A program made the position numbers and the translations under genes. A DNA stretch of 64,000 bases, taken from assembly GCA_028281265.1 (NCBI GenBank), contig JANQKE010000211.1, positions 1 to 64,000 of the forward strand, given 5' to 3'. The notes under the pieces were generated by a model. That model was not told the DNA's origin. It saw only the letters and a program-made list of their open reading frames with translations, and searched no databases. The stretch is from Alphaproteobacteria bacterium. GTDB taxonomy: Bacteria > Pseudomonadota > Alphaproteobacteria > DSM-16000 > Inquilinaceae. Shown here one piece after another: positions 1 through 64,000 of the stretch (the stretch's first letter is position 1; the number at the start of each line of letters is the position of its first letter).

Positions 1-84
1 GGGCATGTCCTTCCTCCTCGCTCCTGGCATCAGGGCCCATCCGCCTCGGCAGATCGACCCGATAGTCCCTGAAAACGCTCTAGC
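1..84. repeat. Dispersed repeat epsilon, copy 1 (cut by window edge)
   Basis: These bases are nearly identical to 46679-46757: the same run from GGGCATGTCCTTCC through CCTGAAAACGCTCTA, with a few substitutions and a short indel before the last block. The copy ends in CTAG at 81-84. It does not fold into one obvious hairpin and shares only the GCTCTA(G) terminus with the mosaic repeats elsewhere. The true left end may lie outside the window. From 85 to 324 I see no supported gene. That stretch is AT-richer and contains AAAGGAGGA near 304-312, with no start codon at a useful distance. Confidence 0.75.
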
Positions 85-324
85 AGTCCGATCGGATGCC
101 GCGCGGACCCCGATCGCTCCGTAAAGGTGTAAGTAAGTCCTATCCGTGCTCCCTTAATGAACGGCTAAACGACATGGTGAACAGATGGTTACAGATCGCC
201 GGATTTGTGCACAAATGCCTGCGCAAATCAATAAAGCGCCAAGGCCTGTGAAATGCCTCGGGCCGGTTCAGTCAGCTGAGTTAATAAATACAGGCGCTGA
301 CCTAAAGGAGGAAGGCACGAGCCT

Positions 325-996
325 TTACGCATCCGCCCGGACCGAGCGTACGTCTTCGAAACGGACGTCGCGGCCATCGATGTCCAGCATGATCTGTCCG
401 GTGTCCGACGTCAGGCCGTCGACGCGGTCGAACGCGGACACCGTCGCGATCACGGGCTCGCCGTCGGCGTCGTCGGCCCGCACCTGGATCGAATAGGTCC
501 CCGCCGGCACCGGCTCCCCGTCGGCGTCCCGGCCGTTCCAGGCGAATTCGTGTCGGCCCGCCTCCGTCGCGCCGGTGGTACGGAAGACGGTGCCGCCGGT
601 GGCATCGCGGACGGTGATCACGGTCTCCGCCGAGGCGGTGGGGAGGCCGTAGCGCCAGGTCGCACCGCCGCCCTCGGTCACCCGGGTCTGGACGCCGGGC
701 ACCTCCACCTGTTGGCCGACCAGAGACGTAGCGGCGGCGATCTGACCGACCGACTGCAAGGCGATGAGCCGTTCGAGATTGGCGTTCTGCGCCATCTGCT
801 GTTCGACCTGGCTGAACATCACCAGTTGCTGGGTGAACTGGTTGGTGTCCATCGGCGAGGTCGGATCCTGGTTCTGCAGTTGGACCGTCAGCATCTGCAG
901 GAACTGGTTGAAGTCCTCTTCATACGCCGACTGCGCGGCCAGGCCGCCTTGCTGTCCGCCCAGTGCGCCGAAGGGGTTGTTGGCGATCGTCGTCAT
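325..996 (-). CDS. flgD: Flagellar hook-capping / hook assembly protein FlgD
   Basis: FlgD forms the temporary scaffold cap at the tip of the growing hook and allows FlgE subunits to polymerise. The 223-residue product has the family layout. Its N-terminal FlgD segment (about residues 25-85) contains FLQMLTVQLQNQDPTSPMD, which is close to diagnostic. A C-terminal FlgD Ig-like/tudor region follows (about 105-200), with a FAWNGRDADGEPVPAGTY-type repeat. It lies 42 bp downstream of fliK on the same strand and is probably cotranscribed with it from the sigma-54 promoter at 3803-3820. Length is normal for the family. The stop is TAA, and no clear terminator follows. Confidence 0.95.
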   Translation of the reverse strand: MTTIANNPFGALGGQQGGLAAQSAYEEDFNQFLQMLTVQLQNQDPTSPMDTNQFTQQLVMFSQVEQQMAQNANLERLIALQSVGQIAAATSLVGQQVEVPGVQTRVTEGGGATWRYGLPTASAETVITVRDATGGTVFRTTGATEAGRHEFAWNGRDADGEPVPAGTYSIQVRADDADGEPVIATVSAFDRVDGLTSDTGQIMLDIDGRDVRFEDVRSVRADA

Positions 997-1038
997 GGCA
1001 GGGGGAGTTCCTTTCGGCTTGGGGGGCCGCTCGCTGCG

Positions 1039-3726
1039 TCACAGCCGGATGTCGAGGCCGACCAACCGGCCCTGCTGCCAGACCGGCAGGCGTTGGACGG
1101 GCTGGAGGGGGGAGGGCGTATCGCGGTCGTCGTCGGGCAAGTCGTTCTGAGCGGAGCCCGATGGGGATGGGCGCTCGTCGCCCTGGTCCTGCCGATCCCC
1201 GCCCTGGCGGAAGCTGAGGTCACCGGAACCCAGGTCGAAGCCTGCGTTCTGAAGGGCTTGCTCCAACAGCCGGGCATCGCGCTGAAGGGTTTGCAAGGTG
1301 TCGGGCCGGTCGGCCGTGATCAGGGCGTGCAGGCGACCGTCCTGGCCGACCTCCATCTGCACCTCCACGCGACCCAGCTCGGCCGGGCGTAGCTGGAGGC
1401 GGATGCGATCGAGCCCGTCCTCGGCGGCCTTGGCGATCTGCACGGCCACCTGGTCGGCCGGCAGCGGAACATGCGGGGCGGCGGGGCGGGGCGGGGTGGC
1501 CTGGGCCGCCAGGGTCGGATGGCGGCTGAGCAGGGCGCTGGCGTCGCCGGCCCCGGCCGAGGCGGGGGACGCCGTCGATCCGGCCTCCGCCCCCGCCGCA
1601 CCGTCAACGGCCGGCGCCGGTTGCCGGGCGGCATCGGACCCCCGTTGCGGAACCGGGACGGCCGCGATCGGTCCGGCCGGCGTCGCGGCGATCCCGGGGC
1701 CGTTCATCCCGCCCGGGCCGGGGGGGGCGACCTCGCCCACCGGCCCGCCGGTGGTCGGCGATCCGGCGTTGGCGTTGGCGTTGACGGGTGCCGCCGGCGC
1801 CCGTTGGCCGGCGGGAAGATCCCCGTTCGGGGCCGTGGGCGGATCGCCGAGCAGGGCTGCCAGCGCCGCCGCCGCCGATTGGCGCGGCTTGCCGTCCGTC
1901 GCCGATGCGGCGTCCGCCTGCGGCAAGACGCCGTCGGTGACGATGGCCGCGTCGGTTCGGTCTCCGGTGGCGGAGGGGTGATCCGCTTCGGCCCCGGCCG
2001 CCGGTCTCGGCGATCCCGGTGCGTGGTCGGTCGGCGGCGGATCACCGGGTCCGGAGATGGCGGAGCCCTTGACGGCCGCGCTTTCCGCCGCGGGAGATGG
2101 GGGACCGGCGGTGCCGTCCGCCTCCGGCCTGTCGGCCATGGGGCCGTTGGCGATGGCCTTCCCGTCGACGGGACCGCCGTCGATGACAGCCGCTTCCGTC
2201 CCGCCATCGGCTCCGTTCCCGGTGGCGGGTGAGGCGACGGTGTCCGGACGGGCCTCCGGCCGGGCGACCGGCGGGCCCGCCGCCCGTTCATCCGTGTTCG
2301 GCACCGAGGTCGGAGCGGAGGCGTTCGGGATGGCGGGCCGATCCGCGCTCGCGGCGGCCGATGCAGGGCCAGACCTGTCGGTCGGCGCGGTGCCGGCGTC
2401 CCCGGGCCCGTTCCGGGCAGCGGCCGGCGATGTCGACGGTCCCGCAGCCGCCGGGTCGGCCGGCCCCGGCCTGTTGTCGGCTGCCGGAGTCGATGACGGA
2501 AGGGGGGCCGACGATGTGGGCGCCGTTGCGTCGACCGGCGGCGCCGTCGGTTCGGTGCGGAAAGCCCCATCGGCCCGTTCGATCGCCGCCGCCTCGACCG
2601 GTATACCCCCGGAAAGGCGCGTCCCGGTGTCGGCCTGTGACGATGCCCCCGGATCGCCATCGCCCGGCACCGTCGCCGGTCGCCAGGGGCCGGCATGCTC
2701 CGGCACGGTCGCCGCTGCTGCCGGGGCCGTCGGCTGGGTCCCGGACACCGCCGCCGACGACTCGGTCGCTTGGTTCGCCGGCACCCCGGCCGCGGTTGCC
2801 GCCGCCATCTGTGCGAGAGCGGGTCCGGAGACGATCGAGGGGGGTGTGCCGATGGTCGACCCCGAGACCCCGTCGGTGTCCCGCAAGGCGCCGCCGTCCG
2901 CGGGCACCGCCGGTTCCGACCGGGCGTGCCCATGGGGCCGGGCGTGCTCATGGGACGGGGCGGCGTCGGGGGCGCCGGCGTCTGTCCGGGTCCGACCGGA
3001 GTGTACCGCCGTGACGTCGGTCGCGACCGTGACCTCACCCCCGTCTGTGCCATCGCGCGTCCCGGTCAGGGTGTCCGTGCCGAGGACAGCCGTCGCCGCG
3101 GTGACGGCGACCGCCTGGGTTGGCACCGTTTCGGTCGGCACCGTTTCTGTGGGGACCGGCCCTGTCAGGATCCGGGGGGCACGGCCGACCGCGGCTGCCG
3201 GGGCATCCGCCGGGGCGGTTTCCATCGCCTGTGGGATCGGTGCGCGTTCGGACGGATCGGTCTGGCTCTCCTCCGCCGGTACGGCCGTCAAGGCCGTGGT
3301 TTCCCCCGGGGCGGCCGTCGACATCGGCCATGTCTCGGACCCGACCGCGTCGTCCGGCTGGCCGGCCGCCGATGGCGGAGTGTCCGATGGCGGAGCGTGA
3401 GGTGCCTCGATCGTCTCGACGATCCTTGCGAGGCCGGTGACATGAACGCCGTCGGTTGCCGCCTCCAGGACCCCCCGGCTCCGTTCGGGCGCGGTGTCGC
3501 CGGTGGCCGTGGCGTCCGGCTTGGCGACCGCGATGGGGTGCTGTTCCGCGGCGGCTGCCGGCCGGTGGTCGGCGGGCGGAGCGGCGCGATCGGCCGGTGC
3601 CGCCGACAGGAACTGCTCAAGGCTCTGTCGGAAGCGTGTCGACCCGGCAGCCGCGGCCGTCTCGGTCGCGGGCGGATGGCTGGCCGGGGGTGCCGTGGGT
3701 ACGACAGGGATCGCCGGAAGGATCAT
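1039..3726 (-). CDS. fliK: Flagellar hook-length control protein FliK
   Basis: FliK measures hook length and switches the export apparatus from hook to filament substrates. The open frame extends upstream to 3921, but the sigma-54 promoter at 3803-3820 lies inside that extension, so I take the ATG at 3726 (895 residues, beginning MILPAIPV). Residues up to about 750 are Ala/Pro/Thr/Gly-rich, low in complexity and probably disordered. Residues about 754-845 form the conserved Flg_hook domain, with LRPAELGRVEVQME and the helix LLEQALQNAGF. The protein is much longer than the enterobacterial FliK of about 400 residues. Only the C-terminal domain supports the assignment, but together with flgD downstream it is convincing. 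Confidence 0.88.
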   Translation of the reverse strand: MILPAIPVVPTAPPASHPPATETAAAAGSTRFRQSLEQFLSAAPADRAAPPADHRPAAAAEQHPIAVAKPDATATGDTAPERSRGVLEAATDGVHVTGLARIVETIEAPHAPPSDTPPSAAGQPDDAVGSETWPMSTAAPGETTALTAVPAEESQTDPSERAPIPQAMETAPADAPAAAVGRAPRILTGPVPTETVPTETVPTQAVAVTAATAVLGTDTLTGTRDGTDGGEVTVATDVTAVHSGRTRTDAGAPDAAPSHEHARPHGHARSEPAVPADGGALRDTDGVSGSTIGTPPSIVSGPALAQMAAATAAGVPANQATESSAAVSGTQPTAPAAAATVPEHAGPWRPATVPGDGDPGASSQADTGTRLSGGIPVEAAAIERADGAFRTEPTAPPVDATAPTSSAPLPSSTPAADNRPGPADPAAAGPSTSPAAARNGPGDAGTAPTDRSGPASAAASADRPAIPNASAPTSVPNTDERAAGPPVARPEARPDTVASPATGNGADGGTEAAVIDGGPVDGKAIANGPMADRPEADGTAGPPSPAAESAAVKGSAISGPGDPPPTDHAPGSPRPAAGAEADHPSATGDRTDAAIVTDGVLPQADAASATDGKPRQSAAAALAALLGDPPTAPNGDLPAGQRAPAAPVNANANAGSPTTGGPVGEVAPPGPGGMNGPGIAATPAGPIAAVPVPQRGSDAARQPAPAVDGAAGAEAGSTASPASAGAGDASALLSRHPTLAAQATPPRPAAPHVPLPADQVAVQIAKAAEDGLDRIRLQLRPAELGRVEVQMEVGQDGRLHALITADRPDTLQTLQRDARLLEQALQNAGFDLGSGDLSFRQGGDRQDQGDERPSPSGSAQNDLPDDDRDTPSPLQPVQRLPVWQQGRLVGLDIRL

Positions 3727-3802
3727 GGTCTTGGGATCGGCTTCGGAGGCTCGGGACCGTATCGCCCCGAGCGTGTCGGGTATGGACGGCCGGCTGAGCG
3801 AA

Positions 3803-3820
3803 CGCAGGTGGCGTGCCAAC
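3803..3820 (-). promoter_or_regulatory. Sigma-54 promoter of fliK-flgD
   Basis: On the minus strand the sequence is TTGGCACGCCACCTGC, which keeps the exact GG-N10-GC spacing (GG at 3817-3816, GC at 3805-3804) and the TGGCAC core. The predicted transcription start is near 3792, about 65 nt before the fliK ATG at 3726. Hook-operon genes in Caulobacter use sigma-54, so the context fits. Confidence 0.75.
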
Positions 3821-3943
3821 AGCCGCACATCCCGTAACGATTTGATTCTCCAAAGAATTGCCCGAACAGGGGCCGGCCGGTCCGGTTCGGCCGGGCAAGC
3901 CTTGCCCGTTGGTGGCGGCAAAAACCGACCGGGTCACCCGCAT

Positions 3944-3958
3944 GGGCAGTTTCTGCCC
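3944..3958. promoter_or_regulatory. Palindrome, candidate activator site between divergent sigma-54 promoters
   Basis: GGGCAG-TTT-CTGCCC is a perfect inverted repeat. It lies roughly 100 bp upstream of the flgE promoter and roughly 140 bp upstream of the fliK promoter, the usual distance range for a bacterial enhancer-binding protein such as a FlbD- or FleQ-type regulator. The regulator is inferred, and no such gene lies in the window. Confidence 0.35.
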
Positions 3959-4045
3959 GGCGATCTGCGTCGGACGGCTCGGCAGAGATCGCCGACCGGC
4001 TCGGACGTCTCCTTTCAAGTGACTGAGAAACAACATGAAAGCAGA

Positions 4046-4063
4046 TTGGCACGGCATCTGCTT
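4046..4063 (+). promoter_or_regulatory. Sigma-54 promoter of flgE
   Basis: TTGGCACGGCATCTGCTT carries GG at 4048-4049 and GC at 4060-4061, separated by exactly 10 nt, with TTGGCACG matching the -24 consensus. The predicted start is near 4073, about 95 nt before the flgE ATG at 4168. It faces away from the fliK promoter at 3803-3820. Confidence 0.78.
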
Positions 4064-4167
4064 CCCCGATCCGCCAAACGTCTCGTCCCCCGCTGCTGCC
4101 GCATGCCGGCGCACGGTCCGCCGGACGGGACCCGGACTATTTTGACGAGGAATGGGAGACCAAATCG

Positions 4168-5838
4168 ATGTCCCTTTTCGGTGCGATGACCACAGCCGTC
4201 AGCGGCCTGAACGCGCAGAGCCGCTCGCTGGGTCACATCTCCGACAACCTGGCGAACCAGACCACGATCGGATACAAGCGCCTGGACACCCAGTTCCAGT
4301 CCATGGTCGCGTCCTCGACGGCGAAGTTTCACAATCCCGGCGGGGTGCAGACGACGCCGTTTCGGAACGTGATGTTGCAGGGGTCGCTGCAGCAGAGTTC
4401 GATCGACACCCATCTGGCGATCAACGGCGACGGTTTCTTCGCCGTGTCGAACTTCACCATTCGGGAGGACGGCACCCGCACGTTCAGTGAACCGGTCTAC
4501 ACCCGGGCCGGCGACTTCACGATCAATCGTGACGGGTTCATGGTCAACTCGGCCGGCTACTTCCTCAACGGCTGGCGGGTCACCGATCCCGAACGCCGCA
4601 GCGTCGATACCAATCTGCAACCCATTCAGATCAACGATCTGCGCAACCGTCCCGAGCAGACCACGTTCGTGGAGTACAACGTCAACCTGCCCTCCGGCGC
4701 GACCGCCGGACAGGATGTCGATCCGACCACCGGCGATATCGAGTTCTCCGCCAGCCAGGTGCGGATCTTCGACCCGCTGGGCAATGAGCGCGACCTGAAC
4801 CTGCGCTGGGTGAAGATGGACCCCACCATCCCCGGCAACGAGAATGTCTGGCGGGTCGACCTCTCGGCCTCGGGACTGACGAATGACGACAACGAGGTTT
4901 CCAGCACGCCGCAGCAGGCGGCTGCGCCCGGCGTGCCCCAGATCGATACGTTGAACCTGTCGGGGACGATCGAAGGGGGCGACACCTACTCGGTCACCAT
5001 CGACGGCACGACGCTGAGCTACACCACCACCGGTGCGGAGGCGGACATCAACGCCGTACGCGACACCCTGATCGCCCAGATCAACGGGGCCGGCCTGGGC
5101 GTGACGGCAGCCGCCACCGGTCAGGGGGAGATCACGCTGACCGGCGCGGTCAACACGCCCTTCACCCTGGCGTCGAGCGCGGCGGATCGCGGCGCGCCGC
5201 TGAACGGTGCGCAGACGACGTCGATGTTCGTGAAGTTCCATGCGGGGAACAGCCCGACCGGTCAGGCCGGCACGATCGAGTGGATGAACACGACCAACGC
5301 CCCCCCGGCCACGATGCCGCCGCTGGGCGATCCGGCGACCATCGCCCTGTCGGTCGACGACCCCGACACCGACTGGGACTTCGAGCTTCGGTTCGGTGAG
5401 TTCGGCCAGGCCGGCAGCCTCAGCCAATATGCCGGTGACGGTATCGAACTGGCTCGGATCGATCAGGACGGCGTTGCCCTGGGGTCCCTGGAAAGCGTGA
5501 CGGTCGACGAGTCGGGTTTCGTGAACCTGAACTACGACAACGGCCGGACCTCGCCGGTGTACAAGATCCCCGTGGGCGTGTTCTCCGCGCCGCAATCACT
5601 GCAGGCCCGGTCGGGAACGGCGTTTGCCGAGACGCCGAACAGCGGTCCGGTCTCCATGGTCTCCGCCGGACAGATCAACGCCGGTGACATCGTGGCCGCC
5701 AATGTCGAAGCGTCCAATGTCGATATCGGGGAAGAGTTCACCAAGATGATCGTGACCCAGCGGGCCTATTCGGCGAATGCCCGTGTGGTGACGACCTCGG
5801 ACAACCTGATGGAGGAGGCGGTGAACCTGGTCCGGTAA
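4168..5838 (+). CDS. flgE: Flagellar hook protein FlgE
   Basis: FlgE is the structural subunit of the hook, exported through the flagellar type III apparatus. The N-terminal rod motif is clear (MSLFGAMTTAVSGLNAQSRS followed by LGHISDNLANQTTIGYKR), then come the FlgE D1/D2 regions. The C-terminal helix contains NVEASNVDIGEEFTKMI and QRAYSANARVVTTSDNLM, the standard axial-protein ending. At 556 residues it is on the long side for FlgE, owing to the variable middle (about 240-350). The start ATG is preceded by GAGGAATGGGAG. The gene stands alone behind its own sigma-54 promoter. Confidence 0.95.
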   Translation: MSLFGAMTTAVSGLNAQSRSLGHISDNLANQTTIGYKRLDTQFQSMVASSTAKFHNPGGVQTTPFRNVMLQGSLQQSSIDTHLAINGDGFFAVSNFTIREDGTRTFSEPVYTRAGDFTINRDGFMVNSAGYFLNGWRVTDPERRSVDTNLQPIQINDLRNRPEQTTFVEYNVNLPSGATAGQDVDPTTGDIEFSASQVRIFDPLGNERDLNLRWVKMDPTIPGNENVWRVDLSASGLTNDDNEVSSTPQQAAAPGVPQIDTLNLSGTIEGGDTYSVTIDGTTLSYTTTGAEADINAVRDTLIAQINGAGLGVTAAATGQGEITLTGAVNTPFTLASSAADRGAPLNGAQTTSMFVKFHAGNSPTGQAGTIEWMNTTNAPPATMPPLGDPATIALSVDDPDTDWDFELRFGEFGQAGSLSQYAGDGIELARIDQDGVALGSLESVTVDESGFVNLNYDNGRTSPVYKIPVGVFSAPQSLQARSGTAFAETPNSGPVSMVSAGQINAGDIVAANVEASNVDIGEEFTKMIVTQRAYSANARVVTTSDNLMEEAVNLVR

Positions 5839-5912
5839 GCCGTGACCGGTCACCCACGCGCTTGAAGGCGGCCGATATGATCACCCGTCCATCGACCCAT
5901 GGCCGTCGGCCG

Positions 5913-6359
5913 TCAGCCGGCCTCGCCCGGAACCGCCGCGGTGCTGCGGACGGCCGCACCGGGCTGGGTGACGGCGACGGTGTCCGGCGCGGCGGCGACG
6001 GTGGTCTGCAGTTGCGGCGGTGCCTCCGCCCCCGGTGTGCCGGCCGGCGCCACCGTGTTCTCGGGCGGCGTCTCCGGCGGTGCGGTGCGGCCGCTCGCCT
6101 GGTCGCGGTAGCGCTCGACGACTTCCTGAGCCGGGATTTGACGGGTCACTTCCCCGCTGGCCGCGTCGCGGATCTGGATAACCACCATCTGGGCGACCTG
6201 ATCGTAGCTTACCAGCGGGCTCATATAGGCCGCGGGTGCTGCCGACACCGCGGGGTCGGCTTGCGTCGGGTCGAAGCTCGGCATGGCCGGCGTGTCGGGT
6301 GCCGGCTGTCGCATGAACGCGGACGCGTCACCGACGGGGGGAACGGGGTTCACCTTCAT
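5913..6359 (-). CDS. FlaG-like flagellar protein
   Basis: The 148-residue product contains one conserved stretch at about 60-90: MVVIQIRDAASGEVTRQIPA, then QEVVERYRDQ. This matches the FlaG family pattern (valine-rich strand, D..TGEV.RQIP.EE). The flanks are Ala/Pro/Thr-rich and low in complexity. The ATG at 6359 has GACAGGAGTG about 7 nt upstream; the longer frame from 6407 has no comparable site. FlaG is associated with filament length or assembly, and the exact role is not settled even in model species. The gene runs opposite to its flagellar neighbours. Confidence 0.6.
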   Translation of the reverse strand: MKVNPVPPVGDASAFMRQPAPDTPAMPSFDPTQADPAVSAAPAAYMSPLVSYDQVAQMVVIQIRDAASGEVTRQIPAQEVVERYRDQASGRTAPPETPPENTVAPAGTPGAEAPPQLQTTVAAAPDTVAVTQPGAAVRSTAAVPGEAG

Positions 6360-6401
6360 GGCCACACTCCTGTCCCGGTTGCCGGGGTGAAAGGGCGGAA
6401 C

Positions 6402-6418
6402 AGGCACGGTTTTCGCGC
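6402..6418 (+). promoter_or_regulatory. Possible sigma-54 promoter upstream of the DUF1217 gene
   Basis: AGGCACGGTTTTCGCG keeps GG-N10-GC (6403-6404 and 6415-6416) and the GGCACG core, but the -12 element reads TCGC rather than TTGC. It lies about 105 bp before the start at 6521, within the 5' end region of the oppositely oriented FlaG-like gene. Confidence 0.4.
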
Positions 6419-6520
6419 TGACGAGGCCGCAGCCTACCGGTCAATAGTAAACCACTCCTTAACCGCGACCGCGCGATCCTCCGCGCCTCCGGTTGACCGA
6501 CTGCATAGGAGGAACGGTCC

Positions 6521-7315
6521 ATGATCGAAGCCCTGTTCGGCCTTGGCGGCGGCGGCGCCCGAGAGCCCGCCTTCACCGCCTATCGCCTGCTGCAGGCCGG
6601 TCGCGAGCGATACGACCAGCAGTTCGAGCGTCGTCCGCAGACCGAGCAGGCGCGCCAGTACTTCCTCGACACCATCGAGTCCATCAAGGACGTCGACAGC
6701 CTCGTCCAGGATCGGCGGCTCTTGGCGTTCACGTTGTCGGCGTTTCAACTGGACGATCAGATCGATGCCGTGGGGCTGGTCAAGCGGGTGATGTCCGAAC
6801 CGCTGGACGACGCCCGGTCGACCGTCAACCGGCTGATCGAGCCGCGCTATCGTCAGTTGGCGGAGGCCATCCAGCCGCTCGTCGACAACCCCGACCATTT
6901 CAGCATCCCCGGCGTGGCCGACGCGATCGTCACCGGCTGGGAGATGAACGAGTTCGAGAAATGGCAAGGCGAACGGAACCCGGCCCTGCGGGAGGCGCTG
7001 TTCTTCGAGCGGTCGATCTCCTCGATCGAGAACAACTGGCAGGTCATCGGCAATCGCACCTTGTCCAAGGTCGTCCGTATCGGCCTTGGTCTGCCGCAGG
7101 AGTTCGGCGCGCTCGACCCCGATCAGCAGAAGGCCCGGCTCGACAAGCTGTTCGATCCCGAAGACATGAAGGATCCTCAGAAACTCGAGCGGTTCGTCGA
7201 ACGCTTCCTGATCAACAACGACCTGCAGAACCCTGCAACCGGCTTCCAAGCGCCCGAACTGGCGCTGTTCGGATTGGGCGGCGGCGGCGGTGGCGGCGTC
7301 AACCTGCTGGTCTGA
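6521..7315 (+). CDS. DUF1217 flagellar-cluster protein
   Basis: This 264-residue protein matches the DUF1217 family, which recurs in alphaproteobacterial flagellar clusters. Supporting stretches include YFLDTIESIKDVDSLVQDRR, RLLAFTLSAFQLDD, and a second repeat-like half with ALFFERSISSIENNWQVIGN and LDKLFDPEDMKDP. It is mostly helical, with no signal peptide or membrane segment. The ATG is preceded by ATAGGAGGAAC at a good distance. It ends in a Gly-rich tail. Its molecular role is not established; its position before flgK suggests hook-filament junction or filament work. Confidence 0.8.
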   Translation: MIEALFGLGGGGAREPAFTAYRLLQAGRERYDQQFERRPQTEQARQYFLDTIESIKDVDSLVQDRRLLAFTLSAFQLDDQIDAVGLVKRVMSEPLDDARSTVNRLIEPRYRQLAEAIQPLVDNPDHFSIPGVADAIVTGWEMNEFEKWQGERNPALREALFFERSISSIENNWQVIGNRTLSKVVRIGLGLPQEFGALDPDQQKARLDKLFDPEDMKDPQKLERFVERFLINNDLQNPATGFQAPELALFGLGGGGGGGVNLLV

Positions 7316-7367
7316 CGGGGGCGGCCCCTCGACTACGCCGGACGGCTCTTCTGACGTGTCCTGAACC

Positions 7368-8747
7368 ATGGTCAACGGTGTCACCAACACGATCGGCAAC
7401 GCGCTCGGCGGTCTGAAGACCTCTCAGACGCTGCTGAGCACGACCACCCGGAATCTGGTCAATTCCGGGACCGAAGGCTATCGCCGGAAGACGCAAGAGA
7501 CCTTCACCGACACCAACACCGGCGGTGTCCGTGCGGGTGCGATCCAGCGTCAGGTCAACGAGTTCCTGATCCGCGACATGCGCAAGATCTATGCGGACAG
7601 GGCGATGACGGAAGCGCGCATCGGCTCTTTGGAGCGGCTCGACGCGCTGTCCGGCGCGTCCAACGACATCAGCAATCTGTCTGCCAAGGTCACCGAACTC
7701 GGCAACGCGTTCCAGCGGCTCGTGACCGATCCGACCCGTCCGCTCAGCTACACCCAGGTCATCCACGCCGGCGATGAGCTGGCCAACACCTTCCGGGAGA
7801 TCTACGCCGGGATCGAAGAGATCGGGGCCAATGCCGAGCAGGTCGTCCAGGAAGAGGTGATCCAGGCCAACCGCCTGCTCGAACGGGTGGCCGACATCAA
7901 CGCCCGCATCGTCGAGATCGATCGTCCCGGGGCGGACCTGTCCGACCTGTTGGACGAACGGGACAAGATGCTGGACGACCTCAGCGAGATCATCGAGATC
8001 CGGGGGTTCGTCGACGACCGCAACATCTTCCACGCCTATTCGAAGAACGGGAAGTACCTGACCGGCGAGACCGCCAATCAGCTTCAGGCTGGCGCCGACG
8101 GGTCGATCACCATCAAGGGGGAGCCGGTGATCAATGCGGGCGGACGGCTCGGCGGTCTGGAGCAGGTGATCAAGCGGGACATCCCGTTCCGCCTCGACCA
8201 GCTGGACGATCTGGCCGGGCGGCTGACCGAAGCGCTGGTGCTGCCGCAGAACGGCGGGCCGCCCGCACCGCCGCCGGTTGCCGTCTTCAGCATCGACGGG
8301 CTGGTGCCGCACGACCCCGCCAACGAGATCGGCTATGGCGGCCGCATCGCCCTCAACGAGGCGATCCGGAACGACCCCGACCTGCTGCGCGGCGGGGCCG
8401 TCACCCCGGTGGGCGACGTCACCGTCGCGACCGATGCGCGCGATGTCCTGTTGACCAACAGCTACAGCTTCACCGCTGCCGGGTTGCCGTCGACCGGTGG
8501 GTTCCAGCAGGTCGCAACCGAGTTCACCGCCAGCCTGGGCGGCGACGTGGCCGACGCCAATGCCCGCCTGTCGGCCCTGCAAGCCTCCGAGGATCTCGTC
8601 GCCCAGGCGATCTCGGTCGGTTCGGACGTCAATATCGACGACGAGATGGCCCGGATGATCGTGCTGCAGAACGCCTACACCGCCTCGGCGCGGGTCATGC
8701 AGACCACCAAGGAAATGCTGGACGAGTTGTTGAGCCTGCTGCGGTAG
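7368..8747 (+). CDS. flgK: Flagellar hook-associated protein 1 FlgK
   Basis: FlgK is the first hook-filament junction protein. The 459-residue product starts with the axial rod motif (LLSTTTRNLVNSGTEGYRRK), has a long coiled helical D1 region (about 90-210, with LLDERDKMLDDLSEIIEI), and ends with VNIDDEMARMIVLQNAYTAS and a terminal LDELLSLLR helix, as expected for FlgK. It is followed 36 bp later by flgL, the usual partner. The Shine-Dalgarno is weak, but no better start lies upstream. Confidence 0.93.
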   Translation: MVNGVTNTIGNALGGLKTSQTLLSTTTRNLVNSGTEGYRRKTQETFTDTNTGGVRAGAIQRQVNEFLIRDMRKIYADRAMTEARIGSLERLDALSGASNDISNLSAKVTELGNAFQRLVTDPTRPLSYTQVIHAGDELANTFREIYAGIEEIGANAEQVVQEEVIQANRLLERVADINARIVEIDRPGADLSDLLDERDKMLDDLSEIIEIRGFVDDRNIFHAYSKNGKYLTGETANQLQAGADGSITIKGEPVINAGGRLGGLEQVIKRDIPFRLDQLDDLAGRLTEALVLPQNGGPPAPPPVAVFSIDGLVPHDPANEIGYGGRIALNEAIRNDPDLLRGGAVTPVGDVTVATDARDVLLTNSYSFTAAGLPSTGGFQQVATEFTASLGGDVADANARLSALQASEDLVAQAISVGSDVNIDDEMARMIVLQNAYTASARVMQTTKEMLDELLSLLR

Positions 8748-8783
8748 CGCCGACCCCGACCGTCCCGATCGAAAGACCACGCC

Positions 8784-9767
8784 ATGACCGTCATCAACTC
8801 CGTCACCCAGAACGCCCTGGTGCGGGCCCGCGTCAGCAACGTGGCCACCGACATGGGCGACTTGCAGCGCCAACTGTCGACAGGCCTCAAGGCGGAACGG
8901 TTCGGCGAGCACGGGCTGTCGGTCAGCCGGTCGATCCTGTCCTTGCGGGGGGAGGCGATCCGGATCGACCAGTATCAGCGCAGCATCGACATCCTGAACA
9001 TTCGGGCCTCCCGCGTGGATCAGTCGCTGATGAAGATCCGCGACGACACGCTCGAGGTCCGCGACACCGGTCTGCTGTTCTCCACCGACCAGGTCCGGCC
9101 CGATCAGATCCAGGATGAGGCTCGGGGGGTGTTCTATTCGGCGGTGGACCAGCTCAACGTGCAGATCGCCGGCCATCACGTCTTCGCCGGGGAGAATGCC
9201 GGCGTGACGCCGGTGCGGCTGGCGTCGGACATGCAGACCGATGTGGAAGCCGCCATGGCCGCCGCCGTCCCGCCCGACGACCCCGCAGCGGTGTTCACGG
9301 CCGTACGCGACTATTTCGACGACCGGACCAACTGGTATCAGGGCGGCGACAGGCCCGACGGCATCGCCATCGCCGACAACCGCGAGATCCAGCAGGTGAC
9401 CACCGCGGCGGATCAGGGGATCGCGGATACCCTCGCATCGCTGGCGACGATCGCCTTCGCCGATGACACGGTGTTCACCGACGAGGATTACCGGCAACTG
9501 ATGGAGGACGCGACGGTGGTCCTGGCGACCTCGACCGAAGATCTCAACGGTCTGATCGCCCGCAACGGCTCCCATCTGTCCCAACTGGAAAGCCACAAGG
9601 AAAGCCATGATCGGGTCAGGCTGATCGGCGAAACCGAGCTCAACGCCCTCGAACAGGTGGACATCTATGAAGCCATAACCCGGCTGTCCCAGTTGCGGGT
9701 CCAGCTCGAAGCGACGTTCCGGGTCACGGGGCAGCTCCAGGACCTGACCCTGGCGAACTTCATGTGA
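8784..9767 (+). CDS. flgL: Flagellar hook-associated protein 3 FlgL
   Basis: FlgL is the second junction protein and connects FlgK to the flagellin filament. The 327-residue product has a flagellin-like N-terminus (about 1-110, with LQRQLSTGLKAERF) and contains VQIAGHHVFAGENAGVTPV, the FlgL counterpart of the F.G....T.P motif. The C-terminal helix (about 270-327) resembles flagellin D0. It lies directly downstream of flgK. FlgL and flagellin belong to one superfamily, but length and context favour FlgL. Confidence 0.88.
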   Translation: MTVINSVTQNALVRARVSNVATDMGDLQRQLSTGLKAERFGEHGLSVSRSILSLRGEAIRIDQYQRSIDILNIRASRVDQSLMKIRDDTLEVRDTGLLFSTDQVRPDQIQDEARGVFYSAVDQLNVQIAGHHVFAGENAGVTPVRLASDMQTDVEAAMAAAVPPDDPAAVFTAVRDYFDDRTNWYQGGDRPDGIAIADNREIQQVTTAADQGIADTLASLATIAFADDTVFTDEDYRQLMEDATVVLATSTEDLNGLIARNGSHLSQLESHKESHDRVRLIGETELNALEQVDIYEAITRLSQLRVQLEATFRVTGQLQDLTLANFM

Positions 9768-9892
9768 TCCTGACGTGATCGGGCGGAGCCGCCGCTTCGG
9801 CACCGTTGTGAGACGCGGTCGAGCCGCCTAGGGTCGGGGTCCGGCGGTTCCGGCTGAGGGAACCGCGGTGCGGGCAGCGGGGGGGCGAACGG

Positions 9893-10315
9893 GTGGCTTT
9901 GCGATTGCGGCTCCGGCCGGGCGAACGGTTGGCGATCAACGGGGCGGTGGTTCGCAACGGCTCCAACCGGTCGGTGGAACTCGAGGTGCTCAACACCGCG
10001 ATCCTGTTGCACGAGCGGGACATCATGCTGCCCGCTGAAGCCGATACGCCGCTCAAGGCCGTGTATCTGGCGATCCAGTTGATGCATCTGGAGCCCGATC
10101 AGTTCCAGCAGCACCATTCCCAGTTCATCAAGACCAGTTCCCTGACCTACGCCCGGGCGCTGCAGGACGGCGAGCACGCGATCTGCACTCTGGTGACCGA
10201 GCTCGTGGCCCTGGTGGGCGAGCGGAACTTCGTGCCGGCGCTGAAGAAGCTGCAGAAGGTGATCGGCCGGCCCAGGACCTCCCGGGAGGTCGTCGACGAC
10301 GAAACGGAACGGTGA
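9893..10315 (+). CDS. flbT: Flagellar biosynthesis repressor FlbT
   Basis: FlbT is a post-transcriptional regulator. In Caulobacter it binds the 5' untranslated region of flagellin mRNA and promotes its decay until the hook is complete. The 140-residue product shows family features: LRPGERLAINGAVVRNG near the start, LHERDIMLP in the middle, and LDALV-like helices (AICTLVTELVALVGERNF). The start codon is GTG at 9893, preceded by a G-rich site. Usually flaF lies next to flbT; here flaF is about 6.7 kb away, beyond flagellin. Confidence 0.92.
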   Translation: MALRLRLRPGERLAINGAVVRNGSNRSVELEVLNTAILLHERDIMLPAEADTPLKAVYLAIQLMHLEPDQFQQHHSQFIKTSSLTYARALQDGEHAICTLVTELVALVGERNFVPALKKLQKVIGRPRTSREVVDDETER

Positions 10316-10509
10316 CGTCTTGGGGGGGAAGGCGTCGGATGCGGGTGCTCGCGCCGCCGATATGCGGACGGCCGTGCCGGATTTGTAGAGTGATTGTTGG
10401 GTAGCAAGTGGTTGTCGGGTATCATGTGTAGGGGATGGACGTTTGCGTTAATTATTCGTGCACGTCCTGGTTGTACTCTGAGGTCGTGACGATCGCAGGG
10501 GGCTGGAAA

Positions 10510-11991
10510 ATGCCGACACCGCACTTGGAACCCGTCGTGATGCCGCGTCCGGCGGCGCCCGATTGCTACTCGGCCATCATCGCCGACCATGTCGTCGATG
10601 CCATCGTGATCACCGGCGTCGATGGTCTGGTGGAATGGGCCAATCCGGCGTTCACCACGCTGACCGGCTACACGATGTCGGAAGCCGCGGGTCGCAAGCC
10701 GGGCGATCTTCTGCAGGGCCAGGACACCGACGGGGAGGAGGTTCGGCGTATCTCCGCCGCCTTGCGGGACCGGCGGCGTATCCGGAGCGAGATACTGAAC
10801 TACACCAAGGCGGGCGCGGCGTACTGGGTGGAGTTGAACATAGCGCCGGTGTTCGACGCCCAGGGCGTCCACACCCATTTCATTTCCGTCGAGCGGGACG
10901 TGACCGAGCGCATGTCCCTGCAGCGGGACATGCAGCGCGCCCTGGACGCCGAGCAGAGGCGGAAGGAGGAACGGCGGCTGCTGTTCGAGACCACCGAGTG
11001 GCTCTACACCGCCGAATCGCAGGAGGAGCTGCTCTCCGTCATCGGCCGGTGCATGCGGCTGCTCATCCCCGAGGCGGACGGGCAGCTCTTCCTCTACAGC
11101 AACTCGCGCGACGCCCTGGTGCTGGCCACCACCTGGGGCGATCGGGCGGCGCCCGATCACATCGAGCCGTCCGACTGCTGGTCGCTGCGCAAGGGCCGGG
11201 CCTATGGCTACGGCACGAACCTGGTCGACTTTCCCTGCAACCATGTCGGGGAAACCCAGCCTCAGCCCTATCTGTGCATTCCGATCACCGCCAGCGGGGA
11301 CACCATAGGGCTGGTCCATCTGGGCTTCCGCCGTCCGGCGGCCGACCGGGCCGGGGGCTGCGACCTGCGCGCCGTGCTCGACGCCCGGCGGGAGCTTGCC
11401 CTGCTGTGCGCCGAGCAGATCAGCCTTGCGTTGGCCAATGCCCGGTTGCGCGATCAGCTCCGCGATCAGTCGGTGCGGGACCCGCTGACGGGTCTGATGA
11501 ACCGGCGCTGGTTCCTGGACGCGATGCGCAAGGAGATCGCCCGCAGTGCGATGGCCGACCGGCCGATGTCGCTGATCTCGATCGACGTCGACCATTTCAA
11601 GCAGTTCAACGACAACCATGGCCATGACGCCGGCGACACCGTCTTGCGGGAGGTCGGCCGCGCGATGGCCGACTTCTTCACCGGCGGTCTGTTCCCATGC
11701 CGGATCGGCGGCGAGGAGTTCGTGGTTCTGGCACCGGACACCGATCGCGAGCGGGCCTTCCAGCGTGCCGACGGGTTTCGGGCCATCGTCGCGGAGATGA
11801 CCATCCGCTATCTCGGCGACATGCTGCCCCGGACGACGCTGTCGGCCGGCGTCGCGGCGTTTCCGGCCGACGCCACCACCTCCCAGGCGCTCATGACCCA
11901 AGCCGACAACGCCCTGTATGCCGCCAAGCGGGGCGGGCGGAACCGGGTTCACCGCGTCGACGATGTGGAGACCGGTCGCAAGGACGGCTGA
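10510..11991 (+). CDS. PAS-GAF-like-GGDEF diguanylate cyclase
   Basis: This is a predicted soluble enzyme making cyclic di-GMP from two GTP. A PAS domain (about residues 20-130) begins near SAIIADHVVDAIVITG and contains WANPAFTTLTGYT and a PAC-like VERDVTER. A GAF-like sensor follows (about 150-310). The C-terminal GGDEF domain (about 330-480) has DPLTGLMNRRWF and the active-site loop IGGEEFV. No RxxD inhibitory site is seen five residues before GGEEF, so product inhibition through the I-site is unlikely. No EAL domain is present. I prefer ATG 10510 (CAGGGGGCTGG upstream) over 10435. It may set motility within the flagellar island. Confidence 0.88.
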   Translation: MPTPHLEPVVMPRPAAPDCYSAIIADHVVDAIVITGVDGLVEWANPAFTTLTGYTMSEAAGRKPGDLLQGQDTDGEEVRRISAALRDRRRIRSEILNYTKAGAAYWVELNIAPVFDAQGVHTHFISVERDVTERMSLQRDMQRALDAEQRRKEERRLLFETTEWLYTAESQEELLSVIGRCMRLLIPEADGQLFLYSNSRDALVLATTWGDRAAPDHIEPSDCWSLRKGRAYGYGTNLVDFPCNHVGETQPQPYLCIPITASGDTIGLVHLGFRRPAADRAGGCDLRAVLDARRELALLCAEQISLALANARLRDQLRDQSVRDPLTGLMNRRWFLDAMRKEIARSAMADRPMSLISIDVDHFKQFNDNHGHDAGDTVLREVGRAMADFFTGGLFPCRIGGEEFVVLAPDTDRERAFQRADGFRAIVAEMTIRYLGDMLPRTTLSAGVAAFPADATTSQALMTQADNALYAAKRGGRNRVHRVDDVETGRKDG

Positions 11992-12112
11992 GGCCCGGCC
12001 GGGCTGCCGTCCCGGACCCTCGTCCCGGCCCGTCGACCGCATTACGGACCGTTAACCCTGTCCGCCTAGGCTGCCGGGGAGCTTGGGAACCGCGGTCGGG
12101 AGGGTGGTCGGC

Positions 12113-13750
12113 GTGGCGGAGAGGCAGACGGTGGACTCCGTGCGCGCACGGGCGGCGGCGTTTCTGGCCCGGGGGGATACCTCTGCGGCGAAGTCGGTCT
12201 ATGCCCGCATCCTGCAGCAGCTCCCGCACGACACCGGGGCCCGCGCGGGACTGCGCGCCGCCGTGCAACGGGAACGGCCGGGCGATCCCGCCTTGCTCGT
12301 CGCCCGGACCCTCGACGCCCTGAAGACGGTGCCGGGCCTCGATTGCAACGCCGCCCTGGGCTGGCAGTACACCGATCAGCTCGAAGCCGCGTTCGTCGAT
12401 CCCAGCCTGGTGACCGATCCCCCGGTTTCCCGTGGACCGCGGCCGGGGATCGGCGGCGACGGACCGGCCGCCCTGCCGCCGGGATCGCCGCCGGCCGACA
12501 TCCTGCGCCGGCTGGCCCGGATCGACGACCTGTCCGAGCGCTGGCAGGCGCTCGTGCAGGTCGTCGGTACGCGCGACCGGACCCTGCTCGCGGACAGCTT
12601 CGACGGGGCGTCACGGCCCGAACGTGCCGAGCAGGCCGCCCGCGCACTGGCCGGCCCCGGTCTCACGGTGGTGGTGCTCGGCGCCGGCTGCGTCGGGCTG
12701 GCGCTGGCCAACGCCCTCAAGCTCGGCCTGGGCCGGAAGGTGGAGATCCTGGTCGTCGAGACCCGGGTCGAGACGTCCGGCATCAAGCGCCCCTACGACC
12801 GCGACTGGCTCACCCATGTGCGGACGCAAGGGTGGGATACCTTGTTCGATCCGGCGGTCGTCAGGCTTCTCAACGGGTTGGGCCGGGACGGCTTCATGGG
12901 CGTCCCACTCAGCATGTTCGAGACGCTGCTGTTCCTTTCCTGCCGGCAGAAGGGAGTCCGGTTCCTGTTCGAGGCCGCACCCGATCCGGCGTTGATCGCC
13001 GGGTCGGCAGCCCATCTGGTGGTCGACGCCACCGGCGGGCGGCTGGCCGTCCAGGCCGACCCGCTGCCCGCCGACCCGCCCGCGGTGCCGGTGGGTCCCG
13101 TGCCCGGTTACGGGCGGGGCCACGCCACCCACGGCATCACCGATACCCGCGACGCGCCGGCACGGACGTTCCCGCTAGCCGCGTTCGGGCCGGCCTATCG
13201 TCCGCTGGCGGGATCCGGGCCGATGGCGGTGGGCATGACCAAGCTGACGGGGCTTCCGATCGACCTCTACGAGATGCTGCTGCCGCTGGTCCGGCGGGAC
13301 AACGCGGACGGCCATCTCTATCTCTGGCCGGGAACCCTGCGGGCGCGGATCAATCGGGCGCTGGCGTTCGCCTGCCTCCGGCGCCCCGCCTTCGAGGCGC
13401 TGGCCGAGCGGGTGCCGTCGCCCATGCCGGTGGCGCGGTTCCTGGCCGAGGGCGGCCATCGTATCCCCGCGCTCGATCGCCGCTTCGTGACCCTGCTGGA
13501 GGCGATCGAGCGGCGGGCCGGGGCCGATGCGTCCATCCGGATCGAGCCGCCCTTCGTGTTCGCACCCCGCTACCGGCCGATCGATCTTGCGACCGGCACC
13601 TATCGCGGCAAGCCGCTGCTGCCCCTGGGGGACAGCCTGTACACCGGCAATCCCAAGGTCGGCAACGGCCTGGCCGGCCATCTCAACCTCGTCCGCACCG
13701 TCCACGATCTGCTGCTGGTCTCCCACGTCCCGGACCGGGCGGCGGCGTGA
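12113..13750 (+). CDS. FAD/NAD-binding oxidoreductase-like protein of unknown function
   Basis: I cannot name this 545-residue protein. Residues about 1-60 form short TPR-like helices (ARAAAFLARGDTSAAKSVYA). Near 175-205 is a Rossmann dinucleotide-binding start, VVVLGAGCVGLALANALKLG, followed by an acidic strand end (VVETRVE). Near 310-320 is HLVVDATGGRL, like the second nucleotide motif of flavin monooxygenases. The C-terminus has LPLGDSLYTGNPKVGNGLAG, resembling the GD...GNG segment that contacts FAD in the p-hydroxybenzoate hydroxylase fold. The start GTG 12113 follows GGGAGGG; TTG 12083 is possible. Its place just before flagellin suggests filament modification, which is inference. Confidence 0.7.
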   Translation: MAERQTVDSVRARAAAFLARGDTSAAKSVYARILQQLPHDTGARAGLRAAVQRERPGDPALLVARTLDALKTVPGLDCNAALGWQYTDQLEAAFVDPSLVTDPPVSRGPRPGIGGDGPAALPPGSPPADILRRLARIDDLSERWQALVQVVGTRDRTLLADSFDGASRPERAEQAARALAGPGLTVVVLGAGCVGLALANALKLGLGRKVEILVVETRVETSGIKRPYDRDWLTHVRTQGWDTLFDPAVVRLLNGLGRDGFMGVPLSMFETLLFLSCRQKGVRFLFEAAPDPALIAGSAAHLVVDATGGRLAVQADPLPADPPAVPVGPVPGYGRGHATHGITDTRDAPARTFPLAAFGPAYRPLAGSGPMAVGMTKLTGLPIDLYEMLLPLVRRDNADGHLYLWPGTLRARINRALAFACLRRPAFEALAERVPSPMPVARFLAEGGHRIPALDRRFVTLLEAIERRAGADASIRIEPPFVFAPRYRPIDLATGTYRGKPLLPLGDSLYTGNPKVGNGLAGHLNLVRTVHDLLLVSHVPDRAAA

Positions 13751-13777
13751 ACGCCCGCCCATCATCGTGTCCGTCGC

Positions 13778-13882
13778 CTAGAGAGCATCCTGCGTCCTAA
13801 CGGACGCAGGATGCTCTAAATATTTGAAATAGATCAACTTATCTGCGTTCAGATGAGTCCATCTGAACGCAGGTTGATCTAG
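13778..13882 (+). repeat. Mosaic palindromic element A (alpha-beta)
   Basis: The element starts and ends with CTAG (13778-13781 and 13879-13882). Alpha is a perfect 16-bp stem (AGAGCATCCTGCGTCC and its complement, 13782-13817) with loop TAAC. A spacer AAATATTTGAAAT leads to beta (13831-13880): AGATCAAC, a TTAT bulge, then CTGCGTTCAGAT pairing with 13861-13880 across loop GAGTCC. It lies between the FAD-like gene and flagellin. It is almost identical to element I at 61991-62093. There is no T-run, so it is not a classic terminator. Confidence 0.9.
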
Positions 13883-13891
13883 TCGGCCGCA

Positions 13892-13920
13892 TTAAGCATT
13901 CGTTCATACCCGCTCCGATA
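13892..13920 (+). promoter_or_regulatory. Weak candidate sigma-28 promoter of flagellin
   Basis: TTAAG near 13892 and CTCCGATA at 13913-13920 resemble TAAA and GCCGATAA of FliA-type promoters, but the spacing is about 2 nt longer than consensus. I found no GG-N10-GC site in this interval. The -10-like part is the better half of the match. Confidence 0.25.
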
Positions 13921-13947
13921 GGGTGGCGTCGTCGGCAAAGCCGGCGG

Positions 13948-13983
13948 GCCGCAAAAGCGGCTGACACCCACCCGAAAATTCGG
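13948..13983 (+). promoter_or_regulatory. Flagellin 5' leader hairpins overlapping the ribosome site
   Basis: Two small hairpins lie just before the flagellin gene: GCCGC-AAAA-GCGGC (13948-13961) and CCGAA-AA-TTCGG (13972-13983). The second overlaps the first bases of the Shine-Dalgarno GGAG (13982-13985; ATG at 13994). FlbT is known in Caulobacter to act on the flagellin leader, so this is a plausible target. The link is inferred. Confidence 0.45.
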
Positions 13984-13993
13984 AGCCAGACAA

Positions 13994-15169
13994 ATGTCTT
14001 TTTCGGTTAACACCAACAACAACGCGATGACCGCGATCCGGCTGTTGAACTCCACCAACAGCATGCTGTCGACCACGCAAGAGCGGATCAACTCCGGCTT
14101 CGCGGTCGGCGGTGCTAAGGACGACGCGTCGACCTTCACCATCGCCCAGGGCATGCGCGGCGACGTCGCCGGCTTCAAGGCGATCAACGACAGCCTGGGT
14201 TTCGGCGAAGCCACCGTGAACGTGGCGCTTTCGGCGGCGGAGACGATCTCCAACCGGCTGAACGACATGAAGTCCAAGATCGTGCAGGCCCAGGAGTCCT
14301 CGGTCGACCGGGACGCGATCCAGCGGGATATCACCGCGCTGACCCAGCAGATCGACAGCATCGCCAGCGCCGCGCAGTTCAACGGCGTGAACCTGATCGA
14401 AAACACCGGCACCACCGACCTCAAGGTTCTGTCGTCGCTCAACCGGACCTCGCCGAGTGCCGCGCCGACGCCGACCTACATCACCGTCGTCGACGAGGAT
14501 CTTTCGGCCGCCGGCCTGGGCGTCAACGGTGTCGACGTCACCAACAAGACGGTCGAGTTGAAGTTCGACAACACCCTGAAGTTCGCCGACGCCAAGCTTC
14601 TGAACTTCACCGTGAACGTCGCCGGGGGCGGTACCAAGACGCTGACGTTCGAATTCGTCGACGATCTGGCCGCCGACACGCTGACGCACGCCGACCACAT
14701 CGCCGTCCAGTATGACGGCGCGCTCTCGGCCAACGAGAACCTGGCGGCGCTCGTCACCAAGATGAACGAGGAAGGCCTGACCGCCAGCTTCGGCACCGGC
14801 GGTAACATCGAGGTCAGTGCCGCTCTCGGGATGGGCGGTAACGCCACCTCTACGTTGACGGGCTTCGTTTCCGGTACCGCGGCCGGGGGCGATCCGTCCG
14901 CAGCGCTGACGACGATCGAGAATGCGATCACGTCGGCCAACCAGGCGCTCTCCCGCCTGGGAACCTCGGCCAACCAGCTCGAGACCCAGAAGGAGTTCGT
15001 CAAGTCGCTGACCGACAGCCTGACATCGGGCATCGGCCAACTGGTCGACGCCGATATGGCCGAGGAAAGCGCCAAGCTGCAGGCCCTGCAGACCCGGCAG
15101 CAGTTGGGTATCCAGGCCCTGTCCATCGCCAACCAGCAGCCGGGCTCCGTCCTGTCGCTGTTCCGGTAA
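13994..15169 (+). CDS. fliC: Flagellin
   Basis: Flagellin is the filament subunit. The 391-residue product has the conserved N-terminal D0/D1 region (about 1-140): SVNTNNNAMTAIRLLNSTNS, then INSGFAVGGAKDDAS and AQFNGVNLIE. A variable centre (about 150-300) follows, then the C-terminal D1/D0 helices with QALSRLGTSANQLETQKEFV and QQLGIQALSIANQQPGSVLS, ending in LFR. The Shine-Dalgarno GGAG is 8 nt from the ATG. It is the only flagellin in the window, transcribed alone and followed by a strong terminator. Export needs the flagellar type III system encoded elsewhere. Confidence 0.97.
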   Translation: MSFSVNTNNNAMTAIRLLNSTNSMLSTTQERINSGFAVGGAKDDASTFTIAQGMRGDVAGFKAINDSLGFGEATVNVALSAAETISNRLNDMKSKIVQAQESSVDRDAIQRDITALTQQIDSIASAAQFNGVNLIENTGTTDLKVLSSLNRTSPSAAPTPTYITVVDEDLSAAGLGVNGVDVTNKTVELKFDNTLKFADAKLLNFTVNVAGGGTKTLTFEFVDDLAADTLTHADHIAVQYDGALSANENLAALVTKMNEEGLTASFGTGGNIEVSAALGMGGNATSTLTGFVSGTAAGGDPSAALTTIENAITSANQALSRLGTSANQLETQKEFVKSLTDSLTSGIGQLVDADMAEESAKLQALQTRQQLGIQALSIANQQPGSVLSLFR

Positions 15170-15201
15170 GCGAAAACGTCGGTTCCTTAGGTGCGTTGTT
15201 C

Positions 15202-15235
15202 GGGCCGGCGGCTTCCTCCCGCCGGCCCGTTTTCT
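15202..15235 (+). terminator. Rho-independent terminator of flagellin
   Basis: GGGCCGGCGG (15202-15211) pairs perfectly with CCGCCGGCCC (15219-15228) and is followed by GTTTTC. It starts about 33 bp after the flagellin stop and is the clearest intrinsic terminator in the window. Confidence 0.85.
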
Positions 15236-15386
15236 CGATGGCATGATCCGCACGGTGCGCCTGGTCGCTTCGGCAACCGGGCCTTTGGTACTTTAACGGT
15301 TGATTAGGGCTGTTGCCGCAAGATGCGGGTCGATCGGGGGTCCTTGACCGGGTCCCATCGCAGGCAGCAGCGGGTGCGACCGACCC

Positions 15387-16913
15387 ATGACCGTATCAGT
15401 AACGCCGACCGCCGGGTCGAACCGCAGAGCCCGCCGGGCCCAGCGCGGCACGGTCCAGGCGACGGCGCGCCGGCCGCGCTCAGCCTCGGCCGACATCGCG
15501 GCGATCCTCGCCCCGGTGCCGGCCCTGATCGCCTGTCGGCGACACGAAGCGGCGATCGAAGCGCTCAAGCACGCCTTGCTGCAGGAACCGAACAGCGCCG
15601 CCGCCCACATCCTGATGGCGGTCCTGTCGTACGAGATCAAGAACTACCGCCAGGCCAACGACCTCTACAACGCCGCCGGCAAGCTGGCGGGCGCCTCCGA
15701 CACCGGTGCCCTGCTGGTCCTGCGCGGGGATCTGCTGACCGCCTCCGGTCGACCGGACGAGGCCAAGAAGGCCTATCTCGCCTGCCTTGCCAAGCCGGCC
15801 GCCGGCACGCCGGTATGGGCCCAGGCGCGGGCGTTGTTCCGCTTGGGCCAGGCGGACCTGGCCGACGGCAGCGACGCCGCCGCGCAAGCCCTGCTGGACA
15901 GGGCCCTGGCGCTGACGCCCGACGATCCCATGATACTGGCCGCCCAAGCGGTGACGCTGGAACGCCTCGGGGACCGGCTCGGCGCGATGCAGGCGTACAA
16001 GCGCGCCACCGAACGCGCTCCCGACGACGCCGGTCTGTTCAACGATTTCGGTGGGCTCCTGGTGCGGATGAAGCGGCTCGACGAAGGCTTGGCCGCCTAT
16101 CGGATCGCCGGGCGGCTGCGCCCCGACAACACCATCGTCCAGAACAACATCGCCAACACCTACTTCCAGATGCAACGGCACGACGAGGCGCTGACGGCGT
16201 TCGAACGGGTGCTCGCGCTCGATCCGGCCGACGACTACGCCCGCCATATGGCCTCGTCTCTGCGGGGCGACGCGGCGCCGGAGCGGGCCTCCGACGGCTA
16301 TGTGAAGACGACCTTCGACCAGTTCGCCGCCACCTTCGAGGACAAGCTGTCGACCCTCGGCTATTCGGGGCCGGAGAAGATCGAACGCGCCCTGGCCGAC
16401 CTTATCGGCCCCGGCGACGGCGACCTGGCCGTCCTGGACGGCGGCTGCGGGACCGGCTGGTGCGGGCCGTTCCTGCGGCGCTACGCTGGGCACCTGGATG
16501 GTGTCGACCTGTCCTCCGGGATGCTGGAGAAAGCCCGCCGCCGTGACGTGTACGACGACCTGGTCGAAAGCGAGCTGACCGGGTTCCTGCTGCAGCGCCC
16601 CGGTACCTACGACCTGATCGTCGACGCCGATGTGCTGTGCTACTTCGGCGCCCTGGAGGAGGTGATGACGGCCTCCGCCGTCGCGCTGATCCCCGGCGGC
16701 CATCTGGTCTTCACCGTGGAGCGCTGGGACGGGGAGGAGGACTTCCACCTCAACCCCCACGGCCGGTACAGCCATGCCGAGGCCTATATCAGGCGGCTGC
16801 TCGCCGACAACGGCCTCACCCCGGTCAAGATGGAAGATATCCAGTTGCGCACCGAGGCCGGAAAACCGGTCATGGCGCTGCTGGTCTGTGCCCAGCTCGA
16901 TGAAATCGGGTGA
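15387..16913 (+). CDS. TPR-repeat SAM-dependent methyltransferase
   Basis: The 508-residue product has about seven TPR-type helical pairs (about residues 45-295), including HEAAIEALKHALLQEPNSAA, DEGLAAYRIAGRLRPDNTI and DEALTAFERVLALDPADDYA. A class I methyltransferase domain follows (about 300-505). Its SAM-binding motif I reads VLDGGCGTGWCGPFL, followed by HLDGVDLSSGMLEKAR. The acceptor cannot be read from sequence. TPRs commonly bind protein partners. The gene sits between flagellin and flaF, so flagellin or another flagellar protein is a reasonable but unproven substrate. It lies downstream of the flagellin terminator, so it probably has its own promoter. Confidence 0.82.
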   Translation: MTVSVTPTAGSNRRARRAQRGTVQATARRPRSASADIAAILAPVPALIACRRHEAAIEALKHALLQEPNSAAAHILMAVLSYEIKNYRQANDLYNAAGKLAGASDTGALLVLRGDLLTASGRPDEAKKAYLACLAKPAAGTPVWAQARALFRLGQADLADGSDAAAQALLDRALALTPDDPMILAAQAVTLERLGDRLGAMQAYKRATERAPDDAGLFNDFGGLLVRMKRLDEGLAAYRIAGRLRPDNTIVQNNIANTYFQMQRHDEALTAFERVLALDPADDYARHMASSLRGDAAPERASDGYVKTTFDQFAATFEDKLSTLGYSGPEKIERALADLIGPGDGDLAVLDGGCGTGWCGPFLRRYAGHLDGVDLSSGMLEKARRRDVYDDLVESELTGFLLQRPGTYDLIVDADVLCYFGALEEVMTASAVALIPGGHLVFTVERWDGEEDFHLNPHGRYSHAEAYIRRLLADNGLTPVKMEDIQLRTEAGKPVMALLVCAQLDEIG

Positions 16914-17044
16914 CGGACATCGTGTCGGCGCGGGCCGGGGCCTCGGTCCCGGCCGTCGCCGTTGGGTGCCGATCCGGCCACAGGTGCGCCGCAGCGCACC
17001 CGGGACCGTCGGCCGTTGTTCGACCTCATGAAGGATCACCACCC

Positions 17045-17470
17045 ATGTCGATCAAATCCTATCAGCGTGCACAGCAGTCCTCGGAATCGCCGCGCAGCAC
17101 CGAATACCGCGCGATGGCGATGATCACCTCGAAGCTGATGGACGGCCGCGACAAGGCCCGGTCCACCAAGGACCGCAAGGCCCTGATCGAGGCCTGCTTC
17201 CTGAACCAGAAGCTGTGGACGATCTTCGCTGCGGACCTGGCGATGCCGGACAACCGGTTGCCCGACGAGACCAAGGCGAGCCTGATCAGCCTGTCGATCT
17301 GGGTACAGAAGACCACACCCAAGGTGATGCGGGGGGAGGTCGATGCCGACACGCTGATCGACGTCAACCGCAGCATCATGGAAGGGTTGAGCACCAATCC
17401 CGCCGCCGTCCAGGCCGTCTCCCGGCCGGTCGCATCGCCCGTGTCCGAGCCGATTGCCAGCACCGTTTGA
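17045..17470 (+). CDS. flaF: Flagellar biosynthesis regulator FlaF
   Basis: FlaF is a small helical protein needed for flagellin production in alphaproteobacteria, where it works with FlbT and may act as a flagellin secretion chaperone. The 141-residue product begins MSIKSYQRAQQ and contains the family stretches LIEACFLNQKLWTIFAADL and LPDETKASLISLSIWVQKTT. The frame is open upstream to 16910, but ATG 17045 has GAAGGA at proper distance and gives the family-typical start. It closes the flagellar island, 131 bp after the methyltransferase. Confidence 0.93.
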   Translation: MSIKSYQRAQQSSESPRSTEYRAMAMITSKLMDGRDKARSTKDRKALIEACFLNQKLWTIFAADLAMPDNRLPDETKASLISLSIWVQKTTPKVMRGEVDADTLIDVNRSIMEGLSTNPAAVQAVSRPVASPVSEPIASTV

Positions 17471-17540
17471 CATCCCGGCACCGCTGGCCTGTCGGGAACG
17501 GCTATGGCGTTCGCCCTGACCCTCCGCCAGGATCGGCGGC

Positions 17541-18296
17541 ATGGACTTCATCACGGGCGCCCTGCTGACGGTGGTGTTCCTGGTGGCTGGCGTCACCAAG
17601 GGTGTGGTCGGCTTCGGTCTGCCGACGGTTGCCCTTGGGCTCGGCAGTCTCGTCATCGGCCCCGCCCAGGCGGCCGCGCTGCTGGTCGTCCCTTCGCTGG
17701 TGACCAATATCTGGCAGGGCTGGGTCGGTCCGGATCGGATCGGCCTCGGACGCCGCTTCTGCGTGTTTCTCGCCGTCTTGCTGATCGGCACGGTCGCGGT
17801 CAGTGCGTTCGGCCTCAGCTTGCCCGAGGCCGGGACGGGGAGCGTTTCCTTCGCTGTGATCGGGTTGGTGCTGATCCTGTACGGCCTGATGGGCGTGACG
17901 GCGTTTCAGCCGCGTCTGCCGGCCAACAGTGAAGCCTGGTCCCAGCCGGTCTTCGGGGCGGTGACCGGACTGGTCACGGCGACGACCGGGCTGTTCGCGT
18001 TTCCCAGTGCACCGTATCTGCAATCCCTGGGTCTGGATCGGGCCGCTCTGGTGCAGGCGCTGGGGATCACCTTCACCACCGCGACCGTGGGTCTGGCGAT
18101 CGGTCTGGGTCTGAACGGCCACCTGTCGCTTGCCGGTACGGCCTGGTCGGTCGTGGCCGTGCTGCCGGTCACGGCCGGGATGGCCGTGGGCCGCTGGCTC
18201 GGCCGTCGGATAAGCCAGGCCCTGTTCCGCAGCTTGTTCTTCATCGCCCTGATCGTGCTCGGCGCCCGCCTGGCTCTTGAGGGCTTCGCGTTCTGA
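17541..18296 (+). CDS. TSUP-family (TauE/SafE) membrane permease, copy 1
   Basis: The 251-residue product has about eight hydrophobic helices in two similar halves. The family signatures GVTKGVVGFGLPTVALGLG (about 18-37) and LVTATTGLFAFPSAPYLQSL (about 150-170) are present. TSUP proteins move sulfite, sulfonates, sulfoacetate or other organic anions; the substrate here is unknown. A second member lies at 46835-47566 and is not closely similar. It is probably transcribed separately from flaF (70 bp gap) and may be read with the following aldolase remnant. Confidence 0.82.
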   Translation: MDFITGALLTVVFLVAGVTKGVVGFGLPTVALGLGSLVIGPAQAAALLVVPSLVTNIWQGWVGPDRIGLGRRFCVFLAVLLIGTVAVSAFGLSLPEAGTGSVSFAVIGLVLILYGLMGVTAFQPRLPANSEAWSQPVFGAVTGLVTATTGLFAFPSAPYLQSLGLDRAALVQALGITFTTATVGLAIGLGLNGHLSLAGTAWSVVAVLPVTAGMAVGRWLGRRISQALFRSLFFIALIVLGARLALEGFAF

Positions 18297-18446
18297 CCGC
18301 CGGGTTCCAACCCGTCCGGAAGGCCATGGGGCTTCTGCGCAGGCCGGGGGCGGACCCCGGCCGCCGGTGACGATTGACCCCGGTCGGCACCGACGGCACC
18401 AACGCTGCAGCACCATCCCGTGACCTGACGTGCCGGAGCCCGTGCC

Positions 18447-19220
18447 ATGACCGACAGCCCTGCCCGGATCGGCCGCTATCGCAACCACCTGCGGGCAGGG
18501 CGGACGCTGGTCGGGACCTTCTTGAAGACCCCGTCGGCCGCCGCCGCCGAGATCCTGGGCCTGTCCGAGCTGGATTGCGTGTGCATCGACGCCGAACACG
18601 CACCCTTCGGGCGGGAGGCGATCGACCGGACCGTCGCGATGCTCCGCCTGCTCGACAAGCCCAGTCTGGTCCGGGTGCCCGCCGCCCGGCCGGACAGTCT
18701 GCTCGGCGCGCTCGACAGCGGGGCGACCGGGGTCCTGGTTCCGCATGTCGCCAGCGGTGCGGATGCCGAGGCGATCGTCAAGCATGCGCTGTTCGGCCGC
18801 GGTGGCCGCGGCTATGCCGGGTCGACCCGGGCCGCCTGATTCGGTGCCCGCACGACGGCGGAACACCTGGCCGCCAGCGCCGCCGAGACGACGCTGGTGG
18901 CCCAGATCGAAGATGCCGAGGCGCTGGACGCGCTCGATGACATTCTGGTGGTGGACCGGATCGACGCCGTGTTCATCGGCCGGATGGATCTGACGATCTC
19001 CTTGGGGGCGACGTCGCCGCAGGCACCGGAGGTCGTCGATGCCGTCGCCACCATCGTCGGAAAGGCCAAGGCGGCGGGGCGGACGGTCGGCATGTTCACG
19101 CCGACGGTCGAGGAGGCCCGGCGCTGGCGGGAACGGGGGGCGAGCCTGTTCCTTCTCGGCTCCGATCACGGTTTCTTGATGGCCGGCGCCGACGGCCTCG
19201 CCAAAGCCCTGCACCGCTGA
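18447..19220 (+). pseudogene. HpcH/HpaI-type aldolase interrupted by an in-frame TGA
   Basis: The frame encodes a class II 2-keto-3-deoxy aldolase (HpcH/HpaI/CitE superfamily) of about 257 codons. The first part (residues 1-130) has LVGTFLKTPSAAAAEILGL, VCIDAEHAPFG and GATGVLVPHVASGADAE. A TGA at 18837-18839 stops it after STRAA. Reading resumes in the same frame as FGARTTAEHL, with AQIEDAEALD and IGRMDLTISLG, which carry the usual metal/catalytic acidic residues. Family members have glycine at the TGA position, so a GGA to TGA change explains it. Everything else looks intact, which suggests a recent nonsense mutation, a sequencing error, or read-through. Confidence 0.8.
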
Positions 19221-19790
19221 GCCGCCGACCGGCGACCCCGGGCCTGTGCGGCGGACGGAGTCCCGTTGCCGCGGCACCGGTCGTCCGCGGCCCGGGCGGA
19301 TGGTGAGGGGCTCGGCCGCCTCCTGACGCCCCACCCCGGATGACGGGTTTTCCCCGCCTGCGCGAGGGCGGACAGCGCGGATTAGTGGGAGATCGCACCG
19401 GTCTGTACCACCGACGCGGCAGCTTGGACCGTCGCCTTGCCTCGACCGCGGATGGGGCGGCTGAGCCGTTGGGGCCCTGCCGCGGTCCTTGAACCCGACC
19501 ATGGGGACGATCGGCCTGTCGCGCTACCGGCTTGCGCAGGCGATCACACGCACGCAACGTTGATTTTGGCGTGCTAATGACGACACGCATATCATTGAAT
19601 GGTTGAAGTTTCTGCGATGGCGGCTACATTGGCGCATCTAAATCGCGAGTGATCACGCTAGGCTGCAATTTAACTATTCAGCCGGGATGGCGCGGTCCAC
19701 CGTTGAACAGGCGCGGTGACGATGCCTGTCGGCAAGTACCGGTCATCGGGTGACTATGCCTCGCACCACTATTTTGAGTTGGGGAGAGAG
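19221..19790. other. Gene-free interval before the RHH gene
   Basis: I see no supported gene here. From 19221 to about 19555 it is GC-rich without structure I can assign. From about 19560 to 19720 it is clearly AT-richer (for example CATATCATTGAATGG), as expected of a promoter or operator region for the small regulator starting at 19791. No clean -35/-10 pair could be fixed. Confidence 0.5.
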
Positions 19791-20036
19791 ATGAGCTCAC
19801 TCGTCAGTCGGAACGTCACCGTCAACGGTCGCCGGACCTCTATTCGCCTCGAGCCGGAGATGTGGGACGCGATGTATGCAGTCTGTCGCGAACGGGGCTG
19901 CACCGTTCACCAGCTCTGTTCGTGGATCGAGGGACGTCGGCACCCGAACCAGTCGCTCACATCGGCCGTCCGGGTGGCGTTGCTCCGCCACTATCGGACG
20001 CCGGAAGAGGCCTGGCCGGGACTGGCCGCTGCCTAG
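19791..20036 (+). CDS. Ribbon-helix-helix domain protein (RHH_4 type)
   Basis: This 81-residue predicted DNA-binding protein matches the alphaproteobacterial RHH_4 pattern: SRNVTVNGRRTSIRLEPEMW, then CRERGCTVHQLCSWIE and SLTSAVRVALLRHYR. The beta strand TSIRLEP would contact DNA as a dimer. I choose ATG 19791, which follows TTGGGGAGAGAG; an upstream ATG at 19716 adds 25 residues absent from the family core. The stop TAG (20034-20036) is part of the CTAG that begins a mosaic repeat. Its target genes are unknown. Confidence 0.8.
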   Translation: MSSLVSRNVTVNGRRTSIRLEPEMWDAMYAVCRERGCTVHQLCSWIEGRRHPNQSLTSAVRVALLRHYRTPEEAWPGLAAA

Positions 20037-20122
20037 AGCGGGATGGCGTTAGGTGCGATCGCGCCGCGATCGCGCAGGACGTCCGAATCCCGCTCTGGTT
20101 CTCACCTTGCTCTGGAGCAGCC
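20033..20122 (-). repeat. Mosaic palindromic element K (delta plus gamma remnant, minus orientation)
   Basis: From CTAG (20033-20036) the sequence AGAGCGGGATGGCG...TGCGATCGCG pairs imperfectly with CGCGATCGCG...AATCCCGCTCT (to 20096), which is module delta. It is followed by GTTCTCACCTTGCTCTGGAGCA, the reversed gamma-delta spacer with a gamma end, so the element points to the minus strand. From 20123 to 20339 I see no gene, only a hairpin GCGACGAG-GCTTG-CTCGTCGC (20310-20330) without a T-run, downstream of the di-heme gene. Confidence 0.8.
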
Positions 20123-20339
20123 TATCCGCGCCGTCTCCGGCGCCGGTTGCGCCCGTGGCGTCGTTCGTCCGCGGTCACCGTGTCAGCCAGGCGGGTTGCG
20201 GCACGCCGTACCGGTTTGCGCTGAGGTGACGTCATCTCAGGCCGTGCTCCGTGTCCAAGCGTTCCCGCGAGGCTTGCCGCGCACCCTGCGCGGTCGCGCT
20301 TGCGACGTCGCGACGAGGCTTGCTCGTCGCACCTTGGTA

Positions 20340-21815
20340 TCACCGCCCGAGCCCGGCGTGGCGGGTGGAGAAGTCGGGCGCCAGCGGCACGATCTGAAGG
20401 CTTTGCAGGAACTGGATGACCGACCGGCGGTCGAGATCGGCCAGGGCCTCATAGGCCCGCCGGCTGTCCGCTGCCTCGCCGCCGTGATGGCGGATCACCT
20501 CATCCAAGGTGGTCACGTCGCCGCGATGGCCGAAGGGGGCGGTGGAGCCCACGCCCCACAGGGGGGCGGTGCGGAACTGGTCGCGCGGCACGAAATTGTG
20601 GGTCAGCATCTCGTTGGCGAAATGCGGCGTCTCCGGGTCGGCGATTCGGTGCCGCCGCAGGTCGGTGTAGGCGCGCACGGCGACCCGTCCGTCGGGCAGC
20701 ACCTCGATCCAGTCCCCCCACAGGGCTGCGAGGTCGACCGAGGCGATCGCATCGGTGTCGCCGTCCCGCAACGTGCCGGCAGGGTTGAAAGGGCCCGGCT
20801 CGGTGAAGACCGGATCGTCCAGGATCAGCCGCGGCCGGTGGCAGGCGGCACAGCCGATCTCCCCGAACAGCACCTCCCCCCGCTCCGTAGCCTCGGCCAG
20901 GACCGGATGGTCCGGCATCACCTGGATCGGCGGCGGCAGGGCGGCCTGAAATAGGGTCGCGGCGGTGATGTGCCCGTCCGTCAGCTCCTCGGCGATGCCG
21001 TCGAGGTCGAAATCGGCCAGGCCCGTCCAGCGCCGGCCGAACCGCTCGTCGGGCTGCATGCCGTGATGGGTGTTGAAGGCGGCCACGCTGAACTGCCGCA
21101 GGCTGATGACCACCGCCTTCTGGCTGAACGGCTTGACGATCAGGTCCGGATGGACGCCGTCGACCCGGCTGACGTCGACGAATCCGTCGGGCAGTGCGGT
21201 CAACTGGCCGAACCGGACGTCCTTGGTGACCAGGTCGACCGTGACCGGCTCGCCGGTGGTTCGGGCTTCGGCCAGGGCTTCCCCGCGCAGCCGGTGCAGG
21301 TCGGCCGTCATCTCCCGCGCCAGGAGTTCGAGGAAACCGGCGCCGGTGATCGACGGGGTCCCGCGCTCCATCGACAGGTCCGGGGCGACCGTGTCGAAAT
21401 CGAACTCCAGGTCCTGAGGGGCGACGAACACGTTCATCGAGAAGTCGCCGGACCCGCCGACCATGCCCTGGATATGGCAGCCGGCACACGCATTGGCGTC
21501 CGGGCCGCTGGTGCGCAGGAAGGCGGGTGTGTCCCCCAGCTCCCGCCGGGTGGGGACCTCGGCCGCTGTCGCTGCGGGGCGCCCGGCGCCGTCCGGGGTG
21601 GTGAACCGGGCCTCGAACAGTTGCCGGCCGATCTCCAGCACCTCCGGCAGGCCGACGGCCCCGGTCGCGATCGCTTCATGGCTGATCGGCGGCGGCACCG
21701 TGGTCTCGCGCCCGATCCGGACGTCCGGACCGGCCAGCGCCGGAACGGTCACCGCCCCCAGCGCCAGCGCGGCCAGCGGACCGGTGAACCGGGGTCGGAG
21801 CGGATGCCGGGCCAT
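20340..21815 (-). CDS. Di-heme c-type cytochrome, DUF1111 (di-heme oxidoreductase / peroxidase-like)
   Basis: The 491-residue product has an N-terminal signal peptide (about 1-28, LAALALGAVTVPALAG), so it should be periplasmic. Two c-type heme sites are visible: CAGCH (about residue 112) and CAACH (about residue 325). Other DUF1111 marks are TPSITGAGFLELL, FGRRWTGLADFDLDG and TAPLWGVGSTAPFGHRGD. The family is related to MauG/cytochrome c peroxidases; its substrates are mostly unknown. It begins 3 bp after the xylA stop on the same strand and is probably cotranscribed with xylA, an odd partnership. Confidence 0.85.
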   Translation of the reverse strand: MARHPLRPRFTGPLAALALGAVTVPALAGPDVRIGRETTVPPPISHEAIATGAVGLPEVLEIGRQLFEARFTTPDGAGRPAATAAEVPTRRELGDTPAFLRTSGPDANACAGCHIQGMVGGSGDFSMNVFVAPQDLEFDFDTVAPDLSMERGTPSITGAGFLELLAREMTADLHRLRGEALAEARTTGEPVTVDLVTKDVRFGQLTALPDGFVDVSRVDGVHPDLIVKPFSQKAVVISLRQFSVAAFNTHHGMQPDERFGRRWTGLADFDLDGIAEELTDGHITAATLFQAALPPPIQVMPDHPVLAEATERGEVLFGEIGCAACHRPRLILDDPVFTEPGPFNPAGTLRDGDTDAIASVDLAALWGDWIEVLPDGRVAVRAYTDLRRHRIADPETPHFANEMLTHNFVPRDQFRTAPLWGVGSTAPFGHRGDVTTLDEVIRHHGGEAADSRRAYEALADLDRRSVIQFLQSLQIVPLAPDFSTRHAGLGR

Positions 21816-21818
21816 GGT

Positions 21819-23132
21819 TCAGACGAACCGGTTGACCAGGTTTTCGAGATACTCCTGCCGGCCGGAGCGGGGCTTGGGCGCGATGCCGGCATCCAGCGCA
21901 TGGTCGGCCAGCGCGTCCAAGGTCCAGTCGCCGGCCATGATCTCGGCGCCCAGACCCTGATCCCAGCCCTTGTAGCGTTCGTCGACGAACTCCTGCAGCA
22001 TTCCGTCCCGGATCATGGCTTCGGCCGCCAGCAGCGCCCGGGCCAGCACGTCCATGCCGCCGATATGGGCGTGGAACAGATCGTCGGGCTCGGTCGACTG
22101 ACGCCGGATCTTGGCGTCGAAATTCATCCCCCCGGTGGCGAACCCGCCGGCCCGGACGATGTGCACCAGAGCCAGGGCGAGTTCCGGCACGTTGTTGGGG
22201 AACTGGTCGGTATCCCAGCCGAGCCGGCTGTCGCCGCGGTTGATGTCGACCGAACCCAGCAGGTCGTTGGCGATCGCGTAGGCGATCTCGTGCTCGAAAT
22301 CGTGGCCGGCCAGCGTCGCGTGGTTGGCTTCGATGTTGAGCTTGACCTCCTTTTCGAGGCCGAAGCGCCGCAGGAACGCGTGCACCGTCGCGGCGTCGCG
22401 GTCGTACTGGTGCTTGGTGGGCTCGCACGGTTTGGGTTCGATCAGGATCGTGCCGGTGAAGCCGATCTTGTGCTTGAACTCGACGACCATGGTCAGAAAG
22501 CGGGCGAGCTGCGCCTGCTCGCGCTTCATGTCGGTGTTGAGCAGGGTATCGTAGCCTTCCCGGCCCCCCCACAGAACGTAGTTCTCTCCCCCCAGCTGGT
22601 GGGTGACGGTGAGCACGTTGCGCACCTGCCCCGCGGCATAGGCGAACACCTCCGCGTCCGGATTGGTGGCGGCACCGGCCATGTAGCGCGGGTGGCTGAA
22701 CAGGTTGGCCGTGCCCCAAAGCAGCTTGGTGCCGGTGCGCTCCATCCGGTCGCCGATCAGATCGCGTATGGCGAACAGATTGTCCCCCGCTTCGGTCAGA
22801 TTGTCTCCCAGCGGGCAGACATCGACGTCGTGGAAGCAGAAGAACGGATTGCCCAGACGCTCGAAGAAATCGAAGGCCGCGTGGAGCTTCGTCTTCGCAT
22901 GCGCCATGTCGTCCGCGGTGTGCCAGGGCCGGCGATGGGTGCCGGGGCCGAAGGTATCGGCCCCGTCACCGCAGAAGCTGTGCCAGTAGGCGACGGCAAT
23001 GCGCAGATGATCGGCCATCGGCCTGCCCAGGACGACCCGATCGGCGTCGTAGTACCGGAAGGCCAGCGGGGTGTGGCTGTCGGGCCCTTCGTAGCGGATC
23101 GCGGGCGTGTCGGCGAAGATCGACGCGGTCAT
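21819..23132 (-). CDS. xylA: Xylose isomerase
   Basis: XylA interconverts D-xylose and D-xylulose, using two divalent metals. The 437-residue length is standard for the long (class II) type. Visible marks: [13 protein letters not shown], the catalytic [12 protein letters not shown] (His-Asp), [33 protein letters not shown] with metal/substrate ligands, [14 protein letters not shown], and [19 protein letters not shown]. The C-terminus [15 protein letters not shown] is typical. xylB lies about 1 kb upstream on the same strand, separated by a small membrane gene and mosaic repeats. No XylR-type regulator is present. Confidence 0.98.
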
Positions 23133-23191
23133 CGGTAGCGGTTCCCTGGTGGCGGCCGCGGTGCCTGTCCCGGCACCGTCATTGGTTGCCC

Positions 23192-23423
23192 CTAGCGCAT
23201 CCTATCTGCGTCCGAGCGGACGCTGATAGGATGCTCTCACTCTTTGCAGTCGATCAACTTGTCTGCGGTCGGATGCTTCCATCTGAACGCGGGTTGATCG
23301 GGAACAAGACGATGTGAGGGGGAGGCGTCCTTCTGTCGTCTTGCTCTCAAAGGTGAGTGTCAGAGCGGGAGGGCGTCACGCGCGATCGCAAACGCGATCC
23401 CACCTGACGCCATCCCGCTCTAG
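23192..23423 (+). repeat. Mosaic palindromic element B (complete alpha-beta-gamma-delta)
   Basis: This is the fullest plus-strand copy and is bounded by CTAG at 23192-23195 and 23420-23423. Alpha is 23196-23236 (CGCATCCTATCTGCGTCC, loop GAGC). Spacer TCACTCTTTGCAGT leads to beta at 23251-23300. Gamma (about 23301-23346) is degenerate but keeps ACAAGACGA...TCGTCTTGCTCT. Spacer CAAAGGTGAGTGT leads to delta at 23362-23422. It lies in the 5' region of xylA and downstream of the membrane gene. Confidence 0.88.
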
Positions 23424-23483
23424 GGTTGCCCGCACGGCCTTCCCGCGCAAGGGCGGAGTTGCGTCGGCACCGGCTTGCTACGG

Positions 23484-23519
23484 CATCCTGCGCGTCCGGT
23501 CGGACGCAGGATGCTCTAG
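23484..23519. repeat. Mosaic palindromic element C (alpha only)
   Basis: GCATCCTGCGCGTCC, loop GGTC, GGACGCAGGATGCTCTAG form a single alpha hairpin ending in CTAG (23516-23519). On the minus strand that TAG is the stop codon of the membrane gene 23516-23923. It lies about 60 bp from element B. Confidence 0.85.
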
Positions 23520-23923
23520 GCCGCGCCGATGACCGTCCGCACCATGCCGGCGGCGATGGTGAACACGATGCCGGCGACACTCAGCAGCACCGCCGCGACG
23601 GCCGACCGGCCGAGCCCGAGCCGCTCGCCCCGGGGCCCGCGGATCAGCACGAGGAAGACGATCGTCTGGACGACCACGGCGATCAGCATGCCGATCAGCG
23701 GTGAGACCGGCGCGGCCTGTCCGGCCGAGACGGCTCGGGCGTCCTGCAGACTGGTGATCAGCCCCATGCCGAGCCCGTAGGCGATCAGCACCGCCAGGAC
23801 GCAGCGCCCGTATCCCGGCCGGAACCGGGCGATCGCTCGGACCGTGACCAGCGTCACCGCCCCGCCGATGACCGCCCAGGTCACCCCGTTCAGCGCCAAC
23901 CCCATCCATTGTTCGGGCGACAC
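23516..23923 (-). CDS. Small integral membrane protein of unknown function
   Basis: The 135-residue product has four predicted membrane helices: about 10-32 (ALNGVTWAVIGGAVTLVTV), 42-60 (VLAVLIAYGLGMGLITSL), 75-95 (GMLIAVVVQTIVFLVLI) and 108-130 (AAVLLSVAGIVFTIAAGMV). I recognise no family. It lies between xylB and xylA on the same strand and could be cotranscribed, but a xylose role is not shown. Its stop codon TAG is supplied by the CTAG end of mosaic element C. The ATG at 23923 lacks a strong ribosome site. Confidence 0.6.
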   Translation of the reverse strand: MSPEQWMGLALNGVTWAVIGGAVTLVTVRAIARFRPGYGRCVLAVLIAYGLGMGLITSLQDARAVSAGQAAPVSPLIGMLIAVVVQTIVFLVLIRGPRGERLGLGRSAVAAVLLSVAGIVFTIAAGMVRTVIGAA

Positions 23924-24142
23924 GCGCCTAGCCCCTTCGATCTGGTGTTCGACCCTCCAATACCACGTCGCGGTGAGCGCGCCTCATCGCAAAGCTCCCC
24001 ATCGACGATGCGCGTCCCGTCGACGCGGTGAAGGGCCGGCGGTTCGGGGCTGCATGGTCCGGTTCGACCCGCGCACCGATGGGTGCAGCCGGCACGCGGA
24101 TGGCCGGAACGGCCCGGTGGGGGCCGCTTGCGCTCCGGTGGG

Positions 24143-25609
24143 TCACGTCTTGCGCGGAAACAGATCCTTGGTGGTCTGGTAGAGCGTGCGATAGCGCTCC
24201 CGCTTGCGGGCGTAGAAATCGGTCAGCTTGCGGCCCGGATTGACGGTGAAATCGGTCTCCGGCCGGGTCAGCACGGCCTCCGGCGCTTCCCCGGTCGCGG
24301 CCAGCCGGCCCAGCCGTGCCGCGCCATGGGCGGCGCCGACGTCACCGCCGCGCAGATAGTCCAGCGGCCGGTTGAGGGCGGCGGCCAGGATCTTGCCCCA
24401 GAAGGGGGAGCGGGAGCCTCCGCCGATCACCGCGATCGAACCGATCTCCTGCCCTGCGGCGGACAGGACGTCGAGCCCGTCGGCAAAGGCGAAGGCCACC
24501 CCCTCCAGCACCGCCCGGGTCAGATCGCCCCGCTGCAGCACCGGGGTCAGGCCGAAGAACACGCCCTGGGCATGCGGATCGTTGTGCGGTGTCCGCTCCC
24601 CGGACAGGTAGGGCAGAAACAGAAGCTCGGACACGCGGTCGAGCTGGCCCGCCTCCGCCATAAGCTGCGCCTCGTTGGCCGCCCCGGCGGCGTGGCTGAA
24701 CCAGGACAGGCTGGCCGCCGCCGACAGGATCACCGACATCCGGTGCCAGCGGTCCGGCAGGCAGTGGCAGAAGGCGTGCACCGTCCGCTCGGGATCGGGG
24801 TAGAAGCCGTCATCGGCCACGAACAGCACGCCCGACGTGCCCAGCGACAGGAAGGCCGATCCCGGCTCCAGCACGCCGATCCCCGCCGCACTCGCCGCAT
24901 TGTCGCCGGCGCCGCCGGCTACCACGGCGGTGGCCGGAATGCCCCAACGCTTGGCCACATCGGCCCGCAGCGTGCCGGCGGCATCCGTGCCTTCCGCCAA
25001 AGCCGGCATGTGCTCCGGGCCGAGGTCGGTGGCCGCCAGCATCGCGTCCGACCATTGCCGCTTGCCGACGTCGAGCCACAGGGTGCCGGCGGCGTCGGAC
25101 ATGTCGGAGACGCGCTCCCCCGTCATCAGGAGGCGCAGATAGTCTTTCGGCAAGAGAACCTTGGCCGTCTGCTTGAAGATCTTGGGTTCGTGCTTGCGGA
25201 CCCACAAGAGCTTCGGTGCGGTGAACCCGGCCATCGCCGGGTTCCCGGTGATCTGACGGCTCCTCGGCTCGGCCCGTTCGAGTTCGGCACATTCCTCCCC
25301 GCTGCGGCCGTCGTTCCAGAGGATGGCCGGGCGCAGCGGCCGGTCGGCTTTGTCCAGCAGGGTCGCACCGTGCATCTGGCCCGACAGCCCGATGCCGCGC
25401 ACCGCCATCAACAGCGTGCCGTGATCCCGCTTGAGCGCGAGGATCGCCTTGTCGGCGGCCTCCCACCAATCATGCGGGTCTTGTTCCGACCACATCGGTC
25501 TGGGGCGGGAGACATGGAGCTCCGCCGTGGCCTGGGCTTCGACATCGTTGCGGTCATTGATCAGCACCGCTTTGACGCCGGACGTGCCCAGATCTATTCC
25601 CAAATACAT
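24143..25609 (-). CDS. xylB: Xylulokinase
   Basis: XylB phosphorylates D-xylulose to D-xylulose 5-phosphate with ATP, feeding the pentose phosphate pathway. The 488-residue product belongs to the FGGY kinases: MYLGIDLGTSGVKAVLI (phosphate-1 motif), GIGLSGQMHGATLLD, LRPAILWNDGRSGEEC, AGGAGDNAASAAGIGVLEPG and the C-terminal IAVIGGGSRSPFWGKILAAA. Catalytic Asp is in WNDGRS...VVAGGAGDN. The Shine-Dalgarno GAAGGAAC precedes the ATG. It is the first xyl gene on the minus strand and is divergent from the aldose epimerase. The 219 bp between it and the small membrane gene show nothing assignable. Confidence 0.97.
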   Translation of the reverse strand: MYLGIDLGTSGVKAVLINDRNDVEAQATAELHVSRPRPMWSEQDPHDWWEAADKAILALKRDHGTLLMAVRGIGLSGQMHGATLLDKADRPLRPAILWNDGRSGEECAELERAEPRSRQITGNPAMAGFTAPKLLWVRKHEPKIFKQTAKVLLPKDYLRLLMTGERVSDMSDAAGTLWLDVGKRQWSDAMLAATDLGPEHMPALAEGTDAAGTLRADVAKRWGIPATAVVAGGAGDNAASAAGIGVLEPGSAFLSLGTSGVLFVADDGFYPDPERTVHAFCHCLPDRWHRMSVILSAAASLSWFSHAAGAANEAQLMAEAGQLDRVSELLFLPYLSGERTPHNDPHAQGVFFGLTPVLQRGDLTRAVLEGVAFAFADGLDVLSAAGQEIGSIAVIGGGSRSPFWGKILAAALNRPLDYLRGGDVGAAHGAARLGRLAATGEAPEAVLTRPETDFTVNPGRKLTDFYARKRERYRTLYQTTKDLFPRKT

Positions 25610-25718
25610 TGTTGTGTTCCTTCAACGCCCGCGCGACTATGACGATCAAGACTCGGGCACGGCCGTTAGCCTAAAAGACCCGTTTGGACCCGACAATACG
25701 GAGTAAACGTCGAAGACC

Positions 25719-26618
25719 GTGTCAGCCAGTCGCCACATTGAACTTATGGGAAACCACCTTCGCCTGAACGTCGATCGCACTTTTGGGTTGATACGGTCGC
25801 TGTCAGTCGCCGATTGCGATGGGTGCTACCACCAAATACTGCGGTTGACCCCCGAAGGTATCATCGATCCCTTGTGCGCCGGTTGTTTTCCCCTAGTGCC
25901 TTTTTCCAATCGCGTTGTCGAGGGGCGGATGATGTGGGACGGTGTGCCATACGTCCTCGCCCGCAACTTCCTGCCCGAACCGCATAGCATCCATGGCCAT
26001 GGCTGGCAGCGCGACTGGGTGATCGAGACCGTCGAGCCCGATGCGGTCGTCCTGACGTTCGACTATCCGGGCTTGCCGGCGGGGGAGGGTTGGGCGTGGC
26101 CGTACCATGCCCGCCAGCATCTGCTGCTCCGCAATCGCGGCATCACGGTGACGCTGTCGGTGCAGAACCGTGGCCGGACGGCGATGCCGGCGGGGTTGGG
26201 CCTGCATCCCTACTTCCCGCGGGGCGCGGCCACCCGGGTGCGGGCCGCCGTCACCCATCGGTGGGAGCGGGGGGCCGACATGGTGCCGGCCGAACCGCGG
26301 GCGACGCGCCCCGACCCGATCGTGCCGACCGCCCAAGGCGATCCCCTGGATCATTGCTTTTCCGGCTGGTCCGGGGTTGCCGAGATCGCGGATCCGGGCG
26401 GGGTCACCCGGATCACCGCGCAGCCGGACGTGTTCGGCCATCTGGTGGTGTTCGCCCCGGACGGTGCGGACTTCGTCTGCGTCGAGCCGGTCAGCCACGT
26501 CCCCAACGCCGTCAATCTCGATCCGGTTGACGGCCTCGATCTGGGCCTGAGGCGCCTGGAACCCGGGCAGTCGCTCTCCGGCTGGGTGCGGATCGAGCAC
26601 GCGCTCGCCGCCGGGTAG
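25719..26618 (+). CDS. Aldose 1-epimerase (mutarotase) family protein
   Basis: The 299-residue product catalyses, or is related to enzymes that catalyse, alpha/beta anomer exchange of aldoses. Family marks: FPLVPFSNRVVEGRM, HSIHGHGWQRDWVIE (catalytic His region), GLHPYFPRG, DHCFSGWSG and a late acidic VCVEPVSHVPNAVN (catalytic Glu). It is divergent from xylB with a 109 bp gap that may hold shared control sites. The start is GTG 25719; an internal ATG at 25746 is possible. The first 200 bases or so are visibly lower in GC than the rest of the gene. Confidence 0.82.
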   Translation: MSASRHIELMGNHLRLNVDRTFGLIRSLSVADCDGCYHQILRLTPEGIIDPLCAGCFPLVPFSNRVVEGRMMWDGVPYVLARNFLPEPHSIHGHGWQRDWVIETVEPDAVVLTFDYPGLPAGEGWAWPYHARQHLLLRNRGITVTLSVQNRGRTAMPAGLGLHPYFPRGAATRVRAAVTHRWERGADMVPAEPRATRPDPIVPTAQGDPLDHCFSGWSGVAEIADPGGVTRITAQPDVFGHLVVFAPDGADFVCVEPVSHVPNAVNLDPVDGLDLGLRRLEPGQSLSGWVRIEHALAAG

Positions 26619-26758
26619 CGCTTTTGGGGCAGCGGACACCGGCCGGCGGGTTCGGGATCGGCCGTTCGACCTTGGAGCCCGCATGCGCCTGGCCGGCTTG
26701 CCGCATCGAAAACCGCGCCGGTCATGCGGGGGTGGCGGGGACGAGGCCATCGGCCCGC

Positions 26759-26843
26759 TGGTGCCCGCTGCCGGACTCGAACCGGCACGCCCGTAGGCTC
26801 GCGATTTTAAGTCGCGTGCGTCTACCAATTCCGCCAAGCGGGC
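26759..26843 (-). tRNA. tRNA-Leu (anticodon UAA)
   Basis: Read on the minus strand, the gene starts GCCCGCTTGGCGG (acceptor and D-arm entry), has the D-loop AATTGGTAGACGC, anticodon stem-loop GCGACTTAAAATCGC with anticodon UAA, a short type II variable arm, the T-loop GGTTCGAGTCC, and acceptor GCGGGCA. The 3' CCA is encoded (TGG at 26759-26761 on the plus strand). It has 85 nt including CCA. Nothing in the flanks suggests an integration site. Confidence 0.97.
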
Positions 26844-26927
26844 ACGTCGGCAAACGGGGTGGGGTTGTAGGCCGGCCCCGGCGGCCGCACAAGCCGATCG
26901 CCGCCAAGGGACTGGGTCGCCGGCCGC

Positions 26928-30213
<3,286 letters not shown>

Positions 30214-30380
30214 GCCAAGGGTCTCCACCTCGAAATCGGACGCGCCTTGAGGGCACGCTCGCCACGTCGCATCACGCTTGGACGGCGACGTCGACAGAGC
30301 GGCCCACTCACCGCTGATCGTGATTGCAGCCCGTGCGGACGGGGAGGGCATCGTCGATTGGGCCCGGTCGCCGCATTGGC

Positions 30381-30395
30381 TACTAGATATAGTGT
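30381..30395 (-). promoter_or_regulatory. NrdR-type box upstream of nrdA
   Basis: On the minus strand the sequence is ACACTATATCTAGTA, close to the NrdR consensus ACACwATATnTwGTGT. NrdR represses ribonucleotide reductase genes when dATP/ATP levels are high. The box overlaps the -10 element of the promoter just upstream. A second box, usually about three helical turns away, is only poorly represented by the GACAGCAGAACCTTGTC region. Confidence 0.6.
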
Positions 30396-30417
30396 CCAGA
30401 CAAGGTTCTGCTGTCAA
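30389..30417 (-). promoter_or_regulatory. Sigma-70 promoter of nrdA
   Basis: On the minus strand, TTGACA (30417-30412) is followed after 17 nt by CACTAT (30394-30389). The -35 is a perfect match. Transcription would begin near 30382, which leaves a leader of about 170 nt before the ATG at 30213. Confidence 0.6.
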
Positions 30418-30511
30418 TCACTCGTTCCGGGCGCGCGGTCGGAGCGTGCCCGGCACCTTCACATCGGTCGTCGGCCGACGCTGGCAAGAGCCGCCCACGG
30501 CCCGTCAACCC

Positions 30512-30617
30512 CAGATCAACCTGCATTCAGATCGGCTCGTCCGAATGCGGATAAGTTGATCGACTTCAAAGAGGGGGAGCCTCTTATCTGCGTCCGTTCG
30601 GACCCGGAGATGCTCTA
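30512..30617 (-). repeat. Mosaic palindromic element D (alpha-beta, minus orientation)
   Basis: Read on the minus strand: alpha with GGACGCAGATAAGAGG across loop GAAC, spacer CTCTTTGAAGTC, then beta GATCAACTTATCCGCATTCGGA, closing with TCTGAATGCAGGTTGATCT. In beta the central pairs are CATTC/GAATG where other copies have CGTTC/GAACG, a compensatory change. There is no CTAG at either end. It lies between nrdA and the divergent histidine kinase gene, where the rest of the interval 30214-30729 holds only the nrdA promoter. Confidence 0.82.
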
Positions 30618-30729
30618 TCCCCACCGGTAGTCGCCATTTTGGCCCGAATTGGGTAGACTTGAGTCCTTTCCGCGTCATGTCCCTGAACTCGGCGGGCGGT
30701 GACCGGAACCAACGCAAGGGGAATGCTCG

Positions 30730-33657
<2,928 letters not shown>

Positions 33658-33685
33658 CGCGGCACCCGAACGCTCGAGCCGTCCA

Positions 33686-34252
33686 ATGTCGCTCACGACC
33701 ACCGAGATCGCGGCCCTGGCGTCGGACCTGTGCAATGGCCGGACGAACGGCATCGTCAAGCTGTTTCGGGATGAGGGCTTGCCGGATCCGGCCATCGTGT
33801 TCGACCCCGAGCCGGCCGCCATCGCCCACCCGGTTCTGGCGGATCTGCTCGCGGCCTGGAACCGGACGGCGCAGAAGACCGCCCTGCTGCAGGAAGAGGT
33901 GGTCAGAGGGCATTGGCACAGCGTCGCGCTGCTGGACCTGCTGGAAGGCGGGTGGGACTTCCGCTACGTCCATTACGGGCAGACGATCGCCGCGGCGTTC
34001 GGCCGAAACCTCGAAGGCAGCCGGACCTCGGAACTGCCGTCGGGCGGTTTCGTGGCGGCCTTCCTTCTGGTGACCTATCGCGCCGCGATCCTGCGTGCGG
34101 TGCCGGTGTTTACGGAGCATTCCCCGCCCCGCGATGTCGGCGTCGATCGCTGGCAACGCCTGGTCCTGCCCTTGCACAATGACTACGGTCGGCCCAGCCA
34201 GCTTCTGGTCGGGATCGTCGACGCCCGCTCCGCCGGCAAGGCCGCAGGCTGA
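33686..34252 (+). CDS. PAS_5-type single-domain sensor protein, copy 1
   Basis: The 188-residue product resembles the PAS_5 family found in alphaproteobacteria: LLEGGWDFRYVHYGQTIAAA is the core PAS strand, followed by GRNLEGSRTSEL and a C-terminal LVLPLHNDYGRPSQLLVGIV strand pair. There is no output domain, so it may act by protein contact. It starts 28 bp after the histidine kinase stop and is probably cotranscribed, which makes it a candidate partner of that kinase. A second PAS_5 protein lies at 43917-44441. Confidence 0.65.
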   Translation: MSLTTTEIAALASDLCNGRTNGIVKLFRDEGLPDPAIVFDPEPAAIAHPVLADLLAAWNRTAQKTALLQEEVVRGHWHSVALLDLLEGGWDFRYVHYGQTIAAAFGRNLEGSRTSELPSGGFVAAFLLVTYRAAILRAVPVFTEHSPPRDVGVDRWQRLVLPLHNDYGRPSQLLVGIVDARSAGKAAG

Positions 34253-34616
34253 TCGGTCGGGCCGGCCGCCGCCGGCCCCTTCATGCCCGCCCCGCCGTCC
34301 GGTGGCGACATCGGCCGGCAGGACGGCCTCGATGGTGATGGCTGACACGGCCCGGATCGGCCGCCGTGTCCCCTCTGCATCGGCGGGGCCATCGGGCCCG
34401 GCAAGGCGCTGCCGGGCCGGTACCGCTGCAAAAGGGGGGCGGAGAGGCGCAACCGGCTGGCGCGCGACGGACGGGATCTCGACGATCTCGAGCCGAGCTC
34501 CGCCTGACGCGCAAACGGCCCTGGCGGCGAGGACCGCTTGGAAACCGCATGGAATCGGGGTTTTCTTCCGGTGCGGGGGGCGAACCGCCGCCCCTCTCCG
34601 AAGACGAGCCGCTGCC
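34253..34616. other. Gene-free interval before aroQ
   Basis: No family-like protein is encoded here. A GC-rich inverted repeat, GGGCCGGC-CGCC-GCCGGCCCC near 34259-34280, directly follows the PAS gene and could end transcription, but it lacks a T-run. The remainder is GC-rich with no repeat or promoter I can fix. Confidence 0.45.
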
Positions 34617-35075
34617 ATGGCCGAACCGCCCGTGATTCTGATCGCCAACGGCCCCAACCTCAACATGCTGGGGGTGCGCGATCCCGCCCATTACGGCACG
34701 CGGTCCCTGGCCGATATCGAAGCGGCCTGCGAGGAACGGGCCCGGGTTCTGGGATTGGAGATCGATTTCAGGCAATCGAATCAGGAAGGCGACCTCGTCA
34801 CCTGGATCCAGGAGGCGCGGGGCGCGCATGACGGTGTCATCCTGAACGCCGGTGCCTACACCCACACCTCGATCGCCGTATTGGACGCATTGCAGATTTG
34901 TGACGTTCCGGTTCTGGAAGTCCATCTGTCCAACATTTTTCGTCGTGACGCGTTTCGCCATCATTCCTATGTATCCCTGGCCGCCGATGGGGTGATCTGC
35001 GGTCTGGGGGCGCGTGGCTATCTGTTGGCGCTGGACGCCATCGCGGCGTTGATCGGCGATGACGAGACGGGGTAG
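34617..35075 (+). CDS. aroQ: 3-dehydroquinate dehydratase, type II
   Basis: AroQ removes water from 3-dehydroquinate in the shikimate pathway. The 152-residue product has all type II marks: ILIANGPNLNMLGVRDPAHY with the catalytic Tyr on the mobile loop, FRQSNQEGDLVTWIQEA, ILNAGAYTHTSIAVLDAL, and EVHLSNIFRRDAFRHHSY with the active-site His. The frame is open upstream, but ATG 34617 gives the family start. aroQ directly before accB-accC is a recurring order in alpha- and gammaproteobacteria. Here mosaic element J (35125-35256) lies between aroQ and accB. Confidence 0.96.
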   Translation: MAEPPVILIANGPNLNMLGVRDPAHYGTRSLADIEAACEERARVLGLEIDFRQSNQEGDLVTWIQEARGAHDGVILNAGAYTHTSIAVLDALQICDVPVLEVHLSNIFRRDAFRHHSYVSLAADGVICGLGARGYLLALDAIAALIGDDETG

Positions 35076-35124
35076 GGGCCCCCCGCCGAGCGGGATCCGG
35101 CATGCCTTCGGTCCGGCGCCCCTC

Positions 35125-35256
35125 GAGCAAGATTGAGACATGAGGGGGGAATCACCCTCATGTCTCAATCTTGCTCTCCAAGGTGAGAGTCAGAGCGGGA
35201 TGCAGACGCCATGCGCGATCGGGACAGTGATCGCACCTGACGCTATCCCGCTCTAG
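35125..35256 (+). repeat. Mosaic palindromic element J (gamma-delta)
   Basis: Gamma is a near-perfect hairpin: GAGCAAGATTGAGACATGAGG (from 35125, broken here: GAGCAAGATTG + AGACATGAGG) paired with CCTCATGTCTCAATCTTGCT to 35176. Spacer CCAAGGTGAGAGTC leads to delta (35192-35254), AGAGCGGGATGCAGACG...GACGCTATCCCGCTCT. It ends in CTAG at 35253-35256. It is the only copy that begins with gamma, and it sits 34 bp before the accB start. Confidence 0.85.
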
Positions 35257-35289
35257 CCCCCAGGTCGATCAGGAGAGATTCCCATTCCC

Positions 35290-35748
35290 ATGAGCAGTTT
35301 CGACGTGGATAGCGATCTGATCCGCAAACTGGCCGGATTGCTCGATGAAACCGGTCTGACCGAGATCGAGTTCGCCGATGGGGATCGGCGCCTGCGCGTC
35401 ACCCGCTCTCCGGTTCCGGTGGCGGCACCGGTCGCGGTGGCGGCCGGTGCCGTACCGGCTCCGGCGCCGGTCATGGACGCCGCTTCGCCGGGCGGTGCCG
35501 GAACCGCCACGCCGGACGGGGCGGTCACCTCGCCCATGGTCGGTACGGCCTATCTGTCCCCCGAGCCCGGGGCGCCCGCCTTCGTCCGGCCCGGCGATGC
35601 GGTCAAGGAAGGCCAGACCCTGATGATCGTCGAGGCGATGAAGGTGATGAACCCGATCCGTGCCCCGCGCGCCGGCGTGGTGACCCGCATCTTGGTGACG
35701 GATGCGCAGCCGGTCGAGTTCGGCGAAGTCCTGCTGACCCTCGAATAA
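35290..35748 (+). CDS. accB: Biotin carboxyl carrier protein of acetyl-CoA carboxylase
   Basis: AccB carries biotin for malonyl-CoA synthesis. The 152-residue product has a helical N-terminus (FDVDSDLIRKLAGLLDETGL), a Pro/Ala-rich hinge (about 40-78) and the biotinyl domain (about 78-152), with the biotin-accepting Lys in VEAMKVMNPIRA. It is followed 24 bp later by accC, the standard operon. The ATG follows AGGAGAG. Confidence 0.97.
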   Translation: MSSFDVDSDLIRKLAGLLDETGLTEIEFADGDRRLRVTRSPVPVAAPVAVAAGAVPAPAPVMDAASPGGAGTATPDGAVTSPMVGTAYLSPEPGAPAFVRPGDAVKEGQTLMIVEAMKVMNPIRAPRAGVVTRILVTDAQPVEFGEVLLTLE

Positions 35749-35772
35749 TCGGACGGGACCGGGGCAACGCCG

Positions 35773-37116
35773 ATGTTCGACAAGATACTGATCCCCAACC
35801 GCGGCGAGATCGCGCTGCGCATCCACCGCGCGTGCCGGGAGATGGGCATCCACACCGTGGTCGCCCATTCCACGGCCGATGCGCACGGCATGGCGGTGCG
35901 GCTGGCCGACGAAAGCGTGTGCATCGGCCCCCCGCCGGCGCGCGACAGCTACCTCAACGTCCAGGCGATCCTGACCGCCGCCCAGATCACCGGGGCCGAT
36001 GCGATCCATCCCGGCATCGGGTTCCTGTCGGAGAACGCCGCCTTCGCCCGCATGGTGGAGGAGCATGGCTTCACCTTCATCGGGCCGGAGCCGCGGCATA
36101 TCGAGGTCATGGGCGACAAGATCAGCGCCAAGGCCGCCGTCAAGGCCGCCGGGTTGCCGACCGTGCCCGGCTCGGACGGGGAGGTCGCCTCGGTCAACGA
36201 CGCCCTGACCATCGCCGCCCGGATCGGCTATCCGGTCCTGGTCAAGGCCACCGCCGGGGGCGGCGGCCGCGGGATGAAGGTCGCCCGCGATGCGGAGAGC
36301 CTGCGCGACGCCTTCCGCATGGCCAAGAACGAGGCCCGGGCCGCGTTCGGCAACGACGGCGTCTATCTGGAGAAGTATCTCGAACGGCCGCGCCATATCG
36401 AAATCCAGATCCTGGCCGACACCCACGGCAATGTGGTGCATTTCGGCGAGCGCGACTGCTCGGTCCAGCGCCGGCACCAAAAGGTGATCGAGGAGGCGCC
36501 GTCGCCGGGTCTGAACGCGGGCGAGCGGGAGCATATCGGCCGGCTGGCTGCGGAGACCGCCCGGCAGATCGGCTATCGCGGCGTCGGCACGATGGAGTTC
36601 CTGTACGAGAACGGCGCGTTCTACTTCATCGAGATGAACACCCGGCTGCAGGTCGAGCACCCGGTCACTGAGATGATCAGCGGCATCGACCTGGTGCGGG
36701 AACAGATCCGCGTCGCCGACGGAGCGGCCCTGGGCTACGGCCAGCACGACATCGACCTGCAGGGCCACGCCATCGAATGCCGGATCAATGCCGAGCACCC
36801 GGAGACCTTCGCACCGTCCCCCGGCCGGATCACGACCTATCATCCGCCCGGCGGCCTGGGCGTCCGGTTCGACAGTGCGTTGTACGAGGGCTATACCGTC
36901 CCCCCGCACTACGATAGCCTGGTCGGCAAGCTGATCGTGCACGGCACCAACCGGAACGAGTGCCTGATGCGGCTGCGCCGATCGCTGGAGGAGTGCGTGA
37001 TCGGCGGTATCGACACCATCGCCCCCTTGCATGTGCGCCTGACCCACGAGCCCGCGTTCGTCAATGGCGACTACAACATCCATTGGCTGGAGAAGCTGTT
37101 GGCGGCCGAGCGGTAG
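35773..37116 (+). CDS. accC: Biotin carboxylase subunit of acetyl-CoA carboxylase
   Basis: AccC carboxylates the biotin on AccB with ATP and bicarbonate. The 447-residue length is typical. Visible marks: FDKILIPNRGEIALRIHRAC at the N-terminus, the ATP-grasp glycine loop KATAGGGGRGMKVARD, HIEIQILADTHGNVVHFGER, and FIEMNTRLQVEHPVTEM with the catalytic Glu/Asn/Arg. It is translated from the accBC message; the carboxyltransferase genes accA and accD are not in the window. Confidence 0.98.
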   Translation: MFDKILIPNRGEIALRIHRACREMGIHTVVAHSTADAHGMAVRLADESVCIGPPPARDSYLNVQAILTAAQITGADAIHPGIGFLSENAAFARMVEEHGFTFIGPEPRHIEVMGDKISAKAAVKAAGLPTVPGSDGEVASVNDALTIAARIGYPVLVKATAGGGGRGMKVARDAESLRDAFRMAKNEARAAFGNDGVYLEKYLERPRHIEIQILADTHGNVVHFGERDCSVQRRHQKVIEEAPSPGLNAGEREHIGRLAAETARQIGYRGVGTMEFLYENGAFYFIEMNTRLQVEHPVTEMISGIDLVREQIRVADGAALGYGQHDIDLQGHAIECRINAEHPETFAPSPGRITTYHPPGGLGVRFDSALYEGYTVPPHYDSLVGKLIVHGTNRNECLMRLRRSLEECVIGGIDTIAPLHVRLTHEPAFVNGDYNIHWLEKLLAAER

Positions 37117-37122
37117 GGTCCA

Positions 37123-37515
37123 ATGACCCTGCCGGTCGGACCGCCGTCCGTGATGCGGACCGCCGAGGGGCTGGCCGTGGCCGGTCTGATGGTGCTCTTG
37201 CCGATGGGGGTCGTGCTGCTGCCGATGTTCGCGACCTTTTCGTTCGTGATCGTCCTGGTCGGCGTTGCCTACAGCTTTCCGGCGTTCTTCCTGCTTTATC
37301 TGCCGGGCCACCTGTATCTGCGGGTCACCGGCCGGCATGGCCGCTGGCCCCATGTCTGGCTCGGCATGGCGGTGGCGGTGGTCTTCTGGTACGCTCTCGC
37401 CTATGGCCTCAGCGTGCCGACGCTGACCGGTGGGCTGGTCGCCACCGCGATCGGGTTCGCCCTGATCGGCATGTTCGGCGGCTGGATCTTCCACCTGGTC
37501 GCCTATCGGCGCTGA
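37123..37515 (+). CDS. Small membrane protein downstream of accC
   Basis: The 130-residue product has four predicted membrane helices: about 12-32, 36-60, 75-97 and 100-125 (GLVATAIGFALIGMFGGWIF). I recognise no family. It begins 6 bp after the accC stop and is probably cotranscribed. In many relatives this place holds aat (leucyl/phenylalanyl-tRNA transferase), which this is not. Its function is unknown. Confidence 0.6.
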   Translation: MTLPVGPPSVMRTAEGLAVAGLMVLLPMGVVLLPMFATFSFVIVLVGVAYSFPAFFLLYLPGHLYLRVTGRHGRWPHVWLGMAVAVVFWYALAYGLSVPTLTGGLVATAIGFALIGMFGGWIFHLVAYRR

Positions 37516-37518
37516 CGG

Positions 37519-37621
37519 GAGCATCCCCGCGTCCGCACGGACGCAAGTAGGATGCTCTCACTCTTCGAAGTCGATCACCTTGTCTGCGTTCAGACGAGTC
37601 CATCTGAACGCGGGTCGATCT
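37519..37621 (+). repeat. Mosaic palindromic element E (alpha-beta)
   Basis: Alpha is GAGCATCCCCGCGTCC, loop GCAC, GGACGCAAGTAGGATGCTC (37519-37558). Spacer TCACTCTTCGAAGT leads to beta (37572-37621), GATCACCTTGTCTGCGTTCAGA paired with TCTGAACGCGGGTCGATC. It starts 3 bp after the membrane-protein stop and lies about 120 bp before the glycine riboswitch. Bases 37622-37744 hold no gene. Confidence 0.87.
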
Positions 37622-37744
37622 GGCGCATCGGCATGATCGGTGGCGGCGTGGCGATCCGTATGTCGTGGCCAGGGGCAGAATCGTCGCTCTTGCTCAAGTC
37701 GGCGCCCTGATCCATGGTGTGCGTATCGCTCCCACGAGCCTGCG

Positions 37745-37946
37745 CCGGAGAGACCGACCCCCCTTTGCGGTCGGCGCCGACGGAGCAAGCGCCCCTGCCA
37801 AACTCTCAGGCAAAAGGACGGCGCGGGTTCGGAGCGTTTCTGGAGAGCGGGGCGGTGTGCCGGCTGCCCCCACCGACGAAGCACACCGTCCGGGGTCGCG
37901 CGAGCCCGGGCCGGCCTATCTTTCAGGTGACCGGACAGAAGGGGGC
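37745..37946 (+). ncRNA. Tandem glycine riboswitch
   Basis: Two glycine aptamers lie in series before gcvT. Aptamer 1 (about 37747-37819) has GGAGAGA, the conserved CGCCGACGGAGCAAG and CTCTCAGGCAAAAGGAC. After a linker of about 20 nt, aptamer 2 (about 37840-37946) has CTGGAGAG, CACCGACGAAG and TCTTTCAGGTGACCGGACAG. In known cases glycine binding turns on the glycine-cleavage operon, and the position 55 bp before gcvT fits. The expression platform is not resolved here. Confidence 0.95.
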
Positions 37947-38000
37947 ATCGCCAGAGGCGCACGGACTCGGATGCACCGAGGGGGACCGTGACGCCGGGCG

Positions 38001-39146
38001 ATGCGATCTGCCCCGACCGGCGTCCGGATCCTCACCTTGGCGGACCTCGCGCCCGATCTGAAAACCACGCCGCTGACGTCTCTGCACCAGGCCCTCGGTG
38101 CCCGCATGGTGCCGTTCGCCGGCTATACGATGCCGGTGCAGTATCCGACCGGCATCCTGGCCGAACATGCCCACACGCGGACGGCGGCGAGCCTGTTCGA
38201 CGTTGCCCATATGGGCATCGCCCAGATCGTCGGGCCGGACCGGGCCACCGCCCTGGAACGGCTGGTGCCCGCGGCGATCGCCTCGCTCAGGCCGGGCCGG
38301 CTGCGGTACACGATGCTGACCAATGCCGAAGGCGGGATCGAAGACGATCTGATGGTCACGGCCGGGGCGGATCGGCTGACCCTGGTCCTGAACGCCGGCC
38401 GCAAGGACCATGATCTCGACCTGCTGCGGTCGGTGCTGGGCGCGGCCGTCACGCTTGCCGTACGGGACGATCTCGCTTTGCTGGCCCTGCAGGGGCCCCA
38501 GGCGGAAGCCGTGCTCGACCGGCTGGTCCCGGGTGTCGCGTCGCTGGACTTCATGACCGGGGGGTCCTTCGCTTGGGATGGGGAGGCCTTGGCGATCTCC
38601 CGTTCCGGCTATACCGGGGAGGACGGCTTCGAGATCGCGGTGCCGGCCGATGCCGCGATGCGCCTGGCGGAACGGCTGCTGGCCGAACCGGAGGTGGCGC
38701 CGGCCGGGCTGGGCGCGCGGGATTCGCTCCGCCTCGAAGCGGGGCTCTGCCTGTATGGCCAGGACCTGACCGCGGCGATCAGCCCGGTCGAAGCCGATCT
38801 CGGCTGGACGATCCAGAAACGCCGGCGGGACCGAGGCGGCTTCCCCGGTGCCGACCGCATCCTGCGGGAGATGCGCGACGGCCCTGGCCGGCGGCGCGTC
38901 GGGCTCAGGCCCGACGGCCGCATGCCGGTGCGCGCCGGCGCCGATCTGGTGACCGGGGACGGCGATCCCGCCGGGACGGTCACCAGCGGCGGCTTCGGCG
39001 GCACCGTCGGCGCACCGATCGCCATGGGGCTGGTCGCCGCTGCCTGTACTGCCCCCGGAACCGTCCTGCACGCCCGGGTGCGGGGCCGGACGATCGCCTG
39101 CACCGTCACGCCGCTCCCCTTCGTTCCCCACCGCTACAAACGTTGA
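38001..39146 (+). CDS. gcvT: Glycine cleavage system T protein (aminomethyltransferase)
   Basis: GcvT takes the aminomethyl group from lipoyl-GcvH and makes 5,10-methylene-tetrahydrofolate and ammonia. The 381-residue product has TPLTSLHQALGARMVPFAGY, SLFDVAHMGIAQIVGPD, SRSGYTGEDGFEIAVPAD, GARDSLRLEAGLCLYGQD and the C-terminal TSGGFGGTVGAPIAMG. It is the first gene behind the glycine riboswitch. The ATG 38001 lacks a strong ribosome site, which would suit control by the switch. Confidence 0.96.
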   Translation: MRSAPTGVRILTLADLAPDLKTTPLTSLHQALGARMVPFAGYTMPVQYPTGILAEHAHTRTAASLFDVAHMGIAQIVGPDRATALERLVPAAIASLRPGRLRYTMLTNAEGGIEDDLMVTAGADRLTLVLNAGRKDHDLDLLRSVLGAAVTLAVRDDLALLALQGPQAEAVLDRLVPGVASLDFMTGGSFAWDGEALAISRSGYTGEDGFEIAVPADAAMRLAERLLAEPEVAPAGLGARDSLRLEAGLCLYGQDLTAAISPVEADLGWTIQKRRRDRGGFPGADRILREMRDGPGRRRVGLRPDGRMPVRAGADLVTGDGDPAGTVTSGGFGGTVGAPIAMGLVAAACTAPGTVLHARVRGRTIACTVTPLPFVPHRYKR

Positions 39147-39194
39147 GCCGTCGGCATCCGCCGCCGGCCCGAGCACCGCAAGGCAAGACAGACC

Positions 39195-39563
39195 ATGACC
39201 ATCCGCAAGTTCACCGAAGACCACGAATGGATCGATGTCGTCGACGGCGTCGGCACGGTGGGCATCACCAACCATGCTCAGGAGCAGTTGGGGGACGTGG
39301 TGTTCGTGGAGCTGCCGGAGGTCGGGGCGACCATCGCCAAGGGGGCGTCGGTCGGCGTCGTCGAGTCGGTCAAGGCGGCCAGCGACATCTACACCCCGGT
39401 CAGTGGCGAGGTCGTCGCCGTCAACGAGGCCCTGGTCGAGGATCCCGCCCAGGTGAACGCCGACCCCGAGGCCGGCGCGTGGTTCTACAGAATCAGGCTG
39501 TCCAAGCCGGACGAACTCGACGGCCTGCTGGCCGCCGAAGCCTACCAGGCCCTGCTCGGTTGA
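39195..39563 (+). CDS. gcvH: Glycine cleavage system H protein
   Basis: GcvH is the lipoyl carrier that shuttles the aminomethyl group between the P, T and L proteins. The 122-residue product has EDHEWIDV near the start, [20 protein letters not shown], and the lipoylation Lys in [20 protein letters not shown]. It lies 48 bp after gcvT and 46 bp before gcvP. The length is typical. Confidence 0.97.
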
Positions 39564-39609
39564 GCCCCGCGACGCTGCCCGCCCTCGAAGGCCCAAGAAG
39601 GTGACCCCG

Positions 39610-42498
<2,889 letters not shown>

Positions 42499-42504
42499 AT
42501 CGCC

Positions 42505-43893
42505 ATGGCGATCGGGGTCGCATCGGCGCTCGACGCGCTATGGCGCGCCCTGGATCACGGGCCGGCCGCGCTCGACCGGGTGCGGTTGACCGGTGCCGGG
42601 CCTGTCCTGCCCTCATCCTTTGCGGTGGCCGACCTGGCCCAAGCCAGCATCGCCGCCGCAACGCTCGCGGTGGCGGAGCTGTGGACGCGGCGGACGGGAC
42701 ACCGGCCGCCGGTCGACGTCGATCGCGCCCATGCCTGTGCCGCATTTCGCAGCGAGCGCTATCTCACGGTCGACGGACGCTCGCCGCCCGATCCGTGGGA
42801 CGCGTTGGCCGGCCTCTATCGGACCGCCTGTGGGGGGTGGGTGCGGCTTCACACCAACTTCCCCCACCACCGGGCCGGGATCGAGGCGCTGCTCGACGGC
42901 GCCGATACGCGGCAGGCGGTGGCCGCTGCCCTTCTGGGTTGGTCGGCCTCGGCTTTCGAGCAGGCGGCGGCCGACCGGGGCATGCTGGCCTTCGCCCTGA
43001 GGCGGTTCGAGGCGTGGGATGCCCACCCGCAAGGCCAGGCCCTGGCCCACCGGGCCCCGGTGACCGTGACCCGCATCGGTGACGGCGCTCCCCGGCCGCT
43101 CCCGGACGGGTCGATGCCGCTGGCGGGTATCCGGGTGCTGGACCTCAGTCGCGTGCTCGCCGGCCCGGTGGCCGGACGGACGCTCGCGGTCCATGGGGCG
43201 GACGTGATGCGCGTGGCGTCCCCGCATCTGCCCTTCGTGCCCAGCCTGGTGATCGATACCGGCCGGGGCAAACGCTCGGCCTTCGTCGATCTGCGGACCG
43301 AACGCGGCCAGTCCGACCTTCGGCGCCTCGTCGAGGGGGCCGATGTCTTCGTGGACGCCTATCGCCCCGGCGCGCTGGCGGCCAAGGGGTTCGGTGCGGA
43401 GGCCCTGGCCGCCCGCCGGCCGGGGATCGTCGTGGCGACGCTGTCCGCTTTCGGTGCCACCGGGCCGTGGGCCGGCCGGCGCGGCTTCGATTCCCTGGTT
43501 CAGGCGGCCAGCGGGTTCAACCTGGCCGAGGCCGAAGCCGCCGGGGACGAGGCACCCCGTGCGTTGCCGTGCCAGGCTCTGGACCATGGGGCGGGATATC
43601 TGCTGGCCTATGGGATCGCGACCGCCCTCCTGCGACGGGCCGAAACGGGCGGAAGCTGGCATGTCGACGTCAGCCTCGCCGGGGTCGGCCACGGGTTGCG
43701 GCGGCTCGGACGGGTCGCCGACGGGTTCGCCGTCTCCGACCCCGGGCGCGATGCGGTGGCGGGGTTCCTGGAGACGGTGGATAGCGGTTTCGGACGGCTC
43801 GAAGCGATTGCGCAGCCCGGGATCATCGAAGGGGTGTCACCCCATAGCGGACGCTCGTCGGTTCCTTTGGGCCATCATGCCCCGCGCTGGTGA
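42505..43893 (+). CDS. CaiB/BaiF-type (class III) CoA-transferase
   Basis: The 462-residue product is a family III CoA-transferase, which moves CoA between carboxylic acids. The C-terminal two thirds carry the core: GIRVLDLSRVLAGPVAGRTL, the CoA-binding LVIDTGRGKRSAFVDLRTE, FVDAYRPGALAAKGFGAEAL, and CQALDHGAGYLLAYGIATAL, where the catalytic Asp is present. The first 200 residues look like a partial second domain. It starts 6 bp after gcvP and so is probably in the glycine-riboswitch operon, an unusual partner. The acids it uses are unknown. Confidence 0.82.
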   Translation: MAIGVASALDALWRALDHGPAALDRVRLTGAGPVLPSSFAVADLAQASIAAATLAVAELWTRRTGHRPPVDVDRAHACAAFRSERYLTVDGRSPPDPWDALAGLYRTACGGWVRLHTNFPHHRAGIEALLDGADTRQAVAAALLGWSASAFEQAAADRGMLAFALRRFEAWDAHPQGQALAHRAPVTVTRIGDGAPRPLPDGSMPLAGIRVLDLSRVLAGPVAGRTLAVHGADVMRVASPHLPFVPSLVIDTGRGKRSAFVDLRTERGQSDLRRLVEGADVFVDAYRPGALAAKGFGAEALAARRPGIVVATLSAFGATGPWAGRRGFDSLVQAASGFNLAEAEAAGDEAPRALPCQALDHGAGYLLAYGIATALLRRAETGGSWHVDVSLAGVGHGLRRLGRVADGFAVSDPGRDAVAGFLETVDSGFGRLEAIAQPGIIEGVSPHSGRSSVPLGHHAPRW

Positions 43894-43916
43894 GGTCGCA
43901 TGCCTGTGCAGGCCCG

Positions 43917-44441
43917 TCACAGCGGGTCCAGCGCGTGCGGATGGCGCAGATAATCGATCGCGATGAGGATGAACTCGATCCGTCCCGAGGGGCCGAGCAG
44001 CGGCAACGCGACCTGTGCGGTGGTCACGTAGTCCTTCTCCGGTCCCTCATAGGGGATCGATGCGGTGCTCGGCTGGCCGGTTTCGAGCACCTGGCACAGG
44101 TTCCGCCAGACCGAGGAAACGGTTCCGGCCACGGCACTGACCCGTTTGCCGGTCCGGCCGACGCCGGAGAAACGGTCGACCGCCGTGCCCACCAGCCGGT
44201 AGCGGAAGTCCAGCGGGTCGTTCAGGACCTCCAGCAGCATCAGATGGGGGAGATCGACCTTAAGATCGGCCGGATCGATATCGGCCCGGGAGGGGAGTCC
44301 ACCCTCCGGCCTGAGACCGACCCAGTACTCGAAGACCCGTCGTGTCAAGGCCGTAAAGTTGTTGCTTTCTCCACCGATCACCCGTCGCGCCTCCCGCTCT
44401 TTTTTCGCTTCTATAGCCAAGCGGTTGACCACTCGAAACAT
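43917..44441 (-). CDS. PAS_5-type single-domain sensor protein, copy 2
   Basis: The 174-residue product shows the PAS_5 pattern: RRVFEYWVGLRPEGGLPSRA, DLPHLMLLEVLNDPLDFRYR, LVGTAVDRFSGVGRTGKRV, and a C-terminal VALPLLGPSGRIEFILIAID strand pair. The N-terminal helix is basic (AIEAKKEREARRV). No output domain is visible. It is convergent with the CoA-transferase gene. The 169 bp upstream, to the SDR gene, is AT-richer and probably holds its promoter. Confidence 0.68.
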   Translation of the reverse strand: MFRVVNRLAIEAKKEREARRVIGGESNNFTALTRRVFEYWVGLRPEGGLPSRADIDPADLKVDLPHLMLLEVLNDPLDFRYRLVGTAVDRFSGVGRTGKRVSAVAGTVSSVWRNLCQVLETGQPSTASIPYEGPEKDYVTTAQVALPLLGPSGRIEFILIAIDYLRHPHALDPL

Positions 44442-44610
44442 CGTTTACAATTTTGTTCGCAATGCAGCGGATGCTATGTCAAAGCCAGGGCTTCAATCGA
44501 AGAGCGGCCGTCCTCCATTAGCATTGGCCTTTAAAACCTGGGCCGCTGCGCCCAACCATTGGGCGATTTAGCTGACAGAACTCTACTTATGATATAGGGT
44601 CCGCCTATCT

Positions 44611-45357
44611 CTATATGCAACGACCGCCATCGACTTCCAGCGCCACCCCGGTGAGGAACGCCGCTTCGTCCGATGCCAGATAGACGGCCGCTCCCGCCAC
44701 GTCGGCGGGCGTGCTGGGCCGGCCCAGCGGCACGGTCGAAACGAATGCCGCACGGCGTTCCGGCGTGTCCTCGCCCAGGAAGGTCGCCGCCATCGGCGTC
44801 AGCGCCAGGACCGGGCACAGGGCGTTGACGCGGATATTCTGCGGCGCGAGTTCCACGGCCATGGATTTGGTGGCGGTGATCGCCGCGCCTTTGGAGCTGT
44901 TGTACCAGGTCAGCCCCGGTCGCGGCCGCAGGCCGGCCGTCGAGGCGGTGTTGAGGATCACCCCGCCGCCGCCGGCGACAAGCCGCGGCACGGCGTGGCG
45001 GGCGGCCAGGTAGATCGCCTTGACGTTGACGGCGAAGACCCGGTCGAACTCGTCCTCGGTCACCGTCAGCATCGACTGGTTGCGGTGGCTGAAGCCGGCG
45101 TTGTTGACCACGATGTCGAGACCGCCGAAGGCCGCTGCGGCGTGATCGAACATGGCCTTGGGGGCGGCATCGCGGGTGACGTCGACGGCGATCGCCGTCG
45201 CCGCAGCCCCCAGCTCGGCCGCCAGCGCCTCGGCCGCCGCCCCGTTCAGATCGGCGATGACCACCTTGGACCCTTCCGCCACGAAGCGGCGCACCATGCC
45301 TTCTCCGAAACCGGACGCACCGCCGGTGATGACCGCAACCTTGTCCGCAAGACGCAT
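44611..45357 (-). CDS. Short-chain dehydrogenase/reductase (classical SDR)
   Basis: The 248-residue product is a classical NAD(P)-dependent SDR: cofactor motif VITGGASGFGEGMVRRF with ADLNG after strand 2 (an acidic residue, which favours NAD), NNAGFSHRN, the catalytic Ser-Tyr-Lys as NTASTAG...YNSSK, and the C-terminal FLTGVALEVDGGRCI. The substrate cannot be named. The ATG at 45357 has CGGAGCC upstream. The GlxA-type regulator gene ends 82 bp upstream on the same strand and may control it. Confidence 0.9.
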   Translation of the reverse strand: MRLADKVAVITGGASGFGEGMVRRFVAEGSKVVIADLNGAAAEALAAELGAAATAIAVDVTRDAAPKAMFDHAAAAFGGLDIVVNNAGFSHRNQSMLTVTEDEFDRVFAVNVKAIYLAARHAVPRLVAGGGGVILNTASTAGLRPRPGLTWYNSSKGAAITATKSMAVELAPQNIRVNALCPVLALTPMAATFLGEDTPERRAAFVSTVPLGRPSTPADVAGAAVYLASDEAAFLTGVALEVDGGRCI

Positions 45358-45439
45358 GGGGGCTCCGTTTCGTTGAGGCTGATGATCTACGAATGTCAGA
45401 CCGGCCCACCCGGGCCGTCGCCGTGGTGAAAGACCGCAT

Positions 45440-46426
45440 CTAGGCCATCGCCTGGGCGGCCTGCCGCTCTTCCCGCGGGGACTTCCCGTACATCTCCCGA
45501 TAGCATTTGGAGAAGTGCGAGGCGGAGACGAAGCCGCAGGTCAGGGCGAGGTCGAGGATCGGCATGTCGCTCTGATACAGAAGATGGCGGGCCCGCTCCA
45601 GCCGCCGCTCGAGATAGTACTGCGCCGGGCTGCGGCCGAGATGCTTGCGGAAGAGCCGCTCCAACTGCCGGCGGGACAGGCCGATCCGGGTGGCGATCGC
45701 CTCCTGGCTGATCGGCTCGCTGATATGGCCTTCCATCAACTCGATCGCCGAGACGAGCTTCTGGTTATGGATCCCCAGCCGGGCCCGCAAGGGCAGCCGT
45801 TGGCGATCCTGGGGACCGCGGATCCGGTCGACCAGGGTGATCTCGCTGATCCGTGTCGCCAGCCGGGCGCCATGGTGCTCGCCGATGATGTACAGCATCA
45901 TGTCGAGTGCTGCGGTACCGCCGGAGCAGGTGTACCGGTTGCGGTCGACCTCGAACAAGTCGGCCGTCACCTCGATCTCCGGGAACGTCTCCCGGAAGCC
46001 GTCCAGGCTCTCCCAGTGGATGGCGCAGCGGTATCCGTCCAGCAGGCCGGCCCGCGCCAGCGCGTACGCCCCGGTCGAAACCGCACCGATCGCGCTGCCG
46101 CTGCGTTCCATCCGGCGGAGCCAGCCGAACACGGCCGGGTCGTGCCACCGCTCCACCGCGGCGCTCGCGCACACGATCACCAGGTCGATCTCCCGGTTGC
46201 GGCCCGGCTCTTGGGTGTAGGCGCCGATGCCGGCGTCGGGGATGACGCTCAGACCGTTGCTGGCGGCGACCGGATTGCCGTCGGCCGACAGCACGACCCA
46301 TCGGTAGAGTTGCTGCTCGGTCAGCCGGTTGGCGGTCCGCAGGGGCTCGATCGCGGTCGAAAACGCGATCAGGGAGAAGTGGCGGACCAGCAGGAACGCC
46401 ACCGTGAACGGCCGGGATGCGCTCAT
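45440..46426 (-). CDS. GlxA/AraC-family transcriptional regulator
   Basis: The product (328 residues from ATG 46426) has an N-terminal DJ-1/PfpI-like amidotransferase-fold sensor (about 5-180), with FTVAFLLVRHFSLIAFSTAI and GAVSTGAYALARAGLLDGYR. The usual nucleophile Cys is not seen in that GAVSTGA turn. An AraC-type double HTH follows (about 215-320), with ISQEAIATRIGLSRRQLERL and ILDLALTCGFVSASHFSKCY. Relatives include regulators of glycine betaine, carnitine or arginine catabolism. The nearby gcv operon and SDR are possible but unproven targets. A longer start at 46480 lacks a ribosome site. Confidence 0.85.
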   Translation of the reverse strand: MSASRPFTVAFLLVRHFSLIAFSTAIEPLRTANRLTEQQLYRWVVLSADGNPVAASNGLSVIPDAGIGAYTQEPGRNREIDLVIVCASAAVERWHDPAVFGWLRRMERSGSAIGAVSTGAYALARAGLLDGYRCAIHWESLDGFRETFPEIEVTADLFEVDRNRYTCSGGTAALDMMLYIIGEHHGARLATRISEITLVDRIRGPQDRQRLPLRARLGIHNQKLVSAIELMEGHISEPISQEAIATRIGLSRRQLERLFRKHLGRSPAQYYLERRLERARHLLYQSDMPILDLALTCGFVSASHFSKCYREMYGKSPREERQAAQAMA

Positions 46427-46678
46427 CCCCTGCCGCCGTCGGGCCGCGTCGCCGTGTTCGATGTCCCCCCGTGCCAACATCGGCCGGACTTAGAACGTTC
46501 TCGAGGCGTGTCGGGGGGATCCGTTGGCGCGTGCCGGATCGATCCTGAAGCCGCGCCGCGCCGCCCGATGCGGTGCCGTCGGGCCGGCGGCGCACCGTAA
46601 GGGCCGGCCGGCACACGCCGCCCGGAAGGGCCGGGCGGAGGGGCCTTGCTGCGGCGTCCCTCGTCGTCGCATAGGCTT

Positions 46679-46757
46679 GGGCATGTCCTTCCTCCTCGCT
46701 CCTGACATCAGGGTCCATCCGCCTGGGCAGATCCTACTTCCCTGAAAACGCTCTAAC
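46679..46757. repeat. Dispersed repeat epsilon, copy 2
   Basis: This copy matches bases 1-83, with a few substitutions and a shorter spacer before CCTGAAAACGCTCTAA. The CTAG end of copy 1 is CTAA here. The interval 46427-46834 around it holds no supported gene. Confidence 0.78.
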
Positions 46758-46834
46758 CATGCGGAATCGGGAGTGACAAGCGTTGGTGATCGGCATGCCG
46801 GCGCATGCCTCCGATCCCGGCCGGGTACCCCTGG

Positions 46835-47566
46835 TCAGGCGAGGATCGCGACACCCGCGACCGCCGCCAAAAGCACCAGCACCACCCGGCGGAACGCGGG
46901 CTCGGACACCCGGCCGAACAACCGTGCGCCCACGGTGATGCCGATGATATAGATGGGCAGCAACCATATCGCCTTCAGCGCGATCTGAAAGGTGAAGACG
47001 CCGCCGGCGAGATAGGCAACCCACAGGACGGTCGTGCTGATCGCGAAGAAGCCGGTGATGTTGGCGCGGATCTTGTGCGGCGGGAAGGGCCCTGCCATCA
47101 GGAACAGGATAACCGGCGGCCCGGTGACCCCGGTCGCCCCGCCCAAGGTGCCTGCGACGGCCCCCAGACCGGCCGATGGAGCGATCCCAACCGGCCCGCG
47201 ATAGCGCCAGTTGCCGGCCAGCACGACCACGAAGGCCAGCACCACCGCGCCGATGCCGCGCTGAAGCAGTTCCGCATCGAGGGTCACCAAGAGATACACG
47301 CCCAAGGGGATCGTCGCCGCGGCGGCAAGCCCCAGCGGCACGACCACCTTGCGGTCGGCCTCCCGCACCGCGACGGGCAGCATCTGCACCAGGGCGGCGG
47401 TCTCCAGCACGTGGAGCACGAGCACGGCCGTCACCGGGTCGTACAGGACGGCCAGTGCCGGGCTCATGATCATCGCCGAACCGAAGCCGGAGAACCCCCG
47501 GGCGATGCCGGCGATCAGCACGGCCGAGGCCGCGAGCAGGAACGTCAACCCCAGATCGGGGACCAT
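46835..47566 (-). CDS. TSUP-family (TauE/SafE) membrane permease, copy 2
   Basis: The 243-residue product has about eight hydrophobic helices in two halves. The family turns are GIARGFSGFGSAMIMSPALA (about 20-39) and VAGTLGGATGVTGPPVILFL (about 137-156). The substrate is unknown; organic or sulfur anions are typical. It stands between repeat epsilon and serB on the minus strand, with 86 bp to the serB stop, and may be cotranscribed with serB. Confidence 0.83.
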   Translation of the reverse strand: MVPDLGLTFLLAASAVLIAGIARGFSGFGSAMIMSPALAVLYDPVTAVLVLHVLETAALVQMLPVAVREADRKVVVPLGLAAAATIPLGVYLLVTLDAELLQRGIGAVVLAFVVVLAGNWRYRGPVGIAPSAGLGAVAGTLGGATGVTGPPVILFLMAGPFPPHKIRANITGFFAISTTVLWVAYLAGGVFTFQIALKAIWLLPIYIIGITVGARLFGRVSEPAFRRVVLVLLAAVAGVAILA

Positions 47567-47652
47567 GCGGGCGTCCTCGGCAGCGCGTGGAGCGGCCGAG
47601 CTTCGGCGACCGGCCGCCCGCTGGCCATCCTCGGCGGAACAACCCAGCCGTG

Positions 47653-48552
47653 TCAGCCACCGGCGAACGCGTCGGCACGGTATCCTTGGAGGAACAGCAG
47701 GGCCGACAGATCCCCGTGATCGATCCGCACATCCGCCTCCTTCCGCAGGACCGGTTTGCCGCGGAACGCCACACCGAGCCCGGCGGCTTCGATCATCGCC
47801 AGATCGTTGGCGCCGTCGCCGACCGCGAGCACGTCCTGGGACGTCAGCCCCAGCGCTCCGGCTCGATCCAAGAGCGTCGCGCGCTTGGCGTCCCGGCCCA
47901 GGATCGGGTCATGGACCCGGCCGGTGAGGGCGACGTCGTCGGTATCGAGACGGTTGGCGTGGGCTTCGTCGAAGCCGACGCGCCGGAGAACGGCGTCGGT
48001 GAACAGGCTGAAGCCGCCGGAGACCAGGATCGTATGCGCCCCGTGCGCCCGCATGGTCGCGACCAACGTCCGCGCCCCTGCCGTCAGGGTCAGCGCCCGG
48101 ATCGTCTCCTCCACCGCCGACAACGGCAGTCCCTTGAGCATCCCGACCCGCTCCCGCACCGCGCCGGCGAAGTCCAGCTCCCCGGCCATCGCCCGGGCGG
48201 TGATGGCGCCGACCGCGTCCTTGAGGCCGACCGTCGCGGCCAGCTCGTCGAGGGATTCGCCGGTGATGACGGTGGAATCCATGTCGGCGATCAGCAAGCG
48301 CTTGCGGCGGTTGGCCGTCGGCAGGACGCCGACATCGATCGCAAGCTCGCCCAGCTCCGCCTTGATCGCGGCCTCGATCTTCGCCGGCTCGGCGTCGGCG
48401 AAGAGGATGTCGCAGGCCCGGTCCGGGGCCAGCCAGTGCGGACCGGCCACCGCGGCCGCCCGCTCGGCCACCGCACGGACCAGACGTCGCGCCAATTCGG
48501 GGGTCAAGCGCGCTCGCGCCGGGTCGGCGATGATGGTGGCGACGGTCTGCAT
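47653..48552 (-). CDS. serB: Phosphoserine phosphatase SerB
   Basis: SerB makes L-serine from phosphoserine, the last step of serine synthesis. The 299-residue product is a HAD enzyme: motif I LIADMDSTVITGESLDELA (nucleophile Asp), motif II as ILVSGGFSLFTDAVL, and motifs III/IV as DVLAVGDGANDLAMIEAAG. An ACT-like N-terminal region (about 1-75) is present. The frame continues to 48660, but ATG 48552 gives the usual start. It is divergent from miaA, a common alphaproteobacterial arrangement; mosaic element F lies between them. Confidence 0.95.
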   Translation of the reverse strand: MQTVATIIADPARARLTPELARRLVRAVAERAAAVAGPHWLAPDRACDILFADAEPAKIEAAIKAELGELAIDVGVLPTANRRKRLLIADMDSTVITGESLDELAATVGLKDAVGAITARAMAGELDFAGAVRERVGMLKGLPLSAVEETIRALTLTAGARTLVATMRAHGAHTILVSGGFSLFTDAVLRRVGFDEAHANRLDTDDVALTGRVHDPILGRDAKRATLLDRAGALGLTSQDVLAVGDGANDLAMIEAAGLGVAFRGKPVLRKEADVRIDHGDLSALLFLQGYRADAFAGG

Positions 48553-48653
48553 GGCGGAAACCAGGGGCGAAGGCGAAACGGAGGACGGCCACCGGGCCGC
48601 CGGAGCGGTCCTCACATACCATATCGCGCGGGCGACACGGCCCTGTCCACGCT

Positions 48654-48760
48654 GGAGCATCCTCTCTGCGTCCGATTGGACGCAGAGAGGATGCTCTCAC
48701 TCTTTGAGGTCGATCGGCCTGCGTTCAGACGAGTCCGTCCGAGCACGGACAAGTCGATCT
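48654..48760 (+). repeat. Mosaic palindromic element F (alpha-beta)
   Basis: Alpha is GAGCATCCTCTCTGCGTCC, loop GATT, GGACGCAGAGAGGATGCTC, a perfect 19-bp stem with extra CTCT/AGAG pairs compared with copy A. Spacer TCACTCTTTGAGGT leads to a decayed beta (48710-48760), GATCGGCCTGCGTTCAGAC...GTCCGAGCACGGACAAGTCGATC. No CTAG at the ends. It lies between the divergent serB and miaA genes. Confidence 0.85.
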
Positions 48761-48800
48761 TACGCTGCGGGTTGACCCCCCGGCGGCGGCTCCCCACAGC

Positions 48801-49763
48801 ATGCGCATGACCATCCGCCATCCCGTCATCGTGATCGGCGGGCCGACCGCGTCCGGCAAGTCGGCCCTGGCCCTGGACCTCGCCGTGCGGCTCGGCGGCA
48901 CCGTCATCAATGCCGACAGCATGCAGGTGTACAGCGACCTGTCGATCCTGACGGCCCGGCCGGGAGCGGACGAGGGCGGGCGGGCGCCGCACCGCCTGTA
49001 CGGCCACGTCCCGGCGCGGGAGCGCTACGCCGCCGACCGGTTCCGGGCCGAAGCGCTGGCGGCGGTCGGCGACAGCGTGCGGCACGGCCGGGTCCCGATC
49101 CTGGTGGGTGGCACGGGTCTTTACTTCCGCGCGGTGATGCAAGGGTTCTCCCCCGTCCCGGAGGTGCCGGCCGATGTCCGGCGGCAGGCCGCGGCCGATC
49201 TGGCCGCGGCCGGGCCGGACGCGCTGCACCGCCGGCTGGTCGCGGTCGACCCTGCCATCGCCGTGCGCCTGGCGCCCGGGGACCGCCAGCGGATCCAACG
49301 CGCGTGGGAGGTGTGGCTGGCCACCGGGACACCGCTGTCGGACTGGCAGGCGTTGCCCGCTGCGGGGCCGCCCCCGGGGGTCGATTTTCATCTGGTGCGC
49401 GTGCTGCCCGACCGCGACACCCTGTACGACCGCTGTGACCGCCGGCTCGCATGGATGGCCGCGCGCGGGGCGTGGGAAGAGGTCGAAGCGCTCGCCGCCC
49501 AACGCTTGCCGTGCGACCTGCCGGCGATGAAGGCGCTGGGGGTGGGCCCGTTCCTCGACGCCCTGGCCGGCCGGATCGGCCGGGCGGAGGCCCTGGCCAC
49601 CGCCCAACGGCAGACCCGGAACTACGCCAAGCGGCAGTTCACCTGGTTTCGGAACCAATGGCCGCCGCCGGCCGCCGGGGGTGGCGTGCATGTCTGTCAT
49701 GACCATGACGGGCAACAATCAGACGGTTTTCTGGCCCGTTTTCAGAAGATAATTCGTACGTAA
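48801..49763 (+). CDS. miaA: tRNA dimethylallyltransferase MiaA
   Basis: MiaA adds a dimethylallyl group to A37 of tRNAs that read UNN codons. The 320-residue product has the P-loop VIVIGGPTASGKSALALDLA, VINADSMQVYSDLSI, HRLYGHVPARERY, VPILVGGTGLYFRAVMQG and the tRNA-binding QTRNYAKRQFTWFRNQ. The length is typical. It directly precedes the ilvBHC genes, as in many relatives; the tRNA-Leu(UAA) at 26759 is one likely substrate. Confidence 0.95.
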   Translation: MRMTIRHPVIVIGGPTASGKSALALDLAVRLGGTVINADSMQVYSDLSILTARPGADEGGRAPHRLYGHVPARERYAADRFRAEALAAVGDSVRHGRVPILVGGTGLYFRAVMQGFSPVPEVPADVRRQAAADLAAAGPDALHRRLVAVDPAIAVRLAPGDRQRIQRAWEVWLATGTPLSDWQALPAAGPPPGVDFHLVRVLPDRDTLYDRCDRRLAWMAARGAWEEVEALAAQRLPCDLPAMKALGVGPFLDALAGRIGRAEALATAQRQTRNYAKRQFTWFRNQWPPPAAGGGVHVCHDHDGQQSDGFLARFQKIIRT

Positions 49764-49765
49764 CG

Positions 49766-49794
49766 TTGACCACGGGCAATAAGCCGTCTATCCA
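49766..49794 (+). promoter_or_regulatory. Candidate sigma-70 promoter of ilvB
   Basis: TTGACC (49766-49771), 17 nt, then TATCCA (49789-49794), 3 bp after the miaA stop. It would give a leader of about 168 nt. That leader (to 49968) has no ATG and no Ile/Leu/Val-rich leader peptide, so I see no classic ilv attenuator; an 8-bp hairpin TCGCCGAT-CCC-ATCGGCGA lies at 49887-49905. Confidence 0.4.
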
Positions 49795-49968
49795 ACGGGC
49801 CGCCGGGGCCACTGACACGGGGCTTCGGCTCCTCGACAGTCTGTTTAGAGGTCCAGCATCGGCAGCGCCCGGTGTTAGGCTTCGTATCGCCGATCCCATC
49901 GGCGACATCTCCCACCCAACGCCACCGCCACAAGGGGCGGGGACCTGCAGTCACGCGAAGGCACTCCC

Positions 49969-51741
49969 ATGACCGACCAGCAAATGACCGGCGCACAAAT
50001 CGTCCTGAAGGCTCTGGCCGATCAGGGCGTCGACGTCATTTTCGGCTATCCGGGCGGGGCCGTCCTTCCGATCTACGACGCGCTGTTCCAGCAGAACCAC
50101 ATTCGCCACATCCTGGTCCGGCACGAACAGGCGGCGGTGCACGCGGCCGAGGGCTATGCCCGGTCGACCGGCAAGGTGGGCGTCGTTCTGGTGACGTCCG
50201 GTCCCGGGGCGACCAACGCCGTGACCGGCCTGACCGACGCGCTGATGGATTCGATCCCGGTGGTGTGCATCACCGGCCAGGTGCCGACCCATCTGATCGG
50301 CAACGATGCGTTTCAGGAATGCGATACGACGGGCATCACCCGGCCCTGCACCAAGCACAACTATCTGGTCAAATCGACCGATCGCCTGGCCCGGGTGATG
50401 CACGAGGCGTTCTACGTCGCCCGGGCCGGCCGGCCCGGTCCGGTCGTGGTCGACATCCCCAAGGACATCCAGTTCGCCAAGGGCGACTATGTCGGCCCCG
50501 CCGAGGTCGAGCACCGGACCTACCGGCCGCGCATGGTGCCGGAAACGGCGCGGGTGGAAGAGGCGGTCGAACTGATCGCCAATGCCCGGCGCCCGGTCTT
50601 CTACACCGGCGGCGGGGTGATCAACTCCGGCCCGCGCGCGACGGACCTGCTGACCCGGTTCGTCCGCATGACCGGTTATCCCTGTACCAGCACGTTGCTG
50701 GGACTGGGCGCGTTCGCCGCGCGGGAACCGCAGTTCCTGGGCATGCTGGGGATGCACGGCACCTACGAGGCCAATCTGGCCATGCATGGGTGCGACGTGA
50801 TGATCAATATCGGCGCCCGGTTCGACGACCGGGTGACCGGCCTGTTGTCGGCCTTCTCCCCGGGGTCGAAGAAGATCCACGTCGATATCGATCCCAGCTC
50901 GATCAACAAGAACGTCGTCGTCGACGTGCCCGTCGTCGGCGATTGCGCGGCCGTCCTCGAGGAGATGATCGCGATCTGGCAGGCCAGGAACTACACACCG
51001 AACAGGCTGGCGATCGACGACTGGTGGGCGCAGATCAATCTGTGGCGGGCGCGGGACAGCCTGAAGTTCAACCAGCCGGTCGAAGACGACGCGATCATCA
51101 AGCCGCAATACGCGATCAAGCGGCTGGCGCAGCTCACCGCCGATCGCGACGACGTCTTCATCACCACGGAGGTCGGCCAGCACCAGATGTGGGCCGCCCA
51201 GCACATCCCGTTCAACAAGCCCAACCGGTGGATGACGTCCGGCGGCCTGGGGACCATGGGATACGGCTTCCCCGCGGCGATCGGCGTGCAGCTCGGCAAC
51301 CCCGACGCGCTGGTGGTCGACGTCGCTGGCGAGGCGTCGATCATGATGATGATCCAGGAGATCTCCACCGCCGTGCAGTACCGTCTGCCGGTCAAGCTGT
51401 TCATCCTGAATAATTTCTGGATGGGCATGGTGCGCCAGTGGCAGGAGCTGCTGCATGGCGAGCGCTATTCGGAGAGCTACTCCGAGGCGCTGCCGGACTT
51501 CGTCAGGCTGGCCGAGGCGTTCGGCTGCCGGGGCTTGCGGGCCACCACGAAGGGGGAGGTTGACGACGTCATCCGGGAGATGATCGCCCATCCGGGGCCG
51601 GTCGTCGTCGACATGCAGGTCGACAAGACCGAGAACTGCTTCCCGATGATCCCGGGCGGGCATGCCCACAACGACATGCTGCTGGGACCCGAGGACGAGG
51701 CCGAGCGCGTGCCCGACGAAAAGGGCATGGTGCTGGTCTGA
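49969..51741 (+). CDS. ilvB: Acetolactate synthase, large subunit
   Basis: IlvB is the ThDP-dependent catalytic subunit for the first common step of branched-chain amino acid synthesis. The 590-residue product has VDVIFGYPGGAVLPIYDAL, the catalytic Glu in LVRHEQAAVHAAEGYARSTG, and CFQECDTTGI-type binding segments (NDAFQECDTTGITRPCTKHN). The ThDP-Mg motif reads VAGEASIMMMIQEIS...ILNN, with Glu where many relatives have Asp. C-terminal VRQWQELLHGERYSESYSEA is typical. It is the first gene of an ilvB-ilvH-ilvC run. Confidence 0.96.
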   Translation: MTDQQMTGAQIVLKALADQGVDVIFGYPGGAVLPIYDALFQQNHIRHILVRHEQAAVHAAEGYARSTGKVGVVLVTSGPGATNAVTGLTDALMDSIPVVCITGQVPTHLIGNDAFQECDTTGITRPCTKHNYLVKSTDRLARVMHEAFYVARAGRPGPVVVDIPKDIQFAKGDYVGPAEVEHRTYRPRMVPETARVEEAVELIANARRPVFYTGGGVINSGPRATDLLTRFVRMTGYPCTSTLLGLGAFAAREPQFLGMLGMHGTYEANLAMHGCDVMINIGARFDDRVTGLLSAFSPGSKKIHVDIDPSSINKNVVVDVPVVGDCAAVLEEMIAIWQARNYTPNRLAIDDWWAQINLWRARDSLKFNQPVEDDAIIKPQYAIKRLAQLTADRDDVFITTEVGQHQMWAAQHIPFNKPNRWMTSGGLGTMGYGFPAAIGVQLGNPDALVVDVAGEASIMMMIQEISTAVQYRLPVKLFILNNFWMGMVRQWQELLHGERYSESYSEALPDFVRLAEAFGCRGLRATTKGEVDDVIREMIAHPGPVVVDMQVDKTENCFPMIPGGHAHNDMLLGPEDEAERVPDEKGMVLV

Positions 51742-51754
51742 TCGACCGGCTGCG

Positions 51755-51775
51755 GGGCCGGGCGGTGCCCGGCCC
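51755..51775 (+). other. GC-rich hairpin between ilvB and ilvH
   Basis: GGGCCGGGC pairs perfectly with GCCCGGCCC across loop GGT, 13 bp after the ilvB stop and about 84 bp before ilvH. No T-run follows, so it is more likely to protect or tune the message than to end it. Confidence 0.4.
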
Positions 51776-51858
51776 GGCTTCTCTCGCGCGCCGAGCGCTT
51801 ATACGACCGCCGGGCCGGGCGCGGCGGTCGCCCTTTCGCTGCCAAAGACGAAAATCCG

Positions 51859-52380
51859 ATGTCCGATACCGTGGAGTCGACCGAGCGGCACACCATTGCC
51901 GTTCTCGTGGATAACGAGCCGGGTGTGCTGGCCCGGGTCATCGGCCTGTTTTCCGGCCGCGGCTACAATATCGAAAGCCTGACCGTCGCCGAGGTCGACG
52001 CCAACGGGGCCCGGTCGCGGATCACCATCGTCACCAGCGGCACGCCGCAGATCATCGATCAGATCCGCAGCCAGCTCGGCCGGCTGGTGCCGGTCCACCG
52101 GGTCAACGACCTGACCGAAGAAGGCCCGTCGGTCGAACGCGAACTGGCCCTGGTCAAGGTCAACGGCAGCGGCGACAGGCGGATCGAGGCGCTGCGGATC
52201 GCGGACATCTTCCGCGCCCGGGCGGTCGACAGCACCCATGAAAGCTTCGTCTTCGAGGTCACCGGGTCGTCCGGCAAGCTCGACGCCTTCATCAACCTGA
52301 TGCGCCCGCTCGGGCTGGTCGATGTCAGCCGGACCGGCGTCGTCGCCATCGCCCGGGGCGAAGAGGGGCTTCTGGCCTGA
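51859..52380 (+). CDS. ilvH: Acetolactate synthase, regulatory small subunit
   Basis: IlvH binds IlvB and gives it valine feedback sensitivity. The 173-residue product has an N-terminal ACT domain (about 9-85), with HTIAVLVDNEPGVLARVIGL, FSGRGYNIESLTVAEVD and RSRITIVTSG, then a C-terminal ALS_ss_C domain (about 90-170) with ERELALVKVNG and RPLGLVDVSRTGVVAIARG. It is cotranscribed with ilvB (117 bp gap). Confidence 0.96.
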   Translation: MSDTVESTERHTIAVLVDNEPGVLARVIGLFSGRGYNIESLTVAEVDANGARSRITIVTSGTPQIIDQIRSQLGRLVPVHRVNDLTEEGPSVERELALVKVNGSGDRRIEALRIADIFRARAVDSTHESFVFEVTGSSGKLDAFINLMRPLGLVDVSRTGVVAIARGEEGLLA

Positions 52381-52505
52381 CGCCGCGGCTAGCCGCCATG
52401 CGCCGGGCGGGGGCGGGCAGGCGTTGTCCCGCCTTGCCCCGGCTGATACCGACACATCCGGCCGATCCGGGCAATGGCCTTGCGTTGCCGGGCCCAACAC
52501 CATGA

Positions 52506-53552
<1,047 letters not shown>

Positions 53553-53714
53553 CCGCGGCGCGGGCCGGGCTGCGAAGGGCCTTCGGGCGTCGGATCCGTC
53601 CCGGCCAGCGGCAAACCGGGTGAGAGCGGCCGAGCGTAGGCTGGCGTGGAGACGAATTTCCGCCGTTTCGGGGCGGCGTGATCGGGCGAGCCGCGGTGGC
53701 TCGGCCGCCCGTAC

Positions 53715-55190
53715 TCACGCAAGCGCCTCCACCAGTTGCAGCTTGAGCACCTTACCGGCAGAGTTGCGGGGGAGTTCGTCGGTGAAGTGGACACGCCGCG
53801 GCACCTTGTAGGCGGCCAGGCGGTCGCGGCACGCCGCGGCGATGGCCGCCTCGGTGACGCCTTCGTCGGCCACGATCACGGCGCAGATCTCCTCGCCCAT
53901 CTCGGCATCGGGCAAGCCTACCACCGCCACGTCGCGCACCCCGACGATCTGGGCGATGGTCTGTTCGATCTCCACCGGATAGATGTTCGCACCGCCACGG
54001 ATGATCATGTCCTTGGAGCGGCCCCGCAGCGACAGAAAGCCGTCGGCATCGATCGCGCCAAGATCGCCCGGATAGAACCAGCCGTCTCGGAAACTGTCGC
54101 GATCGGCCTCGGGATCCCGGAAGAAGCCCTCGGCCACGCCCGGTCCGCGATAGCGGATGCGGCCCACCTCGTCCGGAGCGAGCGGGCGATGATCCTCGCC
54201 CACCACCTGGACTTCGACACGGAAGGCGGGCCGGCCCACGGTCGTCTCGTGGCCCGGACGCTCCGAGGGCGCCAGCACGGTGATGCCGCCGCCTTCGGTG
54301 GAGGCGTAATATTCGAAGTAGTTCGGCGTCAGCCGCGCGCAAACCGCCTCGCGCTCCCGGGGGAACAGCGGTGCGCCGCTGGAGATCAGCAGCCGCAACC
54401 CCTGAAACGGGACCAGCGCTGTGTCGTCGAGCGTCAGCATCCGCCGTAGCAATGTGGGCACCAGGAAGAGGGCCGTCGGCCGGAACCGTGCCATCGCGGC
54501 GGCCAGTTGTTCGGGTTTGTAGGGAGGCGGGAAGAGCAGGATCGTCCCGCCCAGGCAGAGATAGGACAGCGCAAAGGTTCGACCGCCGCCGAAGTAGAGC
54601 GGAGTCGCCACCACGAAGCGGTCGTACCAGTCGAAGCTGAGGCTGATCGTCTGGTTGATGAACCGGTGTAGCATCTGCCGATGCGTGATGGCGGGGCCCT
54701 TGGGGCGCCCGGTCGTGCCCGAGGACAGCGAGATCAGGAGGGGCAAGTCGCCCTCCTGCACCGCAGCGGGGGCGGTGGCGGGGTCTGCGGCATCGGCCTC
54801 GGCAAGGAAGCGTGCGCTGTCCAGTACGGCGGTGCCCTCCAGCGTCGCCGCGTCCTCGCGGATCACCAGGCGAGGCTTGAAATGGGCGATGAGCTGCGTG
54901 GTCTCGCCCGGCCCCCAGCGACTGTCCATCGGCAGCAGCACCGCGCCCAGACGCGCCAGCGCGAACATCGCCGCCACGTGGTCGGCGCCGTCGCGCATCG
55001 CCAGGCCAACCAGGTCGCCGCGCCCTATCCCACGCGCCGCCAGCGCCACTGCCTGACCGCGCACGCGCCGCGCCAGCTCCGCATAGCTCCAGCGTGTCTC
55101 ACCCTCCACGATCGCCGGATGGGTGCCTCGCGTCGCTGCATGGATGTCGAGGATGGCGGCCAGGTTCTGCAGGTCGTGCGGCGCGGTCAT
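53715..55190 (-). CDS. Acyl-CoA synthetase / AMP-dependent acid-CoA ligase
   Basis: The 491-residue ligase activates a carboxylic acid as the acyl-adenylate and then the CoA thioester. ANL-superfamily motifs are clear: LISLSSGTTGRPKGPAITHR (A3), FEYYASTEGGGITVL (A5), GWFYPGDLGAIDADGFLSLR (A7), GRSKDMIIRGGANIYPVEIE (A8) and PRNSAGKVLKLQL with the catalytic Lys (A10). The acid is not identifiable. ATG 55190 has AAGGAATG upstream; the frame extends to 55271. It is divergent from the TAXI-TRAP operon and probably acts on its cargo. Confidence 0.9.
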   Translation of the reverse strand: MTAPHDLQNLAAILDIHAATRGTHPAIVEGETRWSYAELARRVRGQAVALAARGIGRGDLVGLAMRDGADHVAAMFALARLGAVLLPMDSRWGPGETTQLIAHFKPRLVIREDAATLEGTAVLDSARFLAEADAADPATAPAAVQEGDLPLLISLSSGTTGRPKGPAITHRQMLHRFINQTISLSFDWYDRFVVATPLYFGGGRTFALSYLCLGGTILLFPPPYKPEQLAAAMARFRPTALFLVPTLLRRMLTLDDTALVPFQGLRLLISSGAPLFPREREAVCARLTPNYFEYYASTEGGGITVLAPSERPGHETTVGRPAFRVEVQVVGEDHRPLAPDEVGRIRYRGPGVAEGFFRDPEADRDSFRDGWFYPGDLGAIDADGFLSLRGRSKDMIIRGGANIYPVEIEQTIAQIVGVRDVAVVGLPDAEMGEEICAVIVADEGVTEAAIAAACRDRLAAYKVPRRVHFTDELPRNSAGKVLKLQLVEALA

Positions 55191-55264
55191 CTTGCATTCC
55201 TTGTCGGCACGGCGACGGTCGGGCGCAGCGATACGCGGTGGCCGCGACTCGCATCTATGACTAA

Positions 55265-55293
55265 TTGACATATCATTAAGACATTAGAATAGT
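55265..55293 (+). promoter_or_regulatory. Sigma-70 promoter and direct repeats before the TRAP operon
   Basis: TTGACA (55265-55270), 17 nt, AATAGT (55288-55293). The region is strikingly AT-rich. GACAT occurs twice, at 55267-55271 and 55280-55284, and CTAAT...ATTAG forms an outer inverted pair (55261-55287). These could be operator sites for the GntR-type regulator encoded at 60823-61617, since they lie in the divergent gap between the ligase and the transporter. Confidence 0.5.
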
Positions 55294-55428
55294 GCAATCG
55301 CTGTCGGCGGGGCAATCCTGCACCGCTGAAGCGTCTCGCCCGGCGCGCACCCCTCGGACCGGCGCCTGCGCACTTGCAAAGTGACCGTCCTCGAAAGCGG
55401 CGGCACGACAACAAGGAGGTCTCTGCCC

Positions 55429-56421
55429 ATGTCCGACCGAACGACGCCCCGTCCCTTCGCCCGATTGCTGGGTGTCGCCACGATCGCGGCCACCGTGCTT
55501 TCCGCCGGCGGTGCGGCCGCCCAGGACACCTTCATCAGGATCGGCTCGGGCCTGGCCGGCACCTATCCGATCGTGGGCGCGAAGATAGCGGAGCTGATCA
55601 ACGAGAATATCGAAGGCGTCGAGGCAACCACCGTCGCCGGCGGTACCTCGGCCAACTTCGTGCGTCTGCAGGACGGCGAGATCGAGATGTTGCTGACCTA
55701 CAGCTTCCTGTCAGGGATCGTGCGCGAGGATGGCGGCTCGCTGGGCGTCCAGGTGCCCAAGGTACGCCACCTGATGACGCTCTACGGTGCGTTCCTCCAG
55801 CCGATCGCCTCCGCAGACACGGAGATCACCTCGCTGTCGCAGGTCGCCGATGCGCCCAAGCGGGTGTGGGGCGCCAACCGCACCTCGATCTTCTTCCCGA
55901 TGATCGAGGCGGCGCTCCAGGCTCATGATGTTACCTTCGACGATATCACCGCCGCCGGTGGCGTGATCGAGAGCATCGGCTATGGTGACACTGCCCAGGC
56001 GATGCAGGACGGCCGGCTGGATGTGGGCTTCTTCGCAGGGCCCGCACCCTACAGCCTGATGCTCCAGATCGAGGACAACCCGGGCTTCAACATGCTCGGC
56101 CTCACCGAAGAGGCCGCGGTTCGCTTCAATGAGCTCCTGCCCGGCACGCGCGCGGAGATCATCCCGGCGGGCACCTATGCCGACCAGCAGGAGGATCAGC
56201 TTGTCCCCTATATGGTCAACCAGCTCGTGATCTCCTCGGACGTCTCCGACGCACTGGCCTACGAAATCACCAAGGTGCTGGTGGAGAACTACCAGGAGTT
56301 CCATGGCCTGTTCGCCGGTGCCGAGGAGATCGATCCCGCGATCGCACTGAACGACAATCCGGTCGAGGTGCATCCGGGTGCCGCGCGCTACTATGAGGAA
56401 GTGGGGATCACCGCCCGTTAG
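55429..56421 (+). CDS. TAXI-family TRAP transporter solute-binding protein
   Basis: This is the periplasmic binding protein of a TRAP importer. The product (330 residues from ATG 55429) has a signal peptide (about 1-32, LLGVATIAATVLSAGGAAAQ), the TAXI opening IRIGSGLAGTYPIVGAKIAE, then VAGGTSANFVRLQDGEIEML, and C-terminal elements typical of the family. A perfect AAGGAGGT precedes ATG 55429, so I reject the longer start at 55381. The stop TAG (56419-56421) is the first TAG of mosaic element G. TAXI cargo is often a dicarboxylate or aromatic/acyl acid, but is not known here. Confidence 0.92.
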   Translation: MSDRTTPRPFARLLGVATIAATVLSAGGAAAQDTFIRIGSGLAGTYPIVGAKIAELINENIEGVEATTVAGGTSANFVRLQDGEIEMLLTYSFLSGIVREDGGSLGVQVPKVRHLMTLYGAFLQPIASADTEITSLSQVADAPKRVWGANRTSIFFPMIEAALQAHDVTFDDITAAGGVIESIGYGDTAQAMQDGRLDVGFFAGPAPYSLMLQIEDNPGFNMLGLTEEAAVRFNELLPGTRAEIIPAGTYADQQEDQLVPYMVNQLVISSDVSDALAYEITKVLVENYQEFHGLFAGAEEIDPAIALNDNPVEVHPGAARYYEEVGITAR

Positions 56422-56575
56422 AGAGCATCCTTGCGTCCGAACGGACGCAGATAGGATGCCCTCCCTCTTTGCAGTCGATCACCTTACCGGCGTTCAGATG
56501 AGGCCATCTGAACGCCGGTCGATCGAGAGCGAGAGGACATGAGGGTGCCTCACCCTCATGTCCGACTCTTGCTCT
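56418..56575 (+). repeat. Mosaic palindromic element G (alpha-beta-gamma)
   Basis: It starts at TTAG, whose TAG stops the binding-protein gene. Alpha: GAGCATCCTTGCGTCC, loop GAAC, GGACGCAGATAGGATGC (56422-56460). Spacer CTCCCTCTTTGCAGT leads to beta (56475-56525), where CCGGCGTTCAGAT pairs with ATCTGAACGCCGG, a compensated variant. Gamma (56526-56575) has GGACATGAGGGTG pairing with CACCCTCATGTCC. The ribosome site of the permease gene follows 47 bp later. Confidence 0.9.
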
Positions 56576-56639
56576 CCAAGGCGAAGCCGCGGCCGGCAGC
56601 GGCGGCACACCCCCGCCTCTGACAGGAGGATGTCCCTTG

Positions 56640-58916
56640 GTGGGCATTCGATCGCTTGGATTGACCTCTGAGGCCGATACGTTCTCGGATGCTCGCCGAT
56701 GGGTGGGTCTGGTGCTGTCGGTCTTCTTCGTGCTGATCCACCTTTATGCGGGCTTCTACGGCGCGCCCGACAGCATGCTCTACCGGATGCTGCACGTGGT
56801 GGTGGCGCTGGCGCTGGTCTTCGTGGTCTTCCCCCTCGACGCAGCGGGACGCGCGCGCAGAACTTGGGCACGTGCGCTGGATACGGCGCTGTTCTTCTGT
56901 GCGCTGTGGCTTGCCTGGTATTACCTCTCCACCATCGACGACTGGGAAATGCGGACGGTCCGGCTGTCCACCACGGACATGGTGGCTGCCTGGATGACGC
57001 TGGCGCTGATCTTCGAGGCGGTGCGCCGGGCGGTGGGGCTGATCATCATCGCCGTGGCGCTGTTCTTCTGCGTCCACGCCCTGAACGCCGACCACTTCCC
57101 GGGCGTGTTCTACGGCCCGCCGACGAGCCTCACCGGGCTGCTGCGCGCGCTCCTGGTCGGCGATGGCGGCGTATTCGGCATCCCCGTCCTGGTGATGGCG
57201 CAATATGTCGTTCTGTTCATCTTCTTCGGCCAGCTTCTGAGCGTGGTCGGGGTCGGCACCTTCTTCTTGCGGCTGGCGTTCGCGCTCTTCGGCCATCGTA
57301 CCGGCGGGCCGGCGAAGGCGGCGGTGGTCTCGTCGGCTTTCATGGGCAGTCTTTCGGGCAGCGCCATCGGCAACGTTCTGACCACCGGGTCCTTCACGAT
57401 CCCGCTGATGCGGCGGCTCGGCTATCGCGGCAGCTTCTCGGGCGGGGTGGAAGCGGCCGCCTCCACCGGGGGCATGATCATGCCCCCGGTCATGGGAGCC
57501 ATCGCCTTCATCATGGCGGAGTTCATGGGCCGGCCCTATCTGGAGGTGGCGCTCGCGGCGCTGGTGCCGGCGCTGCTCTACTTCCTGGCGATCTTCGTGG
57601 CCGTCCATCTGGAGGCGCGCCGGTCGAAGCTGCGCACCATTCCGCGGGCCGACCTGCCGCGCGCCTGGCCGGTGCTGAAGCGGCAGGGCTACCTGTTGAT
57701 CCCGATTGCCCTGATCCTCGGCACACTTCTGGCGGGCTATTCGATCATCTTCGTGGCGGTGGTTGCGATCGTCGGGACCTTCCTGATCGGCTTTCTGCGC
57801 CGGCCCACCTGGCCCACTGCGCCGAAGATGCTGCTGGCTGCCGAGACGGCGGCACGCTCCACCGTCGGGCTGTCGGCGACGGCGGCGTGTGCGGGTATCA
57901 TCATCGGCGCGATCTTCGCCACGGGGCTGAGTTTCAAACTGTCGCAGGCGGCGATGGCGGCGGCCGAGGGGCAGCTATGGCTGCTGATCCTCATCTCCGG
58001 CGCGATGGCGCTGATCATGGGCATGGGGATGACCGCCTCGGCAGTCTACATCACCATGGTCGCCACGGTGATCCCGATCCTGCGGGCCGCGGGCGTGCCG
58101 GAGATGGCGGCCCACATGTTCGCCCTCTATTTCGGCGTGGTGTCCAACATCACGCCGCCCATCGCATTGGCGGCCTTCGCCGCGGCCCCCATAGCCCGAG
58201 CCGATCCGATGCGCACAGGCGTCGACGCCGCCAAGCTGGGCATCGCGGCCTTCCTGATACCGGTGATGTTCATCTACCAGCCGGCCCTGGTGCTGGAGGG
58301 GTCCCTGTGGGAGACCGCGCTGGCCGCCGGGTCGGCCTCCATCGGACTGGTGGCGATCTCGGCGGCCTTCGTGGGCTTCCTCTTCGGCCCCATGGGAGCG
58401 GTCTGGCGCGCAGCACTCCTGACGGGCGGGCTGATGATGGTCGTCCCGCAAGGGGTGACCGACCTGGCCGGGCTGGGGCTGGTGTTGGCCGTGGCGGTGC
58501 TGAACTGGCGCGGCATCGGCTCGGGCGTCCCGGCGGTGCGGCCTGAGGACGTCAGGCAGGCGATATCCCCGGGTCTGTTCGGACGGCTGGCGGCAGCACG
58601 GCTCAGCAAGGCCAAGGCCGAGGAGGGGCTGGAGGAACGGCCTAGGGCGGCCGAGCCCGATCTGCGCAACCTGACCAGCGACAAGGTCGCCGACGCCGAG
58701 ACCCGACCGATCCCCGAGGAACTGGCCTGGCCGCTCTGGGTGCTCATGGCGCTCTGCGCCGTGGCGGTCGAGGTGATGGGGCAGAACCTGCTGCATGTCC
58801 GTCAGCCGGGGATCTGGCTGGGTGGTCTGTTTGCGATCAGCCTCGTCTTCACCGTCGGCGTCCGCACCTTGCTGGGCCGTGCCGACGCTCTGACCCCACA
58901 GGAAAAGGTGACCTGA
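56640..58916 (+). CDS. TRAP transporter permease, fused 4TM/12TM type
   Basis: The 758-residue product is the fused membrane component that pairs with TAXI binding proteins. The N-terminal part (about 20-160) is the DctQ-like four-helix unit, and the DctM-like unit follows (about 170-620), with GTFFLRLAFALFGHRTGGPA, SGSAIGNVLTTGSFTIPLM, ASTGGMIMPPVMGAIAFIMA and ALYFGVVSNITPPIALAAFA. Two more helices follow a polar stretch (about 640-680). The start is GTG 56640 (or TTG 56637) after AGGAGGA. Its stop overlaps the dehydrogenase start in ATGA, which shows translational coupling. Confidence 0.93.
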   Translation: MGIRSLGLTSEADTFSDARRWVGLVLSVFFVLIHLYAGFYGAPDSMLYRMLHVVVALALVFVVFPLDAAGRARRTWARALDTALFFCALWLAWYYLSTIDDWEMRTVRLSTTDMVAAWMTLALIFEAVRRAVGLIIIAVALFFCVHALNADHFPGVFYGPPTSLTGLLRALLVGDGGVFGIPVLVMAQYVVLFIFFGQLLSVVGVGTFFLRLAFALFGHRTGGPAKAAVVSSAFMGSLSGSAIGNVLTTGSFTIPLMRRLGYRGSFSGGVEAAASTGGMIMPPVMGAIAFIMAEFMGRPYLEVALAALVPALLYFLAIFVAVHLEARRSKLRTIPRADLPRAWPVLKRQGYLLIPIALILGTLLAGYSIIFVAVVAIVGTFLIGFLRRPTWPTAPKMLLAAETAARSTVGLSATAACAGIIIGAIFATGLSFKLSQAAMAAAEGQLWLLILISGAMALIMGMGMTASAVYITMVATVIPILRAAGVPEMAAHMFALYFGVVSNITPPIALAAFAAAPIARADPMRTGVDAAKLGIAAFLIPVMFIYQPALVLEGSLWETALAAGSASIGLVAISAAFVGFLFGPMGAVWRAALLTGGLMMVVPQGVTDLAGLGLVLAVAVLNWRGIGSGVPAVRPEDVRQAISPGLFGRLAAARLSKAKAEEGLEERPRAAEPDLRNLTSDKVADAETRPIPEELAWPLWVLMALCAVAVEVMGQNLLHVRQPGIWLGGLFAISLVFTVGVRTLLGRADALTPQEKVT

Positions 58917-60058
58917 TGGACTTCTCGCTCACCGAGGAGCAACGGCAGATCGTGAACAGCGTCGAGCGCTTTCTGGAGCGTCATCTGCCCCCCGAGGAGC
59001 AGGCGCGCCGCGACGCTCAGCACGATCCGCCCTACCATCTGCTGAAGGTGATGGCCGACGACGGTCTTCTGGCTCTACCCTTCCCGCAGGCACAGGGCGG
59101 CCTCGGCAGCGGCTGGGACACCGTGGCACTGGTGCAGGAGACGATGGGCCGCAAGGGCTGGATGGCGGCGTCGCTGTTCAACCGGGCGGTAGGCTTCGGC
59201 GGCATGTCGCTGATGACATATGGCACCGAGGCGCAGAAGGCCGCCCTGATGCCACGCCTGATCGGCGAGGGGCTGTTGTTCGCCCTGGGGCTGACCGAAC
59301 CGCAGGCGGGCAGCGATGCGGCGGCCGTCGCGACGCGGGCCCGCCGTGCGGACGACACCTGGATCATCACCGGGCGCAAGTCCTGGATCAGTGACGCCGC
59401 CCAGGCTGATTTCATCGTCACCGTCGTGCGGACCGGCGAGAGCGCGTCCGGCCGGGAGGGCCTGTCGATCCTGCTCGTACCGAAGGACACCCCGGGCGTG
59501 AGCTTCACCCCGCTGCCCAAGGTCGGCAACAATGCGCTGCCTAGCTACGAGATCGCCTTCGACGGTGCGGAGGTCCCCGCCGAGGCGCTGATGGGCGAAG
59601 AAGGCAAGGGCTTCGTGCATCTGATGTCCACCCTGCACTATGCGCGCGCGGGATTGGCGGCCGCGGTCACCGGTGCGGCGCAGCGTGCGGTCGACTTGAC
59701 GCTGGCCCATGTCACCGAACGCGAGCAGTTCGGCCGGCCCATCGGCAAGTTCCAGGTAATCCGGCATCGTCTGGCGGATATGCAGATGCGGGTGGACCAG
59801 TCGCGCCTGATCTCCTGGCACCTCGCCTGGCTGATCCGCGAGGGCCTGCCGTCCCGCCGCCACGCCGCCCAGGCCAAGGTGATCGCCACCGAGGCCCTGC
59901 AATACGTCACCCAGCATGGAATGCAAACGCTGGCCAGCGCCGGCTACATCATCGAAAGCGAGATGCAGCGGCTGTGGCGCGATGCTCGGCTGTACAGCTT
60001 CGGCGAAGGCAGCAACGAGATTCAGCGCAACACCATCGCCCGTGAGCTGGGCCTGTGA
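58916..60058 (+). CDS. Acyl-CoA dehydrogenase family protein
   Basis: This FAD enzyme oxidises an acyl-CoA to the 2,3-enoyl-CoA. The 380-residue product has the N-terminal helical domain starting FSLTEEQRQIVNSVERFLER, the flavin signature FALGLTEPQAGSDAAAVATR, TWIITGRKSWISDAAQADF, and C-terminal AGYIIESEMQRLWRDARLYS and EGSNEIQRNTIAREL. It overlaps the permease stop by one base and follows naturally from the ligase product. Electron acceptor and chain specificity are not evident. Confidence 0.94.
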   Translation: MDFSLTEEQRQIVNSVERFLERHLPPEEQARRDAQHDPPYHLLKVMADDGLLALPFPQAQGGLGSGWDTVALVQETMGRKGWMAASLFNRAVGFGGMSLMTYGTEAQKAALMPRLIGEGLLFALGLTEPQAGSDAAAVATRARRADDTWIITGRKSWISDAAQADFIVTVVRTGESASGREGLSILLVPKDTPGVSFTPLPKVGNNALPSYEIAFDGAEVPAEALMGEEGKGFVHLMSTLHYARAGLAAAVTGAAQRAVDLTLAHVTEREQFGRPIGKFQVIRHRLADMQMRVDQSRLISWHLAWLIREGLPSRRHAAQAKVIATEALQYVTQHGMQTLASAGYIIESEMQRLWRDARLYSFGEGSNEIQRNTIARELGL

Positions 60059-60068
60059 GCCCGCACCC

Positions 60069-60832
60069 ATGACCGGGGAGTTGGCCGAGATCGACCGGGG
60101 GTTCGTGCGCATCGCGGAAGGCCAGGTGCATTACCGGCAGGCCGGTCTCGGCACGTGATCGCCCCCGACACGCTGGGCAATGGCGATTCCTGCCCGCCCG
60201 CGCCGGGGGACGCACCGGATATCCGCTACTTCGCCGATGCCCATCGCCGCACGCTGGACGCAATGGGGGTGAGTGCTTTCGACGCCTATGGGAGCCACAC
60301 GGGCGGCAACATCGCCGTCGAGTTGGCGATCGGAAGGCCCGGTGCGGTGCGAGCGCTGATCCTCGACGGCATGGCCGTCTACGCCACGGACGAGCAGGCC
60401 GACATGCTGGCCCATTACGCGCCTGAGGTGGCGGTGGACCAGACCGGCAGCCAGCTCAACTGGGCCTGGCATTTTGTGCGCGACAACGCCTTGTTCTGGC
60501 CCTGGTTCCGGCGCGACGCGGCGCATCTGCGCAAGGTGGGTCTACCCGCCCCGGAGGTTCTTCACGAGAAGGTGGTCGAGGTGCTCAAGGCGGTGCGTAG
60601 CTACCATCACTCCTATCGGGCGGCCTTCGCCTACGACAAGCGCGCGCGCCTGCCGCTGGTCAGCGTGCGCACGCTGGTGGCCTGCGCCGAGGACGACATG
60701 CTGCTGGAGTATCTCGACGCGGTCATGACGTTGATGCCGGATGCACAGCGTCTTGTGACCCCGGGCAATGCCACACCGGATCGTGCCGAGGCGACGGCGG
60801 CCGCCCTCTCGGCATGGCTCGATCAGGCTTGA
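60069..60832 (+). pseudogene. Alpha/beta hydrolase with an internal deletion and frameshift
   Basis: A start (MTGELAEIDRGFVRIAEG, then QVHYRQAGLGT, 60069-60158) stops at TGA, and another frame takes over at about 60155 with IAPDTLGNGDS and continues for 225 codons to LSAWLDQA. In relatives these two parts are joined by about 30 residues carrying the first core strand and oxyanion-hole His-Gly turn. That stretch is missing, so a deletion of roughly 90 bp with loss of frame is likely. The elbow region reads YGSHTGGNIA. It overlaps the GntR gene end by 10 bp. It could be a shortened new protein, but loss of function is more likely. Confidence 0.7.
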
Positions 60833-61617
60833 CCGGTTTCCAGGCGCATCTTCCCGCTACCGGCCTTGCGCGACATGGACATCTGGAACTCGTAGAGATC
60901 GGGGCGGTAAAGCGCGCGGATATGCTCGACAGGGCGATCCGACTGGTCGCGGATGACGCGCACCACGACCAGAAGCGGCGCACCGATCTCGACCTCGAGT
61001 TGCGTGGCAGCGGCGGTATCGGCCATGCAGGCGGTGATGCTCTGATCGGCAGCGGTGACCTCGACGCCCGATTTCGCGAGCAGCGACAGAAGCGGCGTCG
61101 TCTCCAGGTCGGACGGGCCGAAGCGCCGCCCCACTTCGGCCAGCACATGCGTGGTCAGGTAGGAGACCGGGCGGCCGTCATGGCGGCGCACCCGAACCGC
61201 CTTCTGCACCTCCGCACCAGGTGTGATCTCGAGTGCCGCGGCGATCTCGGCGGATGCATGGACATAGCCGAATTCCAGCAGTTGCACGCTGGTGTTGCGC
61301 CCCATCACCTGCAGGCTTTCCATCAGTCCGCTGATATCGGTCCGCAAGGGCCGCGAGACACGGGGTGCGATCGGGAAGGTACCGCGCCCGCGGTGGCGCG
61401 CGATCATCCCTTTGCCGGTCAGTCGCTCCAGCGCCCGCCGGATGGTTATCCGCGACACGCCGAACTCGGCGGCAAGGACGTGTTCGGAGGGCATCGGCGC
61501 GTCGGCCGGGAACGCACCCTCCTCGAGCCGCTCGCGCAGCACCATGTAGATCTTGTGGTAGAGCGGTAGGGGAGACAACCCGTCGGACCGGGGCGCATCG
61601 CCTTGCTGCGTGCTCAT
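60823..61617 (-). CDS. GntR-family regulator, HutC/UTRA type
   Basis: The 264-residue repressor-like protein has an N-terminal winged helix (about 18-85): LPLYHKIYMVLRERLEEGAF, PSEHVLAAEFGVSRITIRRA, LERLTGKGMIARHRGRGTF. A UTRA effector domain follows (about 100-250), with RVRRHDGRPVSYLTTHVLAE and LLVVVRVIRDQSDRPVEHIR. The start ATG 61617 has GAGGAAAC upstream. It is convergent with the TRAP/dehydrogenase operon and probably regulates it in response to the imported acid or its CoA ester. Confidence 0.9.
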   Translation of the reverse strand: MSTQQGDAPRSDGLSPLPLYHKIYMVLRERLEEGAFPADAPMPSEHVLAAEFGVSRITIRRALERLTGKGMIARHRGRGTFPIAPRVSRPLRTDISGLMESLQVMGRNTSVQLLEFGYVHASAEIAAALEITPGAEVQKAVRVRRHDGRPVSYLTTHVLAEVGRRFGPSDLETTPLLSLLAKSGVEVTAADQSITACMADTAAATQLEVEIGAPLLVVVRVIRDQSDRPVEHIRALYRPDLYEFQMSMSRKAGSGKMRLETGQA

Positions 61618-61767
61618 GGGCGTCGTTTCCTCGCCGCGGGGCGGCACGGCTTACGCGGCCGCATGCTACCAAGGCGGGAACAAGCACGGCCAAGTCTTGC
61701 GAAGTCTCGCATGCTTATCAACCGTCCCCCCTTCATGCCAAGCCCGCGTTCGGCTACATCGCTGCCG

Positions 61768-61985
61768 GAGCGGGATGGCGTTCGGTGCGATCGCGCATGA
61801 CGTCTCAATCTCGCTCCGACATTCATCTGTGAGAGCAACAGGACAGGAGGGTGACCGACCCTCCTGTCCTGTTGCTCCCGATCAACCTTACGGTCAGATG
61901 GACTGATCTGACCGCAGGTAAGGTGATCGACTTCAAAGAGTGAAGGCATCCTATCCGCGTCCGTTCGGACGCGGGGACACTCTAG
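61768..61985 (-). repeat. Mosaic palindromic element H (complete alpha-beta-gamma-delta, minus orientation)
   Basis: From left to right the modules run delta, gamma, beta, alpha, so the element points to the minus strand. Delta (61768-61817) is imperfect. Gamma (61833-61877) is a perfect 19-bp stem, GAGCAACAGGACAGGAGGG with its complement. Beta (61880-61929) pairs CGGTCAGAT with ATCTGACCG, again compensated. Alpha (61945-61985) is weakened and ends in CTAG (61982-61985). Five bases separate it from element I. Confidence 0.88.
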
Positions 61986-61990
61986 CGCTG

Positions 61991-62093
61991 CTAGAGCATC
62001 CTGCGTCCTAACGGACGCAGGATGCTCTAAATCTTTGAAATAGATCACCTTATCTGCGTTCAGATGAGTCTGTCTGAGCGCAGGTTGATCTAG
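61991..62093 (+). repeat. Mosaic palindromic element I (alpha-beta)
   Basis: CTAG bounds both ends (61991-61994 and 62090-62093). Alpha has the same 16-bp stem and TAAC loop as copy A; the spacer is AAATCTTTGAAAT. Beta is AGATCACCTTATCTGCGTTCAG, loop GAGTCT, then GTCTGAGCGCAGGTTGATCT. Apart from two extra bases in A and a few substitutions it is the same as 13778-13882, about 48 kb away. Head-to-tail with element H it makes an inverted pair. Confidence 0.9.
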
Positions 62094-62199
62094 TTGTCTA
62101 TAAGATATGACTTTAGGTCTTGGTGTCCGTTCTGTCCACCGCCACCGCCCGAGCACGCCGCCGGTCATCGGCGATCGCTTCCGGTCTGCCGCCTGGAGC

Positions 62200-62262
62200 A
62201 GGATGAGAGTTGGAGCGGGATTGAGACGTCATGCGCGATCGCACCGGACGCCATCCCGCTCC
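62200..62262 (+). repeat. Mosaic palindromic element L (gamma end plus delta)
   Basis: GGAGCAGGATGAGAGTT resembles the gamma end and the gamma-delta spacer. Delta follows (62212-62262): GGAGCGGGATTGAGACGTC...GGACGCCATCCCGCTCC with the central GCGCGATCGC. Its arms match those of the delta in element H read in reverse. Confidence 0.78.
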
Positions 62263-62615
62263 GGCTGCAGCGCCGAGATCGACCCGAGCCCCTTCTTGCC
62301 TCCGCGGGAGGTAGAGTTTTTGAGCCGTGATCAGCAACACGGACAGGTTGCGTGTGCCGATTTCATGAGCGCTGCCGGGACATTGTTCCCGATTGCACCG
62401 TGTGGCCGTTGCGAGCCTCACCGCACCGCAGGCCGAAGATCGTACGCCCCCCTGGGGCGCGGTTGCCGTCGTCCTGGTCGGCGATGCGGGCGCCGGGTCG
62501 GATGCCTGCCGGCAAGCTTTCCTCGCGCCGGTCGTGGTCGGCCCGGCCACCGCCGTCCCGCGCTTGCCGGTCGACACCCAGCCCCAGCCGCCCGTTCGGC
62601 CGCCCGGAAGGCCGC
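62263..62615. other. Gene-free interval before the aminotransferase stop
   Basis: About 350 bases hold no family-like protein on either strand. Several long frames cross it but give Arg/Pro/Gly-rich translations typical of GC-rich antisense. No mosaic module or terminator is visible. Confidence 0.5.
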
Positions 62616-63764
62616 TCATGCCAGCCAGCGCCGCAAGCGCTTGGCGGCTTCGGCCATGTCCTCGGTCGCACCGGCGAAGGAGAACCGCATCGTCGCATGG
62701 CCGCGGGTCGGGTCGAAATCGGTTCCGGGCGTCGCTGCGACACCGGTTTCGTCCAGCATCCGGCGGCAGAACGCCACGCTGTCGTTCGTCAGATGGGCGA
62801 TGTCAGCGTAGAGGTAGAAGGCGCCCTCCGCCGGGGCGAGGCGGGTGAACCCGGCTTTGGGCAGTTCCTCCAGCAGCAACGCCCGGTTGGCGGCGTAGCG
62901 GCGGACATTGGCCTCCAACTCGTCGGTGCAGTCGAAGGCGGCCTCCGCGGCATGCTGCGCGATCGCCGAGGCGGATACGAACAGATTGCCCTGCAGGCAG
63001 TCGACCGGCCGCACCAGGTCTTCCGGCAGCACCATCCAGCCGATCCGCCAGCCGGTCATCGAGTAGTATTTGGAGAAGCTCGATACCACGATCGTGCTGT
63101 CGCTGTAGCTCACCGCCGATACCGCCGGCCGTTCGTAGGTGATGCCGTGATAGATCTCGTCGGAGATCAGGCGGATCCCCTCGGTGTCGCAATGGCGGGC
63201 GAGCGCCTGCATCTCGTCGGCGTGCAGCATCGTGCCGGTGGGGTTGGCCGGGCTGGCGACGATGAGCCCGTCGACCGGACGCTCGAGCGCGGCGAGCATC
63301 GCCGGCGTCGGCTGGTAGCGGCTGTCCTGGGCCGTTTCGAGCAGCACCGCCTCGATCCCCAGGGCTTTGAGGATGTTGCGGTAGGCGGGATAGCCGGGGG
63401 AGGCGAGCGCCACCCGGTCCCCCACCTCGAAGGCCGACAGGAAGGCCAGGGTGAACGCGCCGCTGGAGGCTTGGGTCACCGCGATCCGTTCGGCGGGTAC
63501 CTCGGCGCCGTAGGTTTCCCGGTAGTGCCGGGCCAGCCGGTCGCGCAGGCTCGGCCGTCCCAGGGCGAGGGTGTAGCCCAGCGTGTCCGTATCGATGGCA
63601 TGCTTGGCCGCGTCCAGCGCACCCTTCGGGGCGGCCGTACTGGGCTGGCCGACCATCAGCGGCAGCATGTCGGCGTGGCTGGCCTGCCGTTCGGCGGCCG
63701 CGGCCATCACGTCCATGACGATGAACGGCGGCACCCGGCCGCGTTCGGTGACTTTCAGAACCAT
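62616..63764 (-). CDS. Class I/II pyridoxal-phosphate aminotransferase
   Basis: The 382-residue product is a fold-type I aminotransferase. Marks: LMVGQPSTAAPKGALDAAKH, LGYTLALGRPSLRDRLARHY, ASSGAFTLAFLSAFEVGDRV, ASPGYPAYRNILKALGIEAV, SPANPTGTML, ISDEIYHGITYE (PLP-binding Asp/Tyr), and the Schiff-base Lys in VVSSFSKYYSMTGWRIGW. C-terminal ATMRFSFAG carries the carboxylate-binding Arg. Aspartate or aromatic aminotransferase-like, with the amino donor unknown. It starts about 60 bp from the neighbouring gene end on the same strand. Confidence 0.92.
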   Translation of the reverse strand: MVLKVTERGRVPPFIVMDVMAAAAERQASHADMLPLMVGQPSTAAPKGALDAAKHAIDTDTLGYTLALGRPSLRDRLARHYRETYGAEVPAERIAVTQASSGAFTLAFLSAFEVGDRVALASPGYPAYRNILKALGIEAVLLETAQDSRYQPTPAMLAALERPVDGLIVASPANPTGTMLHADEMQALARHCDTEGIRLISDEIYHGITYERPAVSAVSYSDSTIVVSSFSKYYSMTGWRIGWMVLPEDLVRPVDCLQGNLFVSASAIAQHAAEAAFDCTDELEANVRRYAANRALLLEELPKAGFTRLAPAEGAFYLYADIAHLTNDSVAFCRRMLDETGVAATPGTDFDPTRGHATMRFSFAGATEDMAEAAKRLRRWLA

Positions 63765-63788
63765 GGCGGAAGGCTCCTCGGCGGCCGG

Positions 63789-64000
63789 TCAGAATGCTAG
63801 CGGCAGGCCGCTGAACGCGAGGCCATCGGCCCGAGGGTCGGCGACGGCCCGGCAGGGCCCCCGTTCCCCGCGCACGCTCGGACAGGCGATGCCGATCACG
63901 CGGCCGAGTTCCGCGACCTCGCCCGGTGCGGCCTCGTCCCGGCGGGTTCCATCCGGCAGCACGGCCGTGCGCGGAGCCGCGACGGAATCGCCGAGATCGC
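63789..64000 (-). CDS. C-terminal fragment, probably gamma-glutamyltransferase-like (cut by window edge)
   Basis: The minus-strand frame is open from the window edge to TGA at 63789-63791. It encodes about 69 residues, ending DLGDSVAAPRTAVLPDG..., GRVIGIACPSVRGE, then GPCRAVADPRADGLAFSG and LPLAF. The A.DPR.DGLA segment near the C-terminus is characteristic of gamma-glutamyltransferases, whose catalytic parts would lie beyond the window. The assignment rests on this short tail only. Confidence 0.45.
   Translation of the reverse strand, partial: DLGDSVAAPRTAVLPDGTRRDEAAPGEVAELGRVIGIACPSVRGERGPCRAVADPRADGLAFSGLPLAF

Follow-up and report, generated by a model that had tools for sequence, protein, structure and literature searches.

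Why should a flagellin gene lie between two enzymes that are not standard flagellar genes? The question is raised by a cluster in the window, by which we mean the whole 64,000-nucleotide stretch analyzed here (positions 1 to 64,000 of the alphaproteobacterial contig JANQKE010000211.1). The first-pass annotation had proposed that the two enzymes, here called P1 and P2, modify flagellin. The cluster runs on the + strand in the order FlgK, FlgL, FlbT, a PAS-GGDEF protein, P1, flagellin, P2 and FlaF. FlbT, the flagellin mRNA regulator (9893..10315; Pfam FlbT, E 4e-26), and FlaF, the flagellin export chaperone (17045..17470; Pfam FlaF, E 7e-34), frame the three genes of interest, one per side, with the PAS-GGDEF gene (10435-11991) between FlbT and P1. 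The positions and lengths first assigned to the three genes were correct: P1, a 545-aa protein with TPR-like helices and a predicted FAD monooxygenase fold (12113..13750), the 391-aa flagellin (13994..15169; Flagellin_N, E 8e-26; Flagellin_C, E 4e-18 in Pfam), and P2, a 508-aa protein with TPR repeats and a class I SAM methyltransferase domain (15387..16913). A 16-bp perfect palindrome without assigned strand (13782..13817) separates P1 from flagellin, and a terminator-like hairpin with a T run (15201..15229, + strand) lies 3' of flagellin. No convincing sigma-28- or sigma-54-like motif was found 5' of P1, flagellin or P2. The window genome encodes two flagellins of 391 aa each, with 2 tyrosines, 8-9 methionines (8 in the flagellin of this locus) and neither cysteine nor tryptophan. 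A sulfotransferase gene is present elsewhere in this genome.

Because P1 and P2 bracket flagellin inside an FlbT-flagellin-FlaF locus, flagellin or a sugar on it is the obvious candidate substrate. The reading that we favor, at about even confidence, is that P1 and P2 form a TPR-guided two-enzyme module for post-translational modification, with flagellin as its most likely substrate in this organism.

By sequence, P1 belongs to no named family, since its Pfam matches, to TPR_14 (E 0.0015) and Pyr_redox (E 0.0067), are both sub-threshold and its NCBIfam matches are low-scoring and hydroxylase-like. Its GC3 of 0.89 is the same as that of the adjoining genes, and it has conserved homologs in several phyla, indicating that P1 is a real gene. 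Translation begins at a GTG at 12113, and the starts of the homologs fall at about the same position. An alignment of 11 family members revealed a strict set of family-wide motifs: GxGxxG, R-x-W-L-T, DA(T)G, Y-x-W-x-G and GDSxxxGxPKxGNGL. In P1 itself (all features on the + strand), a TPR-like helical region covers residues 7-90 (12131..12382), where the TPR_14 match coincides with helices in the structural model; this region is degenerate in the window protein, whereas SAR116-type homologs have clear TPRs (TPR_19, E 5e-12). The FAD-binding monooxygenase-fold domain, delimited from the model and from Foldseek, spans residues 178-545 (12644..13747). It contains the dinucleotide-binding motif GAGCVG at residues 190-195 (12680..12697), with glycines invariant in 11/11 homologs, and the R-x-W-L-T family motif at residues 230-234 (12800..12814), whose R, W, L and T are likewise invariant in 11/11. 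Residues 305-310 (13025..13042) read DATGGR, with D and A invariant and T and G nearly so; judging from motif order, this is likely the counterpart of the DG motif of class A monooxygenases. Finally, GDSLYTGNPKVGNGL (13628..13672), in which GDS, G, P and GNGL are invariant, corresponds to the FAD-binding GD motif: it aligns with the GD motif of HspB and contains the class A pattern GD...P..G.G.

An AlphaFold2 model generated from the 11-sequence alignment was confident (pLDDT 84.9, pTM 0.87) and shows paired helices at the N-terminus, connected through a linker to an FAD-monooxygenase fold. Foldseek searches against the PDB returned matches with probability 1.00 and E values down to 1e-8, yet with modest TM-scores of 0.3-0.46. 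The model places P1 safely within the predicted class A FAD monooxygenase fold, as the first-pass description of TPR-like helices joined to a flavin-monooxygenase-like domain had anticipated, and its predicted activity is NAD(P)H-dependent oxygenation with FAD. P1 shares the overall fold and the GxGxxG and GD motifs with class A enzymes such as MICAL, VibMO1 and VioD, but differs from them in its R-x-W-L-T and GDSxxxGxPKVGNGL motifs, its N-terminal TPR-like helices and the lack of any above-cut-off Pfam family. Among viral structural models, the best match to P1 was a Tupanvirus ORFan.

MICAL tunes actin polymerization by oxidation, acting on formed filaments. In the PDB, the top eight matches to the complete P1 model (E 2e-7 to 5e-6) were without exception MICAL monooxygenase domains, with VibMO1, vanillate hydroxylase, TetX2 and VioD ranking next. 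This ranking suggests an alternative in which P1, as a protein oxidase resembling MICAL, converts flagellin methionines to methionine sulfoxide and thereby tunes flagellin polymerization while P2 acts separately, and a flagellin with eight methionines and no tryptophan or cysteine would suit such an enzyme. However, when the FAD domain alone was compared, VibMO1 and VioD, which are small-molecule hydroxylases, ranked on top and MICAL sixth, and the TM-scores given above are low. MICAL was absent among the listed PDB sequence matches of P1, and P1 has no Pfam match to the calponin-homology or LIM domains after its monooxygenase domain, carrying TPR-like helices instead. Moreover, MICAL works on filaments that have already formed, but flagellin is in the cytoplasm only until it is exported. 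We therefore did not retain MICAL as the specific relative of P1; the likeness is a mere lead, and methionine oxidation of this kind is very unlikely to explain the locus.

P2 is the more conventional protein. Its TPR repeats (E 5e-22) and Methyltransf_11 domain (E 6e-10) both exceed the Pfam cut-offs, in agreement with its original annotation as a TPR-SAM methyltransferase, and the catalytic domain, matched by Methyltransf_11/23/25, occupies residues 330-477 (16374..16817, + strand). FliB, the flagellin lysine methylase of Salmonella, is marked by a 4Fe-4S cluster and by a Cys-rich CX4CX3CC motif related to PF03692 (PMC8598068). P2 would resemble FliB in methylating flagellin, but it has a classical SAM Rossmann domain with TPRs, no 4Fe-4S cluster and no PF03692 match, and we rejected the idea that it is a FliB. 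The P2 family appears generic, since none of 25 other P2-like loci from relatives had a flagellin among the predicted genes in flanks of ~1.5 kb.

The P1 family is rare. No relative was detected when 84,980 species genomes were scanned with the single P1 sequence. Searching 385 genomes of the class yielded three good homologs, in G232 (43% identity), G117 (31%) and G323 (30%). A profile built from these was then used for a wider scan and identified nine loci, two of them on contigs already known (L055 is the G117 contig and L058 the G323 contig). In total the family has 11 distinct members, the window's included, hosted by Alphaproteobacteria, Pseudomonadales, an Oleiphilus MAG, a verrucomicrobium and a Gloeomargaritales cyanobacterium. 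A sample of 398 genomes from the phylum included a single one with a member, the window's own; none of the 16 searched genomes from the same family had one, and no homolog was found on plasmids or viral contigs. Most homologs do not adjoin flagellin. Flagellin (PF00669) was not detected in the P1-bearing genomes G117 and G323, nor in G417 (the cyanobacterium) and G418 (Cerasicoccus), and G232 has flagellins but its P1 homolog is sited elsewhere in the genome. At another locus, L059, a GT4 glycosyltransferase precedes P1 in one fused protein; an RTX S-layer-like protein is encoded three genes away, and SapC and a further methyltransferase lie in the interval. With four genomes lacking detectable flagellin and most homologs unlinked, the P1 family as a whole is not flagellar, and most P1 homologs show the lack of flagellar linkage that the first-pass annotation had named as refuting its proposal.

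These findings bring in a second alternative, that P1 and P2 are accessory TPR-enzymes for other targets that were inserted near flagellin by chance. The scattered, mostly non-flagellar distribution of P1, its four hosts without detected flagellin, the generic nature of the P2 family and the palindromic repeats between P1 and flagellin are all compatible with chance. Two further lines of evidence, the recurrence of the pair and the use of the same site in relatives, argue against it.

The first concerns the pairing. In G117 (MarineAlpha12; L044/L055), a single protein of 1064 aa (L044 7879-11073) joins TPR, a P1-type FAD domain, a second TPR and a P2-type methyltransferase. P1-like and TPR-methyltransferase genes are adjacent in L056 (SAR116) and L057 (SCGC AAA015-N04), while in the window the two lie on opposite sides of flagellin. 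Among the other alphaproteobacterial P1 loci, no methyltransferase partner was present in the stretches read around P1 in G232 and G323, and L054, where P1 sits at a contig end, was left out of the partner comparison. The partner methyltransferases of the four pairings do not form one clade, as a tree constrained to that topology was rejected (AU p = 0.004). This rules out a single inherited P1-P2 operon and indicates that the pairing was assembled at least twice, a pattern that favors functional cooperation over inherited linkage. On the strength of these sequence comparisons, we consider the association between P1 and TPR-methyltransferases to be real.

The second line of evidence concerns position. 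In L057 the gene order is TPR-sulfotransferase, flagellin, TPR-methyltransferase, P1, flagellin, small fliS-like genes (recognized by eye) and flagellin, such that the pair lies amid three flagellin genes and a TPR-sulfotransferase. The linkage of P1/P2 to flagellin thus rests on two independent loci, the window and L057. Both SAR116-like genomes contain further TPR-enzymes next to flagellins, and because such enzymes often accompany flagellins in SAR116, adjacency to flagellin is less remarkable there than it would be in other groups. We also surveyed the equivalent slot in ten flagellin/FlaF regions from relatives. TPR-OGT (GT41) proteins or a GT41 domain lie beside flagellin in four (G017, G001, G003 and G018), and TPR proteins without an assigned catalytic type in three more (G030, G020 and G010); in the remaining three (G037, G008 and G013) no TPR protein was recognized beside flagellin. 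P1 and P2 therefore occupy a site where relatives keep putative flagellin-modifying enzymes, often TPR-glycosyltransferases, the type of fusion invoked in the first-pass annotation. Recurrence of the same pair amid flagellins in an independent genome, the placement of P1 and P2 on both flanks of flagellin within the FlbT-FlaF frame, and the use of this slot by TPR-OGTs make chance association unlikely. Collectively, these data leave the flagellin-modification proposal standing in part: the pair recurs, fused in one alphaproteobacterium and adjacent in two more, and in L057 it does so among flagellins, but as a family it is not flagellin-specific. Flagellin is the likely target in the window organism because of gene position, not family membership.

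The occupants of this slot in relatives also suggest a third alternative, that P1 and P2 act not on the polypeptide but on a sugar donor or flagellin-linked glycan, by oxidation and O-methylation, with a TPR-OGT encoded elsewhere in the genome attaching the sugar. In G003 a methyltransferase adjoins the TPR-OGT, the P1 homolog at L059 is fused to a glycosyltransferase, and in Shewanella flagellin is known to carry O-methylated glycans (PMC3765264). There, the sfmABCDE flagellin-modification cluster includes a SAM methyltransferase, as does the P1/P2 locus, and the products are methylated lysines and an O-methylated, nonulosonic-acid-based glycan; unlike the P1 locus, the portion consulted reports no flavin monooxygenase or TPR-flavoenzyme. 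Against this alternative, the window contains no OGT, and NeuB was not found in the window genome, making the usual nonulosonic-acid decoration of flagellin unlikely. A protein-bound target would also explain the TPR-bearing enzymes more easily. We regard modification of the sugar as rather improbable, though a contender.

The closest functional precedent for a protein target is FlmG of Caulobacter, whose TPR domain interacts with flagellins in a two-hybrid assay and without which they are not efficiently modified (PMC7591256). Like FlmG, P1 and P2 would be cytoplasmic, flagellin-directed proteins with TPRs joined to a catalytic domain beside flagellin, clearly so for P2 and with a degenerate TPR for P1. 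FlmG is a glycosyltransferase, whereas the catalytic domains here are a predicted flavin monooxygenase and a methyltransferase in a genome without detected NeuB. Similarly, the TPR-OGTs of G001, G003, G017 and G018 share slot and architecture with P1/P2 but transfer sugar, in contrast to the oxidation and methylation predicted here.

Returning to the two-enzyme module, we infer the following scheme from gene position and predicted folds. The TPR parts would dock on the cytoplasmic substrate ahead of export. P1 would then oxidize or hydroxylate it using FAD and NAD(P)H, and P2 would move methyl groups from SAM onto the same substrate, possibly onto the group made by P1. In the window organism the substrate would most likely be flagellin or a sugar on flagellin, with Met, Tyr, Lys, Ser/Thr or a glycan as possible sites; elsewhere, the same modules may be aimed at other, probably surface, proteins. 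A fuller version, in which flagellin is oxidized or hydroxylated and then methylated before export and the same flavin module has been re-aimed, through fusion with TPR, methyltransferase or glycosyltransferase parts, at flagellin, at S-layer-like proteins and at further targets, we put forward tentatively, as possible rather than probable.

Most of the flagellin modifications known so far are glycosylations or lysine methylations. The open literature that we searched held nothing relevant on a flavin monooxygenase acting on flagellin or on flagellin oxidation, an absence that is not proof of novelty. If the proposal is correct, a TPR-guided flavin oxygenase and methyltransferase would add oxidative chemistry to this repertoire and define a family unrecognized by Pfam, for which the natural 1064-aa fusion offers a single-gene object for testing joint chemistry. 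More broadly, the scattered, modular distribution of these proteins suggests that TPR docking may serve generally to direct interchangeable enzymes to surface proteins destined for export.

Within the flagellar cluster, a PAS-GGDEF (diguanylate cyclase) gene at 10435-11991 separates flbT from the gene for P1, the protein that combines TPR-like helices with an FAD-monooxygenase fold. Among viral models, the top match of the predicted P1 structure (m70a55f619858) was a Tupanvirus ORFan (BFVD A0A6N1NWF8; E 2.7e-11, TM about 0.5), which outscored every PDB entry. Between P1 and the flagellin gene lies one copy (13843-13872) of a dispersed palindrome, CTGCGTTCAGATG-N4-CATCTGAACGCAG, that is repeated within the window, where 27-base stretches resembling this copy were found at 30528-30554, 56484-56510 and 62050-62076. 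Adjoining the copy is a distinct 16-bp perfect palindrome (13782-13817). The same genome carries a second flagellin of 391 aa, closely resembling that of the window, on contig C222 (locus L046, 8842-10017, minus strand); cydAB-like oxidase genes adjoin it, and P1 and the TPR-methyltransferase P2 are absent there.

In a MarineAlpha12 genome in which a PF00669 search detected no flagellin, the stretch adjoining a TPR-FAD-TPR-methyltransferase fusion (L044, 1326-7696) encodes a TPR-2OG oxygenase, together with a TPR-methyltransferase-TPR protein of 1411 aa. In a Pseudomonadales MAG (L059, 578-8952), the gene for an RTX S-layer-like protein stands in one run with those for SapC, for a methyltransferase that carries a regulatory domain, and for a single protein that unites a GT4 glycosyltransferase with a P1-type FAD domain. 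Finally, in G003, a relative from the same family, a TPR-OGT gene adjoins a methyltransferase gene close to the FlbT, FlaF and flagellin genes (L107, 1582-4829), a pair that parallels P1 and P2.

Follow-up and report, generated by a model that had tools for sequence, protein, structure and literature searches.

Rhizobium-specific intergenic mosaic elements (RIME) have a length of about 100 bp, and RUP and Correia are examples of miniature transposons (MITEs) of the IS630/Tc1-mariner type. A preference of IS630 for CTAG was reportedly described by Tenzen and Ohtsubo in 1991. According to PMC2170065, IS630 inserts into TA, with CTAG as a favoured target. The hallmark of a REP sequence, as given in PMC3733652, is a short stem with an unpaired GTAG or CGTC tag. 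In E. coli, the structure between malE and malF is described in PMC5927463 as shielding the malE message from 3'-5' exonucleases, and for ABC importers of cellulolytic clostridia PMC9045158 describes U-poor internal terminators downstream of the binding-protein genes.

We analyzed a stretch of 64,000 nucleotides, hereafter the window (positions 1-64000 of contig C59 in G000, a 232-contig draft assembly totalling 4,327,585 bases, whose gene matches point to an alphaproteobacterium). A repeat element lies here between the genes for the binding protein and the permease of a TAXI-type TRAP transporter. The original prediction had likened it to the REP elements of malE-malF, with three stacked hairpins that could protect the upstream message and help give more binding protein than permease. 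The features of the locus are as follows.

55265-55293, + strand: sigma-70-like promoter match, 5' of the binding-protein gene (1 found vs 0.3 expected)
55429-56421, + strand: TAXI-type TRAP binding-protein gene (NMT1_3; ORF list; Pfam PF16868, E 1.6e-37)
56419-56420, + strand: target TA, forming the TAG stop with the first G of the element, 56421 (sequence; end alignment; stop-codon pattern elsewhere)
56421-56524, + strand: MITE-1, the A-C unit, GAGAGCATCC...GGTCGATC (repeat families; genome-wide copies; alignment of 50 copies)
56425-56459, + strand: predicted hairpin A (fold; covariation across 50 copies)
56486-56519, + strand: predicted hairpin C, stem of 14-15 bp (fold; 8 of 14 scored stem pairs changed on both sides across copies)
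56525-56576, + strand: predicted hairpin D, the left half of MITE-2, the D-E unit (module scan; fold)
56577-56636, + strand: element-free remainder of the gap (56577-56640 folds at chance level, z -0.38)
56624-56629, + strand: Shine-Dalgarno sequence AGGAGG (sequence)
56637-58916, + strand: TRAP permease gene (DctM, fused large form; Pfam PF06808, E 4.7e-81)

The binding-protein gene stops at TAG (56419-56421) and the permease gene starts at TTG 56637 or GTG 56640. The insertion did not truncate the binding protein, whose C-terminus lies at the same place as the ends of its orthologues. The neighbourhood of the transporter (53715-61545) also holds a divergent AMP-binding ligase, an acyl-CoA dehydrogenase, a hydrolase-like ORF and a GntR/UTRA regulator. 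These gene neighbours suggest that the cluster may import a carboxylic acid and degrade it through CoA-dependent steps.

The repeat element and its copies

The repeat between the two genes proved real and well beyond chance, judged by its copies in the genome and by the RNA fold of 56419-56640 (-126.3 kcal/mol, z = -9.54, 200 shuffles), in which the three stacked hairpins expected there were seen as A, C and D. It had been placed exactly between the last sense codon and the ribosome site. It does lie between both genes, but it starts within the stop codon, and its end, near 56576, leaves about 48 nt to AGGAGG and about 60 nt to TTG 56637. It is also a mosaic, as had been proposed, but of two joined units rather than one: A-C is followed by half of D-E, and the module scan found the E half absent 3' of hairpin D at this junction.

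A DNA search found the element repeated genome-wide (447 first-look candidates, 40 scored, 54 among the matches listed), and the self-complementary core of A, GCGTCCNNNNGGACGC, occurred 244 times in 4.33 Mb, vs 2 for a reversed-pattern control. Profiles defined four modules, A, C, D and E, and in a sample of 81 stretches (1,072,911 bases, window included) we counted 105 A, 123 C, 22 D and 24 E in 127 clusters. The A-C unit is about 98-106 bp long, starting with TA-GAGCATCC and ending with GGTTGATC-TA; the D-E unit ends with CCCGCTC-TA, and unit lengths overall are about 98-135 bp. Adjoining units often have one CTAG in common. Further copies are present in the window in both orientations, including D-E copies at 35129-35254 and 23303-23421. 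A composite A-C-D as a genome-wide unit was considered and rejected, since all three cases in the 1.07-Mb sample are confined to the window (23196-23421, 56421-56576 and 61768-61984); these composites have GG or GA at the expected joining TA.

We searched 16 further genomes from the family; the repeat was present in two of them (G003 and G006), and another genome of the class gave a single short weak match. No copy was matched on plasmids. No Rfam family reached its gathering score across the element. Away from it, the Rfam matches in the window were a tRNA and a glycine riboswitch (RF00504, 71.4 bits, 37735-37831, + strand). Some 115 nt upstream of the riboswitch lies an A-C copy directly adjoining the stop of the preceding gene.

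Miniature transposons and the stop codon

The ends of the units place the element with IS630. We aligned 50 of 61 candidate A-C pairs (alignment A1; of the 11 omitted, five ran off the end of the locus and the rest were left out by choice), and found the flanking TA of an IS630-type MITE: the left end was TAG in 23 of 50 copies and the right end TA in 32 of 50. Copies without TAG or TA at their ends are decayed or different. The terminal sequence is likewise common to autonomous IS630 copies. In a search for paired ends in ten loci of relatives and one plasmid, where several of the remaining loci broke off within a copy as the contig ended, intact IS630 copies with TA-GAGC termini were found in G005, G002, G023 and a Neorhizobium plasmid. 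These four, at L310, L311, L313 and L180, are about 1.05 kb long, with TA-GAGC at both ends. L180 is annotated as IS630, from Neorhizobium petrolearium, and its terminus GAGCGGGATGA equals that of module E, whose end GAGCGGGATG equals the ends of the L180 and L166 copies. The end of module A has only GAGCAT in common with the G013 copies, and the A-C unit, which is the one beside the stop codon, is therefore matched to IS630 less closely than D-E.

The draft assembly itself contains no intact IS630 copy; a fragment of a DDE_3 (IS630-type) transposase, above the cut-off, lies at the edge of contig C170. The end of this fragment, ..AACGCTC-TAG, abuts an E-D copy, and the IS630 copies of relatives have a similar style of end. 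We concluded from the TA at the ends, the GAGC termini common with intact IS630 copies and the high copy number that the junction feature is a composite, in which one whole IS630-type miniature transposon, A-C, is joined to the D half of another, D-E. A third repeat of 272 bp (L178, 1296-1567) has perfect ends, CTAGAGCGTTTTCAGG, similar in style to those of the A-C and D-E units. These ends gave 72 and 89 matches on the two strands with at most one mismatch, and many draft contigs terminate near this repeat.

This identity bears on the REP reading of the original prediction. A REP/BIME element of the malE-malF kind, moved by a RAYT, would be palindromic, intergenic, high-copy and mosaic and would avoid genes, as this element does. 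Its units, however, are about 98-135 bp long with IS630-type ends, not tagged repeats of 20-40 bp. A search for RAYT (PF01797), positive in 5 of 14 control genomes, gave 0 matches in this one. Because of the IS630-type ends and the lack of a RAYT match in the draft genome, membership in REP/BIME was rejected, and we regard this origin as very improbable.

Stop codons near element ends had a distinct pattern in the 1.07-Mb sample, for which genes were called by a small purpose-built caller trained on the own genome. Of the 39 stops at most 6 nt from an element end, 32 were TAG and 29 consisted exactly of TA plus the G of the element, the junction locus among them. With a wider mask, TAG made up 50 of 73 stops at elements vs 172 of 793 elsewhere. 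Of the CTAG sites outside elements, 118 were intergenic, 31 fell at stops and 49 were coding; in the own-genome sample, CTAG is thus scarce in coding relative to intergenic DNA. The insertion target read from these sequences is (C/T)TAG, often a stop codon. This choice of target gives positions such as the one studied, so the exact placement needs no functional explanation.

Element copies favoured gene 3' ends, and none was within a gene. They were distributed over convergent gaps (24 copies in 20.0 kb net intergenic DNA), tandem gaps (50 in 77.0 kb) and divergent gaps (14 in 43.6 kb). This spread would fit a miniature transposon that sits in a permissive (C/T)TAG stop with no effect visible to selection, and whose place at the stop is accounted for by the target. 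We hold such a neutral insertion to be possible but rather less than probable.

We also examined how well the hairpins are kept. When 27 pairs were followed through 50 copies, 91.3% of cells were paired; both sides had changed at 12 pairs, vs 5.6 in shuffles, with 0 of 500 shuffles as high, and structures slid along the alignment scored far worse than the drawn one, which is favoured by having been drawn on the window copy. Two features of the window copy speak against neutrality. It is diverged yet keeps 27 of 27 scored pairs, a count biased in its favour because the scored structure was drawn on this copy. Its fold energy (-60.4 vs a median of -48.9) is the second lowest of 22 copies more than 12% from the consensus, a rank that is not significant alone. 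Better-kept hairpins in transcribed contexts were not seen: preservation had no visible dependence on tandem, convergent or divergent context, with few divergent copies in the comparison.

Copies also occur after other binding-protein genes. On contig C72, an A-C unit lies between an SBP_bac_1 gene (L142, 4274-5257) and a BPD_transp_1 permease gene (2330-4066), with its first G within the stop codon as at the TAXI junction, and elements lie 3' of further binding-protein genes at L274, L275, L289 and L272. A special attraction to such genes was considered and set aside, as the enrichment was not significant (7/40 vs 97/844, p = 0.16, computed with 7/39), which again agrees with a neutral insertion.

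Hairpins at binding-protein/permease junctions

We examined 72 distinct TAXI binding-protein/permease junctions from relatives and the own genome. Duplicates were removed by comparing the final 40 nt of the binding-protein gene, which left paralogues and related genomes in the set, and 59 junctions had an estimated gap of at least 55 nt; the rule for placing permease starts was simple and over-estimates some gaps (e.g. L185). For each junction, the best 44-nt window in the first 100 nt 3' of the stop was scored with 30 shuffles per z. A z below -2 was reached by 40 of 58 other TAXI junctions, vs 21 of 144 element-free tandem gaps of the own genome (Fisher p about 1e-13) and 16 of 82 tandem gaps in the relatives' own loci (p about 4e-9). 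Below -3, the counts were 32/58 for the TAXI junctions and 10/82 for the relatives' tandem gaps. Judged by eye, the TAXI hairpins had no sequence relation to each other. Among the four closest orthologues, L059, L061 and L062 had a hairpin and L060 had none (z +0.1); of the own-genome TAXI pairs in the test, L207 had one and L183 and L185 did not.

For ABC transporters of the own genome, 32 binding-protein loci were examined (L295 was dropped as the same gene as L292) and 27 scored; L272, L288, L292, L293 and L302 were left unscored because of contig ends or the lack of a gap. Element-free genes reached z below -2 in 15 of 23 cases. At L277, L278, L279, L284, L299 and others, the binding-protein gene is mostly followed by a strong GC-rich hairpin. 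Predicted junction hairpins are, by these folds, a general and sequence-independent feature of TAXI operons and of the ABC binding-protein genes of this genome.

At the studied junction, the transposon supplies the sole predicted hairpin, the element-free rest folding at chance level, and the predicted fold provides what malE-malF has, a stable hairpin between binding-protein and permease genes. The idea that a hairpin matters at this place gains support from the folding comparison, because 40 of 58 other TAXI junctions hold one, above both control sets. That a TAXI junction normally holds a hairpin also argues against an insertion without effect. The malE-malF-like interpretation in the original prediction is partly supported. 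A hairpin is a general feature of TAXI junctions, but the element is not REP, and its copies are also found in convergent and divergent gaps and are not significantly enriched 3' of binding-protein genes.

A hairpin at this place could also end part of the transcripts ahead of the permease gene, as in the clostridial ABC importers, for which PMC9045158 describes low-U terminators in the corresponding position. Of the 40 significant TAXI hairpins, 13 had 4 or more T among the 9 nt that follow, which would agree with such internal attenuation. At the studied junction, however, no T run follows hairpin A, C or D, and a scan of 55190-56760 found 0 terminator-like sites in the gap, that is, no GC-rich stem with a T run. 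We consider attenuation here unlikely. Because of the missing T tract, protection would be likelier than termination. The same scan found 0 promoter-like sites in the gap, and its sole sigma-70-like match, at 55265-55293, lies 5' of the binding-protein gene; this is a weak indication against separate promoters for the two genes, which the original prediction had named as evidence against it.

On balance, we lean towards a chance insertion that fills a site calling for a hairpin and probably protects the upstream message. The A-C unit would have landed on a TA in or at the binding-protein stop codon, and the target TA with the first G of the element would have rebuilt the stop as TAG. Read-through transcription would then place three stacked hairpins directly 3' of this stop, where 3'-to-5' exonucleases entering from cleaved permease message may be halted. 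The binding-protein message would last longer, giving more binding protein than permease. The insertion at a favoured target may have happened by chance, and its outcome may have been tolerated or kept since the place calls for a hairpin. We infer that the two genes form a single-transcript operon, that the role of the hairpins is protective and that the copy was kept by selection.

We suggest more tentatively, giving it not quite an even chance, that TAXI junctions are selected for any strong hairpin and that in this lineage CTAG-targeting IS630 MITEs, whose first base G rebuilds the stop they hit, serve as replacement parts, which would provide a stop and 3' protection at once and reset the ratio of binding protein to permease. 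We found no earlier report of hairpins at TRAP/TAXI junctions or of IS630 miniature elements at stop codons in the titles and abstract openings searched, with subscription journals mostly outside. The chance-insertion account separates the cause of the repeat's position at the stop, the target choice of a transposase, from the reason for its retention, a junction that may call for a hairpin. It would extend a rule known for ABC importers to TAXI-type TRAP operons, with counts set against two controls. Nature also supplies replicate experiments: some junctions hold a native hairpin, others a transposon hairpin and others none.

Comparison with described systems

The locus resembles the malE-malF REP/BIME of E. 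coli in having strong hairpins between binding-protein and permease genes, here in a predicted single operon. It differs in mobility, which is unrelated (no RAYT), and in architecture: the stems are longer than those of REP, there is no GTAG or CGTC tag, and the ends are TA-GAGC. Like the internal terminators of ABC importers, as PMC9045158 describes them, the hairpin stands directly 3' of the binding-protein gene, but it has no T tract, it was supplied by a transposon, and the transporter is a TAXI-type TRAP, not ABC. With RIME, as far as the descriptions in PMC2245857 and PMC2573895 go, the element shares the character of an alphaproteobacterial intergenic palindrome mosaic, a likeness by description only. 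The IS630/Tc1-mariner MITEs have the same TA at both ends, short non-coding length, high copy number and preference for CTAG, and the same terminal bases in common with autonomous IS630 copies. Unlike them, the element has short and imperfect ends and two long internal hairpins per unit, and its units are joined end to end into mosaics.
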